A stretch of 37,548 bases of DNA from a virus. Shown here in pieces: positions 1 to 37,548 of the stretch. The stretch spans positions 1 through 37,548 of the IMG/VR virus record IMGVR_UViG_3300043411_000751; one strand, given 5' to 3'. The translations under genes were made by a program, and so were the position numbers. The first letter of the stretch is position 1. Every line of letters starts with the position of its first letter. Below the pieces are notes generated by a model. It worked only from the letters and a program-made list of their open reading frames with translations. It searched no databases and was not told the DNA's origin.

Positions 1-73
1 TACATTGAGTAGCCACAAGGGCGTTGAAGACGTCCCAGTTTGGTTCCCATGCCTTTGCTCCCCTTTTTCCCAT
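1..73 (-). CDS. Small terminase, N-terminal fragment (duplicate at contig end)
   Basis: Start codon ATG lies at 73..71 after the ribosome-binding sequence GAGAGG. The 24 codons before the window edge are identical to the start of the complete small terminase gene at 36957..37412. It is therefore not a second gene but the same gene met again across the circular junction. Confidence 0.9.
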   Translation of the reverse strand, partial: MGKRGAKAWEPNWDVFNALVATQC

Positions 74-99
74 GGTTGATCCTCTCAATAACTTGCTTA
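1..99. repeat. Contig-end direct repeat, left copy
   Basis: These 99 bases recur exactly at 37340..37438. They cover the first 24 codons of the small terminase gene and its leader. This is what remains when a circular or circularly permuted genome is opened without trimming the overlap. After base 99 the copies diverge: here a 290-bp segment (100..389) follows, which is missing from the right-hand copy. Confidence 0.95.
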
Positions 100-221
100 A
101 TCGAAAGGCCGCTTCGAAGTTGATACGCAAGTGTTGTTCGCGGTATCCCTACTAATTCGGCTAGCTGAGCCGTCCTGTACCTAACACCATTGTACTCCGT
201 GAGCCTTGTCTTTCTTTTATT
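75..221 (-). other. Helix-turn-helix module read in the frame one base off the upstream ORF
   Basis: In the frame shared by base 74 the minus strand reads through about 50 codons with a recognisable pattern: TEYNGVRYRTAQLAELVG, then IPRTTLAYQLRSGLSIKQVI. This resembles the small DNA-binding domains found in phage HNH endonucleases and regulators (Tyr-Asn-Gly opening, an LAxxxGIPxTTL turn, then RLxxGLSIxxVI). It begins where the 78-codon frame of 161..397 stops making protein-like sense. One extra base in the A-run near 215..218 would join the two into one protein. The domain assignment is from family pattern only; the join is inference. Confidence 0.6.
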
Positions 222-397
222 CCTTTGTTGATCAGCAGCGGAAATTGTTTCTTCAAATCCTTCAAAAAGAATTCCAACGCGACGTAGACCGACTCCGCTT
301 CCCACCTACGTTTCTTAAATAGCTTCGTGAGCTCGGGGATTATCACATCCGCCGCCTCGCGTTTCCAGGATTGTAGCTTTAGTTCGTCGTTTGTCAT
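161..397 (-). CDS. Probable frameshifted regulator, N-terminal part (78 codons as read)
   Basis: Starts at ATG 397 with the strong site GGGGGA and overlaps the stop of the preceding gene. Residues 1..58 are charged and helical (MTNDELKLQSWKREAAD start) and look genuinely coded. From about residue 60 the frame turns to low-quality sequence (GSRSTMVLGTGRLS) and stops, while the next frame holds a good helix-turn-helix module running on to 75. A missing base in the AAAA run, either a sequencing error, a real mutation or a programmed shift, is the simplest explanation. Restored, it would give a small two-part protein with a DNA-binding C-terminus, directly upstream of and overlapping the small terminase gene. 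In the right-hand copy of this region all but its first three codons are deleted. Confidence 0.55.
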   Translation of the reverse strand: MTNDELKLQSWKREAADVIIPELTKLFKKRRWEAESVYVALEFFLKDLKKQFPLLINKGIKERQGSRSTMVLGTGRLS

Positions 398-699
398 GTG
401 TCCCCCTTCGGATACTTCGCGAGAAAGGCTCGGGCCTCTTTAGCGTCGTCTTTATCTACCGTTTCGGTTACGGGATATGGCGGGTCATTGCGGTCAGACA
501 TCGCACCATAGTGATAGACAGTCTTTTCGATGGGTTTTGCGACCTTCTCAATCACCTCACGCGCCTCGGCGAGTTGAGCGCGGAGTTTCTCCGTATGCTC
601 TTTTACGTCTGAAGTTTTACAAATATTGCTAGTGTGATCGTCGAAACAGTACGGACAGATGTAGCACTGAAAATTAATCTCCGGTTCAAAGTCACTCAT
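394..699 (-). CDS. Early hypothetical protein with Cys cluster and coiled coil
   Basis: A 101-residue protein of unknown function. Cysteines at residues 12, 15, 18 and 27 could bind zinc. Residues about 32..54 form a short charged coiled-coil segment, followed by an acidic region. Its end, AFLAKYPKGDT, resembles the end of the upstream neighbour's product (WLAKYAKGEKG), so the two genes share a C-terminal module. The start is ATG at 699 with an embedded GGGGGA site, overlapping the upstream stop; its own stop overlaps the next start. It sits in the leftward run of small genes. The right contig end carries a partial second copy. Gene reality is well supported; function is unknown. Confidence 0.8.
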   Translation of the reverse strand: MSDFEPEINFQCYICPYCFDDHTSNICKTSDVKEHTEKLRAQLAEAREVIEKVAKPIEKTVYHYGAMSDRNDPPYPVTETVDKDDAKEARAFLAKYPKGDT

Positions 700-1121
700 C
701 CCTTTTCCCCCTTCGCGTACTTGGCGAGCCAGTTACGTGCAGTTGGTAGCACGCGCATAACATCTTCCCTTGTTACACTCCCATCACCCCAGTGATAACG
801 AGACAACAACATATAAGACTTGGCCATTTCCGTCGCCTCTCGCAGCGCCGTGATGAGGGCTAGCACCGTGTCGGGGGAGAGGGAAATATCGTCAGGAGCG
901 ATAACCTGAATGTTGGGCTGCGCCCAGGGTGGTGCCCGGTGATTAACCGACTTTACCGCAAATTCTTCCGCCTCAGACCTAGCAACGAAGTCGATGTAGT
1001 GTTTATCTAAAAGGTCCCATTCGTCCCCGTAGTAGTCACGTGGTGGATAATGAACGCGATAAATTGGCGTCGTCTTGTCCGCCTTTTCTTCCAGGTCGTT
1101 GAGGGTGTCGTGTAGGGTCAT
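696..1121 (-). CDS. Early hypothetical protein, Ead/Ea22-like C-terminus
   Basis: A 141-residue soluble protein. The middle part (LALITALREATEMAKSYMLL) is helical and the tail RNWLAKYAKGEKG recalls the conserved end of Ead/Ea22-type accessory phage proteins; that is a loose resemblance, not a firm assignment. The start ATG at 1121 overlaps the stop of the gene before it in an ATGA junction, and the site GAGGAA for its translation lies inside the last codons of that gene. Its own last codons (AAGGGGGAA) carry the ribosome-binding site for 394..699. Probably a non-essential early accessory protein. Confidence 0.8.
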   Translation of the reverse strand: MTLHDTLNDLEEKADKTTPIYRVHYPPRDYYGDEWDLLDKHYIDFVARSEAEEFAVKSVNHRAPPWAQPNIQVIAPDDISLSPDTVLALITALREATEMAKSYMLLSRYHWGDGSVTREDVMRVLPTARNWLAKYAKGEKG

Positions 1122-1453
1122 GAAAATTCCTCATACTTTGAAATGCGATAACCATCTTGGTCTATAAACTCATGCCGCTCTGGCTCTTCGCCCGGTTGCC
1201 AATGCGTTGAACAGGTTTTTTGTTTCTCAACGATAAAGTTGATCAGCTCGTCTTTATCTTGGGGCTGACCGTATTCATCCCAGATTTTAGTATGGGACTG
1301 TAGATAGGCGCACCACTCAGCAAACGACTTCCGAAACGGGTTAAACAGAAATTTCCATCCGCCTGACGATTTACCGATATGAACACGCCGTTTTCCATTT
1401 CCGTGACACGCTTCGCAAGGCTCATCACTTTCAACGTAAAAATTAGTTCCCAT
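1118..1453 (-). CDS. Conserved phage protein of the MGTN-HIGKSSGGW family
   Basis: A 111-residue protein beginning MGTNFYVES, then CEACHGNGKRR, then HIGKSSGGWKFLF. This order of motifs, a Cys pair followed by HIGKSSGGW, is recurrent in tailed phages of many hosts and has no settled function. The Cys pair at about residues 13 and 16 suggests a small metal site. The ATG at 1453 immediately follows the previous stop, and the sequence GGGGGAAGAG just upstream gives strong translation. Family recognition is good; a role is not known. Confidence 0.85.
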   Translation of the reverse strand: MGTNFYVESDEPCEACHGNGKRRVHIGKSSGGWKFLFNPFRKSFAEWCAYLQSHTKIWDEYGQPQDKDELINFIVEKQKTCSTHWQPGEEPERHEFIDQDGYRISKYEEFS

Positions 1454-1639
1454 TCACTCTTCCCCCTTCAACCGCTTCGGCTCTCTATTAACCCAAAATA
1501 TGAGTGCGAAAAGAACTATGGTATCGAGTAGCGCCAGTTCCCAGCTACTTATTCCTTGTCTCGCTAAATAAAAAAGAGGGAAACCGACTGCGGTGTGAAT
1601 CAGAATTGCAATTACAGATTTAATAATACTTACCGTCAT
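1454..1639 (-). CDS. Small two-helix membrane protein
   Basis: A 61-residue protein with two hydrophobic segments (about residues 4..27 and 37..50) and a positively charged end (NREPKRLKGEE). I chose ATG 1639, which overlaps the upstream stop as TGATG, over the GTG three bases earlier. The shape is holin-like, but it lies among early genes rather than with the endolysin, so a role in membrane takeover or superinfection control is equally possible. Its final codons for KGEE form the ribosome-binding site for 1118..1453. Confidence 0.75.
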   Translation of the reverse strand: MTVSIIKSVIAILIHTAVGFPLFYLARQGISSWELALLDTIVLFALIFWVNREPKRLKGEE

Positions 1640-1971
1640 CACTCTTCCCCCTTCCGCTTCGCTTCTGACGCTTTAGCGACAATGGCGTCGAGGTCGGCAA
1701 ATAATTCTTGTGTGCGAGCCGTTACTTCCTCTTGCTGCTCAGAAAAAGAAAAATCACCGTCTACATTTTCTGACACAACATACTCTACAATTAATTGATG
1801 ACTCTGCTCCACCAGCTTGCGAATCACTTCGACGAGGATGGGAGCGGCGCCTGCTAACATTCCTTGCGTCAACATACGATGAGCACCAACCTCGGAATCT
1901 TTTGTGGCCCAGCCTTTTTTCAGCGCATCCAATTCCTCAACCTGCTTGAGTAGCGTTTCGAGTGTGGTCAT
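1639..1971 (-). CDS. Early hypothetical helical protein
   Basis: About 110 residues when started at ATG 1971, which overlaps the upstream stop in an ATGA junction; longer readings from 2016 lack such support. The protein is almost entirely helical with heptad-like regions at both ends (TLETLLKQVEELDALKK and EVTARTQELFADLDAIV), suggesting an oligomer. No catalytic motif is seen. The tail EAKRKGEE is encoded by AAGGGGGAAGAG, which also serves as the ribosome-binding site for the next gene. Confidence 0.75.
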   Translation of the reverse strand: MTTLETLLKQVEELDALKKGWATKDSEVGAHRMLTQGMLAGAAPILVEVIRKLVEQSHQLIVEYVVSENVDGDFSFSEQQEEVTARTQELFADLDAIVAKASEAKRKGEE

Positions 1972-2333
1972 TCGGCACCCTTCGGCTTTTTCGTGCCGCA
2001 GTCGCGAAGCCAACAATTGCCCATCTCGGTTAGCTGCATCAAATCGACAAACGGTTCAATTGGAACGAAGTGCATTTGATGTCTCGATGGCGCAATCTCG
2101 CACTTCTCCCACGCTCCATAAAAGTACCGCGCCTTTTTCTTTTTCAGCTTCTTAAGCGAAGGGCGTTGGCCTTTCCAATACCTACCGTCTAGAGTGAAAT
2201 ATTCTCTCAGCGCTTCTTTAGTGTCCCATTCAACGGCTATCGGGTGATTTCCTGATTCGGTCGTACTAATCACCATTCCCTTCAGTCCGAGCCAACTTAC
2301 CCGGTCGCCCACTTTGAATTTTGATTCACTCAC
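1968..2333 (-). CDS. Phage protein with SH3/KOW-like N-terminal barrel
   Basis: A 121-residue protein. The first part (KFKVGDRVSWLGLKGMVIS) is typical of small SH3 or KOW-like barrels, and FTLDGRYWKGQRPSL is a motif seen in a group of accessory phage proteins of unknown role. A lysine-rich stretch (KKLKKKKARYF) follows. The start is GTG at 2333, overlapping the previous stop as GTGA and preceded by GAGGGAA. Function unknown; nucleic-acid or protein binding is a guess from the fold. Confidence 0.75.
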   Translation of the reverse strand: MSESKFKVGDRVSWLGLKGMVISTTESGNHPIAVEWDTKEALREYFTLDGRYWKGQRPSLKKLKKKKARYFYGAWEKCEIAPSRHQMHFVPIEPFVDLMQLTEMGNCWLRDCGTKKPKGAE

Positions 2334-2521
2334 TCTCGTTCCCTCACTTCAAACCATCTCGCTACAAACTTTCGATACTTTCCGTCATCCGCCACAATCA
2401 CAACCTCAGGCGGTGTCCTCGAACTAATCAGCGTAATCACGTCGTAGTCTTTTCCCAACGTGATGAAACGAAACCTCGGGCGGACGTGAATGCATTTCGC
2501 GATGTACTTACTTCTAAACAT
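2330..2521 (-). CDS. Small early phage protein (63 aa)
   Basis: A 63-residue protein with a beta-rich pattern: DYDVITLISS followed by EVVIVADDGKYRKFVARWFEV. Short proteins with this YDV ... VVADDGKYRKFVARWFE layout occur in many phage accessory regions and look like small SH3-like barrels. The ATG at 2521 lacks a good ribosome-binding site and may be coupled to a short upstream frame (2514..2624). It overlaps the next gene by four bases. Function unknown. Confidence 0.7.
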   Translation of the reverse strand: MFRSKYIAKCIHVRPRFRFITLGKDYDVITLISSRTPPEVVIVADDGKYRKFVARWFEVRERE

Positions 2522-2624
2522 AAAAAAGCTGGCGGGCCCCTGTACCGAAGTAGGAAGGGGATTTTATACCCGTTACTCTGCTAAGCGCGCTACCCTCGTC
2601 TGCGTTGCTGAGGTGATAGCGCAT
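2514..2624 (-). CDS. Possible 36-residue ORF upstream of 2330..2521
   Basis: ATG at 2624 preceded by GGTGGTG, then 36 codons (start MRYHLSNADEGS) ending in a TAG that overlaps the start of 2330..2521. The position fits translational coupling to a gene that otherwise has no ribosome-binding site. The sequence resembles nothing I know and is short enough to arise by chance. The rest of the gap 2625..2721 shows no gene. Confidence 0.25.
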   Translation of the reverse strand: MRYHLSNADEGSALSRVTGIKSPSYFGTGARQLFYV

Positions 2625-2721
2625 TTAAATTCACCACCCAGCGTGCTCCGCATGATTCGTGTAGCGACGGGGATCATTCGGTGACCCAGTCCCGGCTTTC
2701 GCCGCCGCCAGCAAACCTAAT

Positions 2722-2982
2722 TTACGGACACTCGCATTTACTTTCCAACTTGTAGCACCCGCTGACCACATATCCCTTCGGATTGACTCCATGCCCCTGA
2801 CTGACTTCACCCTTCGCGCAAAGCGTTCCGGCCTTCCACACCGGGCCGACTAGCTTCGCTTCACAATGACACTCGTGCTTTTCCGCTTCCGGTTTCACTT
2901 CCTCGCCCGTCGCTTCGGCCTTATGGCAACCCGCCGCGATTAACGCAAATACAACGTACCCGATGATTGCTAGATGTTTCAT
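2722..2982 (-). CDS. Early phage lipoprotein
   Basis: An 86-residue exported protein. Residues 1..18 form a signal peptide (MKHLAIIGYVVFALIAAGC) ending in the lipobox LIAAGC, so Cys19 would be lipidated. The mature part is Cys-rich (ECHCE, TLCAKG, SGCYKLESKCECP), suggesting disulfides in the periplasm. The start ATG 2982 has GGGGGAAGAGGA directly upstream. Early phage lipoproteins often act in superinfection exclusion or at the host envelope, but that is inference. Confidence 0.8.
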   Translation of the reverse strand: MKHLAIIGYVVFALIAAGCHKAEATGEEVKPEAEKHECHCEAKLVGPVWKAGTLCAKGEVSQGHGVNPKGYVVSGCYKLESKCECP

Positions 2983-2994
2983 TCCTCTTCCCCC

Positions 2995-3291
2995 TTATGC
3001 TTTAACTGGCCAATCCCAACAACCCCGTTGGTCTGGCGACGTTCGTTTTGGTATTTTCGGACAATCGAAAAAACCACTCGTGTAAAAAATCTTTAGATCT
3101 ACAAAATCGGAAATTTTCATATCAGGAGTGCCGATACCGTCATCAACACGCTTTAAGATGATGTCCTGTTGTTGCTGCTCAACGTCCTCGTAAATTGCCG
3201 TGATAATTGCCGCTTGCACTTGCGGCGGATACTTTCCGTCTTTATCACCAAGATTTGTATAGTGAACAATTCGACCCACTAACGGTTTCAT
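2995..3291 (-). CDS. Conserved small phage protein, SH3-like, ends in WDWP
   Basis: A 98-residue member of a frequent accessory phage family: the opening MKPLVGRIVHYTNLG, an AAIITAIYED strand, a hydrophobic middle and a GCWDWPVKA end. The fold is probably a small SH3-like beta barrel. It starts at ATG 3291, overlapping the previous stop, with the strong site GGGGGGAAGAGGA encoded by the last codons of the upstream gene. The stop TAA is followed at once by the ribosome-binding site of the lipoprotein gene. Function unknown. Confidence 0.8.
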   Translation of the reverse strand: MKPLVGRIVHYTNLGDKDGKYPPQVQAAIITAIYEDVEQQQQDIILKRVDDGIGTPDMKISDFVDLKIFYTSGFFDCPKIPKRTSPDQRGCWDWPVKA

Positions 3292-3479
3292 TCCTCTTCC
3301 CCCCTCGCCATTTCTGGCATTGTTTTACCCGAAGCTGCCACACCGTCGCGGTAGCCCCGTAGATAAATATTAAAAAACACTTCAGTGATAGAGCCGCGAT
3401 AGACGCTCATTAATTCCTGCGCGGTTGTGAGCGCGTTATCTCTCGCCTCTCGCCATTGATCCCACTCGATTTCATTCAT
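3288..3479 (-). CDS. Small early hypothetical protein (63 aa)
   Basis: A 63-residue helical protein starting MNEIEWDQWREARDNAL with a C-terminal YLRGYRDGVAASGK segment, a layout common among short phage accessory proteins. The start ATG 3479 overlaps the stop of the DUF1064 gene (ATGA), and the sequence AAGGTGGAAATC at the end of that gene acts as its ribosome-binding site. Its last codons (ARGEEE) form the binding site for 2995..3291. No function can be assigned. Confidence 0.75.
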   Translation of the reverse strand: MNEIEWDQWREARDNALTTAQELMSVYRGSITEVFFNIYLRGYRDGVAASGKTMPEMARGEEE

Positions 3480-3871
3480 TTGATTTCCACCTTCGGGATT
3501 ATCACTTCATGCAAATAAAGTTTTTTGTAACTTCCCTTGAACACGTAAAGCGGACTTCCGTTTGGCCCATAAAAAGCCCACAACCGTCTCTTGATTCTCC
3601 ACACGTCTGTCTCGAAACCCTTACTTTCGTAATAACAAACCTTTTCCGTTTTCACGTCGATTGCCGAGAAATCGGGAATGTAAACTATCTCGGCTAGCGT
3701 CAGCTTCACTCTGACTTGCTGTTTAATATCTCGAATCTCACCCGCTCGCTCTTGCTCTAATAAATAATCATGCAACGCACTTTCCAATTTAGAGTCGAAA
3801 CGTCGCCCCGCCTTATTTACTTCCTTTGCCCCATATTTCCCAAAACCGCGTCCCCAGCCGCGAAATGCCAT
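3476..3871 (-). CDS. DUF1064 family nuclease-like protein
   Basis: A 131-residue protein: KYGAKEVNKAGRRFDSKLES, then a helical stretch, AGEIRDIKQQVRVKLT, PDFSAIDVKTEKVCYYESKG, then KRRLW. This is the pattern of DUF1064 proteins, phage-encoded relatives of PD-(D/E)xK nucleases and proposed junction or recombination endonucleases. The E in FDSKLES and the D-F ... YYESKG core fit such an active site. I start it at ATG 3871, sharing a base with the stop of a 21-codon peptide (TAATG); an upstream start at 4033 would run through another real gene. It probably works with the ERF annealing protein in recombination or genome maturation; that is inference. Confidence 0.8.
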   Translation of the reverse strand: MAFRGWGRGFGKYGAKEVNKAGRRFDSKLESALHDYLLEQERAGEIRDIKQQVRVKLTLAEIVYIPDFSAIDVKTEKVCYYESKGFETDVWRIKRRLWAFYGPNGSPLYVFKGSYKKLYLHEVIIPKVEIK

Positions 3872-3936
3872 TAGTCCCCCAACCCATATCGGAACAAAAG
3901 ATACAGCGCCGACACATAGCCGACGAGCATAATCAT
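3871..3936 (-). CDS. 21-residue membrane micropeptide, coupled to both neighbours
   Basis: ATG at 3936 overlaps the stop of 3933..4154 (ATGA) and its TAA shares a base with the ATG of the DUF1064 gene (TAATG). The peptide, starting MIMLVGYVSALYLLFRY, is a single hydrophobic helix with a short charged end. The perfect fit between two overlapping genes argues that it is translated, because ribosomes could pass from the upstream gene through it to the downstream one. It may be a true membrane peptide or only a translational bridge. Confidence 0.55.
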   Translation of the reverse strand: MIMLVGYVSALYLLFRYGLGD

Positions 3937-4154
3937 TTCTTCCATTTTTTCTTCGTCGCCGCTTTCTTTTTTCTCGACGGCTCAACCAAGAACGTAAATC
4001 CGAAAAAGTGCTGAGGACTCGCACCAAGTCCAAATAGTTTATTTTCCTTCGTCATCGCTTTTTCAATACGGTCGATCTCTTTTCGCATCTCACTCAAAGT
4101 CACTGACTCCGCGTATCCGCTGAAATGAGATTGTCGGTGTAATTGCTTACTCAT
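3933..4154 (-). CDS. Small basic early protein (73 aa)
   Basis: A 73-residue protein with an amphipathic helical N-terminal half (TLSEMRKEIDRIEKAM) and a very basic end (SRKKKAATKKKWKK), which suggests nucleic-acid binding. The ATG at 4154 has the site AAAGGGAG five bases upstream, the same GGGAGTAAAAATG context as at 4717. Overlaps the micropeptide gene by four bases. No family recognised. Confidence 0.7.
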   Translation of the reverse strand: MSKQLHRQSHFSGYAESVTLSEMRKEIDRIEKAMTKENKLFGLGASPQHFFGFTFLVEPSRKKKAATKKKWKK

Positions 4155-4175
4155 TTTTACTCCCTTTCTCGTGAT

Positions 4176-4457
4176 CTAATAGCCGTAGCCGTCGCCGTTG
4201 CCGTAGCCGTAGCCGTAGCCGTCGCCGTAGCCGTCGCCGTTGCCGTAGCCGTAGCCGTAGCCGTAGCCGTCGCCGTAGCCGTCGCCGTAGCCGTTGCCGT
4301 TGCCGTTGCCGTTGCCGTAGCCGTTGCCGTTGCCGTTGCCGTAGCCGTAGCCGTCGCCGTCGCCGTAGCCGTAGCCGTAGCCGTAGCCGTTGCCGTTGCC
4401 GTTGCCGGATCTAACAACGTGTGACTCTTCAAAATTAACCGCTATTTCTTTTCCCAT
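4176..4457 (-). CDS. Gly-X dipeptide repeat protein (38 GN/GY/GD repeats)
   Basis: I favour ATG 4457, seven bases after GAGG, giving 93 residues. The first 17 residues (MGKEIAVNFEESHVVRS) are ordinary; the remaining 76 are 38 Gly-X pairs in which X is only Tyr (19), Asn (12) or Asp (7), ending GYGY and a stop right at the repeat edge. Such a chain should be disordered and sticky, like aromatic-spaced low-complexity proteins that form condensates or coats. I recall Gly-Tyr/Asp-rich ORFs in other phages but cannot check them. Its start overlaps the end of 4442..4717. Two other frames of the tract (Ala-Thr on this strand, Ala-Val on the other) are open but start at TTG without a ribosome-binding site. 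Confidence 0.65.
   Translation of the reverse strand: MGKEIAVNFEESHVVRSGNGNGNGYGYGYGYGDGDGYGYGNGNGNGYGNGNGNGNGYGDGYGDGYGYGYGYGNGDGYGDGYGYGYGNGDGYGY
4179..4406. repeat. Hexanucleotide tract, 38 units of GCCGTH
   Basis: On the plus strand 38 consecutive six-base units read GCCGT followed by A, C or T, never G. Five of six positions are invariant apart from one T at the very edge; all variation is at the sixth base and is not periodic. In the Gly-X frame the variable base is the first base of the X codon, giving TAC, AAC or GAC. In the two alternative open frames it is a silent third position. Confidence 0.95.
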
Positions 4458-4717
4458 TTGCATGCCTCGCAATCAATTTGCGCAACCATGGTTAGGTAAT
4501 GAAACCGGACTGTGGGGCACTCATCCAATTTAGTGTTTACAGTTGGACCGTTTTTCGCAATCTCACCCAATCCCTTCGTAGTACCCCAATTGCGAATGAC
4601 GGCAGCGTTATCTAAAGTGCATTCGTTACCTACACGAGTTAGGTCGCCAACAAATACCCAACCGCGCTGAAGAATGACTATCTGTTTTCCATATTGATAC
4701 GTTTTTACTATTTTCAT
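4442..4717 (-). CDS. Early hypothetical protein (91 aa)
   Basis: A 91-residue beta-rich protein: MKIVKTYQYGKQIVILQRGWVFVGDL, then ECTLDNAAVIRNWGTTKGLGEIAKNGP, then a Cys pair near the end (DCEACKWEKK). The RNWGTTKGLGEIA stretch is found in small phage proteins of unknown role, so I consider the gene genuine. It starts at ATG 4717 after AGGGAG and lies downstream of a structured 140-bp gap. The last codons overlap the start of the Gly-X repeat gene. Confidence 0.75.
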   Translation of the reverse strand: MKIVKTYQYGKQIVILQRGWVFVGDLTRVGNECTLDNAAVIRNWGTTKGLGEIAKNGPTVNTKLDECPTVRFHYLTMVAQIDCEACKWEKK

Positions 4718-4738
4718 TTTTACTCCCTAATTTTGAAA

Positions 4739-4805
4739 GCCGTTATCGTCGATAAACGGCGGTAGTAGAGGCGCGGAGTGTCTTTTAAGTGGTCTACCCC
4801 GCGCC
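4739..4805. other. Two stem-loops in the gap before 4442..4717
   Basis: The 143-bp gap 4718..4860 has no gene. It contains a near-perfect palindrome at 4739..4760 (GCCGTT ... AACGGC with inner ATCG/CGAT) and a longer hairpin with 7-bp GC arms at 4770..4776 and 4799..4805. Neither has a clear U-tract on either strand. They may stabilise or process the leftward transcript. Confidence 0.45.
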
Positions 4806-4860
4806 CCTGGGAGGACACCAAGCACAATGGCGCCCAACTTTTTAAGCCATTTCCACATAA

Positions 4861-5163
4861 TTACTTTTTCCAATGCGGCCTAAGCAAAAACCGCTTCGCT
4901 TCGTCCACCTTGGCATTAAATAAATCCTGATTCGTTATTTTCCACTTCCCGTCGACGCTCGTGACGCCATGACGGTTTCTGATTTCTTCGTTTTCTAAAA
5001 AGACTCTGAGCCAATACTCGTCGTTGCTCGTTACCACTTGAGACATCGGCACCGTCTCGCCGGGTTTCGAGTGATAGCCGGTCAGCGGCGGCACCTGGAT
5101 GCGTTCCATCGCTTGGCGCTTCGATTTTTCCATTTCCTTTTTTTTCGCTTCGGGATCAAACAT
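4861..5163 (-). CDS. Early hypothetical protein (100 aa)
   Basis: A 100-residue protein with a strongly charged helical start (FDPEAKKKEMEKSKRQAMERI), a proline/glycine-rich middle (VPPLTGYHSKPGETVP) and a helical C-terminal half ending RFLLRPHWKK. No motif known to me. The start ATG 5163 has GGGGG upstream and lies 12 bases after the previous stop, so it belongs to the same leftward unit as the replication protein. Confidence 0.7.
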   Translation of the reverse strand: MFDPEAKKKEMEKSKRQAMERIQVPPLTGYHSKPGETVPMSQVVTSNDEYWLRVFLENEEIRNRHGVTSVDGKWKITNQDLFNAKVDEAKRFLLRPHWKK

Positions 5164-5175
5164 CGACGTGCCCCC

Positions 5176-5478
5176 TTAAGCGAAACTACGCAGCATGGTG
5201 GCCGTTCCCGTAATCACGTTAAGGCGCGCAACCAGAATCCAGTAATTCTCGTGAGCTAGCCGATACTCCAAAAAATTTGGCCTTACGAATTCCCCATTGG
5301 CATCCAAAACCGATACCTCGGAGCACTTAATACACACCGTTGGATCACCCACACTCGGAGTGCTTTTCTCTTTTTGAAGGTCGGGTATGTAGGTCACACC
5401 CGATTGCTTCTTACCGCACCAGGCGCACATATATTTTATTGCGCTACCAACTTCCGTTTTCTTCATTTTCTTTTTCAT
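5176..5478 (-). CDS. Zinc-ribbon-like early protein
   Basis: A 100-residue protein with two CxxC knuckles, CAWC at about residues 18..21 and CIKC at about 49..52, separated by some 27 residues; this should form one zinc ribbon. The remainder (NFLEYRLAHENYWILVARLNVIT) is helical. The start ATG 5478 overlaps the stop of the replication gene (ATGA), and the end of that gene (AAAGAAGGTGATG) supplies the ribosome-binding site. It may be an accessory to replication or a nucleic-acid-binding regulator; this is inferred from position. Confidence 0.7.
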   Translation of the reverse strand: MKKKMKKTEVGSAIKYMCAWCGKKQSGVTYIPDLQKEKSTPSVGDPTVCIKCSEVSVLDANGEFVRPNFLEYRLAHENYWILVARLNVITGTATMLRSFA

Positions 5479-6044
5479 TCATCACCTTCTTTAAAACGGC
5501 GAAGCAATGCCATTGCCTCACCTGGAATAGTTCTAGATGGGACGTATTTAGATAGGTCGTCCAAATACTTTTGGGTCGAAACAGGATTCATAATCCCGAC
5601 TGCGGATGGCGGTGTGGCTATATAACTAGGTAAGTTATTATAAGATCTATTTATTACTTTTATTTCCTTGTGCGTCTGGGAAGCACCACGTGGTTTACAC
5701 ACTGCGCTAAGAATGGACTTAGCTAGCGTGACCAGCGTTCCCGACTTCATTGTGGCAAATTTCACAAGCCCTCGACGCAGCATGTAAACCAGGGTCCTTT
5801 TGAAGGTCTGCCGAGCTAAACCGCATTCCCTAGAGGCAAGTCGCATACTGCAAAATAGTTGACCCGGTTTAATGGCCAGTAGTTGGCGCCCGTCCCAAAA
5901 CTTAGACTCGACGTAAGCCACCTGAGATGTCAGGTATTGCCACACCGCCATACGTTCCTTATTCCCGAAAATCTCCGAGTGAAGAATTGCTCGGTCTTGT
6001 TGAAAAAAACCGCGCTTTAAAGGCGCACCAATGCCCGTTGCCAT
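5475..6044 (-). CDS. Winged-helix replication initiation protein (DnaD/phage replisome-organiser type)
   Basis: A 189-residue protein. The N-terminal 110 residues follow the pattern of phage replication initiators: an aromatic helix near KERMAVWQYLTSQV, a linker with FWDGRQLLAIKPGQLFCS, then MRLASRECGLARQTFKRTL (winged-helix recognition part) and RRGLVKFATMKSGTLVTLA (wing strands). The rest is a flexible linker and a short helical C-terminus that probably recruits helicase or loader. There is no helicase, primase or polymerase in the window, so the host replisome must be used. The upstream gap is full of repeated ATTGTG motifs, a fitting initiator target. ATG 6044 has GGGGG four bases upstream. 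Confidence 0.75.
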   Translation of the reverse strand: MATGIGAPLKRGFFQQDRAILHSEIFGNKERMAVWQYLTSQVAYVESKFWDGRQLLAIKPGQLFCSMRLASRECGLARQTFKRTLVYMLRRGLVKFATMKSGTLVTLAKSILSAVCKPRGASQTHKEIKVINRSYNNLPSYIATPPSAVGIMNPVSTQKYLDDLSKYVPSRTIPGEAMALLRRFKEGDE

Positions 6045-6389
6045 GTAACCCCCAACGATTGTGTTTATTGTGTTTTAGAAGAAACGCCGCCCCAGCGACG
6101 CTCGCCTTGAGAAAAGAAAAATTGTGTCGTTGTCGACGTAATTCGCCGCTCGATTGTGAATCTTTCGACACGGCGCGTCGCATATGTACAATTATGTAAC
6201 TTAGGACGCCGCATGATTCATAGCGAACGTGAGAAATGTGTTTTTTGAAATTGTGTGCTTCGAAAGAATGTGTAATAAGCTGAGTCATATCGTGTGTTGG
6301 ATAGAGATATCCAGTTTGAAGCGGGGCTGTCAATAAGCAGCCCCGTTTCTTTTTGTGGACGCTTTATTTTTGTGTGACTTTTATCTCGG
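6045..6389. other. Gene-free region with ATTGTGT iterons, probable replication origin
   Basis: This 345-bp gap holds no convincing gene. On the plus strand the motif ATTGTG or a one-base variant occurs at 6058, 6067, 6121, 6153, 6191, 6235, 6250 and 6267, several with T after it, giving ATTGTGTTT twice in a row at 6058..6076. It lies immediately upstream of the winged-helix replication gene. Repeated sites next to an initiator gene are the usual form of an origin. The AT-rich stretch 6185..6200 could be the unwinding part. It ends in a rightward terminator at 6322..6354. Confidence 0.5.
6322..6354 (+). terminator. Rho-independent terminator, rightward
   Basis: Perfect 8-bp stem CGGGGCTG/CAGCCCCG with an 8-base loop, followed on the plus strand by TTTCTTTTT. 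No plus-strand gene precedes it within the gap, so it would stop an untranslated RNA starting in the iteron region or guard against transcription running the wrong way. Confidence 0.75.
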
Positions 6390-6635
6390 CTAGCTCGCCT
6401 TGAGAATCAGCTCCGCCAATTCGGCAATAAACCGCTTCACGTTCTTATCCTGGGATAGCTCTAATGCCGATTTAACGGCCTTCAGTGCGATTAGTAGCTT
6501 CGGGGCCTGGGATATTAGGTCTGCCTCGCGCCGATTCGTTATACGCGAACACACGAGGGTTTGATTGGAGTCGTCGTGGATCTCAAACTCGACGCCTTCC
6601 GCGCCTTTGTCTAATCGTCGTAAAACCCAACTCAT
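6390..6635 (-). CDS. Small early protein with SQAPKLLIALKAV helix
   Basis: An 81-residue protein: short beta-rich start, then NRREADLISQAPKLLIALKAVKSALEL. The pattern A-x-L-I-x-x-A-P-x-L-L-x-A-L is a frequent signature in small phage proteins of many hosts (NARLIAAAPELLEAL type), whose function is not known. It starts at ATG 6635 with AAAGGTGCC just upstream and lies between the structured element after the ERF gene and the iteron region. Confidence 0.75.
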   Translation of the reverse strand: MSWVLRRLDKGAEGVEFEIHDDSNQTLVCSRITNRREADLISQAPKLLIALKAVKSALELSQDKNVKRFIAELAELILKAS

Positions 6636-6698
6636 AGCAAGGCACCTTTCGGAATTCCCCGCCCATGTTTTATGTGATTTTTGACACGCTAAAATACT

Positions 6699-6764
6699 TC
6701 GCCGAGAGGCCGCGAATCGAACGGGCCGGACAGCTCGGACTGCCCCCTCTCAGAGGCTCGGCGA
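6699..6764 (-). other. Compact structured element just after the ERF stop codon, with a tRNA T-loop-like motif
   Basis: An 8-bp perfect outer stem pairs 6699..6706 with 6757..6764. On the minus strand the inside carries a hairpin with arms GGGCAG/CTGTCC and the sequence GTTCGATTC (6722..6714), identical to a canonical tRNA T-loop. At 66 bases it is too short for a tRNA, lacks a 7-base anticodon loop, and an alternative pairing (GAGAGG with CCTCTC) competes with the outer stem. It could be a tRNA relic, an RNA-stability element or a switch. Confidence 0.45.
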
Positions 6765-6765
6765 T

Positions 6766-7488
6766 TTAATGCGACCCGAAGGCCGCAATCTCATTCAAAA
6801 TCTTACTCACGTCCATCCAAGGCACTTGGCTCGTTTCCCGAACGCCCGACACCTGGATAAGAATGTCTTTCAGCTTATCGTCGGGGATTTTCTTCGCCTT
6901 CGCCTTCGCGTAAATCATCTTCGCCTGCGCTTGGCTTACTAGCCGGTCATCGCGCTCGCCCTCGTCGACAAACTGCGATTCTTGGGTCGGTGCCGGTTGG
7001 ACATTTTGTTGTTGAGCTGGTTGCGACACCGAACGCGATACTGCCGACTCACCGTCATCGTCTTTATCACTTACGACACCAATTGCCGCCGACTTCGCAT
7101 ACCTTTTTGCGTATGTTACCGAAGCACCCAACGCCTGCATGTCTTGCTTTGAGAGGATCAGCTTTAAGTCACCGCCAATCCATTCTCCGCTAGCGTGACC
7201 CAAAATCGTAAACAACCTCGGTGCTCCACTTTCGTCAGAATAAGGTTGCTGCGTTACCGCAAGCCCGTACTTTGAGAGCGGCTCAACCGTCGCCTCATCA
7301 ATCGAAGTCAGTGACGCAAATTCGTTTTTAAAGTGCGGGTTTTTAGAGTCGAATTTTGCGACTTTGAATTCTACCCGAGCCTTCGCAAGCGCCTCAAATA
7401 GTTTGCCCAGCGTGTCGCTTCCATATACACCGTGCGGGAGTTTTGGCGATGGGGCCGGTAAAGAAAACTGGGTCGATACGTCATTCAT
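6766..7488 (-). CDS. erf: ERF family single-strand annealing protein
   Basis: A 240-residue recombinase. The ERF core is clear: a helical start (LGKLFEALAKARVEF), HFKNEFASLTSIDEAT, PLSKYGLAVTQQP, ILGHASGEWIGGDL, then the family hallmark QALGASVTYAKRYAKSAA followed by the acidic DKDDDGE. A Gln/Pro-rich linker (about residues 155..185) leads to a helical C-terminal domain. ERF proteins anneal complementary single strands and, in P22-like phages, help circularise the infecting genome. It is the first gene of the leftward early unit, directly behind the operator-controlled promoter, with a strong GAGGTGAAAGC site before ATG 7488. Confidence 0.9.
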   Translation of the reverse strand: MNDVSTQFSLPAPSPKLPHGVYGSDTLGKLFEALAKARVEFKVAKFDSKNPHFKNEFASLTSIDEATVEPLSKYGLAVTQQPYSDESGAPRLFTILGHASGEWIGGDLKLILSKQDMQALGASVTYAKRYAKSAAIGVVSDKDDDGESAVSRSVSQPAQQQNVQPAPTQESQFVDEGERDDRLVSQAQAKMIYAKAKAKKIPDDKLKDILIQVSGVRETSQVPWMDVSKILNEIAAFGSH

Positions 7489-7501
7489 GCTTTCACCTCA
7501 A

Positions 7502-7531
7502 TTGACCGATAACATGTCATGGAGCTATCTT
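7502..7531 (+). promoter_or_regulatory. Rightward promoter with operator in its spacer
   Basis: A -35 TTGACC (7502..7507) and -10 TATCTT (7526..7531) are separated by 18 bases. The operator half TAACATGTC occupies 7510..7518 between them. A transcript from near 7538 would start downstream of the ATG at 7534, so the repressor must begin at the TTG at 7597, which has its own ribosome-binding site. Confidence 0.6.
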
Positions 7532-7567
7532 AAATGCGACACCGACATATAGCGAAAAGACATGTTA
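7510..7567. promoter_or_regulatory. Paired operators TAACATGTC / GACATGTTA
   Basis: The 9-mer TAACATGTC at 7510..7518 and its exact reverse complement at 7559..7567 each lie just inside the -35 box of one of two divergent promoters. Each core ACATGT is itself a palindrome. The spacing puts them about five helical turns apart. They are the natural targets of the XRE protein encoded alongside. Confidence 0.6.
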
Positions 7568-7573
7568 GTGCAA
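7546..7573 (-). promoter_or_regulatory. Leftward promoter for the ERF operon, with operator in its spacer
   Basis: On the minus strand TTGCAC (7573..7568) and TATATG (7551..7546) are 16 bases apart, and the operator 7567..7559 abuts the -35 box. The arrangement mirrors the rightward promoter. It would drive erf and the leftward early genes. Confidence 0.55.
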
Positions 7574-7596
7574 CCAAAAAGCGGGGGAGAAAACCA

Positions 7597-7803
7597 TTGG
7601 TAGCCATCGTATCTCAAAACATTAAAAAATATCGCGCCCTTACCGGCATGAAACAAGACGACCTCGCAAAGGCCGTACACGTAAGCCAGGCCGCGATTAG
7701 TAATTTAGAAAGTGGTAAGCGAGGATGCTCCCTCGAAGTCCTTGAAAAGATAGCCATTGCCTTGAATATCCAAGCCGCCGCCCTCTTGATGAATCCCGAA
7801 TAA
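7597..7803 (+). CDS. XRE/Cro-type transcriptional regulator
   Basis: From the TTG at 7597 (seven bases after GGGGGAG) the product is 68 residues, the size of Cro or controller proteins. It is one helix-turn-helix domain: NIKKYRALTGMKQDDLAKAV, then HVSQAAISNLESGKRGCSLE (recognition helix), then LEKIAIALNIQAAAL. Longer readings from 7534 would place the start at or before the transcription start. It sits beside two divergent promoters carrying identical operators, so it probably represses both its own promoter and the erf promoter. Without an integrase in the window it is unclear whether it supports lysogeny or only times early expression. Confidence 0.85.
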   Translation: MVAIVSQNIKKYRALTGMKQDDLAKAVHVSQAAISNLESGKRGCSLEVLEKIAIALNIQAAALLMNPE

Positions 7804-7826
7804 CATAACCCACAGACATATTTCGA

Positions 7827-7856
7827 TTGAATCACTGTCCCGTTTCGCGCTATGCT
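7827..7856 (+). promoter_or_regulatory. Candidate promoter for the small zinc-ribbon genes
   Basis: TTGAAT (7827..7832), 18-base spacer, TATGCT (7851..7856), located in the 96-bp gap between the repressor and the 7900 gene. A start near 7863 would give a short leader to the GTG at 7900. Match to the sigma-70 pattern is moderate. Confidence 0.4.
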
Positions 7857-7899
7857 TGACCCGTTGCGGCAATGTCGCTGCGGGTGAGCTGAGGTTGTT

Positions 7900-8085
7900 G
7901 TGGAAGCGAAATGTGCGGATTGCGGAGCGAAAACGGAATACGGTGAGTACTGCCAAGACCACTGCCAGCACGAGTACGACGCCGACGAAGGCTACATGTG
8001 CTTAGGATGCGGCAAGGAAGGCGCTGAGGAAGTGATGTCGCGTGCGTTTGATAGGGCGAAGGATTTGCGAAAGTACGGTGAGTGA
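7900..8085 (+). CDS. Small double zinc-ribbon protein
   Basis: A 61-residue Cys-rich protein starting at GTG 7900 after TGAGG. Cys pairs CADC near residues 5..8, CQDHC around 18..22 and CLGC near 34..37 suggest one or two zinc sites. The C-terminal third is helical (EEVMSRAFDRAKDLRKY). Tiny zinc-ribbon proteins of this sort abound in phage early regions and usually bind nucleic acid or a host protein; nothing more specific can be said. Confidence 0.7.
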   Translation: MEAKCADCGAKTEYGEYCQDHCQHEYDADEGYMCLGCGKEGAEEVMSRAFDRAKDLRKYGE

Positions 8086-8086
8086 G

Positions 8087-8263
8087 ATGACTCGTGAACA
8101 AGGCATTGCCTTCCTCAAACGTAAAATTGAAAAAGTACACGCGGACACCGACCGATCTGGCGGTTATTACGACTACTGCGGCGACCTCGACTACGCGCTT
8201 TTGCAATTGGAGCAAGGGCCGGACGAAGAAAAATTTGTTGAAGAGGTTTTATCCAATGTTTGA
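8087..8263 (+). CDS. Small acidic hypothetical protein (58 aa)
   Basis: Starting at ATG 8087, one base after the previous stop, the protein is helix, Gly-Tyr loop, helix: EQGIAFLKRKIEKVHAD, SGGYYDYCGDLDYALLQLEQG. It is moderately acidic with no known motif. The GAGAGG-like site for the following gene lies in its last codons and its stop overlaps that gene's ATG. The start upstream at 8042 lies inside the preceding gene and is not favoured. Confidence 0.65.
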   Translation: MTREQGIAFLKRKIEKVHADTDRSGGYYDYCGDLDYALLQLEQGPDEEKFVEEVLSNV

Positions 8264-8513
8264 TTGGGTAAATAGCTTCAGTAAAATCCCATCGTATTGC
8301 GAACGATGCGGCGAACGCCTGGACCCGAAGAAAATTGTCTGGCTAGAACTGTCCCAAGAAACGGGACTATTTACCGATCCCGACATCGCACTACTACCGG
8401 AAAAAGAATCGCAAGGCGGTTTCACATTCGGGAAGGCCTGTGCCAAGGCCGTCCTAGCCAACGGCGGGGACATGGTTAAGATTGAAAGAAAGCGACGATT
8501 GCGTGCCGACTAA
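8256..8513 (+). CDS. Zinc-knuckle protein, paralogue A
   Basis: An 85-residue protein started at ATG 8256 (AGAGG upstream, overlapping the previous stop). It has CERCGERLDPKKIVWLEL, then TGLFTDPDIALLPEKESQGG, then FTFGKACAKAVLANGG. The Cys pair near residues 15..18 and the single Cys in GKACAK could share a metal. A second gene at 8769..9020 has the same motif series, so the two arose by duplication with another gene now between them. Role unknown. Confidence 0.7.
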   Translation: MFDWVNSFSKIPSYCERCGERLDPKKIVWLELSQETGLFTDPDIALLPEKESQGGFTFGKACAKAVLANGGDMVKIERKRRLRAD

Positions 8514-8772
8514 CCTTCTCTACCGCACTATTCTCATCCAATCCGGTGAAATCGAAGCGTCAGCTAAAGCAGACCGCGTGCATCCCGACGAAGTCGTGCG
8601 TCTGTGCGAGACGGTGCGGGCGCTCGTTCGTATTTGCGAAAAACAAGACACGATGATTGAAATTGCGGCGAAGGAATTAAACGCGCTGAAAGAGTTGTTA
8701 GAACACGATGAGAGGCGGGCGCCGTCGTTGTGGGAAGTGGTAAAAACGAAATTAAGGCGGGTGAGAACGTGA
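8482..8772 (+). CDS. Small helical protein between the two zinc-knuckle paralogues
   Basis: Up to 96 residues, almost all helical with heptad-like spacing (VVRLCETVRALVRICEKQDTMIEIAAKELNALKELL, shortened in sense here to its pattern of Leu/Val every three to four residues). The start is uncertain: TTG 8482 overlaps the preceding gene by 32 bases and lacks a good binding site; GTG 8503 is an alternative. The stop overlaps the GTG of the next gene (GTGA). Probably an oligomeric accessory protein. Confidence 0.55.
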   Translation: MKESDDCVPTNLLYRTILIQSGEIEASAKADRVHPDEVVRLCETVRALVRICEKQDTMIEIAAKELNALKELLEHDERRAPSLWEVVKTKLRRVRT

Positions 8773-9020
8773 GTGTAACGAAAATAATCCGGTGCGAGCG
8801 GTGCGGTAAATTTCTTACTCCAAAAAACACTGTTTGGTTGCAGTATTCTAATAAAACCGGCCTATTTTCCGATCCCAATGTGGTCTCTTTGCCAGAAAGC
8901 GAACTGGAAGGTAATTTTCCCTTTGGAATAAATTGCGCCAAAGAGATTGTTGCGGCAAACGGGTTAATGTGGGATGCATCGTTGGGAATGTTTTTTTCGA
9001 ATGGTTTTTCACGTGAATAA
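8769..9020 (+). CDS. Zinc-knuckle protein, paralogue B
   Basis: An 83-residue protein from GTG 8769, overlapping the previous stop. It matches paralogue A position by position: CERCGKFLTPKNTVWLQY, TGLFSDPNVVSLPESELEG, NFPFGINCAKEIVAANG. The aromatic tail (MWDASLGMFFSNGFSRE) is its own. Conservation of the Cys pair, the TGLF-DP turn and the FG-xx-CAK motif between the copies shows which residues matter. Function unknown. Confidence 0.75.
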   Translation: MSVTKIIRCERCGKFLTPKNTVWLQYSNKTGLFSDPNVVSLPESELEGNFPFGINCAKEIVAANGLMWDASLGMFFSNGFSRE

Positions 9021-9222
9021 ACCATTCTTCACCGAATCCGATTTTTGCGATGACGGCGGATATTGGAAATCCCGCGACTACGTGATTGTGCAAGCGAACG
9101 TAAAGGTCGAAAAGCTAGTCGATGTCGTTGAGAGAGTTTTGCGGCAGGATGAACAACGCGGGTATCCAACGACTGCGGAGTGGTTTTCAATTTGTAAGGC
9201 CGCATCCGAAATTAAATCGTAA
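9001..9222 (+). CDS. Small hypothetical protein (73 aa)
   Basis: Started at ATG 9001, overlapping the previous gene by 20 bases; longer readings have no support. A beta-rich front (FHVNKPFFTESDFCDDGGYW, then YVIVQANVKVEKLVDVVERVL) precedes a helical end with TTAEWFSICKAASEIK. No known family. Its last bases overlap the convergent gene at 9212..9472. Confidence 0.55.
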   Translation: MVFHVNKPFFTESDFCDDGGYWKSRDYVIVQANVKVEKLVDVVERVLRQDEQRGYPTTAEWFSICKAASEIKS

Positions 9223-9472
9223 TCTCGTCGGGCTCTATCTGACTTAAAACCTCTTGGTCGGTTTCTTTTTCTTCCGGCGCGCCAAACTTCACGAGCAACC
9301 ACTTCCGCACCGTTCTAAATTTCGCTCGCTCGGTGCGCCATGGTAAATATAGCTCTTGGCTATGTGCCCTACAGCAAAACTGATTCGGTGAATTTTCCAA
9401 TGCCCGCCACGACATTTCGCAACCCGGTGATTTGCAGACCTTCGTCACGAGTTGAAATTTCCAGTTAGCCAT
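9212..9472 (-). CDS. Zinc-binding small protein, opposite strand
   Basis: An 86-residue protein on the minus strand inside an otherwise rightward unit. The first half has Cys spacing of a treble-clef or MYM-like finger: VCKSPGCEMSWRAL, then FCCRAHSQELYLP. The second half is basic then acidic. It starts at ATG 9472 and its end overlaps the rightward 9001..9222 gene by 11 bases, so the pair is convergent. Possibly a nucleic-acid-binding regulator. Confidence 0.65.
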   Translation of the reverse strand: MANWKFQLVTKVCKSPGCEMSWRALENSPNQFCCRAHSQELYLPWRTERAKFRTVRKWLLVKFGAPEEKETDQEVLSQIEPDEITI

Positions 9473-9524
9473 ATTGTTTGGGGTACAATAAGGTTACACG
9501 AATTGGGTCGGGGGAGAATTTAAA

Positions 9525-10769
9525 ATGAGTTTCATTCCACAGAGAATCAGCGTCGGCACCGTGTCGAGTGTTTCAGGGACGACGGGAACGGGTGCGGCGG
9601 GTCGAGTCGCTTATTGGTCGGATGCAACGACGCTCACTAGTTCGTCGACATTTCTTTTCAACGGGACATCGTTGCGGGTGCCAGACGGGACGGTAGCTTC
9701 TCCGTCATTTAGTTTTGCAAGCGATACGAATACCGGAATGTTTCTTTCCGGTACCGACACTCTGACACTGGCTACAGCGGGCGTCGCCCGAATTATTTTA
9801 AACGCTACAGGCGGCATCGGTCTTGAGGCCGGATCAGGGGCAGATAGCATGCTCCGCGTTCGAGGTAACTCAACGACTTCGGGCGTAAATCAGTGGGGAA
9901 TTATTGCCGACACCATTTTTGGCGACGACGCTACGTCAAGTGGATACACAATAACTTCCCAAGTTCAAACGACTGCGTCGGCATTTACAATGGATAGGGC
10001 TGCGGCATTTCAGGTTGCCGCTGCCGAAGTCGGAGCAGGTAGTACGGTCACTCGCTTAATTAACGTACTACTATCCAACCAAACCGCAGGCACAAACAAC
10101 GCGAGCATCGCGGATAACATCACCTTCACCGGTGATTGGTTGCTGAACTTAAATTCATCGCGGAAAAGTTTGCTTGGCGGTCCACTGAGCCTAGAGGCGG
10201 GTATCGGTGACGACACTATGTTTCGCGTTCGTGGTAATTCCCAAACGTCCGGCGTAAATCAATGGGGAATTATCGCCGACACTATTTTTTCTAGCTCTGG
10301 GACGTCGAGTGGATACACCATCACGTCACAAGTCCAAACAGCGGCGGCAGCATTCACGATGAATAGGGCGGCGGCTTTTCAGACGGCGGCGGCTTCGGTT
10401 GGCGCGGGTAGCACAGTCACCCGCTTAATTAACTGCCTTTTATCAGAGCAAACCGCAGGAACGAATAACGCCAGCATTTCAGATAACATCACTTTTGCCG
10501 GAAATTGGTTTATTCACTCTACGTCGACCGCCACCAGCTTATTTTCTGGTATTACGCAATTCGCAGCTGGCTTACGCACCATTGTTTCGACAGCAAACAC
10601 CGCAAATCCACCAACGGATGCCGAACTAGATTCTGCATTTGGCGCACCAGCAACATTGGGAGCGGGTTTCGTTGGCATACTCAATGATAATAACGGCGGG
10701 ACAAACGAATATCTGTGCTGGGCGGATGGAACAAACTGGTTTTACGCCACAGGCACAAAAGCAGTATAA
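9525..10769 (+). CDS. Tail-fibre-like structural protein with two internal repeats
   Basis: A 414-residue protein with a Thr/Ser/Gly-rich beta composition. Residues 1..60 include GRVAYWSDATTLTSSSTFLF, and 61..92 carry SFASDTNTGMFLSGTDTLTL, an S-F-x-x-D-x-x-T-G motif widely used near the shaft of phage fibres. Then come two near-identical blocks, residues about 101..205 and 224..328, each with RVRGNS, SGVNQWGIIADTIF, SGYTITSQVQT, and RLIN ... AGTNNASI. The C-terminus (EYLCWADGTNWFYATGTKAV) is a typical fibre tip strand. The start has GGGGGAG upstream. It is transcribed with the regulator and not with the virion genes, which is odd for a fibre; an alternative is a secreted decoy. Confidence 0.7.
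   Translation: MSFIPQRISVGTVSSVSGTTGTGAAGRVAYWSDATTLTSSSTFLFNGTSLRVPDGTVASPSFSFASDTNTGMFLSGTDTLTLATAGVARIILNATGGIGLEAGSGADSMLRVRGNSTTSGVNQWGIIADTIFGDDATSSGYTITSQVQTTASAFTMDRAAAFQVAAAEVGAGSTVTRLINVLLSNQTAGTNNASIADNITFTGDWLLNLNSSRKSLLGGPLSLEAGIGDDTMFRVRGNSQTSGVNQWGIIADTIFSSSGTSSGYTITSQVQTAAAAFTMNRAAAFQTAAASVGAGSTVTRLINCLLSEQTAGTNNASISDNITFAGNWFIHSTSTATSLFSGITQFAAGLRTIVSTANTANPPTDAELDSAFGAPATLGAGFVGILNDNNGGTNEYLCWADGTNWFYATGTKAV
9825..10508 (+). repeat. Tandem duplication inside the fibre-like gene
   Basis: Two copies of about 315 bases (9825..10139 and 10194..10508), offset by 369 bases (123 codons), encode about 105 residues each. Protein identity is high but synonymous differences are frequent, so the duplication is not recent and has been kept under selection. 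Confidence 0.85.
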
Positions 10770-10779
10770 GAAGGAAGTT

Positions 10780-10983
10780 ATGAGTGAATTATCTAACGCA
10801 ATAGAAGTCAGTTTCGATCACGTCGCCAAGATGGCTCTTTCCGCACATGCGCCTAATGCGACACACGACGAAACGAAAAACGCGCTTAGCTTTTTGCGAG
10901 CACGCCTAAAAGAGCATTTAGAGATCGTTGAAAAATCGGAAGCTGAAACTAAAAAGGGATCGGACCTTCCGACCCCCCCTTAG
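10780..10983 (+). CDS. Small helical protein (67 aa)
   Basis: ATG 10780 follows AAGGAAGTT, 10 bases after the fibre stop. The 67 residues form an acidic helical protein (FDHVAKMALSAHAPNATHDE, then KNALSFLRARLKEHLEIVEK) that could be a fibre partner or chaperone given its position; that is inference. Its last codons (KKGSDLPTPP) coincide with a hairpin that could work as a leftward terminator. Confidence 0.65.
   Translation: MSELSNAIEVSFDHVAKMALSAHAPNATHDETKNALSFLRARLKEHLEIVEKSEAETKKGSDLPTPP
10951..10976 (-). terminator. Possible leftward terminator inside the end of a rightward gene
   Basis: On the minus strand the arms GTCGGA/TCCGAT with flanking GGG/CCC are followed by TTTTT. It could stop leftward transcripts coming from the lysis genes before they enter the fibre gene. 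It also encodes the last codons of 10780..10983. Confidence 0.4.
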
Positions 10984-10986
10984 CAT

Positions 10987-11017
10987 CTCACCAAACTCGA
11001 TAAAGAGTTTAGGTGAG
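10987..11017 (+). other. Strong 12-bp hairpin between genes
   Basis: CTCACCAAACTC and GAGTTTAGGTGAG pair through 12 bp with one bulged A and a six-base loop. No U-tract follows, so it is not a standard terminator. It lies about 30 bases before the lipoprotein start and may control stability or translation of that message. Confidence 0.6.
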
Positions 11018-11047
11018 TAGGTTATCAAACTTTTGGAGTGAAACACG

Positions 11048-11362
11048 ATGCGACACGTATTTTTTTTACTCTGCCTTATCCCCTTCCTTCCGAGCTGCAC
11101 CGATGTCGTTGCATCTGCACCGCCAACCGTAAAAACCATTCAATGTGAAACGGTGATAGGCCCTGTCGAATGGCAATCCGACACCGTGTGTGGGGTCGAT
11201 AAGCTAGGCCGTCAAATGGTGAGTATCGGCGGGTTTAGCGCCGTCCAGTTACCAGCGCATGAGAGCGAAGGCGAAGAAAAGACGGTAGCTGAGGCCATCC
11301 TCGAGCATCAAAACCGAACGGGATGCGTGTCAATTTCTCGGCATTGCACTATCACCGAATAG
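11048..11362 (+). CDS. Phage lipoprotein, rightward unit
   Basis: A 104-residue exported protein. Residues 1..16 form a signal peptide (MRHVFFLLCLIPFLPSC) with lipobox FLPSC, so Cys17 is the lipid site. The mature part has four further cysteines (QCET, TVCGV, GCVS, HCTI) that could form two disulfides, and an IGPVEWQSDTVCG segment that resembles the VGPVWKAGTLCA segment of the early lipoprotein at 2722..2982, suggesting distant relation. GGAGTG precedes the ATG. Likely envelope located; superinfection exclusion is possible. Confidence 0.75.
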   Translation: MRHVFFLLCLIPFLPSCTDVVASAPPTVKTIQCETVIGPVEWQSDTVCGVDKLGRQMVSIGGFSAVQLPAHESEGEEKTVAEAILEHQNRTGCVSISRHCTITE

Positions 11363-11442
11363 CCTACAGAAATATCGCTTTCCCGCTGCGATGCATATGC
11401 TACCCTGCACTGGTTGGGGGACTTCTAACCAGGGAGCGCCTT

Positions 11443-11670
11443 ATGCAACAAACCAAAACCGCCTTTTGTTCCACTTGCCGGATGGCATTTAGACTGGGCA
11501 TTCTTGATAATTGCCCCAAATGTGAGGGGCCTACCGTCTGGGGGATATATGGCGAAAGAAAAACTAGAAGTCGTGAGCGAGTCGCAAGGGTCTACAGTCT
11601 CGAAAAATTCCGTAATCGACGTGGGGGGATATTTCACCCTAGAGACAAGCCTGTGCATCCTGCGCGGTGA
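11443..11670 (+). CDS. Small zinc-ribbon ORF overlapping the next gene
   Basis: ATG 11443 with a good AGGGAG site starts 75 codons. Residues 9..12 and 25..28 form CSTC and CPKC knuckles (FCSTCRMAFRLGILDNCPKC), a standard zinc ribbon. From about residue 36 it runs in a different frame over 11549..11830 and its sequence loses character (basic, no structure). Either the tail is a relic of overlap, or the ribbon belongs to the next gene through a shift at GGGGGATATATGG. Confidence 0.5.
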   Translation: MQQTKTAFCSTCRMAFRLGILDNCPKCEGPTVWGIYGERKTRSRERVARVYSLEKFRNRRGGIFHPRDKPVHPAR

Positions 11671-11830
11671 AGTTGTCGACGTGACTGACCACGAGATTGT
11701 GGTGAAGCCGTTTCGCTTCGACCAAACGCCGATGATTCGATATCACAACGGACTGAGTGAGCCGTTTTTGACTGATATGATTGTGTCGCGACACCAGCTC
11801 GTGATGGCGAAAGTTTGGAGTCCGGCTTAA
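11549..11830 (+). CDS. Hypothetical protein, last of the rightward unit (93 aa)
   Basis: ATG 11549 after GGGGGAT begins a 93-residue protein with a beta-rich core: VIDVGGYFTLETSLCILRGEVVDVTDHEIVV, then KPFRFDQTPMIRYHNGL and LTDMIVSRHQLVMAKVW (quoted in parts; barrel-like). It could be a small OB or Sm-like fold; I recognise no family. It ends 24 bases from the convergent endolysin gene. Confidence 0.65.
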   Translation: MAKEKLEVVSESQGSTVSKNSVIDVGGYFTLETSLCILRGEVVDVTDHEIVVKPFRFDQTPMIRYHNGLSEPFLTDMIVSRHQLVMAKVWSPA

Positions 11831-11854
11831 ATCGGGAGCGGGCCTCGCTCGCGA

Positions 11855-12202
11855 CTATCGGACCCCAGAATTCGAAATCGAGTAATGATTTCCGTCGCCG
11901 AATCGCCCGCCCCACGCGCATTCGTATTCTTCGGTGCTTTGTTTTTCCCACCACTCGCCGAGAGGTCGGTGATCTTCGGTACGGGTAAGGTATTTTCCGT
12001 CGAGGAATAAATTAATATCGATGGCGAGTCGGAGTCGGTGAAGGCTATTTTCAGTTCCGATGCCGAGTGCTTTATATTTTTGGGCGGTGAAGTCGGGTCT
12101 GTGGGCTTCCGCAAGCGTGACCTCGTATCCCATCTCATTCGCTTGTTGAATCAACTTAGCGACAAGGCGAGAAAATTTTTGCTGCTTTTGGAGAAGGGTC
12201 AC
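11855..12202 (-). CDS. Endolysin, peptidase M15 (L-alanyl-D-glutamate/D,D-peptidase type)
   Basis: A 115-residue cell-wall peptidase. The zinc ligands of family M15 are visible: His55 in NSLHRL, Asp62 in LAIDINL and His106 in GDGNHYS, with EAHRP and WGGRFGD motifs around the pocket. It would cleave peptide cross-links of murein at lysis. There is no signal sequence, so it needs a holin. It starts at GTG 12202, overlapping the lipoprotein stop (GTGA), and is the last gene of the leftward lysis cluster. Confidence 0.9.
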   Translation of the reverse strand: MTLLQKQQKFSRLVAKLIQQANEMGYEVTLAEAHRPDFTAQKYKALGIGTENSLHRLRLAIDINLFLDGKYLTRTEDHRPLGEWWEKQSTEEYECAWGGRFGDGNHYSISNSGVR

Positions 12203-12480
12203 GGCCCGATTTTCTCCCTCACCTTAGCGACAAATCCCATATCGGCGAAGCGGTTGCGTACAACCGGGTCAGTGAGGTCATACGTGTCGACCTTTTGTTC
12301 CCACTTCGTACACATCCCGAGGAATTTCTTTTTGCATTCCTGGTAGCGGTAAACAAAGCCGGGAAAATCGCGAGAGATGTCGAGAGTGCGGCGCTCTAGT
12401 GACGGGATAATGATTTCGGTCGCAGCACATCCGATAGTGACGACGAGTCCGAAAGCGATGAGCCAAATAGTCTTTTTCAT
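12199..12480 (-). CDS. Lysis-cluster lipoprotein, possible outer-membrane spanin
   Basis: A 93-residue protein with an N-terminal signal (KKTIWLIAFGLVVTIGC) and lipobox VTIGC, so Cys18 should be lipidated. The mature part has a Cys pair (YQECKKKFLGMCTKWEQ) and a helical end. The gene lies between the endolysin and a membrane-anchored coiled-coil gene with four-base overlaps, which is where an outer-membrane spanin subunit is expected. It is longer than most o-spanins, so the role is tentative. Confidence 0.65.
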   Translation of the reverse strand: MKKTIWLIAFGLVVTIGCAATEIIIPSLERRTLDISRDFPGFVYRYQECKKKFLGMCTKWEQKVDTYDLTDPVVRNRFADMGFVAKVREKIGP

Positions 12481-12695
12481 TTTTTCGTCATGTCCAAGGA
12501 AAGCGCCTTAGCTAAGAGCACGATTTCAAATTCGAGGTTATCAATCAGCGCGTTGTTTCGCTCTGCCTCGACAGCATTAATCGCTTCGTAGTAGCGGCGC
12601 TCTAAGTGGATTTTCTTATCGATGTATTTTTGCTTAAGCTTCGAATCCCAAATCGACAGAGCACTTCCTACGATGCCGAGAATGACGCTAATCAC
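12477..12695 (-). CDS. Membrane-anchored coiled-coil protein, possible inner-membrane spanin or holin partner
   Basis: A 72-residue protein: one N-terminal hydrophobic helix (ISVILGIVGSALSIW) and then a long charged helix (KLKQKYIDKKIHLERRYYEA onward). This is the plan of an i-spanin: inner-membrane anchor plus periplasmic coiled coil. Starts at GTG 12695 overlapping the upstream stop. The partner lipoprotein is encoded directly downstream. It could also be a small holin-associated protein. Confidence 0.6.
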   Translation of the reverse strand: MISVILGIVGSALSIWDSKLKQKYIDKKIHLERRYYEAINAVEAERNNALIDNLEFEIVLLAKALSLDMTKK

Positions 12696-13060
12696 TTCAA
12701 AACGTCCACATACTTCGGGATGTAGCTCATTTGCAGCATGGCTAGCTCCAACCCTTCACCAATATCGAGATCTTTAATTTCCCCACCGACCGCCGATAGC
12801 CCGTCGTGTGCGTCCATGACGATTTTCTTAAAGGCCGCATCTTGAGTGAGTTTCTGGTAGGCGGCTAGTGCATCGTCGACGCCGACGCCGTCTTTCAGGC
12901 GGGACACGACGAATAGGCCGATTTCATTACCTGCGACTAAGACTTCCTTGGTTTCTGCGATCCCTGCCATGTGTTTATCCCTCTGTGAAGTTTTGTAGCG
13001 AAAAAACTCTCGGAGCATCCAAAGTGCCGCGATGACAATTTCCGGCACCCTGTCGTCCAT
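12692..13060 (-). CDS. Lysis-cluster hypothetical protein (122 aa)
   Basis: A 122-residue largely helical protein, MDDRVPEIVIAALWMLREFF at the start with weak hydrophobic character, then KEVLVAGNEIGLFVVSRLKD and a helical acidic C-terminus. No certain membrane helix, so I do not call it a holin. It is the first gene of the leftward lysis group, downstream of a TATAAT element, and lacks a clear ribosome-binding site at ATG 13060. Confidence 0.6.
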   Translation of the reverse strand: MDDRVPEIVIAALWMLREFFRYKTSQRDKHMAGIAETKEVLVAGNEIGLFVVSRLKDGVGVDDALAAYQKLTQDAAFKKIVMDAHDGLSAVGGEIKDLDIGEGLELAMLQMSYIPKYVDVLK

Positions 13061-13126
13061 TTATCGCAGGGTATGGGTTTGATTAGGCGCGGCTCAAGGG
13101 GATTCGTCAGGCACGTCGATTGCAGA

Positions 13127-13132
13127 ATTATA
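13127..13132 (-). promoter_or_regulatory. Candidate -10 element of a leftward lysis promoter
   Basis: The minus strand reads TATAAT in the 106-bp gap between divergent genes at 13060 and 13167. No TTGACA-like box is found at the right distance, so an activator or another sigma factor may be needed. A transcript would have a leader of about 60 bases. Confidence 0.35.
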
Positions 13133-13166
13133 TCTCGCGGCTAAATGGCCGTAGGGAGTGACGAAA

Positions 13167-13388
13167 ATGGTCGATAAGGCGTTTTTAGCTTGGACGAAAA
13201 TGGTCAAAAGGCCGCTGCTTGTCGGTCTGTTTGTTTGGTCGCTCGCCAACTACCTTATTTACCTGCGCGAAACGATTGCGGTCGTATTCTTTTTGAACGC
13301 GATACCGTTTTTCCTCTTCGTCGGCGGGAGCGCGCTAGAGGATGGGTTTTACAAGTACGTGTTAGGGATTAACCCGCCCAAGCGTTAG
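13167..13388 (+). CDS. Two-helix membrane protein, holin candidate
   Basis: A 73-residue protein from ATG 13167, eight bases after GGGAG. Two hydrophobic segments (PLLVGLFVWSLANYLIYL and VVFFLNAIPFFLFVGG) flank a short charged loop; the ends are positive. It lies beside the endolysin cluster on the other strand and is the best holin candidate of the window, though the early two-helix protein at 1454..1639 is another. Its stop overlaps the end of the convergent 1045-residue virion gene. Confidence 0.65.
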   Translation: MVDKAFLAWTKMVKRPLLVGLFVWSLANYLIYLRETIAVVFFLNAIPFFLFVGGSALEDGFYKYVLGINPPKR

Positions 13389-16300
13389 TCCTTTTTCTTT
13401 TTGGGTTTGCCCTTCCCGCCTTTGGGTTTCGCTTTGTTCGACACCAGCTTACCGTTTTCATCGAATACGCGAGCGATTTCCGAATCGCTAACCGTGTGCG
13501 TTTCCCCTGTTGATATGTTTTCAACGAGATACCCGCCGCCGTCCATATCGTCTACCGACTCGATGACGCGGTATTTCGGTCGGCTAGCGCCACCGTCATT
13601 CGTCATTGATACGTTTAATTCAACGCTTCCGCCAAGAGGCACGTCGACCGGCTTGGGTTTTCGTTTTTCACGATTCGCCCAAAGATCGTCGATTAATCCT
13701 TGGTTTGGATTCTCTTTTCCTCGCTTAATGCTAATCCCCGGCACTTTCTTTTCCCCCGACATCAAAGCGTCGATCAATTCCCTTTTGCCTTTCGGTCCCG
13801 ATTCGCCGCGCTTTTCCAGGCCGTAGAAAATCTTAGGATCGTCGGCCTCTTCCCACGTAGTTATTTTTTTACCGTCACTCGGGCCGCCCGAAACGTCGAC
13901 GTGTTCGACTTTCACGTAAGTCTTACCGCCTTCTGTTTCGCTCGCTAAAACGGTGTACTTTTTCCCGCTTGGTCCGTTCCACACTTCGCCAATTGCTGGG
14001 CCGCTCGGCTTCGCCTTCGGCATCTTCCCGCCACGTCCCCCGAAATCAACGCCGATGAGTCCTTTTTTCGCTCGCTCGGCTTCGGCGGCTTTTTCAGCGG
14101 ACCCAATGCCCACTTCCCACTGATCTAGAATTTGTTGTGCGCGATCACTTAACTCTGGGTTTTTAAACTTTTGAGAGAGTTTGAAAAGACGCTCACCATC
14201 TTCTTTACTGGGTGTACCGCCGCCCTGAATCCTTTTCGATATTTCGTCCATCCACTTTTGATTTACACCGGCTACGTGAGCGTCGATCTCACCTTCGGTT
14301 GGATGAACGACCTTTTTAGGTCCATCTTTTGTCATACGAATTTCGCCAATTTGGCGCCCCGCTTCCGGTCGTTCCGTCACCGGCCCGCGTTCTACGTCGA
14401 GAGATGTGAGAAGGCCTTTGGGGGATTCTTTTGTGGGTTTAGGAAGCGACTTATTGGCTTGCTCGGCTTCAAATTCTTTTCTTCTCAAACCAAAATGCTT
14501 TTGTTCAGCCTCTTCGATTGCGTCTTTAAATGAGTAAAGCTCGGGATTTTCGCTACGGCCTCCGCCAATCTTGTTTTTTAACCGACTTAAAAAGTCTAAT
14601 TCCTCTACTGTTAATTGCTCGCCACGCTTAAACACCTTCTCACCTAATCTCTGTGCGATTTCCTTATCCGTGGGCGTTACTGTGCGCCATGGTGTTTCAT
14701 GGGGCACTACGTCTGCGGGTTTATCGCTTAATAGCCCCTTCTTCGGCTCACCGACCAAACCGCGTGCTTTTTTGAGATCGAACACGTTTTCTTCGTTTGG
14801 CTTTAGGATATTAAGCAAATCCTCGGGTGAGAAATTTCCCTCTTCGTCGTCGATAAAGTCTTTCGCGGTTTTACCGGCGCCCTTTAGTCGCTTTTCGAGA
14901 GACTTGACCATCGGACTTACTTTTTCCGCACCCTTTTCGAGAAGGCCACCTTTGCCAGCTAAAGCCTTTGCGCCGCGCGGAACTAAAAGCCCCGCATCGA
15001 ATGCCATTTTTGTAAGAGCGGGCGAAGCAATCGTTGCGCCTGCGGCCCTAGCGCCCCACTTCAAACTAGGATCATCGGTAGCTTCACCTAAAGCGCCAAC
15101 GCCAGCGCCTAACAGCGTTCGGCTTGTCGAGGTTGTGGCTCCGCCCGACATCGGATTAAGTGGAAGGTTAGTCATTTTCTCGAAAGTAACTAAATCCTTC
15201 ACACCATCTAACAACCTATTATCGCCGTGGAGAAATTGGCTTAGCTGGGCAAGTGCTTTTCTTTCCTTTGAATTCGGATCAATCGCGGCACGCCGCAACG
15301 CCGCCTGCGAGCCGTTCGGATCAAGCATTTGCGGCGGTATCATGTCGTCAATATTGTGAAGCGACACATACTCTTGGTTTGCTCGCTTAATCGTATCAGG
15401 GAAATACTTATTCACAATTTCAGTCGACTTGTATCGGGCACCTTTCGCGGCTTTCGCGGATTGTGCCGACGGGTTGAAAATCTTTCCGCCATCCGCAAAG
15501 GCGGACATCGACCGATTGTGAAAAAACCGCTGTAACTTATAGGCATCCCAAGGCGACATTTTGCCTTCGGGAGCGATAGACTTGACCGTGTTTTTTAGCG
15601 CCTGAATCTCTTCGATAGCGCCCGCTTCCGTTACCGGATGCAACCCGCGCATACTTTCGTCCAAATTTTGAATGATTGGCTCAATCGACACCTTAGCGCC
15701 GCGTGATGCGCCGGTTAATCCCTTGTCGATCATTTCGTTGAGCTGATTTTTTCGACCGGCGATTTGGTCCCCGATTTTACTTCGGAAGTCGGTGAAAGCC
15801 TGTAGGTAGCGGTCCTCGCCAACGTAATCTTTTGCGAGTTGAGCAATTTCTTTTGAGCGCTTGCCGTAGTTAGACCACAACTCTCGAGGCACGCCTGTAG
15901 TTTGTTCTGCGAGATAGGGAAGTGCTTTGCCAGTTTTTGATAAACCTTTGGCACCTAGCTCAAGTCCCTTCATGAGGGGCTTTTCAAATACGGCACCGGG
16001 CACATACGAAAGAGGATCGGTTTCACCGCCAACCAATAACTCAGCGGCGACTTTTGGTGTCTCACCGATGATTTCCTTGGCCCTATCATCACCTACTGCG
16101 GGGGACAATAAACCCCGAATACCAAGAGCGGCGGGATGCGCTGCGAATGCGTCTTTCACTCCCTGTTTTCCTAGCTGCCGCCCAATCGGATTTTGTTCAA
16201 CAAGTTTTTCCGCAGTCGGCGCACTTGCTGGGTCTTTTCCGAATTGGTCGTAGGCCGCTTTAGCGACACCAGCGACATCCATTGGGATGCCTTTTTTCAG

Positions 16301-16522
16301 AAGACTATCTTGAAACTTACCGTATCCGGCCCGCATCGGAGCGGCGCCGTATCGGTCGATGCCCTCTAGTGTTTTGGCGAGCAATCCTTTTTCTTCCGGC
16401 ATGGCAACATCGACGATTTCAGAAGGGTCTAAATCGCTTAGCCGCATTCCGCCTTTTTTCGGCGCGGAAGCTGGCGGAGTCACGCCCAAGATGTCGTTCG
16501 GATTTAGTTCACTAAGTCGCAT
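13385..16522 (-). CDS. Large internal virion (ejection) protein
   Basis: A 1045-residue protein, the longest in the window. It opens with two copies of the motif MRLSELNPNDILGV / MRLSDLDPSEIVDV, a type of N-terminus seen on injected proteins of short-tailed phages. Residues about 80..500 are helical with a Gly/Ala-rich hydrophobic section (GALGEATDDPSLKWGARAAG), the rest is charged and low in order, with two small beta modules near the end (SGKKYTVLASETEGGKTYVK and PKYRVIESVDD). It ends GGKGKPKKKKD, suited to DNA contact. Position at the end of the head-tail gene run matches P22 gp16-like ejection proteins; there is no lysozyme motif that I can see. Confidence 0.7.
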   Translation of the reverse strand: MRLSELNPNDILGVTPPASAPKKGGMRLSDLDPSEIVDVAMPEEKGLLAKTLEGIDRYGAAPMRAGYGKFQDSLLKKGIPMDVAGVAKAAYDQFGKDPASAPTAEKLVEQNPIGRQLGKQGVKDAFAAHPAALGIRGLLSPAVGDDRAKEIIGETPKVAAELLVGGETDPLSYVPGAVFEKPLMKGLELGAKGLSKTGKALPYLAEQTTGVPRELWSNYGKRSKEIAQLAKDYVGEDRYLQAFTDFRSKIGDQIAGRKNQLNEMIDKGLTGASRGAKVSIEPIIQNLDESMRGLHPVTEAGAIEEIQALKNTVKSIAPEGKMSPWDAYKLQRFFHNRSMSAFADGGKIFNPSAQSAKAAKGARYKSTEIVNKYFPDTIKRANQEYVSLHNIDDMIPPQMLDPNGSQAALRRAAIDPNSKERKALAQLSQFLHGDNRLLDGVKDLVTFEKMTNLPLNPMSGGATTSTSRTLLGAGVGALGEATDDPSLKWGARAAGATIASPALTKMAFDAGLLVPRGAKALAGKGGLLEKGAEKVSPMVKSLEKRLKGAGKTAKDFIDDEEGNFSPEDLLNILKPNEENVFDLKKARGLVGEPKKGLLSDKPADVVPHETPWRTVTPTDKEIAQRLGEKVFKRGEQLTVEELDFLSRLKNKIGGGRSENPELYSFKDAIEEAEQKHFGLRRKEFEAEQANKSLPKPTKESPKGLLTSLDVERGPVTERPEAGRQIGEIRMTKDGPKKVVHPTEGEIDAHVAGVNQKWMDEISKRIQGGGTPSKEDGERLFKLSQKFKNPELSDRAQQILDQWEVGIGSAEKAAEAERAKKGLIGVDFGGRGGKMPKAKPSGPAIGEVWNGPSGKKYTVLASETEGGKTYVKVEHVDVSGGPSDGKKITTWEEADDPKIFYGLEKRGESGPKGKRELIDALMSGEKKVPGISIKRGKENPNQGLIDDLWANREKRKPKPVDVPLGGSVELNVSMTNDGGASRPKYRVIESVDDMDGGGYLVENISTGETHTVSDSEIARVFDENGKLVSNKAKPKGGKGKPKKKKD

Positions 16523-17385
16523 TATTTTACCTCAATGAGAGTGTCGCCATCGTCAGCAACGCGCATCACTTTTCCGTTTTTGAGTGTGATAGTCGCACCC
16601 GGTGCGGGCGCTGATTTAGTGACCGGCGGAGTCACGGCTTTAGGCGCTGAAACCGGAGCGGCCCTGTTAAAACTTTGCGCCTTATATCCAGCGCCGATCA
16701 ATCCTTTCACATCACCGGACTTCTTTCGCTCTAGCATAGCCTGGACTTGCTGGCGCTTTGCTTCCGCGACTTCGGGCGTGTCGGTGATTTGAGGCAGCAT
16801 TGCGCGATACTTTGGAACGTCCTCAGCGCGTAGCACGCCGCCTTCCATGTACTTACCGACGATTTGCGCGGCGGTAGCCATCTTGGAATTGAACACCTGC
16901 GATTTCGTATCGTAGGGATTTAGTTTACCCATGCGCCCAACGAAAGGTCCCATCACATCGGAGTTTTCTTTAATATCCGACTCAAGACCCGCCATTAGGC
17001 CCGGCATTTGGTCGCCCTCGGTCAGTTTTAATACGTCACTTGAGGGTAGTGGTTTACCGCCGCTCTTACTGGGGTTTCGCTCTTGTATCAGTCCGTGGCT
17101 GTAATCCATTTTTTGCTGCCACAACGGCTTACCAACCCGGTTGTATTTTCCCGCTGTCTCATCGTATTCAAGACCAGCTTCGGCCTCTCGGAATTTATTC
17201 TCACGCTGTTTCATTCCCATCGAAGCCTTATCCGATTCCTCTTCGCGTTCCATTTGCCGCCGTCTCAGCGCACGCGTCTCATCGGATTCGGCTTGCTGGC
17301 GAATGCTATTGCGAGTGGAGTTGTAAGAATCGACGAAAGACTCGAGGCCCTTACCGATTGAAGCTGCGATTAATCCTTGGCTCAT
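16522..17385 (-). CDS. Internal virion protein (287 aa), coiled-coil rich
   Basis: A 287-residue protein. The N-terminal 90 residues are highly charged helix (IRQQAESDETRALRRRQMER and on), the middle has a helical MAGLESDIKENSD region, and the C-terminus after a Pro/Ala linker is a small beta unit (ATITLKNGKVMRVADDGDTL). Four-base and one-base overlaps with neighbours show tight coupling in an ejection-protein cluster. Probably an injected or core protein; inference from place and composition. Confidence 0.65.
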   Translation of the reverse strand: MSQGLIAASIGKGLESFVDSYNSTRNSIRQQAESDETRALRRRQMEREEESDKASMGMKQRENKFREAEAGLEYDETAGKYNRVGKPLWQQKMDYSHGLIQERNPSKSGGKPLPSSDVLKLTEGDQMPGLMAGLESDIKENSDVMGPFVGRMGKLNPYDTKSQVFNSKMATAAQIVGKYMEGGVLRAEDVPKYRAMLPQITDTPEVAEAKRQQVQAMLERKKSGDVKGLIGAGYKAQSFNRAAPVSAPKAVTPPVTKSAPAPGATITLKNGKVMRVADDGDTLIEVK

Positions 17386-17984
17386 GACATCGTCCCCCGA
17401 CTTTGCGAATTGTACATAGTGTACATATCTGAACTATCATCGTCGTCTTGTTGTGATTTCTTCTTTTTCTCTTTCATTATCGCGGCACCCATCCCCGCCA
17501 TCGACCCCCCGAATGACAAAATGCTTCCAAGCGTAACAAACTTTGAAGTCTCTAAATCGCGGTTGTAGTCGGCGATTTGGTCCGCGAAACGAAGCTGGCC
17601 CTCGTAGTTTATTTTCTTTAAACGCTCTAAGTTGACGGCATTTCCCAATGCTCGTTTCATTTCAAATTGCTGCCGACCCACGTTTTTCAAACCCATCCCG
17701 ATTTTATTCTGGGATTGCTGAGTCGCAAAATTGCGACTAGCGCGAGCGTTCAACGCCTTCGATATGCTTCCCGTATTCTGAGCAAAAAGCGTATCGGCGA
17801 CGTTTGAGGCCGTGCTAACACCCTCATTCGTTTTACCAATATTCTCGATGCTATTGATTTGGTTACCCATCGCCTTATGGCCCGATTCACCAAGTGTCGT
17901 CTGCCATGGCAATAAATTATCTTGAGACAGCGTGCCATCTTGATTGGGTTGCTGAACCGTTGGCGGTTTGTAATCGAATTCCAT
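17382..17984 (-). CDS. Internal virion protein (200 aa)
   Basis: A 200-residue protein with Asn/Gln/Ala-rich helical middle (NARASRNFATQQSQNKIGMG), a short hydrophobic stretch near residue 155 (FVTLGSILSFGGSMAGMGAA) and a Lys/Asp-rich tail. A single hydrophobic patch within a soluble helical protein is typical of proteins that leave the capsid and enter the envelope during DNA entry. GGGCTT-type ribosome-binding site before ATG 17984, sharing a base with the upstream stop. Confidence 0.65.
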   Translation of the reverse strand: MEFDYKPPTVQQPNQDGTLSQDNLLPWQTTLGESGHKAMGNQINSIENIGKTNEGVSTASNVADTLFAQNTGSISKALNARASRNFATQQSQNKIGMGLKNVGRQQFEMKRALGNAVNLERLKKINYEGQLRFADQIADYNRDLETSKFVTLGSILSFGGSMAGMGAAIMKEKKKKSQQDDDDSSDMYTMYNSQSRGTMS

Positions 17985-18598
17985 TAGAAGCCCCCGCCCG
18001 CTAGTGTTCCGCCCAGTTTACCGAGGCCGTTTAACCCTTGAGACATCGCTGATTGTTTTTCCATTCGTTTTCGCAACGTACTCGATAGATTTTTTGCGTA
18101 ATCATCGCCGGTCATTCCTTTAAGCTGCGCATCTTCAAACGCGCCGCTTAGCTCGGTTGAGATAACGTCATTATCGAGGTCACGTTGTTGGTCCTCGACC
18201 GATTGTTCAAACTCGCCTGCGGATTGACCGACTCGACCCGCAATATCAGCGGCGGCGCGCCCTCGATTTGCCTTTCTTTTCCCGGAATGCAAAATCCCGC
18301 GAGCATTGGCGTCGGCGTCGACGTTTTTAAACGCTTCGTCGATAGCGCCCTGCCCCTGACTACGTAAATTCGCGACGCCTTGATCCACCAACCACTTTTT
18401 GTTTCCGCGAAAATCATCGGCCACGCGCTTTTGAAGTGCTTTCAGGTACGTCGTCTTTTGATCTTCCGTAGGTGCGGCAACGCCCGGAACAGGCTCGTCA
18501 CCCTTAAATAACCCCAGCAAATCCTCAGACGATTGCCCGGTTGTTAGATAAGTAAACGGGTCTACGAAAATATCATCCACCCAATCGAATAATCCCAT
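17984..18598 (-). CDS. Internal virion protein (204 aa)
   Basis: A 204-residue protein with opening MGLFDWVDDIFVDPFTYLTT, a helical core rich in Gln/Asp/Ala (FEQSVEDQQRDLDNDVISTE) and a Gly-rich end (GLNGLGKLGGTLAGGGF). It lies just after the tail genes and begins the ejection-protein series; gp7-like in position. ATG 18598 has GAGGTGAAGC upstream, the same leader type as erf. Confidence 0.65.
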   Translation of the reverse strand: MGLFDWVDDIFVDPFTYLTTGQSSEDLLGLFKGDEPVPGVAAPTEDQKTTYLKALQKRVADDFRGNKKWLVDQGVANLRSQGQGAIDEAFKNVDADANARGILHSGKRKANRGRAAADIAGRVGQSAGEFEQSVEDQQRDLDNDVISTELSGAFEDAQLKGMTGDDYAKNLSSTLRKRMEKQSAMSQGLNGLGKLGGTLAGGGF

Positions 18599-18606
18599 GC
18601 TTCACC

Positions 18607-18942
18607 TCAAACGATTATGAGCGTCGCTGTCATCGCGACACTCGCGTTCAAAAAAATTGTCCCGTCATTCCACGGGTTAGTTAGCTCCGACGTTAAAATA
18701 CTTCCCGCCGCATTCTGCTTAATCACAATATACCCTTTTGGTGTTCGTCCCAGCGTGTGCGGCACCGCGACTACCTGATTCGCCGTCGTAAATACCACTT
18801 CTGTAACCATCGACTTAATATTTGGTCCGAATTCCAGGTTGCCATTAAATTGCTCCGCAATCGCACCAAAGTTTATCGAAGCCCATCTCGGCATATCGCC
18901 CGCTGGTACATTGGATATGTTTTGAATAATCGCCTTCGCCAT
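18607..18942 (-). CDS. Small tail-associated beta protein
   Basis: A 111-residue protein. VAVPHTLGRTPKGYIVIKQN, then LTNPWNDGTIFLNASVAMTA and a hydrophobic end TLIIV. The HTLGRTPKGYIVI and N-x-T-I-F-L-x-A-S patterns recur in short phage proteins encoded beside tail genes, thought to be fibre or fibre-base components. I start at ATG 18942, overlapping the tail-hub stop (TGATG) with AGGA upstream, rather than at the GTG three bases earlier. Confidence 0.7.
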   Translation of the reverse strand: MAKAIIQNISNVPAGDMPRWASINFGAIAEQFNGNLEFGPNIKSMVTEVVFTTANQVVAVPHTLGRTPKGYIVIKQNAAGSILTSELTNPWNDGTIFLNASVAMTATLIIV

Positions 18943-21023
18943 CACACATTCCTTTGGAAGCGGCTAACGACAGTGTACCCGTTTAGCTTTAGCGCAAACG
19001 TCGACGCCTCAAATAACTCGACGCTGATACTCTTTCCGTAGACGCCAAAATCAATTCGATACTGGTAAGTCGCTCCGAAAGTCGCCGCAATCGAATAGCT
19101 CGCGGTGTTAAGCATGTTTCCGTACAGGTTAATCTGGAACGCTCGGTTATTCCCAATGATTGGGTCGGTATCGACGAAAAGACGACGAAAGACTTGGTCC
19201 GTCGACCAACCGTAGTTAGTGACGAAGGGGAAGCGCACGCCCGTCGTATAAACCCCGCCAAAGTCCGCGAAGTTAGATTGCCCCATTTGCGCCATACGCC
19301 CGCCCGATGCGCCGATAGTGGGCGCCGGGAAAGGCATAGTGAGCGCGGTTGCGATGAGGGCCGAGGCATTCACGCCCTCGAACGTTGTCCAACCTCTCGA
19401 GACGTAGTCATACACGACCACGATATTATTGTAGGTCGCGCCGTCGACGGGGATGCAGCACCAAATCTCATTACGCATTTTTTGATGTGAGAGAATGGCG
19501 ATTTCCTGCGCCCACGCGTAATTCATACGTTTAAAAATGTCCTCAACTGGAGTTGATACGATGTCGAAGTTAGCGCCGTTATATTGGACGATGCCTTTCC
19601 GGTCTAAAAACCAGAGGTAGTTTTCCCAAGTGCAAGCGCCTCGTTTGGATATAATGCCGTATTGATCGCTCTTTAAGGTGAACGTCATTGTGTCAACGTC
19701 TGGCTGGGTCCCAGATAGCGAGAAAAAAGATTTTCGCTTAGCCACCACGCATTCGGTCCCATAGGCGGTAATGTTTGATACGACATCACCATCTTCGGTT
19801 TGAACATCGAAATAGTTTTCAGCGTCTACGTACTCGGGGCCGCCGCCAAATCCACCGTTTTCGTAAGGTGCGGCGAAATTAGAAACATAAACGCGGCTGC
19901 TGGCGCTTGGAAAGCCAGCCAGAATCATCATGTTGTTATATGCTTCAATAATGCTTGGGTTGCTTTGTTCTAAATACTGTCCGTCTTGAGGTTTTGCGTT
20001 GCCCCAATTTGACCATGATTGATTAAAAGAAATGTAATTGTGTTGGGGGTACAATGCAGATGCGGTTTCTCCGAGCGGAGGAAAATTAGCCCCACTTCCA
20101 AACGCATAAGTCCCCATATCCCTAAAGAAAGAAAACCCGCTCGCGTAAGATGCCATCGGGACTTGAAATATCGTTGTTGTTAATGGGACTGGGTTTAATT
20201 CTCGTTGTCCGCCAGTAATTCCAAGTATCTGTCGATAGACCAAAAGATAGCTTGCCCCGTTGGCGATAGCATCGTTTAGGAAATCGACAAAAAAGTTAAT
20301 ATCAACGCAAGTGGCGCCCAGATCAGCAACGCCAGCCCACGTTGGCGCTCGCACGCGGTTATTTAAGAAAAGATATGGCGGTGTAAATGGTGTTCCACCA
20401 TATATCGTACGAGACATTCCTTTTACGGCAGATAAGTACCAACGATAAGATAAAGACGTAGTGAAAAAGCTGGTTGCGACGTTCGGACCCACCACATATG
20501 AAAGACCGTTTGGTGCGATTACGTTTGGTTGTACCGGATACGCAAACGGAGCGTTATTTGCGGCGGGAAGATTTACCAACTGATTGGTGTCCCATGACAC
20601 CCAATATTGAGGCGCCGCCACATAAAGCATGTCGTTCAACGTTTGAATCGACGGAACATAGGTTTGTCCTACGGTACTTGTGTATGTGAGCGTGTAACCA
20701 AAAAGTCCCGAAGCGCCGGGATAAATATTTGGATACAGCTGAGTAGTGGTATTCCCACTAAGGAACGCGCCACTCTGACCAAACACTACGGAGTAAGTTG
20801 TGCCGTCGACTTTCTCATACTGATACAGCTGTGTAATGAATCCGCCAAAAGATGCGCCACCGAAATAATTAAAGCTAGGTCGCTTCGTTAGCGCACCGGG
20901 CGTGGAGAAGTCGTAGTTGATAAGACGAATCACTTGCTGTTGATCCGTCTGGTATTTAGAAATCTTAGTGTTCAATCCGCCAAAATTTGAATACCGCTCG
21001 GCTTTTACTTTTTCATAAGCCAT
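18942..21023 (-). CDS. Tail hub/stabilisation protein (P22 gp10 / tubular B type)
   Basis: A 693-residue beta-rich protein. Start MAYEKVKAERYSNFGGLNTKI, then LINYDFSTPGALTKRPSFNY and repeated blocks such as PSIQTLNDMLYVAA, GDVVSNITAYGTECVVAKRK, FFSLSG, NYLWFLDRKGIVQYNG and NEIWCCIPVDG, giving a propeller-like alternation. This N-terminal G-L-N-T-K pattern and length are typical of the large hub protein that caps the tail of podoviruses. It follows the head-tail adaptor gene by three bases, as expected for a tail assembly pair. Confidence 0.75.
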   Translation of the reverse strand: MAYEKVKAERYSNFGGLNTKISKYQTDQQQVIRLINYDFSTPGALTKRPSFNYFGGASFGGFITQLYQYEKVDGTTYSVVFGQSGAFLSGNTTTQLYPNIYPGASGLFGYTLTYTSTVGQTYVPSIQTLNDMLYVAAPQYWVSWDTNQLVNLPAANNAPFAYPVQPNVIAPNGLSYVVGPNVATSFFTTSLSYRWYLSAVKGMSRTIYGGTPFTPPYLFLNNRVRAPTWAGVADLGATCVDINFFVDFLNDAIANGASYLLVYRQILGITGGQRELNPVPLTTTIFQVPMASYASGFSFFRDMGTYAFGSGANFPPLGETASALYPQHNYISFNQSWSNWGNAKPQDGQYLEQSNPSIIEAYNNMMILAGFPSASSRVYVSNFAAPYENGGFGGGPEYVDAENYFDVQTEDGDVVSNITAYGTECVVAKRKSFFSLSGTQPDVDTMTFTLKSDQYGIISKRGACTWENYLWFLDRKGIVQYNGANFDIVSTPVEDIFKRMNYAWAQEIAILSHQKMRNEIWCCIPVDGATYNNIVVVYDYVSRGWTTFEGVNASALIATALTMPFPAPTIGASGGRMAQMGQSNFADFGGVYTTGVRFPFVTNYGWSTDQVFRRLFVDTDPIIGNNRAFQINLYGNMLNTASYSIAATFGATYQYRIDFGVYGKSISVELFEASTFALKLNGYTVVSRFQRNV

Positions 21024-21026
21024 TGT

Positions 21027-21701
21027 TTACCATCCGAAGTAGGCGCCGCCGTTATCGATGCCCGTTTCCACGACCATTCTTGGCTGATCCAAATTTCTGT
21101 TCTGACTATCTTGTTTCATCATCTCTTCGTACATTCCAAGCTTTTGCGAAAAGACAGGATTAGGGTCGCGTTGGTCTTTTAAGAATCCGTCTAGCGTCGC
21201 ATAGATTGCAATCATCTCGTGATACTGTTCTGGGATGTCCGGGGACTCGGTGCTAGTCGTCATGTCCGCAATCAAATAGCTGTAGAGTAATTGCAGCGTG
21301 TACGCCTGGTCGGGGCATTTTACTAACGTGATGTAACCCTTATTAATCCAGTACGCCGCAGGCGTTCCCGTCCCTTGTGGAAGCAATGTCCTTTGTACAG
21401 GTGTCACAACCTGCAAAATACGAATATCCTGATTGGGATATGTCCCGCCCGGCATAATAATCTCAGCGCGATGAAGCCGTAGGAAGTCCGTAGGTAGCGT
21501 GTAGCTCTCGGTGTTTACGACCGTTGTGGTCTGTACCGATTTCGAAAACCACAATTCACCACTCTGAATTAATTTCTTCTGCACCTGTCTCGCAGCATTG
21601 TTGATAAACACATCGACTTGCGGGGTTGTGAAATACCCGCTGCCGCCGCCTGGGTCATCTAACCAAGTCAAAACGAGCGTTCTTAAATCTGCTAGCGTCA
21701 T
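21027..21701 (-). CDS. Head-tail adaptor protein (P22 gp4 / tubular A type)
   Basis: About 224 residues from ATG 21701, which overlaps the upstream stop (ATGA) and follows GGGGGACAGC. Motifs: LRTLVLTWLDDPGGGSGYFT, VFINNAARQVQKKLI, SYTLPTDFLRLHRAEI, then PEQYHEMIAIYATLDGFLKD and a helical end. The order (helical N-terminus, LPxDFLRL, YHE helix) is the usual one for the adaptor that bolts onto the portal in short-tailed phages. Confidence 0.75.
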   Translation of the reverse strand: MTLADLRTLVLTWLDDPGGGSGYFTTPQVDVFINNAARQVQKKLIQSGELWFSKSVQTTTVVNTESYTLPTDFLRLHRAEIIMPGGTYPNQDIRILQVVTPVQRTLLPQGTGTPAAYWINKGYITLVKCPDQAYTLQLLYSYLIADMTTSTESPDIPEQYHEMIAIYATLDGFLKDQRDPNPVFSQKLGMYEEMMKQDSQNRNLDQPRMVVETGIDNGGAYFGW

Positions 21702-23332
21702 GCTGTCCCCCATTTATTCTGGGCGTAAGTTTGAATGTCTGTAAAATTCTGTGAGGTCAGTACGGATGCGGCGATAAAGACTTCGCACAGGTACCCGCTA
21801 AACATGTAAAACCCGCCGCTACCGTGATCACCGCCCATGGAACAAGCTTGTTTTAGCACGCCGCTTGCTTGGGTATCGGAACCGGCCCCCGCGTTATTGA
21901 CAGAGCTGCGCATGGTTGTGGTGTCGTAGCTCCACTTTAGAACAAACGGCGCCGACGTGCTGATTGTTCCAGAGCTAATCGCTCTTCGCCCTACGTTATA
22001 ATCATAGTAATCAATTCGACTTAAATCAGATTGCTCGCAGGTAAGCTCGTTTGTTGCACCAGCCGCCGAATCCAAAAAGGCGTCATACTGACGAATGCGA
22101 GCTGGCTTAGCGATAACGATTACCGTAAACGTAGATAAATCCCCCGAGGTGCTAAAGTCCATTCGGTCATTCGACCCGTCATACAACGCCGCATAGAGGG
22201 AATTTACAGCACTCACAGTGAGAATCGGTTGGCGAATTCCCGTTCCTTGCGTCGCGTTTCTCACATTCCCCGATTTATCGTTTATCTGAGAGATTGCACC
22301 AGTTCCGCCGTCGTAGGTCATCGTAGGAACGTCTGCGTAATCGTACCAGTTGGTTAGGGTCAGCGAAGTGGGCGTCCAATTGGTCAGCGTGTTAGAAACT
22401 TGCGATGTGCTACCGCCCGGATTGGTCGCGGTCACACTACACGTAATGCTTTGACCTTCGTCGGCAGTGACGACCGCGTAGGTTGAATTAGTGCCGTTAG
22501 ATACGTTCGTTCCGTTTCGCTTCCACTGGTAAGCGTAAGTCGGCGTCGCGATACTCGTCCAAGTGCCGTTAGTGGTGGAGAGGGTTTTGCCTGCGTACAC
22601 ATAGCCCGAAGCAACGGGCGCTACCGTATTTACCGGCGCGGCCTCGGTGACATTCGCAGTCGAATTACTCGTCGCATTGGTATCGCCACCGGGATTACTT
22701 GCCGTGACCCGACAGCTAAGCGGATTTCCAATGTCCGCTGTGACTGGCGTGTAGGTGCTTGCGGTTGCGCTCGCAATCGTCGACCCATTCCTAAGCCATT
22801 GATAGGCGTAAGTGATAGTCGCCGTTCCCGTCCAAGTGCCGGAAGTCGATGAAAGGCTTCCGCCGACAATTGGCGTTCCCGTGACAGCTGGCGCCACCGT
22901 ATTGGTTGGCGCGTCGGCGTAAGCGTTCGATGTGGAATTACTCGTCGCGGAATTATTTCCGAAAGAGTTGGTCGCAGTGACTTGGCAGCTAAGAGGCGAG
23001 CCAATGTCTGCTACCGCAACAACGTAGGTCTGACTGGTTGCGCCCCCAATGGGTACGCCATTTCGAAGCCACAAATAGGTAAACGTAATTGGCTCGGCGC
23101 CCAACCAATCACCATCGGTAGTGCTAAGTGTATTCCCGACAAGCGGAGTCCCGGTAACGACGGGTGAAGCCTCGAGTTGTGGACTTTCGATGACCGGCTC
23201 ACCGTTTACATAAGCGACCCATGTGACAGTGGCACCGTAAAGCGAGCTAGTATAGCTGGCAGTCATACCGTGAAGCGCGGATGTGTAGGACGCGGTGTAA
23301 CCTAGGATGTATGCGGGCGTCGTCCAACTCAT
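21698..23332 (-). CDS. Ig-repeat virion protein with lectin-like C-terminus
   Basis: A 544-residue protein. Residues about 50..140, 145..230 and 235..320 are three Ig-like domains with the same plan: P-x-V-x-G-x-x-x-x-G-x-x-L, then W-x-x-x-x-x-x-x-Y-x-Y-x-W, GAT or SAT, then D-x-G-x-x-x-x-C-x-V-T-A-x-N. Residues about 330..544 include YDGSNDRMDFST and MFSGYLCEVFIAAS, a LamG/concanavalin-like fold that binds glycans in other proteins. The start MSWTTPAYILGYTASYTS has an alternating tyrosine pattern. Probably a capsid or tail decoration that sticks to surfaces or the host. No good ribosome-binding site precedes ATG 23332. Confidence 0.75.
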   Translation of the reverse strand: MSWTTPAYILGYTASYTSALHGMTASYTSSLYGATVTWVAYVNGEPVIESPQLEASPVVTGTPLVGNTLSTTDGDWLGAEPITFTYLWLRNGVPIGGATSQTYVVAVADIGSPLSCQVTATNSFGNNSATSNSTSNAYADAPTNTVAPAVTGTPIVGGSLSSTSGTWTGTATITYAYQWLRNGSTIASATASTYTPVTADIGNPLSCRVTASNPGGDTNATSNSTANVTEAAPVNTVAPVASGYVYAGKTLSTTNGTWTSIATPTYAYQWKRNGTNVSNGTNSTYAVVTADEGQSITCSVTATNPGGSTSQVSNTLTNWTPTSLTLTNWYDYADVPTMTYDGGTGAISQINDKSGNVRNATQGTGIRQPILTVSAVNSLYAALYDGSNDRMDFSTSGDLSTFTVIVIAKPARIRQYDAFLDSAAGATNELTCEQSDLSRIDYYDYNVGRRAISSGTISTSAPFVLKWSYDTTTMRSSVNNAGAGSDTQASGVLKQACSMGGDHGSGGFYMFSGYLCEVFIAASVLTSQNFTDIQTYAQNKWGTA

Positions 23333-23345
23333 AGGCGCTAGGGTA

Positions 23346-25490
23346 TCACTTGAGATCCATCAATTGCACCCATTCCGCCGCAACGGACTGCCACGAGAAT
23401 TGCTCGGAAGTCGGATTAATCTCGCGCCATTTCTCTTTTTCAATCGCGTCAATGACACGCGCTGCGTAGACGGAGTAGTTGGACTTTGGATCCAGCTCCA
23501 ACATGTCTTTCGGCATGTGTTTCATCGTGTCGGGTAACGCGCCCCACTTACGAACGACGGGCCACACGCGACACAGATGCGTCTCGACGGCGCTGATACA
23601 AAAGGTCTCAAGAAAACTTGTCGGGTATAGCCAGACGCTCGCCGAGTCCAATTCGGCTACCAACCGATTTTGGTCGATATTGCCCACAAGCTTCACGTAG
23701 GGCCGTTCGGCACACAGTTGTTTAAGCCGGTCCGCCTCGTGCCCCACGCCGTTTTTGTACATATTATCGAAGCCGTAATAGACGTGAAGTGTCGCTTCGG
23801 GAAGGCTTTGCACCACTAAATCCATGACCTTGAGAGCGTCCTCGAGGCCTCTATCAGGCGACGAGACGTAAACCACTTTGTTGCGGTCCTTATTCACCTC
23901 TCGCTCACCGAATCGATTCGGATCAATACCGTTTCTAGTCACAATGACTTTGTCGCGAGGAACACCAAACAGAGTATTGACGTAATCGCGATGAAAGTCC
24001 GATAGGCAAAGCGCATAATCGTAGTTCTGATGATTCTCAATTCCGGGCGCCATGAGGTCATGTAGCCAAATATAGGTTTTAGCGACAGTTAGTTTAGTCG
24101 TGTGTCTCCAAGCGACATGTACTTCCGGTAAAAACTCATTCATGTAGTCTTTCACCGTTTGCGCTGACCGATATTCTACCCCGTCGATGACCTTCGTTGA
24201 GACGCGGTTATTAAAAATAATGACCTTACGACCTGTGAGGCGGTGTAGGGCATCCGCCATGTGTATCGCTGCCGTCTCACTACCGCCGCATCCTTGCGTC
24301 TTTAAAATATCTTTATCCCACTCGTAAAATCCAACTGGATGTCCCGTAATGACAATATCAGTCGTTTTCTTTAGCCGCGCTTCGGGGACGATTTCTAACT
24401 TCGCTTTAAACTCATTCGCTTTATCGACGATTTCCAACGCTTCCGGCGTGGGTCGTATATCTTGGGACTCCGTCGCGAATGCAATCGCCTTATCGTAATC
24501 GCCCATATTGAAGTGAATGCGAGCTAGCTGCATCGTCGGCGCAATGTCATACGAATCGTCGTGTCGATGCGTGGGCGGAGCAATGGCGGCAATGGATTGC
24601 TTCATGCAGTTTCGGGCCGCGTGATAACACGGCAACGCTTCCGCGAATCGGTTTTGAGCGATGTAGCATTCACCTAAGAGATTGAAAAATTCAGCACGAG
24701 TAGGTGCGAGCGGAATGCCTGCGTGAATAATGGAAATCGCTTCCTCGAATTGCTTTAGCTCCATAGCGGCGAGAGCGGCGTACTGAATCGCCATTAGGCG
24801 GTCGTAGAGCTCAATGTCTGGCGCCTTCGATGCTTCCATGAGTTTTTGGTAGGCCTCGAGGGGCTTTTTATTCTCGAATAGCTCTTTTCCCCAATAAAAC
24901 TTCATGCGACCGCCCATAGGTTGCATCGAATGCTTTTCAAAAATATTTAGGTTTCGTCCTTTGTCTTGTTCGATGTCATCGGCGCTGCGGTGATGCTTCA
25001 CCCGCCATTGCGTTGCGTACATGACAGTCGGTTGAAAGCCATTGATGGGAGCAAGTCCCTCATGGACGAAGAATTTCCACTCAAAGTTACCGTTGTTTTT
25101 GACGATGCGTTCACGCGAAAAGGTGCAGACCGGGCGACCGACCGAATCGTGGGCGTAGTCGTAGGACGCAAACCACATGTCGGCGTGGCCTAGCATGTTT
25201 TTAAAGGCTTTGAAGCCTTCGGCGTCCTCTAAGGTATCGTCTGCGTCCAACCAAAGGATGTAATCGGTTTTAGCGTGGGAAAAAGCGTAATTACGGGCCG
25301 CTGCGAAGTCGAATACCCAATCGAAGTGGTGAACGTTGCAATTATAACTCTTAGCTATTTCTATGGTGCGGTCGGTTGACCCGGTGTCGGTGACGTGAAT
25401 TTCGTCAAAGCAGTCTTTAACGCTATCGAGAAGGCGCGGTAGGTTTCGTTCCTCGTTTTTGACGATGATACACAGTGCAATGGTCGGCAT
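23346..25490 (-). CDS. GT2 - TPR - GT-B fusion glycosyltransferase
   Basis: A 714-residue enzyme. Residues 1..95 form a GT2 domain: LCIIVKNEERNLPRLLDSV, TDTGSTDRT and the metal/nucleotide motif LDADD (81..85). Residues about 215..370 hold TPR-like helices (FFNLLGECYIAQNRFAEALP, DYDKAIAFATESQD). Residues about 385..714 are a GT-B domain with GCGGSETAAIHMADAL, VYVSSPDRGLEDAL, and E-x7-E in LETFCISAVETHL. Two transferase activities in one chain fit stepwise building of a disaccharide on a protein or lipid. It sits between decoration-protein genes and the Ig protein, suggesting that a virion protein is the acceptor. The alternative is modification of host envelope. GGGGGA precedes ATG. Confidence 0.85.
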   Translation of the reverse strand: MPTIALCIIVKNEERNLPRLLDSVKDCFDEIHVTDTGSTDRTIEIAKSYNCNVHHFDWVFDFAAARNYAFSHAKTDYILWLDADDTLEDAEGFKAFKNMLGHADMWFASYDYAHDSVGRPVCTFSRERIVKNNGNFEWKFFVHEGLAPINGFQPTVMYATQWRVKHHRSADDIEQDKGRNLNIFEKHSMQPMGGRMKFYWGKELFENKKPLEAYQKLMEASKAPDIELYDRLMAIQYAALAAMELKQFEEAISIIHAGIPLAPTRAEFFNLLGECYIAQNRFAEALPCYHAARNCMKQSIAAIAPPTHRHDDSYDIAPTMQLARIHFNMGDYDKAIAFATESQDIRPTPEALEIVDKANEFKAKLEIVPEARLKKTTDIVITGHPVGFYEWDKDILKTQGCGGSETAAIHMADALHRLTGRKVIIFNNRVSTKVIDGVEYRSAQTVKDYMNEFLPEVHVAWRHTTKLTVAKTYIWLHDLMAPGIENHQNYDYALCLSDFHRDYVNTLFGVPRDKVIVTRNGIDPNRFGEREVNKDRNKVVYVSSPDRGLEDALKVMDLVVQSLPEATLHVYYGFDNMYKNGVGHEADRLKQLCAERPYVKLVGNIDQNRLVAELDSASVWLYPTSFLETFCISAVETHLCRVWPVVRKWGALPDTMKHMPKDMLELDPKSNYSVYAARVIDAIEKEKWREINPTSEQFSWQSVAAEWVQLMDLK

Positions 25491-25531
25491 TATTTCCCCC
25501 GGTTATGTCAGGGAAGTGTAGCCGACGAGAT

Positions 25532-25565
25532 CGAAAAGAAAAGGGCGGAGATTTCTCCCCGCCCC
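25532..25565 (-). terminator. Rho-independent terminator after the decoration gene
   Basis: On the minus strand GGGCGGGGAGA pairs with TCTCCGCCC (two bulged bases), loop AAA, then TTTTCTTTTC. It lies 26 bases after the stop of 25592..26035 and separates the capsid genes from the glycosyltransferase gene. Confidence 0.75.
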
Positions 25566-25591
25566 AATCCTACATTCGCCAAGGGAACGTG

Positions 25592-26035
25592 TTAGACGCT
25601 CGCTCCGAACTGCGACTTGATGTCCTGGAGTGCTTTCACGCTGAGCGTGACAGCTGCCGACTGGATGGCGGTGTTAGCGCCTGCGGCAACCAGTGTGATG
25701 ACATCGCCAGCTTGCAACGTCCAAGTGACGCCTGCACCGACGTTGAACGTCTGTCCGCCCGACGTTCCAAGTGCCTGAGCAACCATGGAAGCGCCGATAG
25801 CAATAGCCGTGAAGCCAGTGCCCACGACGAAGCGATTGAGCCACAAGGACATATTGGGTGCGCCCGATAGTCCCTGACAAGCTAGTCCAGCGCCGACCAA
25901 CTGGCCCGGCATTGGGATAACGGCAACGGCGTTAGTTAAGCCGACGGGTCCGCCGCCAACAAAACCGACAGCGAATGCCGAGTTGAAGTTTACAACCTGT
26001 TGAGACGAATCTAAGTCTCTATTTACGATAGCCAT
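25592..26035 (-). CDS. Capsid decoration or head-fibre protein
   Basis: A 147-residue protein rich in Ala, Gly and Val, low in charge: NSAFAVGFVGGGPVGLTNAV, then AIAIGASMVAQALGTSG, then GAGVTWTLQAGDVITLVAAG. The short alternate strands and the GVTWTLQAGDVITL end are typical of small phage surface proteins. A strong AAGGAAAATTC site and its own terminator argue for abundant expression right after the major capsid genes. It overlaps the preceding gene by 17 bases. Decoration protein is the likeliest role. Confidence 0.65.
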   Translation of the reverse strand: MAIVNRDLDSSQQVVNFNSAFAVGFVGGGPVGLTNAVAVIPMPGQLVGAGLACQGLSGAPNMSLWLNRFVVGTGFTAIAIGASMVAQALGTSGGQTFNVGAGVTWTLQAGDVITLVAAGANTAIQSAAVTLSVKALQDIKSQFGASV

Positions 26036-26441
26036 GTGAATTTTCCTTTCGGTAAGTTTTATCTAAAGTCGACGTGTTTATTCCGTCGGTTGCCTTCGCA
26101 AACTGCCGCCTGAAATCGAGTAGGAAACTTTCGATATTATTTCGTAAGTCCCGACTCTTCCCCTCTTCGACCATCTCGTTTTGTTTTAGGACATCGTCTG
26201 CCGTGACACCGCTATTCCACAAATCCATTGCGCGAAGTCTAGAGATGACAGGCTCGACGCCCCAATCAACGGGACGGCCTTGAGCGGTCCAATTGTCAGT
26301 AAGCGAAAAAATGAAATGGGGCGGACTTAGCTTGTCTCGGCTTTGCCGATAGACATCAATCCTGGGCGGCTTGTTACATACAGCGAATAACTCGCCATCG
26401 TAATGCTTTAAATACCCGGTTAATGACTTAGCTTTATCCAC
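26019..26441 (-). CDS. Hypothetical protein of the capsid cluster (140 aa)
   Basis: Started at GTG 26441 with GGGGGGA upstream; a TTG at 26456 is the alternative. The protein has a compact first half (LTGYLKHYDGELFAVCNKPP, then HFIFSLTDNWTAQGRPVDWG) and a helical second half (EMVEEGKSRDLRNNIESFLL). Proteins with this DNWxxxGxPxxWGxxPV pattern are found next to phage capsid genes and may act in head assembly or completion. Function not established. Confidence 0.65.
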   Translation of the reverse strand: MDKAKSLTGYLKHYDGELFAVCNKPPRIDVYRQSRDKLSPPHFIFSLTDNWTAQGRPVDWGVEPVISRLRAMDLWNSGVTADDVLKQNEMVEEGKSRDLRNNIESFLLDFRRQFAKATDGINTSTLDKTYRKENSHGYRK

Positions 26442-26461
26442 CCCAAATCCCCCCAACCAAA

Positions 26462-27679
26462 TTACGGAGCTAAATATTCTTGTACAGCGGCCTGACCCGA
26501 CGGTTGTTCGTTAAAGAGCTGTGCGAAATATCGCACGCGCACTTCAAACTGATCCGACGAGGTTTGCGCAATGTACATAGTTCCCGTTTCATCGGCGAAT
26601 TCCATGTCACTCAAGACGTACTGTTTCCAGTTACCTTCAGTGAGGAAGAAGAACCGACGAGGACAATCTTTATCCGGCACAACGGCGATGCCGTTGAAAT
26701 CGAGATAAAATTTATCCTTCTCTGCGAAACCGCCATCGCCTTTAACGGTATTGTTGTACCGTTTGTCGGCAGTGAGCAATTTCTGGTACATGCGAAGCGA
26801 GTCGAAATCGCAATAGATGGCGCTGTATTTAGCTCCACCGCGATTCATTCCCGCGTTCCATGCTTGCTGTAACGTATCGAGTTTCAACTGTTGTGCATTG
26901 TTCAAATCCACAACGTTGCCCTGGTACGCCTGATAGGTAGAACGGTCGACGCCGTAAATCGTCGAAGTGCCGCCATCCATGGAGTACAGCAACCCTTTCA
27001 TTTCGTAGCCATAGCTGCCTGAGCGAATGACTTTGTCATCAGCTGCGACAGTGACAGCGGCGGAAAGAGTGAGCGTTGCCGTTGAATCCGTAGGACTTCC
27101 CGAAATCGCGTTAATCGTGACCGATGTAGCGACAGGGGTAGCGCCGTTATAGATATCAATGACCATGCCGACATCGAGGAATTTCAACGCTGGCTCTACT
27201 GATTCGCGTCCTTTCACGACAAGAGTCGTAGAGGCGACAGCGGCAGTATTGACCTGCGCGAGTGTTCCCGAGCCGTCCCATGACAGCTGACGGTTAACGT
27301 CGTTGGAAAGGTCTTTGTATCCCATTTCCAATTCGTAAGCGGCAGATCGAACGAATGACCCACGGTCGTTTTGCGACGCTTTGATCATGGGCCCAGACAC
27401 GCCGAATCTCAAATAATTAAAAGCTGACGTGATAGTCGCCTGCACAGTCGTTTGACGACCGATGCTTGGCAATGTTCCGCCGTCGCTTGTGGCGCCGATG
27501 CCCTGGTTACGTCGCACGCGAAGTGGACGAATAACCTGGAAACCAGACCAACCCTGTTTTACTTTTTCCGACCCACGAAGAATGGGGATCTCTTCACTGA
27601 ATTGATCCGCAATTGGGCCTTGATAGTAGTTTTTTAGCTCGGCCATTCCCGAGACTATGCCCTGAAAAGAATTTGCCAT
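26462..27679 (-). CDS. Major capsid protein (HK97 fold)
   Basis: A 405-residue protein starting MANSFQGIVSGMAELKNYYQ. It follows the layout of large-phage capsid proteins: N-arm with EEIPILRGSEK, RFGVSGPMIKAS, YELEMGYKDLSNDVNRQLSW (long spine helix), an inserted Ser/Thr-rich domain (residues about 160..215), and C-terminal parts with YCDFDSLRMYQKLL, VVPDKDCPRRFFFLTEGNWK and the acidic DMEFADETG. It comes directly after the scaffold gene with GAGGGG before the ATG, as in all P22-like orders. Confidence 0.85.
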   Translation of the reverse strand: MANSFQGIVSGMAELKNYYQGPIADQFSEEIPILRGSEKVKQGWSGFQVIRPLRVRRNQGIGATSDGGTLPSIGRQTTVQATITSAFNYLRFGVSGPMIKASQNDRGSFVRSAAYELEMGYKDLSNDVNRQLSWDGSGTLAQVNTAAVASTTLVVKGRESVEPALKFLDVGMVIDIYNGATPVATSVTINAISGSPTDSTATLTLSAAVTVAADDKVIRSGSYGYEMKGLLYSMDGGTSTIYGVDRSTYQAYQGNVVDLNNAQQLKLDTLQQAWNAGMNRGGAKYSAIYCDFDSLRMYQKLLTADKRYNNTVKGDGGFAEKDKFYLDFNGIAVVPDKDCPRRFFFLTEGNWKQYVLSDMEFADETGTMYIAQTSSDQFEVRVRYFAQLFNEQPSGQAAVQEYLAP

Positions 27680-27712
27680 GGCAAACCCCTCTAGATTTGA
27701 AAGTGGTTTTAG

Positions 27713-28681
27713 TTAGCGAACGCGGCCACTTTCGATGTCATCTAATAGGTGCTTGGTAGCCTCTTTAATATTCCTGGCTTTTGATGGTGGAGTTGAAGGT
27801 ACTCCGCCGCCCGCACCCATGTCCTGACCTCGGTCAGCTGCCGCTTTCTGTTTTTCGATTTGGGTGCGGTATCTCTCGGCATAACGCTTTTCGATACGTT
27901 CATGCTCCGACTTAAAGAGTTTCTCGAGGTCACCTTGTGAAAATCGCTTCCCACTGGCTTCGAGTTGCTCGGATAAGTACGCAGCTTTCGCGTTCACGAT
28001 TTCCGGGTCGGCTTCAGGATATTTCTTCCCGAAGTCGTCAAACCACTTATCTAACTGAGCCTCAGTCTTAGCGAGGTTAGCTTCCTGCACCCTTTGATCG
28101 ATGCCGGACTTCCAACCCGTTAATTCTTCAATTTGCTTTAAGGCAGTTTGAAGCTGTTGCTCAAGACCCGTGATTTTTTCCGTCTCAAACGTGTTCGCGG
28201 TATCAAATTCGTTAGGCCTTTGAGGTTCGTCATCCCGCTTCGAGGGAAGGCGATTGAGCACACTCTCTGCAATTTTGACGAATTGCGCGGGGTATACTTT
28301 TCTCATCTCCCCAAGCAGCGCAGGATTCGCCACAACTTTTTCCAAGTCGTACTCAAAGTTTTCGGAATACTTCCGAATCTCTGCGACCTGGGAAACCTTG
28401 CGGGTGTAATCCTCGTGCCTTAGTCGGTCGCTTTCCAACTCTTTTAGAGTTAGTTCGCGGCCCTTCCAGCGGAACTTTTCCAGCTTATCGAGGTCGACTA
28501 ACTCGGGCTTCGCGTCTGGCGACGGCTTATCGAGATTATCCGACTCGGGCTTTTCGGGTGTTCCAGTATTACCAACCTCGGGCGCCTTATCTGTGGCTCC
28601 ACCGCCTGGACTAACTTCAGGGGCGCTGTCGGTTGATGAAAGTTTCTCGTCTAGGTTAACCCCTAAGAAGGGTTGAGACAT
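27713..28681 (-). CDS. Scaffold protein
   Basis: A 322-residue charged protein, mostly helix, with a disordered acidic N-terminus (residues 1..60 rich in Asp, Glu, Pro, Ser, Lys), a long coiled-coil middle (TEKITGLEQQLQTALKQIEE), and a helical C-terminus with KHLLDDIESGRVR that would touch capsid subunits. Position between portal and major capsid genes and the composition are those of phage scaffolds. GAGGAAATATT precedes ATG 28681. Confidence 0.8.
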   Translation of the reverse strand: MSQPFLGVNLDEKLSSTDSAPEVSPGGGATDKAPEVGNTGTPEKPESDNLDKPSPDAKPELVDLDKLEKFRWKGRELTLKELESDRLRHEDYTRKVSQVAEIRKYSENFEYDLEKVVANPALLGEMRKVYPAQFVKIAESVLNRLPSKRDDEPQRPNEFDTANTFETEKITGLEQQLQTALKQIEELTGWKSGIDQRVQEANLAKTEAQLDKWFDDFGKKYPEADPEIVNAKAAYLSEQLEASGKRFSQGDLEKLFKSEHERIEKRYAERYRTQIEKQKAAADRGQDMGAGGGVPSTPPSKARNIKEATKHLLDDIESGRVR

Positions 28682-28695
28682 AATATTTCCTCGGG

Positions 28696-28968
28696 CTATT
28701 TTTTAGCGCGAGAGAGTAGGGAATTTCTGCCGAGCATCTGCATCAGCATCTCTTTATCCATTTCGGCATCCTCGTGAACGTCTGCACCCTCTTCTTTTGC
28801 TTCAGGTGCGAGACCTAACTCTTCTGCCTCGGCAGCTTCGTCCACTTCGGATTCTTCCCCAACCCCTTGCGGTGTAGTCATATTTAAAGGGGTTTCATCG
28901 CCCAAGACAATCGCAATATCGACTCCACGGCCTTTGCGACGCTTCAAAGCTTCATTCATCATTTCCAT
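28696..28968 (-). CDS. Small acidic protein between portal and scaffold
   Basis: A 90-residue protein: ALKRRKGRGVDIAIVLGDET, then a stretch very rich in Glu, Asp and Ala, then helical MDKEMLMQMLGRNSLLSRAKK. A short protein with a basic start, IxIVLG motif and acidic middle often follows portal genes in related phages. It might be a DNA-mimic or assembly chaperone; unproven. The start has only a distant AAGGA. Confidence 0.65.
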   Translation of the reverse strand: MEMMNEALKRRKGRGVDIAIVLGDETPLNMTTPQGVGEESEVDEAAEAEELGLAPEAKEEGADVHEDAEMDKEMLMQMLGRNSLLSRAKK

Positions 28969-28976
28969 AAGCTATA

Positions 28977-31067
28977 TTATCCTTGTGCAATAGGTTGATC
29001 TTCCGTCATTCCGGCTTCGGGCGCAATAGGCGCTTCACCTTGTGGCGGCGGTGCGACTTCGTTTTCCATTTCGGCTTCGTTAATCGCGCCTTCTAAATTC
29101 ATCGGTGCTTGTGGCGGCATCGCGACTTGTGGATTCGTGATGCGAGCCTGCCATTCTAAATGCGCGTCCATGACCCGAAGGAATGCTTCCTTTTGCTCGG
29201 GTGCTAGCTCTTCGTATTTCTCGCTCTTACGGTATTCGTTTAAATCCATGAGAAATAGGACATGGTCGTCGTACTGCGAGACGGTGGAAGCTGCGGTTTC
29301 CGTCGTGATGACACCTTTTTCGATGTCGGAAATCATTTTCTTAATCTGGCCCTTAGTCGACGAGTATTGCGTCCACATTCCCGACGTGTCGCCAAATTCT
29401 AATTGCTGCATGACCTTCATACGAAGCGCCGGGTCGCCGGGGTTTCCTAAGAGGCCAAGTTGATAGGTATTGAGGATGTCTTGACGGCGAAGTGAACGAG
29501 ACGTGGGAACGGAGCTACCCCGGATGACCAAACAGGCAGTGTTGCCTTTCAAATCCTCACCGGAATAATAACGCACGGCGAAGTTTCCTTGCTCATCTTT
29601 TTTACGAATAGCGCGCTTCGTTTTATAAAAGCGTTCGATGTGCTTAAGAATCAACGTGCCGAGTCTCGCGTAAGCGTGCTCGTGTTGTTCGATCTCGATA
29701 CCGATTCGCGTCTCATCTTGTTCGAGAATGAGCTGCATTCCGATAGCGGGCATCGAGGGTTGTACAATCCCTCTCGACACTTCCGACAAACCAAACACCT
29801 GCGCGATGTCGTTTTCTAACGCTTCGGTTTCCTTGTAGGCGTATTCAGGAATAAGCGGTATCTGCATCGCGTGTGGCTCACCGGCATTAGGCACCACATC
29901 GTATTCGACGACTTCGCCGTTTTGATCATTCAACGCCTCTTTCATGAGGCCGTGCTGGCGAGCGGCGATGAATTTACCGGCTAGCATCTTACGCACCCAC
30001 TCACCGCGACGAGTAAGGGTGGCATTGTATTGGTCCTGCAAAGGACGAGCGTGCGTGATACAGGATTCAGAATAAAACTTTCCGCCGATTTGGATGTCGT
30101 CGAATTTAGCGAACGGGAATTCCCCGACTGCCATCTCGTCGTCTTTCAGTAAGACGCCGTTTGCGATAATGATATGCCGCCCGTTCGGGTGCTTCATCGT
30201 GGCGCGCTCGTAGTACGAAATCTCAATCGCACTATTCTTTCCGCCGCCGTTCCAAGCGCCCGTCCCCGTCGTGTAGCCGTTGGCGCTATTCACACGCGCT
30301 TCGTATTGAAGCGACTGCAACCACGGGTCTTCTTGCTTTACTAATTCGCCGCGCTTGTAGTGACTTCGGAAATATTCGAGAGGCCGAATCTTAGCGTGAA
30401 TAACGTAGGCCGCTTCCTCGAGAGTTTGCGCGAGTGGGTCAACGAACACCTCAAACGCCGATACGACATCAACGCGGCATTCCCCTTCGTATCCTTGGAA
30501 TTTGCTAGTGACCGGGTCTATCATCTTCTCGCCCGACATCGCGTCGTGAGAGACCTTCATGTAGGCGTGACCGCATTGCTGCATCCACATAATCATAGGC
30601 AGACGCTTGCGGTTAATTTCCTGGCGATGCCAGTGGTCGACCAAAATATCTAAACCTAAGAGGGCACCTTCTTTATCCTCTTCGCTTTGCGAGTTTGGGA
30701 CGGTTTCAAACCGTGGCGGCGTTTTACATAGTCGTGCAGCGCGATTCTGAGCCATGGGCAAAAGCTTATTAGCATGCACGCGATTACGAGACAGGTAAGG
30801 ACTGCGGTTAGAATTAGGTTGGTAGCTGCGAGTGCGAGTGTCATAGAAAATCCCGTCAAACCCCATGAGATACGCGATATTCGTCATCCAAATACCTTCG
30901 TATCCGATGCGATTGGCGTTAGTGCGCACCTCGTCTAACTTACGCCGGATATAACCGACCAAATCCTTCTCATCGTTTGACTGGTCCTCGACCGACTTCG
31001 GCTCTTCGTCGGGAGCGCCAGAAACGTCTCGTGTCAGCTTTTCTCGGATTTGATCAAATATTCCCAT
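28977..31067 (-). CDS. Portal protein (P22 type)
   Basis: A 696-residue protein with the usual order of portals of short-tailed phages: charged N-terminus, RNRVHANKLLPMAQNRAARLCKTPPRFETVP (here in part), MIMWMQQCGHAYMKVSHDAM, DVVSAFEVFVDPLAQTLEEA, a stretch FDDIQIGGKFYSESCITHAR, then long helices GLSEVSRGIVQPSMPAIGMQ and the crown region. It forms the dodecameric ring through which DNA enters and leaves. It follows the terminase nuclease gene after two small genes. No clear ribosome-binding site at ATG 31067, so translation may be coupled. Confidence 0.85.
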   Translation of the reverse strand: MGIFDQIREKLTRDVSGAPDEEPKSVEDQSNDEKDLVGYIRRKLDEVRTNANRIGYEGIWMTNIAYLMGFDGIFYDTRTRSYQPNSNRSPYLSRNRVHANKLLPMAQNRAARLCKTPPRFETVPNSQSEEDKEGALLGLDILVDHWHRQEINRKRLPMIMWMQQCGHAYMKVSHDAMSGEKMIDPVTSKFQGYEGECRVDVVSAFEVFVDPLAQTLEEAAYVIHAKIRPLEYFRSHYKRGELVKQEDPWLQSLQYEARVNSANGYTTGTGAWNGGGKNSAIEISYYERATMKHPNGRHIIIANGVLLKDDEMAVGEFPFAKFDDIQIGGKFYSESCITHARPLQDQYNATLTRRGEWVRKMLAGKFIAARQHGLMKEALNDQNGEVVEYDVVPNAGEPHAMQIPLIPEYAYKETEALENDIAQVFGLSEVSRGIVQPSMPAIGMQLILEQDETRIGIEIEQHEHAYARLGTLILKHIERFYKTKRAIRKKDEQGNFAVRYYSGEDLKGNTACLVIRGSSVPTSRSLRRQDILNTYQLGLLGNPGDPALRMKVMQQLEFGDTSGMWTQYSSTKGQIKKMISDIEKGVITTETAASTVSQYDDHVLFLMDLNEYRKSEKYEELAPEQKEAFLRVMDAHLEWQARITNPQVAMPPQAPMNLEGAINEAEMENEVAPPPQGEAPIAPEAGMTEDQPIAQG

Positions 31068-31073
31068 GCGCGG

Positions 31074-31307
31074 TTAGGGTAACTGAAAGTTTTGTAGAAC
31101 GCTCATATCTTCTGGGTATGGCAACGGCTCTTGATGCTTCGGTGCAGCTTTCGGCGGGTCAATCGTTCGCTTGTAGTCGGAGAAATCCCGCGACATGAGC
31201 TTGTCTATAAGCTTTTGGATTTGGCTCGTGTAGAAATATTGCTGCCAAACGACTATAGCGCACAGTAATACCGTCACCACAACCATCGTCTTAATACCGA
31301 TGTCCAC
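31074..31307 (-). CDS. Small membrane protein before the portal gene
   Basis: One hydrophobic helix near the N-terminus (TMVVVTVLLCAIVVWQQYF), then a charged helical part and a Pro-rich end (PPKAAPKHQEPLPYPEDM). I start it at GTG 31307, after AAAAGG; TTG 31325 is an alternative. The plan (anchor plus external tail) is shared with spanins and with small membrane anchors of virion assembly. Overlaps the preceding gene by 17 bases. Confidence 0.6.
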   Translation of the reverse strand: MDIGIKTMVVVTVLLCAIVVWQQYFYTSQIQKLIDKLMSRDFSDYKRTIDPPKAAPKHQEPLPYPEDMSVLQNFQLP

Positions 31308-31623
31308 CGAACACCTTTTCTTCAATCGTCATACGTTCCATGCGTTTGGCTTGCTCTTTTTTGCCCGCTTCAAACACTTTTACGTCGTGATAAATGAAGT
31401 AGTAGGACTTCTCCCACGCTTTCATTCCCGCTTTGTTGAAATGCTTAATCACTTTCAAGTCGGCTTCCACTTCGGGATGCGATTCGCCCTCGGCGGCGCC
31501 ATTCGACAGAGCGATAGACACATCGTCTAAGAATTTATTTAACTCGTCGCGGGTGAGCGATTGCTCACCGTTATTCTCTTGGATTTCCCTTCCCAAGCTT
31601 GTTTGCGATGTACCACTTTTCAT
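31291..31623 (-). CDS. Small helical protein overlapping the end of the nuclease gene
   Basis: A 110-residue helical acidic protein from ATG 31623, overlapping the terminase nuclease gene by 53 bases. SLTRDELNKFLDDVSIALSN, then HPEVEADLKVIKHFNKAG, YYFIYHDVKVFEAGKKEQAK (mixed charge) and a C-terminus EEKVFGGHRY. No family recognised. The start is uncertain because no good ribosome-binding site is seen; downstream TTG codons are possible. Confidence 0.6.
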   Translation of the reverse strand: MKSGTSQTSLGREIQENNGEQSLTRDELNKFLDDVSIALSNGAAEGESHPEVEADLKVIKHFNKAGMKAWEKSYYFIYHDVKVFEAGKKEQAKRMERMTIEEKVFGGHRY

Positions 31624-32362
31624 AGTCGACGTCGGCGGGCGTTGGCTCACGAAACACTTTCCTTTCGATTGGATACGTCACGATAGCGTCCAAGCTGGCT
31701 AGCGCATCTAAAATATCGTCATGCGCTCCGCGTGGGAACGTATCGTATTCTCTTTCAAAATCAGCGAGCCCTTGGGCCAGCATGATTGTTCCCATTTCAA
31801 AACGAGGGACTAAGCTGAGGATACGCATTTCTTTCGTCTTGTCAGTGCCGAGATTCACGCCGGTCACTGGAATATGCTTATTCCTTCGCTTCATTTCCTC
31901 GTGGGCAAAATGGATTATAGCTTTTTGAAATGCGACTGTCTCGACGCCAATCATCTGAGTTTTATAGCTCTCGGCTATTTTAAATAGCAGATCGATGAGT
32001 TGAGACGGATTCATGCGGCGGCGGAAGGCGTTTACGACATACCAGTTTTGTTGCGTGTCGACCGATACAATGACCACGCCGGTATAGTCCGCAGTGTCGG
32101 CTTCCGAGATTGCCGGGTCGATGAATGCGAAGGTGAGGACGTTTTTAGGTAGCTCCGCGTAATAGCGACGCCAGTGTTTTTTGAAAGTCTGCAAGCCGTC
32201 GGGGATGCAGACATTTAAATATTGGTTTGAATAGAGGTAAGGCCCCATCGTGCGACGGGCCGATTCAAGAAACTGATAAGAGAGTCGCTCGGGGAAAAGT
32301 AGAGTGCCGTCGTCCTCTATCGCCTTTCGGTAACAAACGGACCACTCGGGGTTAACTCGCAT
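31571..32362 (-). CDS. terL-C: Large terminase, nuclease subunit (split gene, C-terminal half)
   Basis: A 263-residue protein equal to the second half of an ordinary large terminase. The RNase H-like active site is intact: Asp82 in FAFIDPA with Asp92 in TADYTG, Glu141 in GVETVAF and Asp215/Asp216/Asp219 in GAHDDILDA. The opening (PEWSVCYRKAIEDDGTLLFP, then RRTMGPYLYSNQYL) is the linker segment that normally follows the ATPase domain without interruption. The ATPase is a separate gene 3.1 kb upstream (35425..36147). It starts at ATG 32362, sharing a base with the stop of the gene before it. It would cut concatemeric DNA at packaging; it must find the ATPase by non-covalent contact. Confidence 0.9.
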   Translation of the reverse strand: MRVNPEWSVCYRKAIEDDGTLLFPERLSYQFLESARRTMGPYLYSNQYLNVCIPDGLQTFKKHWRRYYAELPKNVLTFAFIDPAISEADTADYTGVVIVSVDTQQNWYVVNAFRRRMNPSQLIDLLFKIAESYKTQMIGVETVAFQKAIIHFAHEEMKRRNKHIPVTGVNLGTDKTKEMRILSLVPRFEMGTIMLAQGLADFEREYDTFPRGAHDDILDALASLDAIVTYPIERKVFREPTPADVDYEKWYIANKLGKGNPRE

Positions 32363-32718
32363 TAAATATTAGAGTCGTATCCTGGCGACAGACCCTTCAC
32401 ATACTGCATGGTCGCTGTCGCGCCAATTGCTCCGATGTAGTATCGGGCAGCGCCGTTGTAGTTAAGCGGCGTGTTCCCAATCACGTAGTAAGCGCCCTGA
32501 GCATACCGAGCGGCGAGTGTCGCGCCCGTGTAAGTCATGCCGTACAAACCGTTGTACGCATTCGGTGCCTTCATGAGGATAAGCGTTCCGCCTGCAACGT
32601 ATTGGATGCTTCCGCCGACGGTGTAGGCCGGGTCGTTTACGAGAATTGATAACGTAATACCTGGGGGAATGTGTGTAACCCCGACATCAAACCCTGTGCA
32701 ATCCCAATCACGTGACAT
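32362..32718 (-). CDS. Small beta-rich protein, possible virion surface protein
   Basis: A 118-residue Gly/Ala/Tyr-rich protein with strand-like segments: THIPPGITLSILV, VGGSIQYVAGGTLILM, YGMTYTGATLAARYAQGAYY, and IGAIGATATMQYVKG. It looks like a small structural or fibre-type protein. GGGGGATTC before ATG 32718 gives strong translation, and the stop overlaps the start of the nuclease half. It is part of the block separating the terminase halves. Confidence 0.6.
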   Translation of the reverse strand: MSRDWDCTGFDVGVTHIPPGITLSILVNDPAYTVGGSIQYVAGGTLILMKAPNAYNGLYGMTYTGATLAARYAQGAYYVIGNTPLNYNGAARYYIGAIGATATMQYVKGLSPGYDSNI

Positions 32719-32745
32719 AGCGAATCCCCCTTGAAGGATATGATA

Positions 32746-33408
32746 CTAAAGTATTACCCCGCGAACGAGTATCTTAAAGATGCGGCTATCAGCGTGGTCC
32801 TTATATTTCTCTGAGAAATATTGCTTATTCCAATCGAAGTTAGCTTTGTGGTCTGGCTTTTCGTAGTGAGTCATTCCGATCTTGTGATGCACGACGCTTT
32901 TGTAACTGCGGTACATTTTCCGGCCTTGCAGATAGTTCCGCATGATTAGGTCGGAGTCGTCCCAGCTTCCCGGCTTATAAGCCTCGTCAAACCATGCTTC
33001 GGCTTTCGGTACCATCGCCACACTAAACCAAATGCCCTCTTCGATTTTATTCTGCTTAGGGTGTGCGAATTGATCCGTCGCTAGTGTTGCCATGCCGCAG
33101 TCAGAGATTTTGAAGCACTCGAGTAGGTGCTCTAACCAACCATCGTCCACAATCACGTCGTTAGTCAGCAATACGACCTTATCGCCCGACGCGCAGTAAA
33201 ACCCACGGTTAATCGACTTCGTTGCGGTTGTTTTCTTCGACTCATGAATGTAGGTGTCGGCAACGCTTGCGAAGTAATTAGTCAGTGTCTCAACGACGAC
33301 TAGCTCAAAATCGAGCTCGGTTTTCTCCCGCGCATTGCGAATGCATTCGTTAGTCGTTTGCAATTGCGTGTCATTGCTAATCAGAGTTGGGACGACGACG
33401 GAAATCAT
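32746..33408 (-). CDS. GT2 family glycosyltransferase
   Basis: A 220-residue GT-A fold transferase: ISVVVPTLISNDTQLQTTNE, then FELVVVETLT, ATKSINRGFYCASGDKVVLL and the aspartate motif TNDV/DDGWLEHLLE; later GSWDDSDLIMRNYLQGRKMY carries the acidic catalytic region. It is short, single-domain and soluble. With the SDR gene upstream and the big fusion enzyme at 23346..25490 it forms part of a sugar-handling set. Acceptor and sugar are unknown. The gene overlaps the upstream gene by four bases. Confidence 0.8.
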   Translation of the reverse strand: MISVVVPTLISNDTQLQTTNECIRNAREKTELDFELVVVETLTNYFASVADTYIHESKKTTATKSINRGFYCASGDKVVLLTNDVIVDDGWLEHLLECFKISDCGMATLATDQFAHPKQNKIEEGIWFSVAMVPKAEAWFDEAYKPGSWDDSDLIMRNYLQGRKMYRSYKSVVHHKIGMTHYEKPDHKANFDWNKQYFSEKYKDHADSRIFKILVRGVIL

Positions 33409-33674
33409 ACGACGCCATCGACGGGTTGGTATGTTTTCTCAAAAATATCCGGCTTACAGGGATAAAACTCACCGTTTAGCCCTTTGATTATCCAATCACC
33501 CAGGCAAGCGGTCATAAAGCCTTCTAGCGTGTGGATACGAAGGGCTTCGCCGGGGTCTAACGGATTCCACGACCATAGATTTCCAGGCATAAACTCGAGC
33601 ATCTCATCAGCGTTGCCAGTCCATTGCAAAGCCTCTTTGATTACCGGTCTCATCTGAAAAAACTTAGGCTTCAA
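33405..33674 (-). CDS. Common phage protein of the QWTG ... EFYPCKPDIFEKTY family
   Basis: About 89 residues. KEALQWTGNADEMLEFMPG, then LRIHTLEGFMTACLGDWIIK and GEFYPCKPDIFEKTYQPV. This motif set is one of the most widespread among small proteins of tailed phages, yet no function is assigned. I start at TTG 33674, which overlaps the SDR stop as TTGA and lies seven bases after GGAAGG; a longer start at 33692 is less well supported. Confidence 0.8.
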   Translation of the reverse strand: MKPKFFQMRPVIKEALQWTGNADEMLEFMPGNLWSWNPLDPGEALRIHTLEGFMTACLGDWIIKGLNGEFYPCKPDIFEKTYQPVDGVV

Positions 33675-34627
33675 GATATTTCCTTCCGACAATGGTCGAG
33701 TAGGTGAATCACCGTCTCATAAAACGAATACCTAGGCCGCCAACCCGTCGTCATCGTGAATCGCGTGGTGTCCGGTATCTGTAGCGTCACATCACTCGGG
33801 CGAAAGAGCGCCGGATCCGCCTCGCACTTAATCTCGACCTTGCCGTGGGCTTTCAATATATCGAGGAATTCCCCGACGCTGACCGAAGTCGTCCCGCCGA
33901 TGTTATAAACCTCGCCGGGCTCACCGTGGAGCGCCGCCGTCACATACGCTTCCATAGCGTCACGCACATCAATCACAGTGCGCAGGCTATCTAAATTCCC
34001 GTGCTTAAGGACGGTTTGTCGCCCTTCCTCGATAGCCACTATCTGCCTTGCGAATGAGGTAGCGAATAAGTCAGCGCGCCGGGGATTCACGTAGGTAAAC
34101 ATCCGTGTCCTGACGATGTGCAGTCCGTAGGCATTGAAATAGGTAAGTCCCAGTAAATCCTGAGCGACTTTGGAAACCGCATAAGGCGAGCTCGCCCGAA
34201 GCGGAGCTGACTCTTTAATCGGGACTTCGGTGGGCAATACCTGACCGTACACTTCGGATGTGGAGCACATTTGGATTTTAGGCTTAAGTCCCGCCTGCAT
34301 GATAGCGGCGAGCAGGTTAGCGGTGCCCATGACGTTGTTTTGGATGGTTGATAGCGGGGTATCGAAGGACGCCCTGACATTCGCGTAGCTTGCGAGGTGA
34401 AAAATCACATCGGGCTTCACTTTATCTAACGTATATAGCACTGAGCTATAATCGGTTAGGTCGCACTCGTGCATAATCGCTCGTACGTTCTTTAAATTTT
34501 TATGCGACGTAGTGGAATGCCAACGCGAGATGCCGTGGACGATAGTGTCGGGGAAATTGTGGTTAATGTGTTCGGCGAGGTAAGAGCCCCCGCTGCCTGC
34601 AATGCCGGTGATTAGTACGGTTTTCAC
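33671..34627 (-). CDS. Extended SDR, GDP-mannose 4,6-dehydratase-like
   Basis: A 318-residue sugar-nucleotide enzyme. The NAD(P) loop is TGIAGSGGSYLAEH (G8, G11, G14), the active site has CSTSEVYG (121..128) and Tyr149/Lys153 in PYAVSK, with LASYANVRASFDTP before it. The GSGGSYLAE opening and RPSDV near the C-terminus resemble GDP-mannose dehydratases and their reductase relatives; an NDP-hexose epimerase is the alternative. It would feed a deoxyhexose to the glycosyltransferases. It starts at GTG 34627 with no clear ribosome-binding site, within the block between the terminase halves. Confidence 0.85.
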   Translation of the reverse strand: MKTVLITGIAGSGGSYLAEHINHNFPDTIVHGISRWHSTTSHKNLKNVRAIMHECDLTDYSSVLYTLDKVKPDVIFHLASYANVRASFDTPLSTIQNNVMGTANLLAAIMQAGLKPKIQMCSTSEVYGQVLPTEVPIKESAPLRASSPYAVSKVAQDLLGLTYFNAYGLHIVRTRMFTYVNPRRADLFATSFARQIVAIEEGRQTVLKHGNLDSLRTVIDVRDAMEAYVTAALHGEPGEVYNIGGTTSVSVGEFLDILKAHGKVEIKCEADPALFRPSDVTLQIPDTTRFTMTTGWRPRYSFYETVIHLLDHCRKEIS

Positions 34628-34639
34628 GTGGGAACGGTA

Positions 34640-35095
34640 TCACTCAGGGACATTTTTGAGCAATTGCCTTTTGGCCCTTCGGATTATGGTATCGACGGCG
34701 GTGAGCGTGCATCCGTTGATGAAAGCTATTTCATTGCGCGACAAGCCCCACACAAGGTGGAGAATGAGTGTTCGGCGACACTCAGTATCAAGGCCAGAAA
34801 AAAGGTCAGCAACAATTGATAGTAGATGCGATTCGTCAGTCGCTTCGAGTGCCACGGTCGATTCGTCATAGTGATCTCCGATCTCCACGTGCTTTTTGAA
34901 GTACGACGCTTTTCCTCGGTAGCCCTGACTTCGTAAATAATCGACTACGGTGTGATAGGGGGATTGCTTTAGGCCGTATCCCTCGAAAAACTTTATCGCG
35001 GCGTGAGAGGCGGCATCCTCGGCCTCGGCATGGGGAAGTCCGAAGGCGAGCGCCGCCTTGATTATGCGGCGACGCCGTTTCTCATGGTCATCCAT
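34640..35095 (-). CDS. Sigma-70 family-like factor
   Basis: A 151-residue protein with two helical parts matching sigma regions 2 and 4. The first (ALAFGLPHAEAEDAASHAAI, then TVVDYLRSQGYRGKASYFKK) resembles region 2 with its aromatic/basic DNA-opening surface; the second (RRTLILHLVWGLSRNEIAFI, then GCTLTAVDTIIRRAKRQLLK) is a standard region-4 helix-turn-helix. Such small sigma-like proteins occur in some short-tailed phages and may direct late transcription. It follows a strong terminator, directly in the cargo between terminase halves. The ribosome-binding site is weak. Family assignment is fairly secure; a role in late promoters is inferred. Confidence 0.7.
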   Translation of the reverse strand: MDDHEKRRRRIIKAALAFGLPHAEAEDAASHAAIKFFEGYGLKQSPYHTVVDYLRSQGYRGKASYFKKHVEIGDHYDESTVALEATDESHLLSIVADLFSGLDTECRRTLILHLVWGLSRNEIAFINGCTLTAVDTIIRRAKRQLLKNVPE

Positions 35096-35113
35096 TTCCG
35101 AGCTCGAATCCGG

Positions 35114-35317
35114 TTAGTTTAATGGCTCGTCCTTTTTTCGTTTGGTGACGATTTTTAACTTCGTGCGTTTCGGCTCACCGATAGCGCGCACGATAGCGTT
35201 GTACCAACACTCAGCGCCGAGGTTGCGTTGGCCGTACTTGCCATTGCTTCGTACAATGAATTCAAACACGCCGTCCTCGTCGCCGCACCATGAGCAAACG
35301 CTAGGTTTTTCTTCCAT
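35114..35317 (-). CDS. Small zinc-knuckle protein
   Basis: A 67-residue protein from ATG 35317: KPSVCSWCGDEDGVFEFIVR, then GKYGQRNLGAECWYNAIVRA and a basic end (KRTKLKIVTKRKK). The CSWC pair and the later Cys could form a small zinc site. A longer reading from 35428 would run through the terminator and is rejected. No good ribosome-binding site. Function unknown. Confidence 0.65.
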   Translation of the reverse strand: MEEKPSVCSWCGDEDGVFEFIVRSNGKYGQRNLGAECWYNAIVRAIGEPKRTKLKIVTKRKKDEPLN

Positions 35318-35347
35318 GCGATGAGGGTAACTGGAAAGCGACGGGTC

Positions 35348-35382
35348 AAAAAAGAAAAACCCGCCGAAACCATTCCGGCGGG
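35348..35382 (-). terminator. Rho-independent terminator after the terminase ATPase gene
   Basis: On the minus strand a perfect 7-bp GC stem CCCGCCG/CGGCGGG with a 9-base loop is followed by TTTTTCTTTTTT. It lies 43 bases after the ATPase stop codon, so the nuclease gene 3 kb further on is cut off from the small terminase/ATPase transcript unless an antiterminator or a second promoter is used. Confidence 0.85.
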
Positions 35383-35424
35383 CCTTGGGTACCAAATGGT
35401 TGGTCCAAATAGGACTTTCCGGCC

Positions 35425-36147
35425 TCAATCTATCAAAGGCTCGTCACGAATAAAGATTTCGTTTCGTAAGCAATACCCTATCAAATCCTCTTCGTGATAT
35501 CGCGTACCTACGACGGCTAGTTCACCGCCCGGATCGAGGATTGATTGGTAATAGCGATAGTGGTCTATCACCTTCGCACGATTCTCCGGCGTGTTGGAAT
35601 TCTGTGGGCTATTCATGTCGTCTAGTAAGGCCAATTGGTAATGTTGGCCGGTTTTCTGAGCGCCCATACCGGAGCACGTGAACGTTGCCTCTTTCTTTAC
35701 GCTAGTGCGTTGCGCGCACAGTATCTCGCTTTCATTCCACACGCCTTGGCCACGTGGGTCGCCGAATAACTCGACGAAACGCGGTGACTGCAAATGCATC
35801 GAGATTTCCCGCAGCGTGCGCTTTGAGTTAGTGAACAACTCCGAGTCGATAACGATGCGGATATTGAAATCGTTGATAAATCGCCAAATCGAATAAGCCA
35901 CAACGGCAATCGAAGTCTTGAAAGTGCCGCGTGGCATGACGACTAATTTTCGTTTTGATTCGCCCTCAAGGGTTTGAATCATCTCGCCGTGAGTGCGCCA
36001 ATTAACACCTTCGTATCCCAGCAAATACTTCGACGTCAGATACAGGCTCTTACGATAGAGCGCGGCTTCCCCGGCTCGCAGCGTCGCTATTTGGTCCTTA
36101 TTCTCAAGTTTTTGTAGTTCATTTAATAACGCTTTCGGATGGTACAA
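35425..36147 (-). CDS. terL-N: Large terminase, ATPase subunit (split gene, N-terminal half)
   Basis: A 240-residue protein equal to the first half of a large terminase. Walker A is MPRGTFKTS (71..79), Walker B LALLDD (172..177) and the coupling motif VGTRYHEEDL (213..222); helices QSPRFVELFGDPRGQG and TPENRAKVIDHYRYYQS match the family. It stops after IFIRDEPLID, where others continue into the nuclease linker. Start is TTG 36147 after GAGGGGGA. It would power translocation of DNA into the head. The missing nuclease is encoded at 31571..32362; no intein or intron sequence is seen at either end, so the product must act as two chains. Confidence 0.9.
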   Translation of the reverse strand: MYHPKALLNELQKLENKDQIATLRAGEAALYRKSLYLTSKYLLGYEGVNWRTHGEMIQTLEGESKRKLVVMPRGTFKTSIAVVAYSIWRFINDFNIRIVIDSELFTNSKRTLREISMHLQSPRFVELFGDPRGQGVWNESEILCAQRTSVKKEATFTCSGMGAQKTGQHYQLALLDDMNSPQNSNTPENRAKVIDHYRYYQSILDPGGELAVVGTRYHEEDLIGYCLRNEIFIRDEPLID

Positions 36148-36162
36148 TTATTTATCCCCCTC

Positions 36163-36471
36163 ATGCAGATAACTACGGACATTGTAACCATTCTTTTGAG
36201 CATCTTGGGAAGCGCCGTCGTCGTCGGCATCGCATGGGGCAATAACCAGTCGGGACACGAAGCATTGAGGGAAAAAGTGCGAGAGCTACAAATTGAGATT
36301 GATGAGATAAAGAAAACGAAAGACCGGGAACACGCAAAGTTTGTCACGTTCGACGTGTTTAACTCGGTGATTGGTCCAATGCAGGCGTCACTGACTTCGA
36401 TTCAGACGGACATAAAGGATTTGATTCGGTTGGTGACGAAGAATCAATCGCAGGGGCATCGGCGGGATTAG
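36163..36471 (+). CDS. Membrane-anchored coiled-coil protein, antisense within the packaging operon
   Basis: About 102 residues from ATG 36163 (ATG 36139 is possible but lies inside the terminase ATPase start). A single N-terminal membrane helix (DIVTILLSILGSAVVVGIAW), then heptads (LREKVRELQIEIDEIKKTKD) and a second amphipathic region (SLTSIQTDIKDLIRLVTKNQ). This is a plan shared by holin-accessory (XhlA-like) and i-spanin-like proteins. It runs opposite to all neighbours, fills the 211-bp leader of the ATPase gene and overlaps the 36359..36721 gene tail to tail. No ribosome-binding site is visible. Confidence 0.6.
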   Translation: MQITTDIVTILLSILGSAVVVGIAWGNNQSGHEALREKVRELQIEIDEIKKTKDREHAKFVTFDVFNSVIGPMQASLTSIQTDIKDLIRLVTKNQSQGHRRD

Positions 36472-36721
36472 TGTCTATTGGTATCTCTGTCCCGTCCTCT
36501 AGTATTGCTTTGGTGACGGTGAATCTTTCCTCACCACATCGAATACCTTCAGTTTGTTGGTTATTGCCAGCGCGGTTAAATTCCAGGTGCCTATTGCAAT
36601 CACACCCGAAATTGCCGTCGGTCCACCAATAATCAGATGACTCGTCCCATTCGATCTCTCCCATGTTTCGAAGGCGGCGCTCGCCTGTCCGATTGTCTAT
36701 AATTTCAACGGAGTACTTCAT
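36359..36721 (-). CDS. Conserved small phage protein (WTDGNFGCDCNR family)
   Basis: A 120-residue protein. The first 85 residues are conserved-looking: KYSVEIIDNRTGERRLRNMG, DYWWTDGNFGCDCNRHLEF, then CGEERFTVTKAILEDGTEIP. A W-x-E/D-G-N-x-G-C-D-C-N-R core is familiar from small phage proteins and may hold a metal. The last 35 residues are Ser/Pro-rich and overlap the plus-strand gene, so may be dispensable. ATG 36721 overlaps the upstream stop (ATGA). Confidence 0.75.
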   Translation of the reverse strand: MKYSVEIIDNRTGERRLRNMGEIEWDESSDYWWTDGNFGCDCNRHLEFNRAGNNQQTEGIRCGEERFTVTKAILEDGTEIPIDTNPADAPAIDSSSPTESNPLCPSESKSVTPALDQSPS

Positions 36722-36960
36722 TCCCTAATCCCCACGCCGTCAGTCACCACATGTCCAGTCACATTAGGTTTCCACTCACCGCACCATTCGTCATCCTCTT
36801 GGTACGGATAACCACACGGCGCGTACCAAACACTATTTTCATCCATGGGCCGAGGCGGTTGGGTAAAATAAGATTTGGGATATCGGCGACACTCCCCGCT
36901 ACGGTTATTGGAGTGGGGGTTTCCTAAATAAAACTTACAATTCCCACACGACTCTTTCAT
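36718..36960 (-). CDS. Small zinc-binding protein (CGNCKF ... WCGEWKP family)
   Basis: An 80-residue protein with KESCGNCKFYLGNPHSN, GECRRYPKSYFTQPPRP, then PYQEDDEWCGEWKP. Four cysteines (CGNC, the C of GECRRYP and the C of WCGEW) form a metal site in this common small family of phages and bacteria, whose role is unsettled. It overlaps the small terminase stop (ATGA) and sits between the terminase subunit genes. Confidence 0.8.
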   Translation of the reverse strand: MKESCGNCKFYLGNPHSNNRSGECRRYPKSYFTQPPRPMDENSVWYAPCGYPYQEDDEWCGEWKPNVTGHVVTDGVGIRE

Positions 36961-37412
36961 TCCCTAATCCCCAAACTCGCCGCAAGTAGTCCCATCCGTT
37001 TTTCCTTATCCTCAGTAGGTTGCGCCTGCTTTAGCTCGCCGACTAGCGTTTCGATACGGGTGACAAATTCCTTCGCCGCTTCGGCTTGCTGTTTATCGGT
37101 TTTCGATTCGTTGGTGATTTTCATTTTATCGGTATAGTTCAAATGTACCTTAAACCAAAATATGATTGCGGTCATATCGCCGCCAACCGCTTTTTTGTAA
37201 AGCGAACGGCGGATAGCTACATTTCCCGCTATCCTTTTTTGTCTGAAATACTCCGCAAATTTTACTTTTTTATCGCGTTTAACTGTCCGCTCTATCGTGT
37301 CCTCGGATACTGCGAAGTAGGCGGCGATCTCGGCGAGGGTACATTGAGTAGCCACAAGGGCGTTGAAGACGTCCCAGTTTGGTTCCCATGCCTTTGCTCC
37401 CCTTTTTCCCAT
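36957..37412 (-). CDS. terS: Small terminase subunit
   Basis: A 151-residue DNA-recognition subunit. Residues 1..60 form a helix-turn-helix: WDVFNALVATQCTLAEIAAY, FAVSEDTIERTVKRDKKVKF. A central helical region (NVAIRRSLYKKAVGGDMTAI, then FWFKVHLNYTDKM) and an acidic/helical C-terminus that would contact the large subunit follow. Start ATG 37412 lies seven bases after GAGAGG; the TTG at 37427 is not needed. Binds the packaging site and hands DNA to the ATPase. In the left copy of this region a further helix-turn-helix module lies immediately upstream. Confidence 0.85.
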   Translation of the reverse strand: MGKRGAKAWEPNWDVFNALVATQCTLAEIAAYFAVSEDTIERTVKRDKKVKFAEYFRQKRIAGNVAIRRSLYKKAVGGDMTAIIFWFKVHLNYTDKMKITNESKTDKQQAEAAKEFVTRIETLVGELKQAQPTEDKEKRMGLLAASLGIRE

Positions 37413-37446
37413 GGTTGATCCTCTCAATAACTTGCTTATTTGTCAT
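37279..37446 (-). other. Short ORF created by the deletion at the right end
   Basis: From the ATG at 37446, deletion of 290 bp joins MTN directly to KQVIERINHGKKGSK, so the last part of the helix-turn-helix module is read in frame and continues for 55 codons into the small terminase gene in another frame. It keeps the start site and the overlap but lacks the recognition helix. It is probably a deletion remnant and not a functional gene. Confidence 0.4.
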
Positions 37447-37548
37447 GTGTCCCCCTTCGGATACTTCGCGAGAAAGGCTCGGGCCTCTTTAGCGTCGTCT
37501 TTATCTACCGTTTCGGTTACGGGATATGGCGGGTCATTGCGGTCAGAC
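37340..37548. repeat. Contig-end direct repeat, right copy, with a 290-bp deletion
   Basis: Bases 37340..37438 equal 1..99 and 37439..37548 equal 390..499; bases 100..389 are missing between them. The junction has no microhomology beyond a base. The final bases are the start of a partial copy of the gene at 394..699 (37443..37548). Confidence 0.95.

Follow-up and report, generated by a model that had tools for sequence, protein, structure and literature searches.

GmaR of Listeria monocytogenes, a flagellin O-GlcNAc transferase and antirepressor, is a cellular protein in which an N-terminal GT2 domain is followed by TPRs; its C-terminus is an all-helical antirepressor with no GT-B domain, and TPR-mediated acceptor binding has been proposed for it (PMC9638930). 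FlmG of Caulobacter and the O-GlcNAc transferases carry TPRs and a GT-B domain in one chain and have no GT2 module, and the TPR of FlmG was shown to recruit the protein acceptor (PMC7591256). The peptide S-glycosyltransferases SunS and ThuS, about 420 aa long, consist of a GT-A domain and a helical region without GT-B, and modify bacteriocin peptides. Virion glycosylation has so far been demonstrated in a few mycobacteriophages: according to one report, Che8, Corndog and Myrna glycosylate their own capsid and tail-tube proteins, and this shields the proteins from antibodies (PMC12363180). Che8 has three glycosyltransferases (GTs) in a row at the right end of its genome, outside the capsid module and without a TPR fusion.

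The phage protein described here joins a GT2 module, a TPR region and a GT-B module in one polypeptide of 714 aa. It shares the N-terminal order of GmaR and differs from it by the GT-B module; from FlmG and the O-GlcNAc transferases it differs by the GT2 module and by a GT-B closest to GT4-type enzymes. Che8 gp108 and gp110 have no significant sequence similarity to it. The same three-part architecture is present at full length (26% identity) in the "beta4glucosyltransferase" of the Manatee Spring podovirus ctKR88 (MW202524), whose gene follows the capsid gene with one small gene in between; however, ctKR88 has a capsid protein of another family and more GTs and methyltransferases behind the GT. 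A literature search for the GT2-TPR-GT-B architecture in phages found nothing relevant, and both the architecture and its fixed linkage to the capsid gene appear to be undescribed. Although virion glycosylation is already known, a capsid-locked, apparently TPR-guided dual GT with a mostly conserved adjacent Ser/Thr-rich partner appears to be new.

The DNA analyzed (the window) is the 37.5-kb IMG/VR fragment IMGVR_UViG_3300043411_000751, classed as linear. Its genes include portal, scaffold-like, capsid and tail genes, and it belongs to a short-tailed environmental phage. All of the evidence is computational, the contigs compared are environmental fragments, and contig counts depend on profile thresholds, with only obvious duplicates removed. 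The gene and its modules are as follows.

23346..25490, minus strand: 714-aa GT2-TPR-GT-B glycosyltransferase (ORF, domains, AlphaFold2, structure matches, conserved slot, purifying selection)
24933..25490, minus strand: GT2 (GT-A) module, residues 1-186 (PF00535, match to the GmaR GT domain, invariant columns)
24399..24930, minus strand: TPR/helical module, residues about 187-364 (TPR_1, TPR_2 and TPR_8 above cut-off; helices in the model)
23349..24365, minus strand: GT4-type GT-B module, residues 376-714 (PF00534, Z 25-29 to GT4-type enzymes, invariant columns)

Domains, fold and active sites of the 714-aa protein

A single uninterrupted ORF on the minus strand fills positions 23346-25490. 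The initial annotation, which gave no strand, had proposed two GT folds separated by a TPR spacer in one polypeptide, and this was confirmed by Pfam, AlphaFold2 and VIA-align. Pfam detected a GT2 domain at residues 6-89 (PF00535, E 5e-21), TPR repeats at about residues 230-346 (TPR_2, 2e-11, with TPR_1 and TPR_8), and a GT-B domain at residues 528-688 (PF00534, E 1.5e-8; 34.8 bits against a curated cut-off of 26.4). PHROGs gave the same split, with phrog_13126 (beta-1,4-glycosyltransferase) on residues 1-346 and phrog_2170 (glycosyltransferase) on residues 461-710.

The AlphaFold2 model, built from 22 sequences, has a mean pLDDT of 87.8 and a pTM of 0.63; how the domains sit relative to one another is thus predicted with less certainty. 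With VIA-align, residues 1-277 superposed on SunS (Z 24.6, rmsd 2.9, 269 aligned) and residues 1-369 on ThuS (Z 24.2, rmsd 7.2), and residues 376-714 superposed on GT4 enzymes with Z 25-29 (27.5-29.2 for sucrose-phosphate synthase, MshA and HepE). OGT and SPY were among the Foldseek matches at a TM of about 0.3, whereas the GT-B module aligns best with GT4-type enzymes. The nearest solved protein by sequence (PDB) was the GT domain of GmaR (2e-25), followed by SunS (1e-15); against the SunS equivalog TIGR04195, the phage protein scored 63.5 bits, below the NCBIfam cut-off of 350.

Invariant columns were read from an alignment of 22 sequences, the most distant of which are 22-27% identical to the window protein. 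The GT-A motifs (DxD-type D82, D84 and D85; H143-E144; R179-N180) were invariant, as were G402-G403-S404-E405, N520-G521, R547 and E628 in GT-B. The structural features of the GmaR/SunS type (a GT-A fold and a DxD motif, then TPR helices) and of a GT4-type GT-B (PF00534 above cut-off, a GT-B fold and EX7E) are present in the window protein. The EX7E motif is E628-x7-E636; the distant group does not conserve its second Glu, and the mechanism of GT-B may therefore differ among relatives. Because the metal- and nucleotide-binding motifs are invariant over the 22 sequences, both GT modules look catalytically intact.

In a pair of 96% identical relatives, dN/dS was 0.03 for GT2, 0.05 for TPR and 0.09 for GT-B; a more distant pair, with synonymous sites near saturation, gave 0.12-0.20. 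As judged from these sequences, both GT modules are under strong purifying selection. When the window was compared with contigs L009 or L086, the TPR region was the least conserved, at 32-37% identity compared with 45-54% in the catalytic parts; this would be expected if the TPR reads a fast-changing partner.

Capsid-module position and candidate acceptors

The GT gene lies among structural genes, all on the same strand.

26462..27679, minus strand: major capsid protein (phrog_14242, 5e-42)
26019..26456, minus strand: conserved capsid-module protein (p145), 145 aa (conserved in the lineage)
25592..26035, minus strand: probable capsid cement/decoration protein, 147 aa (AlphaFold2; Pam1, KHP40 and GP4 capsid chains; tandem paralogues in relatives)
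21698..23332, minus strand: Ig-repeat virion protein, 544 aa, candidate acceptor (PF13895, PHROG virion families, composition, gap)
21027..21713, minus strand: connector/tail-tube-A-like protein, closing the conserved slot (phrog_399, 8e-10; synteny)

Wherever sequenced, the lineage has the order capsid, cement, usually a Ser/Thr-rich protein, GT and head-tail connector. Contigs recruited by capsid similarity (57-80%) keep the order capsid, p145, cement, variable genes, GT and connector; as far as covered, this was seen in L085, L086, L088, L092, L093, L097 and L011, with L085 covering only the start of the GT. L009, recruited via the GT, has the same order, and L010 begins at the GT. The contigs recruited by GT motifs alone were afterwards scanned with capsid profiles. 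Of these, 26 have a window-type (type-1) capsid gene, a count that is slightly low because L198, L207, L209 and L226, repeats of contigs from the capsid search, were excluded; in these 26 the GT follows the capsid gene at a distance of 1.1-5.1 kb downstream. With the second, ctKR88-type capsid family, the GT lies 0-1500 nt downstream on the same strand in 37 of 41 contigs (median distance 498 nt). These slot-bearing contigs share common ancestry and are therefore not independent trials. Exceptions are relatives of the ctf1B273 and L040 types, in which the GT is near the terminase or upstream of the portal; at a further 16 GT loci no capsid gene was recognized, in several cases owing to the shortness of the contig. 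Among annotated isolates, the closest relatives of the window capsid protein (25-28%) come from phages of Arthrobacter, Microbacterium and Cellulosimicrobium.

Identity matrices of the GT and the capsid protein were concordant (Mantel r 0.91 for 8 phages and 0.84 for 13 phages; both p 0.0002), which indicates joint inheritance of the two genes. Given its fixed position and this co-inheritance, the GT is a core gene of the morphogenesis module and not a moron.

The initial annotation had placed the gene between a decoration protein and an Ig/lectin-type virion protein. The 147-aa neighbor has a jelly-roll/Ig-like fold in a moderate AlphaFold2 model (pLDDT 69); its top Foldseek match was a capsid chain of cyanophage Pam1, followed by cement chains of KHP40, KHP30 and GP4. 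It superposed on phage cement/capsid chains (7eel_H, 7dou and 8h89) with Z 9.0-9.8 (VIA-align), and C1q/TNF-type jelly rolls scored as high. In Pam1/KHP/GP4-like phages, trimeric cement proteins are on the outer capsid surface (PMC9698820). The decoration-type assignment thus holds as cement-like, and the other neighbor is an Ig-repeat virion protein, starting 13 nt past the GT stop and directly downstream; its Pfam and PHROGs matches were to Ig repeats and virion families, with no confirmation of a lectin domain. Both neighbors had been credited with ample Ser/Thr/Asn. This holds for the Ig-repeat protein (Ser+Thr 27%, z 3.3 against the phage's own proteins), but the cement protein has an average composition (Ser+Thr 14%) and was rejected as a Ser/Thr-rich acceptor. 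In relatives, the cement gene is tandemly duplicated in 2-4 copies (L086:8900-10225, L097:11687-13008, L091 and L095).

In 25 of 26 lineage contigs, the gene directly upstream of the GT, in most cases no more than 70 nt away, encodes an undescribed Ser/Thr-rich protein. The copies examined have 158-247 aa and 20-30% Ser+Thr, and the protein ranks first or second for Ser+Thr in nearly all contigs checked. It bears ALGTTNV-like heptads in variable copy number, had no Pfam match, and had no homologue in the other phages fetched. The heptad number differs widely between phages (L011:5197-5940, L095:15413-16108), like a fibre shaft of variable length. This protein is likely the acceptor in the wider lineage. 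Ser/Thr richness is common in virion fibres, and as evidence for an acceptor it is therefore only suggestive. A profile search gave no match to the upstream protein in the window, and it is also missing in L085 and L205; since all three retain the GT, other acceptors are possible too. The window offers three candidate acceptors: the Ig-repeat protein next to the GT, the cement protein and the capsid protein.

Proposed function and alternative explanations

We propose, with a probability of about 0.7, that the 714-aa protein works in the cytoplasm as a soluble two-step protein glycosyltransferase, acting on a virion surface protein during morphogenesis. The TPR superhelix would capture the virion surface protein in the cytoplasm, and the GT2 module would place a first sugar on Ser/Thr side chains, in the way that flagellin is modified by GmaR and peptides by SunS/ThuS. 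The GT4-type GT-B module would then, in the presumed order of catalysis, add a second sugar or modify a second site. The product would be a glycosylated capsid-surface or head-fibre protein, and the phage may gain shielding, stability or adsorption. Two accessory genes in the window are compatible with this mechanism, as are the further GTs and methyltransferases that follow the GT in ctKR88-type phages.

33671..34627, minus strand: nucleotide-sugar dehydratase/epimerase (SDR), accessory (PF16363, 9e-67; PF01370, 5e-49)
32746..33408, minus strand: second, small GT2 protein, accessory (PF00535, 1.6e-8)

The best equivalog match of the SDR was TIGR01472 (gmd), below the model cut-off, and a GDP-mannose-4,6-dehydratase-like SDR could possibly supply a donor sugar. 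GT4 enzymes act more often on lipids or sugars than on proteins, and this was counted against the two-step reading, together with the variation of EX7E, the Ser/Thr richness usual in fibres and the cases in which the upstream protein is missing.

The GT might instead modify a host surface polysaccharide (LPS, teichoic acid or capsule) during infection, so as to mask receptors or exclude superinfecting phages; glycans of this kind are commonly made by GT2 and GT4 enzymes, and the SDR and the other GT2 in the window would fit. We consider this unlikely. Features of O-antigen-converting gtr cassettes are lacking: the protein has no membrane segment (maximum 19-residue hydropathy 1.1), and the GtrA family (PF04138) was absent from 13 related records, with a positive control. 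Also against it are the fixed late-gene position within the capsid module, the inheritance concordant with that of the capsid gene, and the action of the nearest solved relatives on proteins or peptides. A system that hides or builds host glycans, as the initial annotation had suggested, therefore finds little support. Its other suggestion, a self-glycosylating virion, is well supported by context, namely the fixed capsid-module position across two capsid families, the co-inheritance, the Ser/Thr-rich virion-like protein coupled to the GT in the lineage, and the kinship with protein and peptide glycosyltransferases.

That kinship with GmaR and SunS, together with the TPR spacer, points to a protein acceptor, and we regard it as highly improbable that the GT glycosylates hypermodified DNA as in T4 and TET-type phages, even though phage DNA glycosyltransferases are common and sugar genes flank the packaging genes here. 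The thymidylate-synthase/hydroxymethylase family (PF00303) was absent from the 13 related records, which are possibly fragments, and its control was positive; a Tet/JBP search gave zero matches in related records, and its positive control likewise gave no match. A mainly structural role, as a TPR chaperone or assembly factor in which GT catalysis is lost or dispensable, would suit the position among structural genes and the co-inheritance with the capsid gene, and GmaR, a GT2-TPR protein, has a second, non-enzymatic role (PMC9638930). We regard it as quite improbable, given that the metal- and nucleotide-binding motifs are invariant in 22 sequences down to about 25% identity and that both GT modules are under strong purifying selection.

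More tentatively, and with slightly less than even odds, two-step virion glycosylation may be general: capsid glycosylation would be obligatory in a large group of short-tailed phages, most of them uncultivated, and would be carried out by a phage-specific GT2-TPR-GT4 enzyme that is mostly coupled to a Ser/Thr-rich head-fibre acceptor. If so, particle maturation in a widespread environmental group would include glycosylation as an ancient, conserved step, performed by one dedicated two-module enzyme, and glycoprotein capsids would be a core trait rather than one of cargo genes, a viral counterpart of the flagellin-glycosylation modules. The succession of capsid, cement, Ser/Thr-rich gene and GT2-TPR-GT4 could serve as a genomic signature for finding glycosylated phages. 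The predicted enzyme, a compact, soluble, TPR-guided two-sugar protein glycosyltransferase, would be amenable to in vitro work.

Distribution of the fusion and further observations

The fusion had been described as rare in phages. Among isolate records this stands, with the GT at ≥80% coverage in 3 of 50,697, apparently one genome in three rotations; among environmental contigs it does not, with 475 relatives, dozens of them full-length, in one scan of viral contigs. The GT of the window's own lineage was absent from all isolate records searched. A single-sequence scan of viral contigs gave zero matches, and alignments were required. Matches labeled as Listeria "phage" and human fecal "phage" (H5, H8, H38 and H40) were rejected: they are short and unannotated and look like pieces of bacterial chromosomes, and the fecal ones are surrounded by ordinary bacterial genes.

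No fused bacterial ancestor was among the best 80 genome_contigs loci listed, all of which were GT2-TPR only. In 292 genomes of one phylum (centered on a record titled cyanobacterium) and 299 of another (centered on a Clostridia MAG), with at most three candidates scored per genome, there was no fusion; the matches were one half or had the modules in reversed order. In these bacterial samples, GT2-TPR proteins have a length of about 355 aa and many come from Clostridia; GT-B also occurs there as a free protein of ~370 aa. As the bacterial samples searched gave no GT2-TPR-GT-B protein, the fusion looks phage-specific within the sampled cellular genomes.

In ctf1B273-like phages (L004:3472-7791; L029, L030/L031, L032, L035 and L042), the GT is cut in two inside GT-B at NGIxKEQF, and the halves are separated by a phage groEL gene (phrog_5725, 2e-110); the GT is intact in the sister phages L022, L027 and L040.

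The SDR and the small GT2 (window 32746-34627, minus strand) lie between the two halves of the terminase gene. L085, the closest relative, has neither at that place, which suggests that both were acquired recently as accessory genes. The large terminase is encoded by separate ATPase and nuclease ORFs (window 35425-36147 and 31571-32362, both minus strand) about 3 kb apart, covering positions 270-465 and 465-712 of phrog_38. This split is common to all relatives showing both halves, and MW202554 also annotates two large-subunit genes. The terminase nuclease ORF of L085 (L085:1673-3400, 575 aa) has, within the domain, an insert of about 290 aa that may be an intein; the domain match stops at residue 241 and picks up again at residue 530. 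Also between the terminase halves is a 151-aa protein with sigma-70 region 4 (window 34640-35095, minus strand; PF08281, 6e-7), which has a homologue at the same place in L085. An Rfam search found no RNA elements. At 4180-4407, the window carries a hexanucleotide tandem repeat, TAGCCG, in 38 copies and open in several frames.
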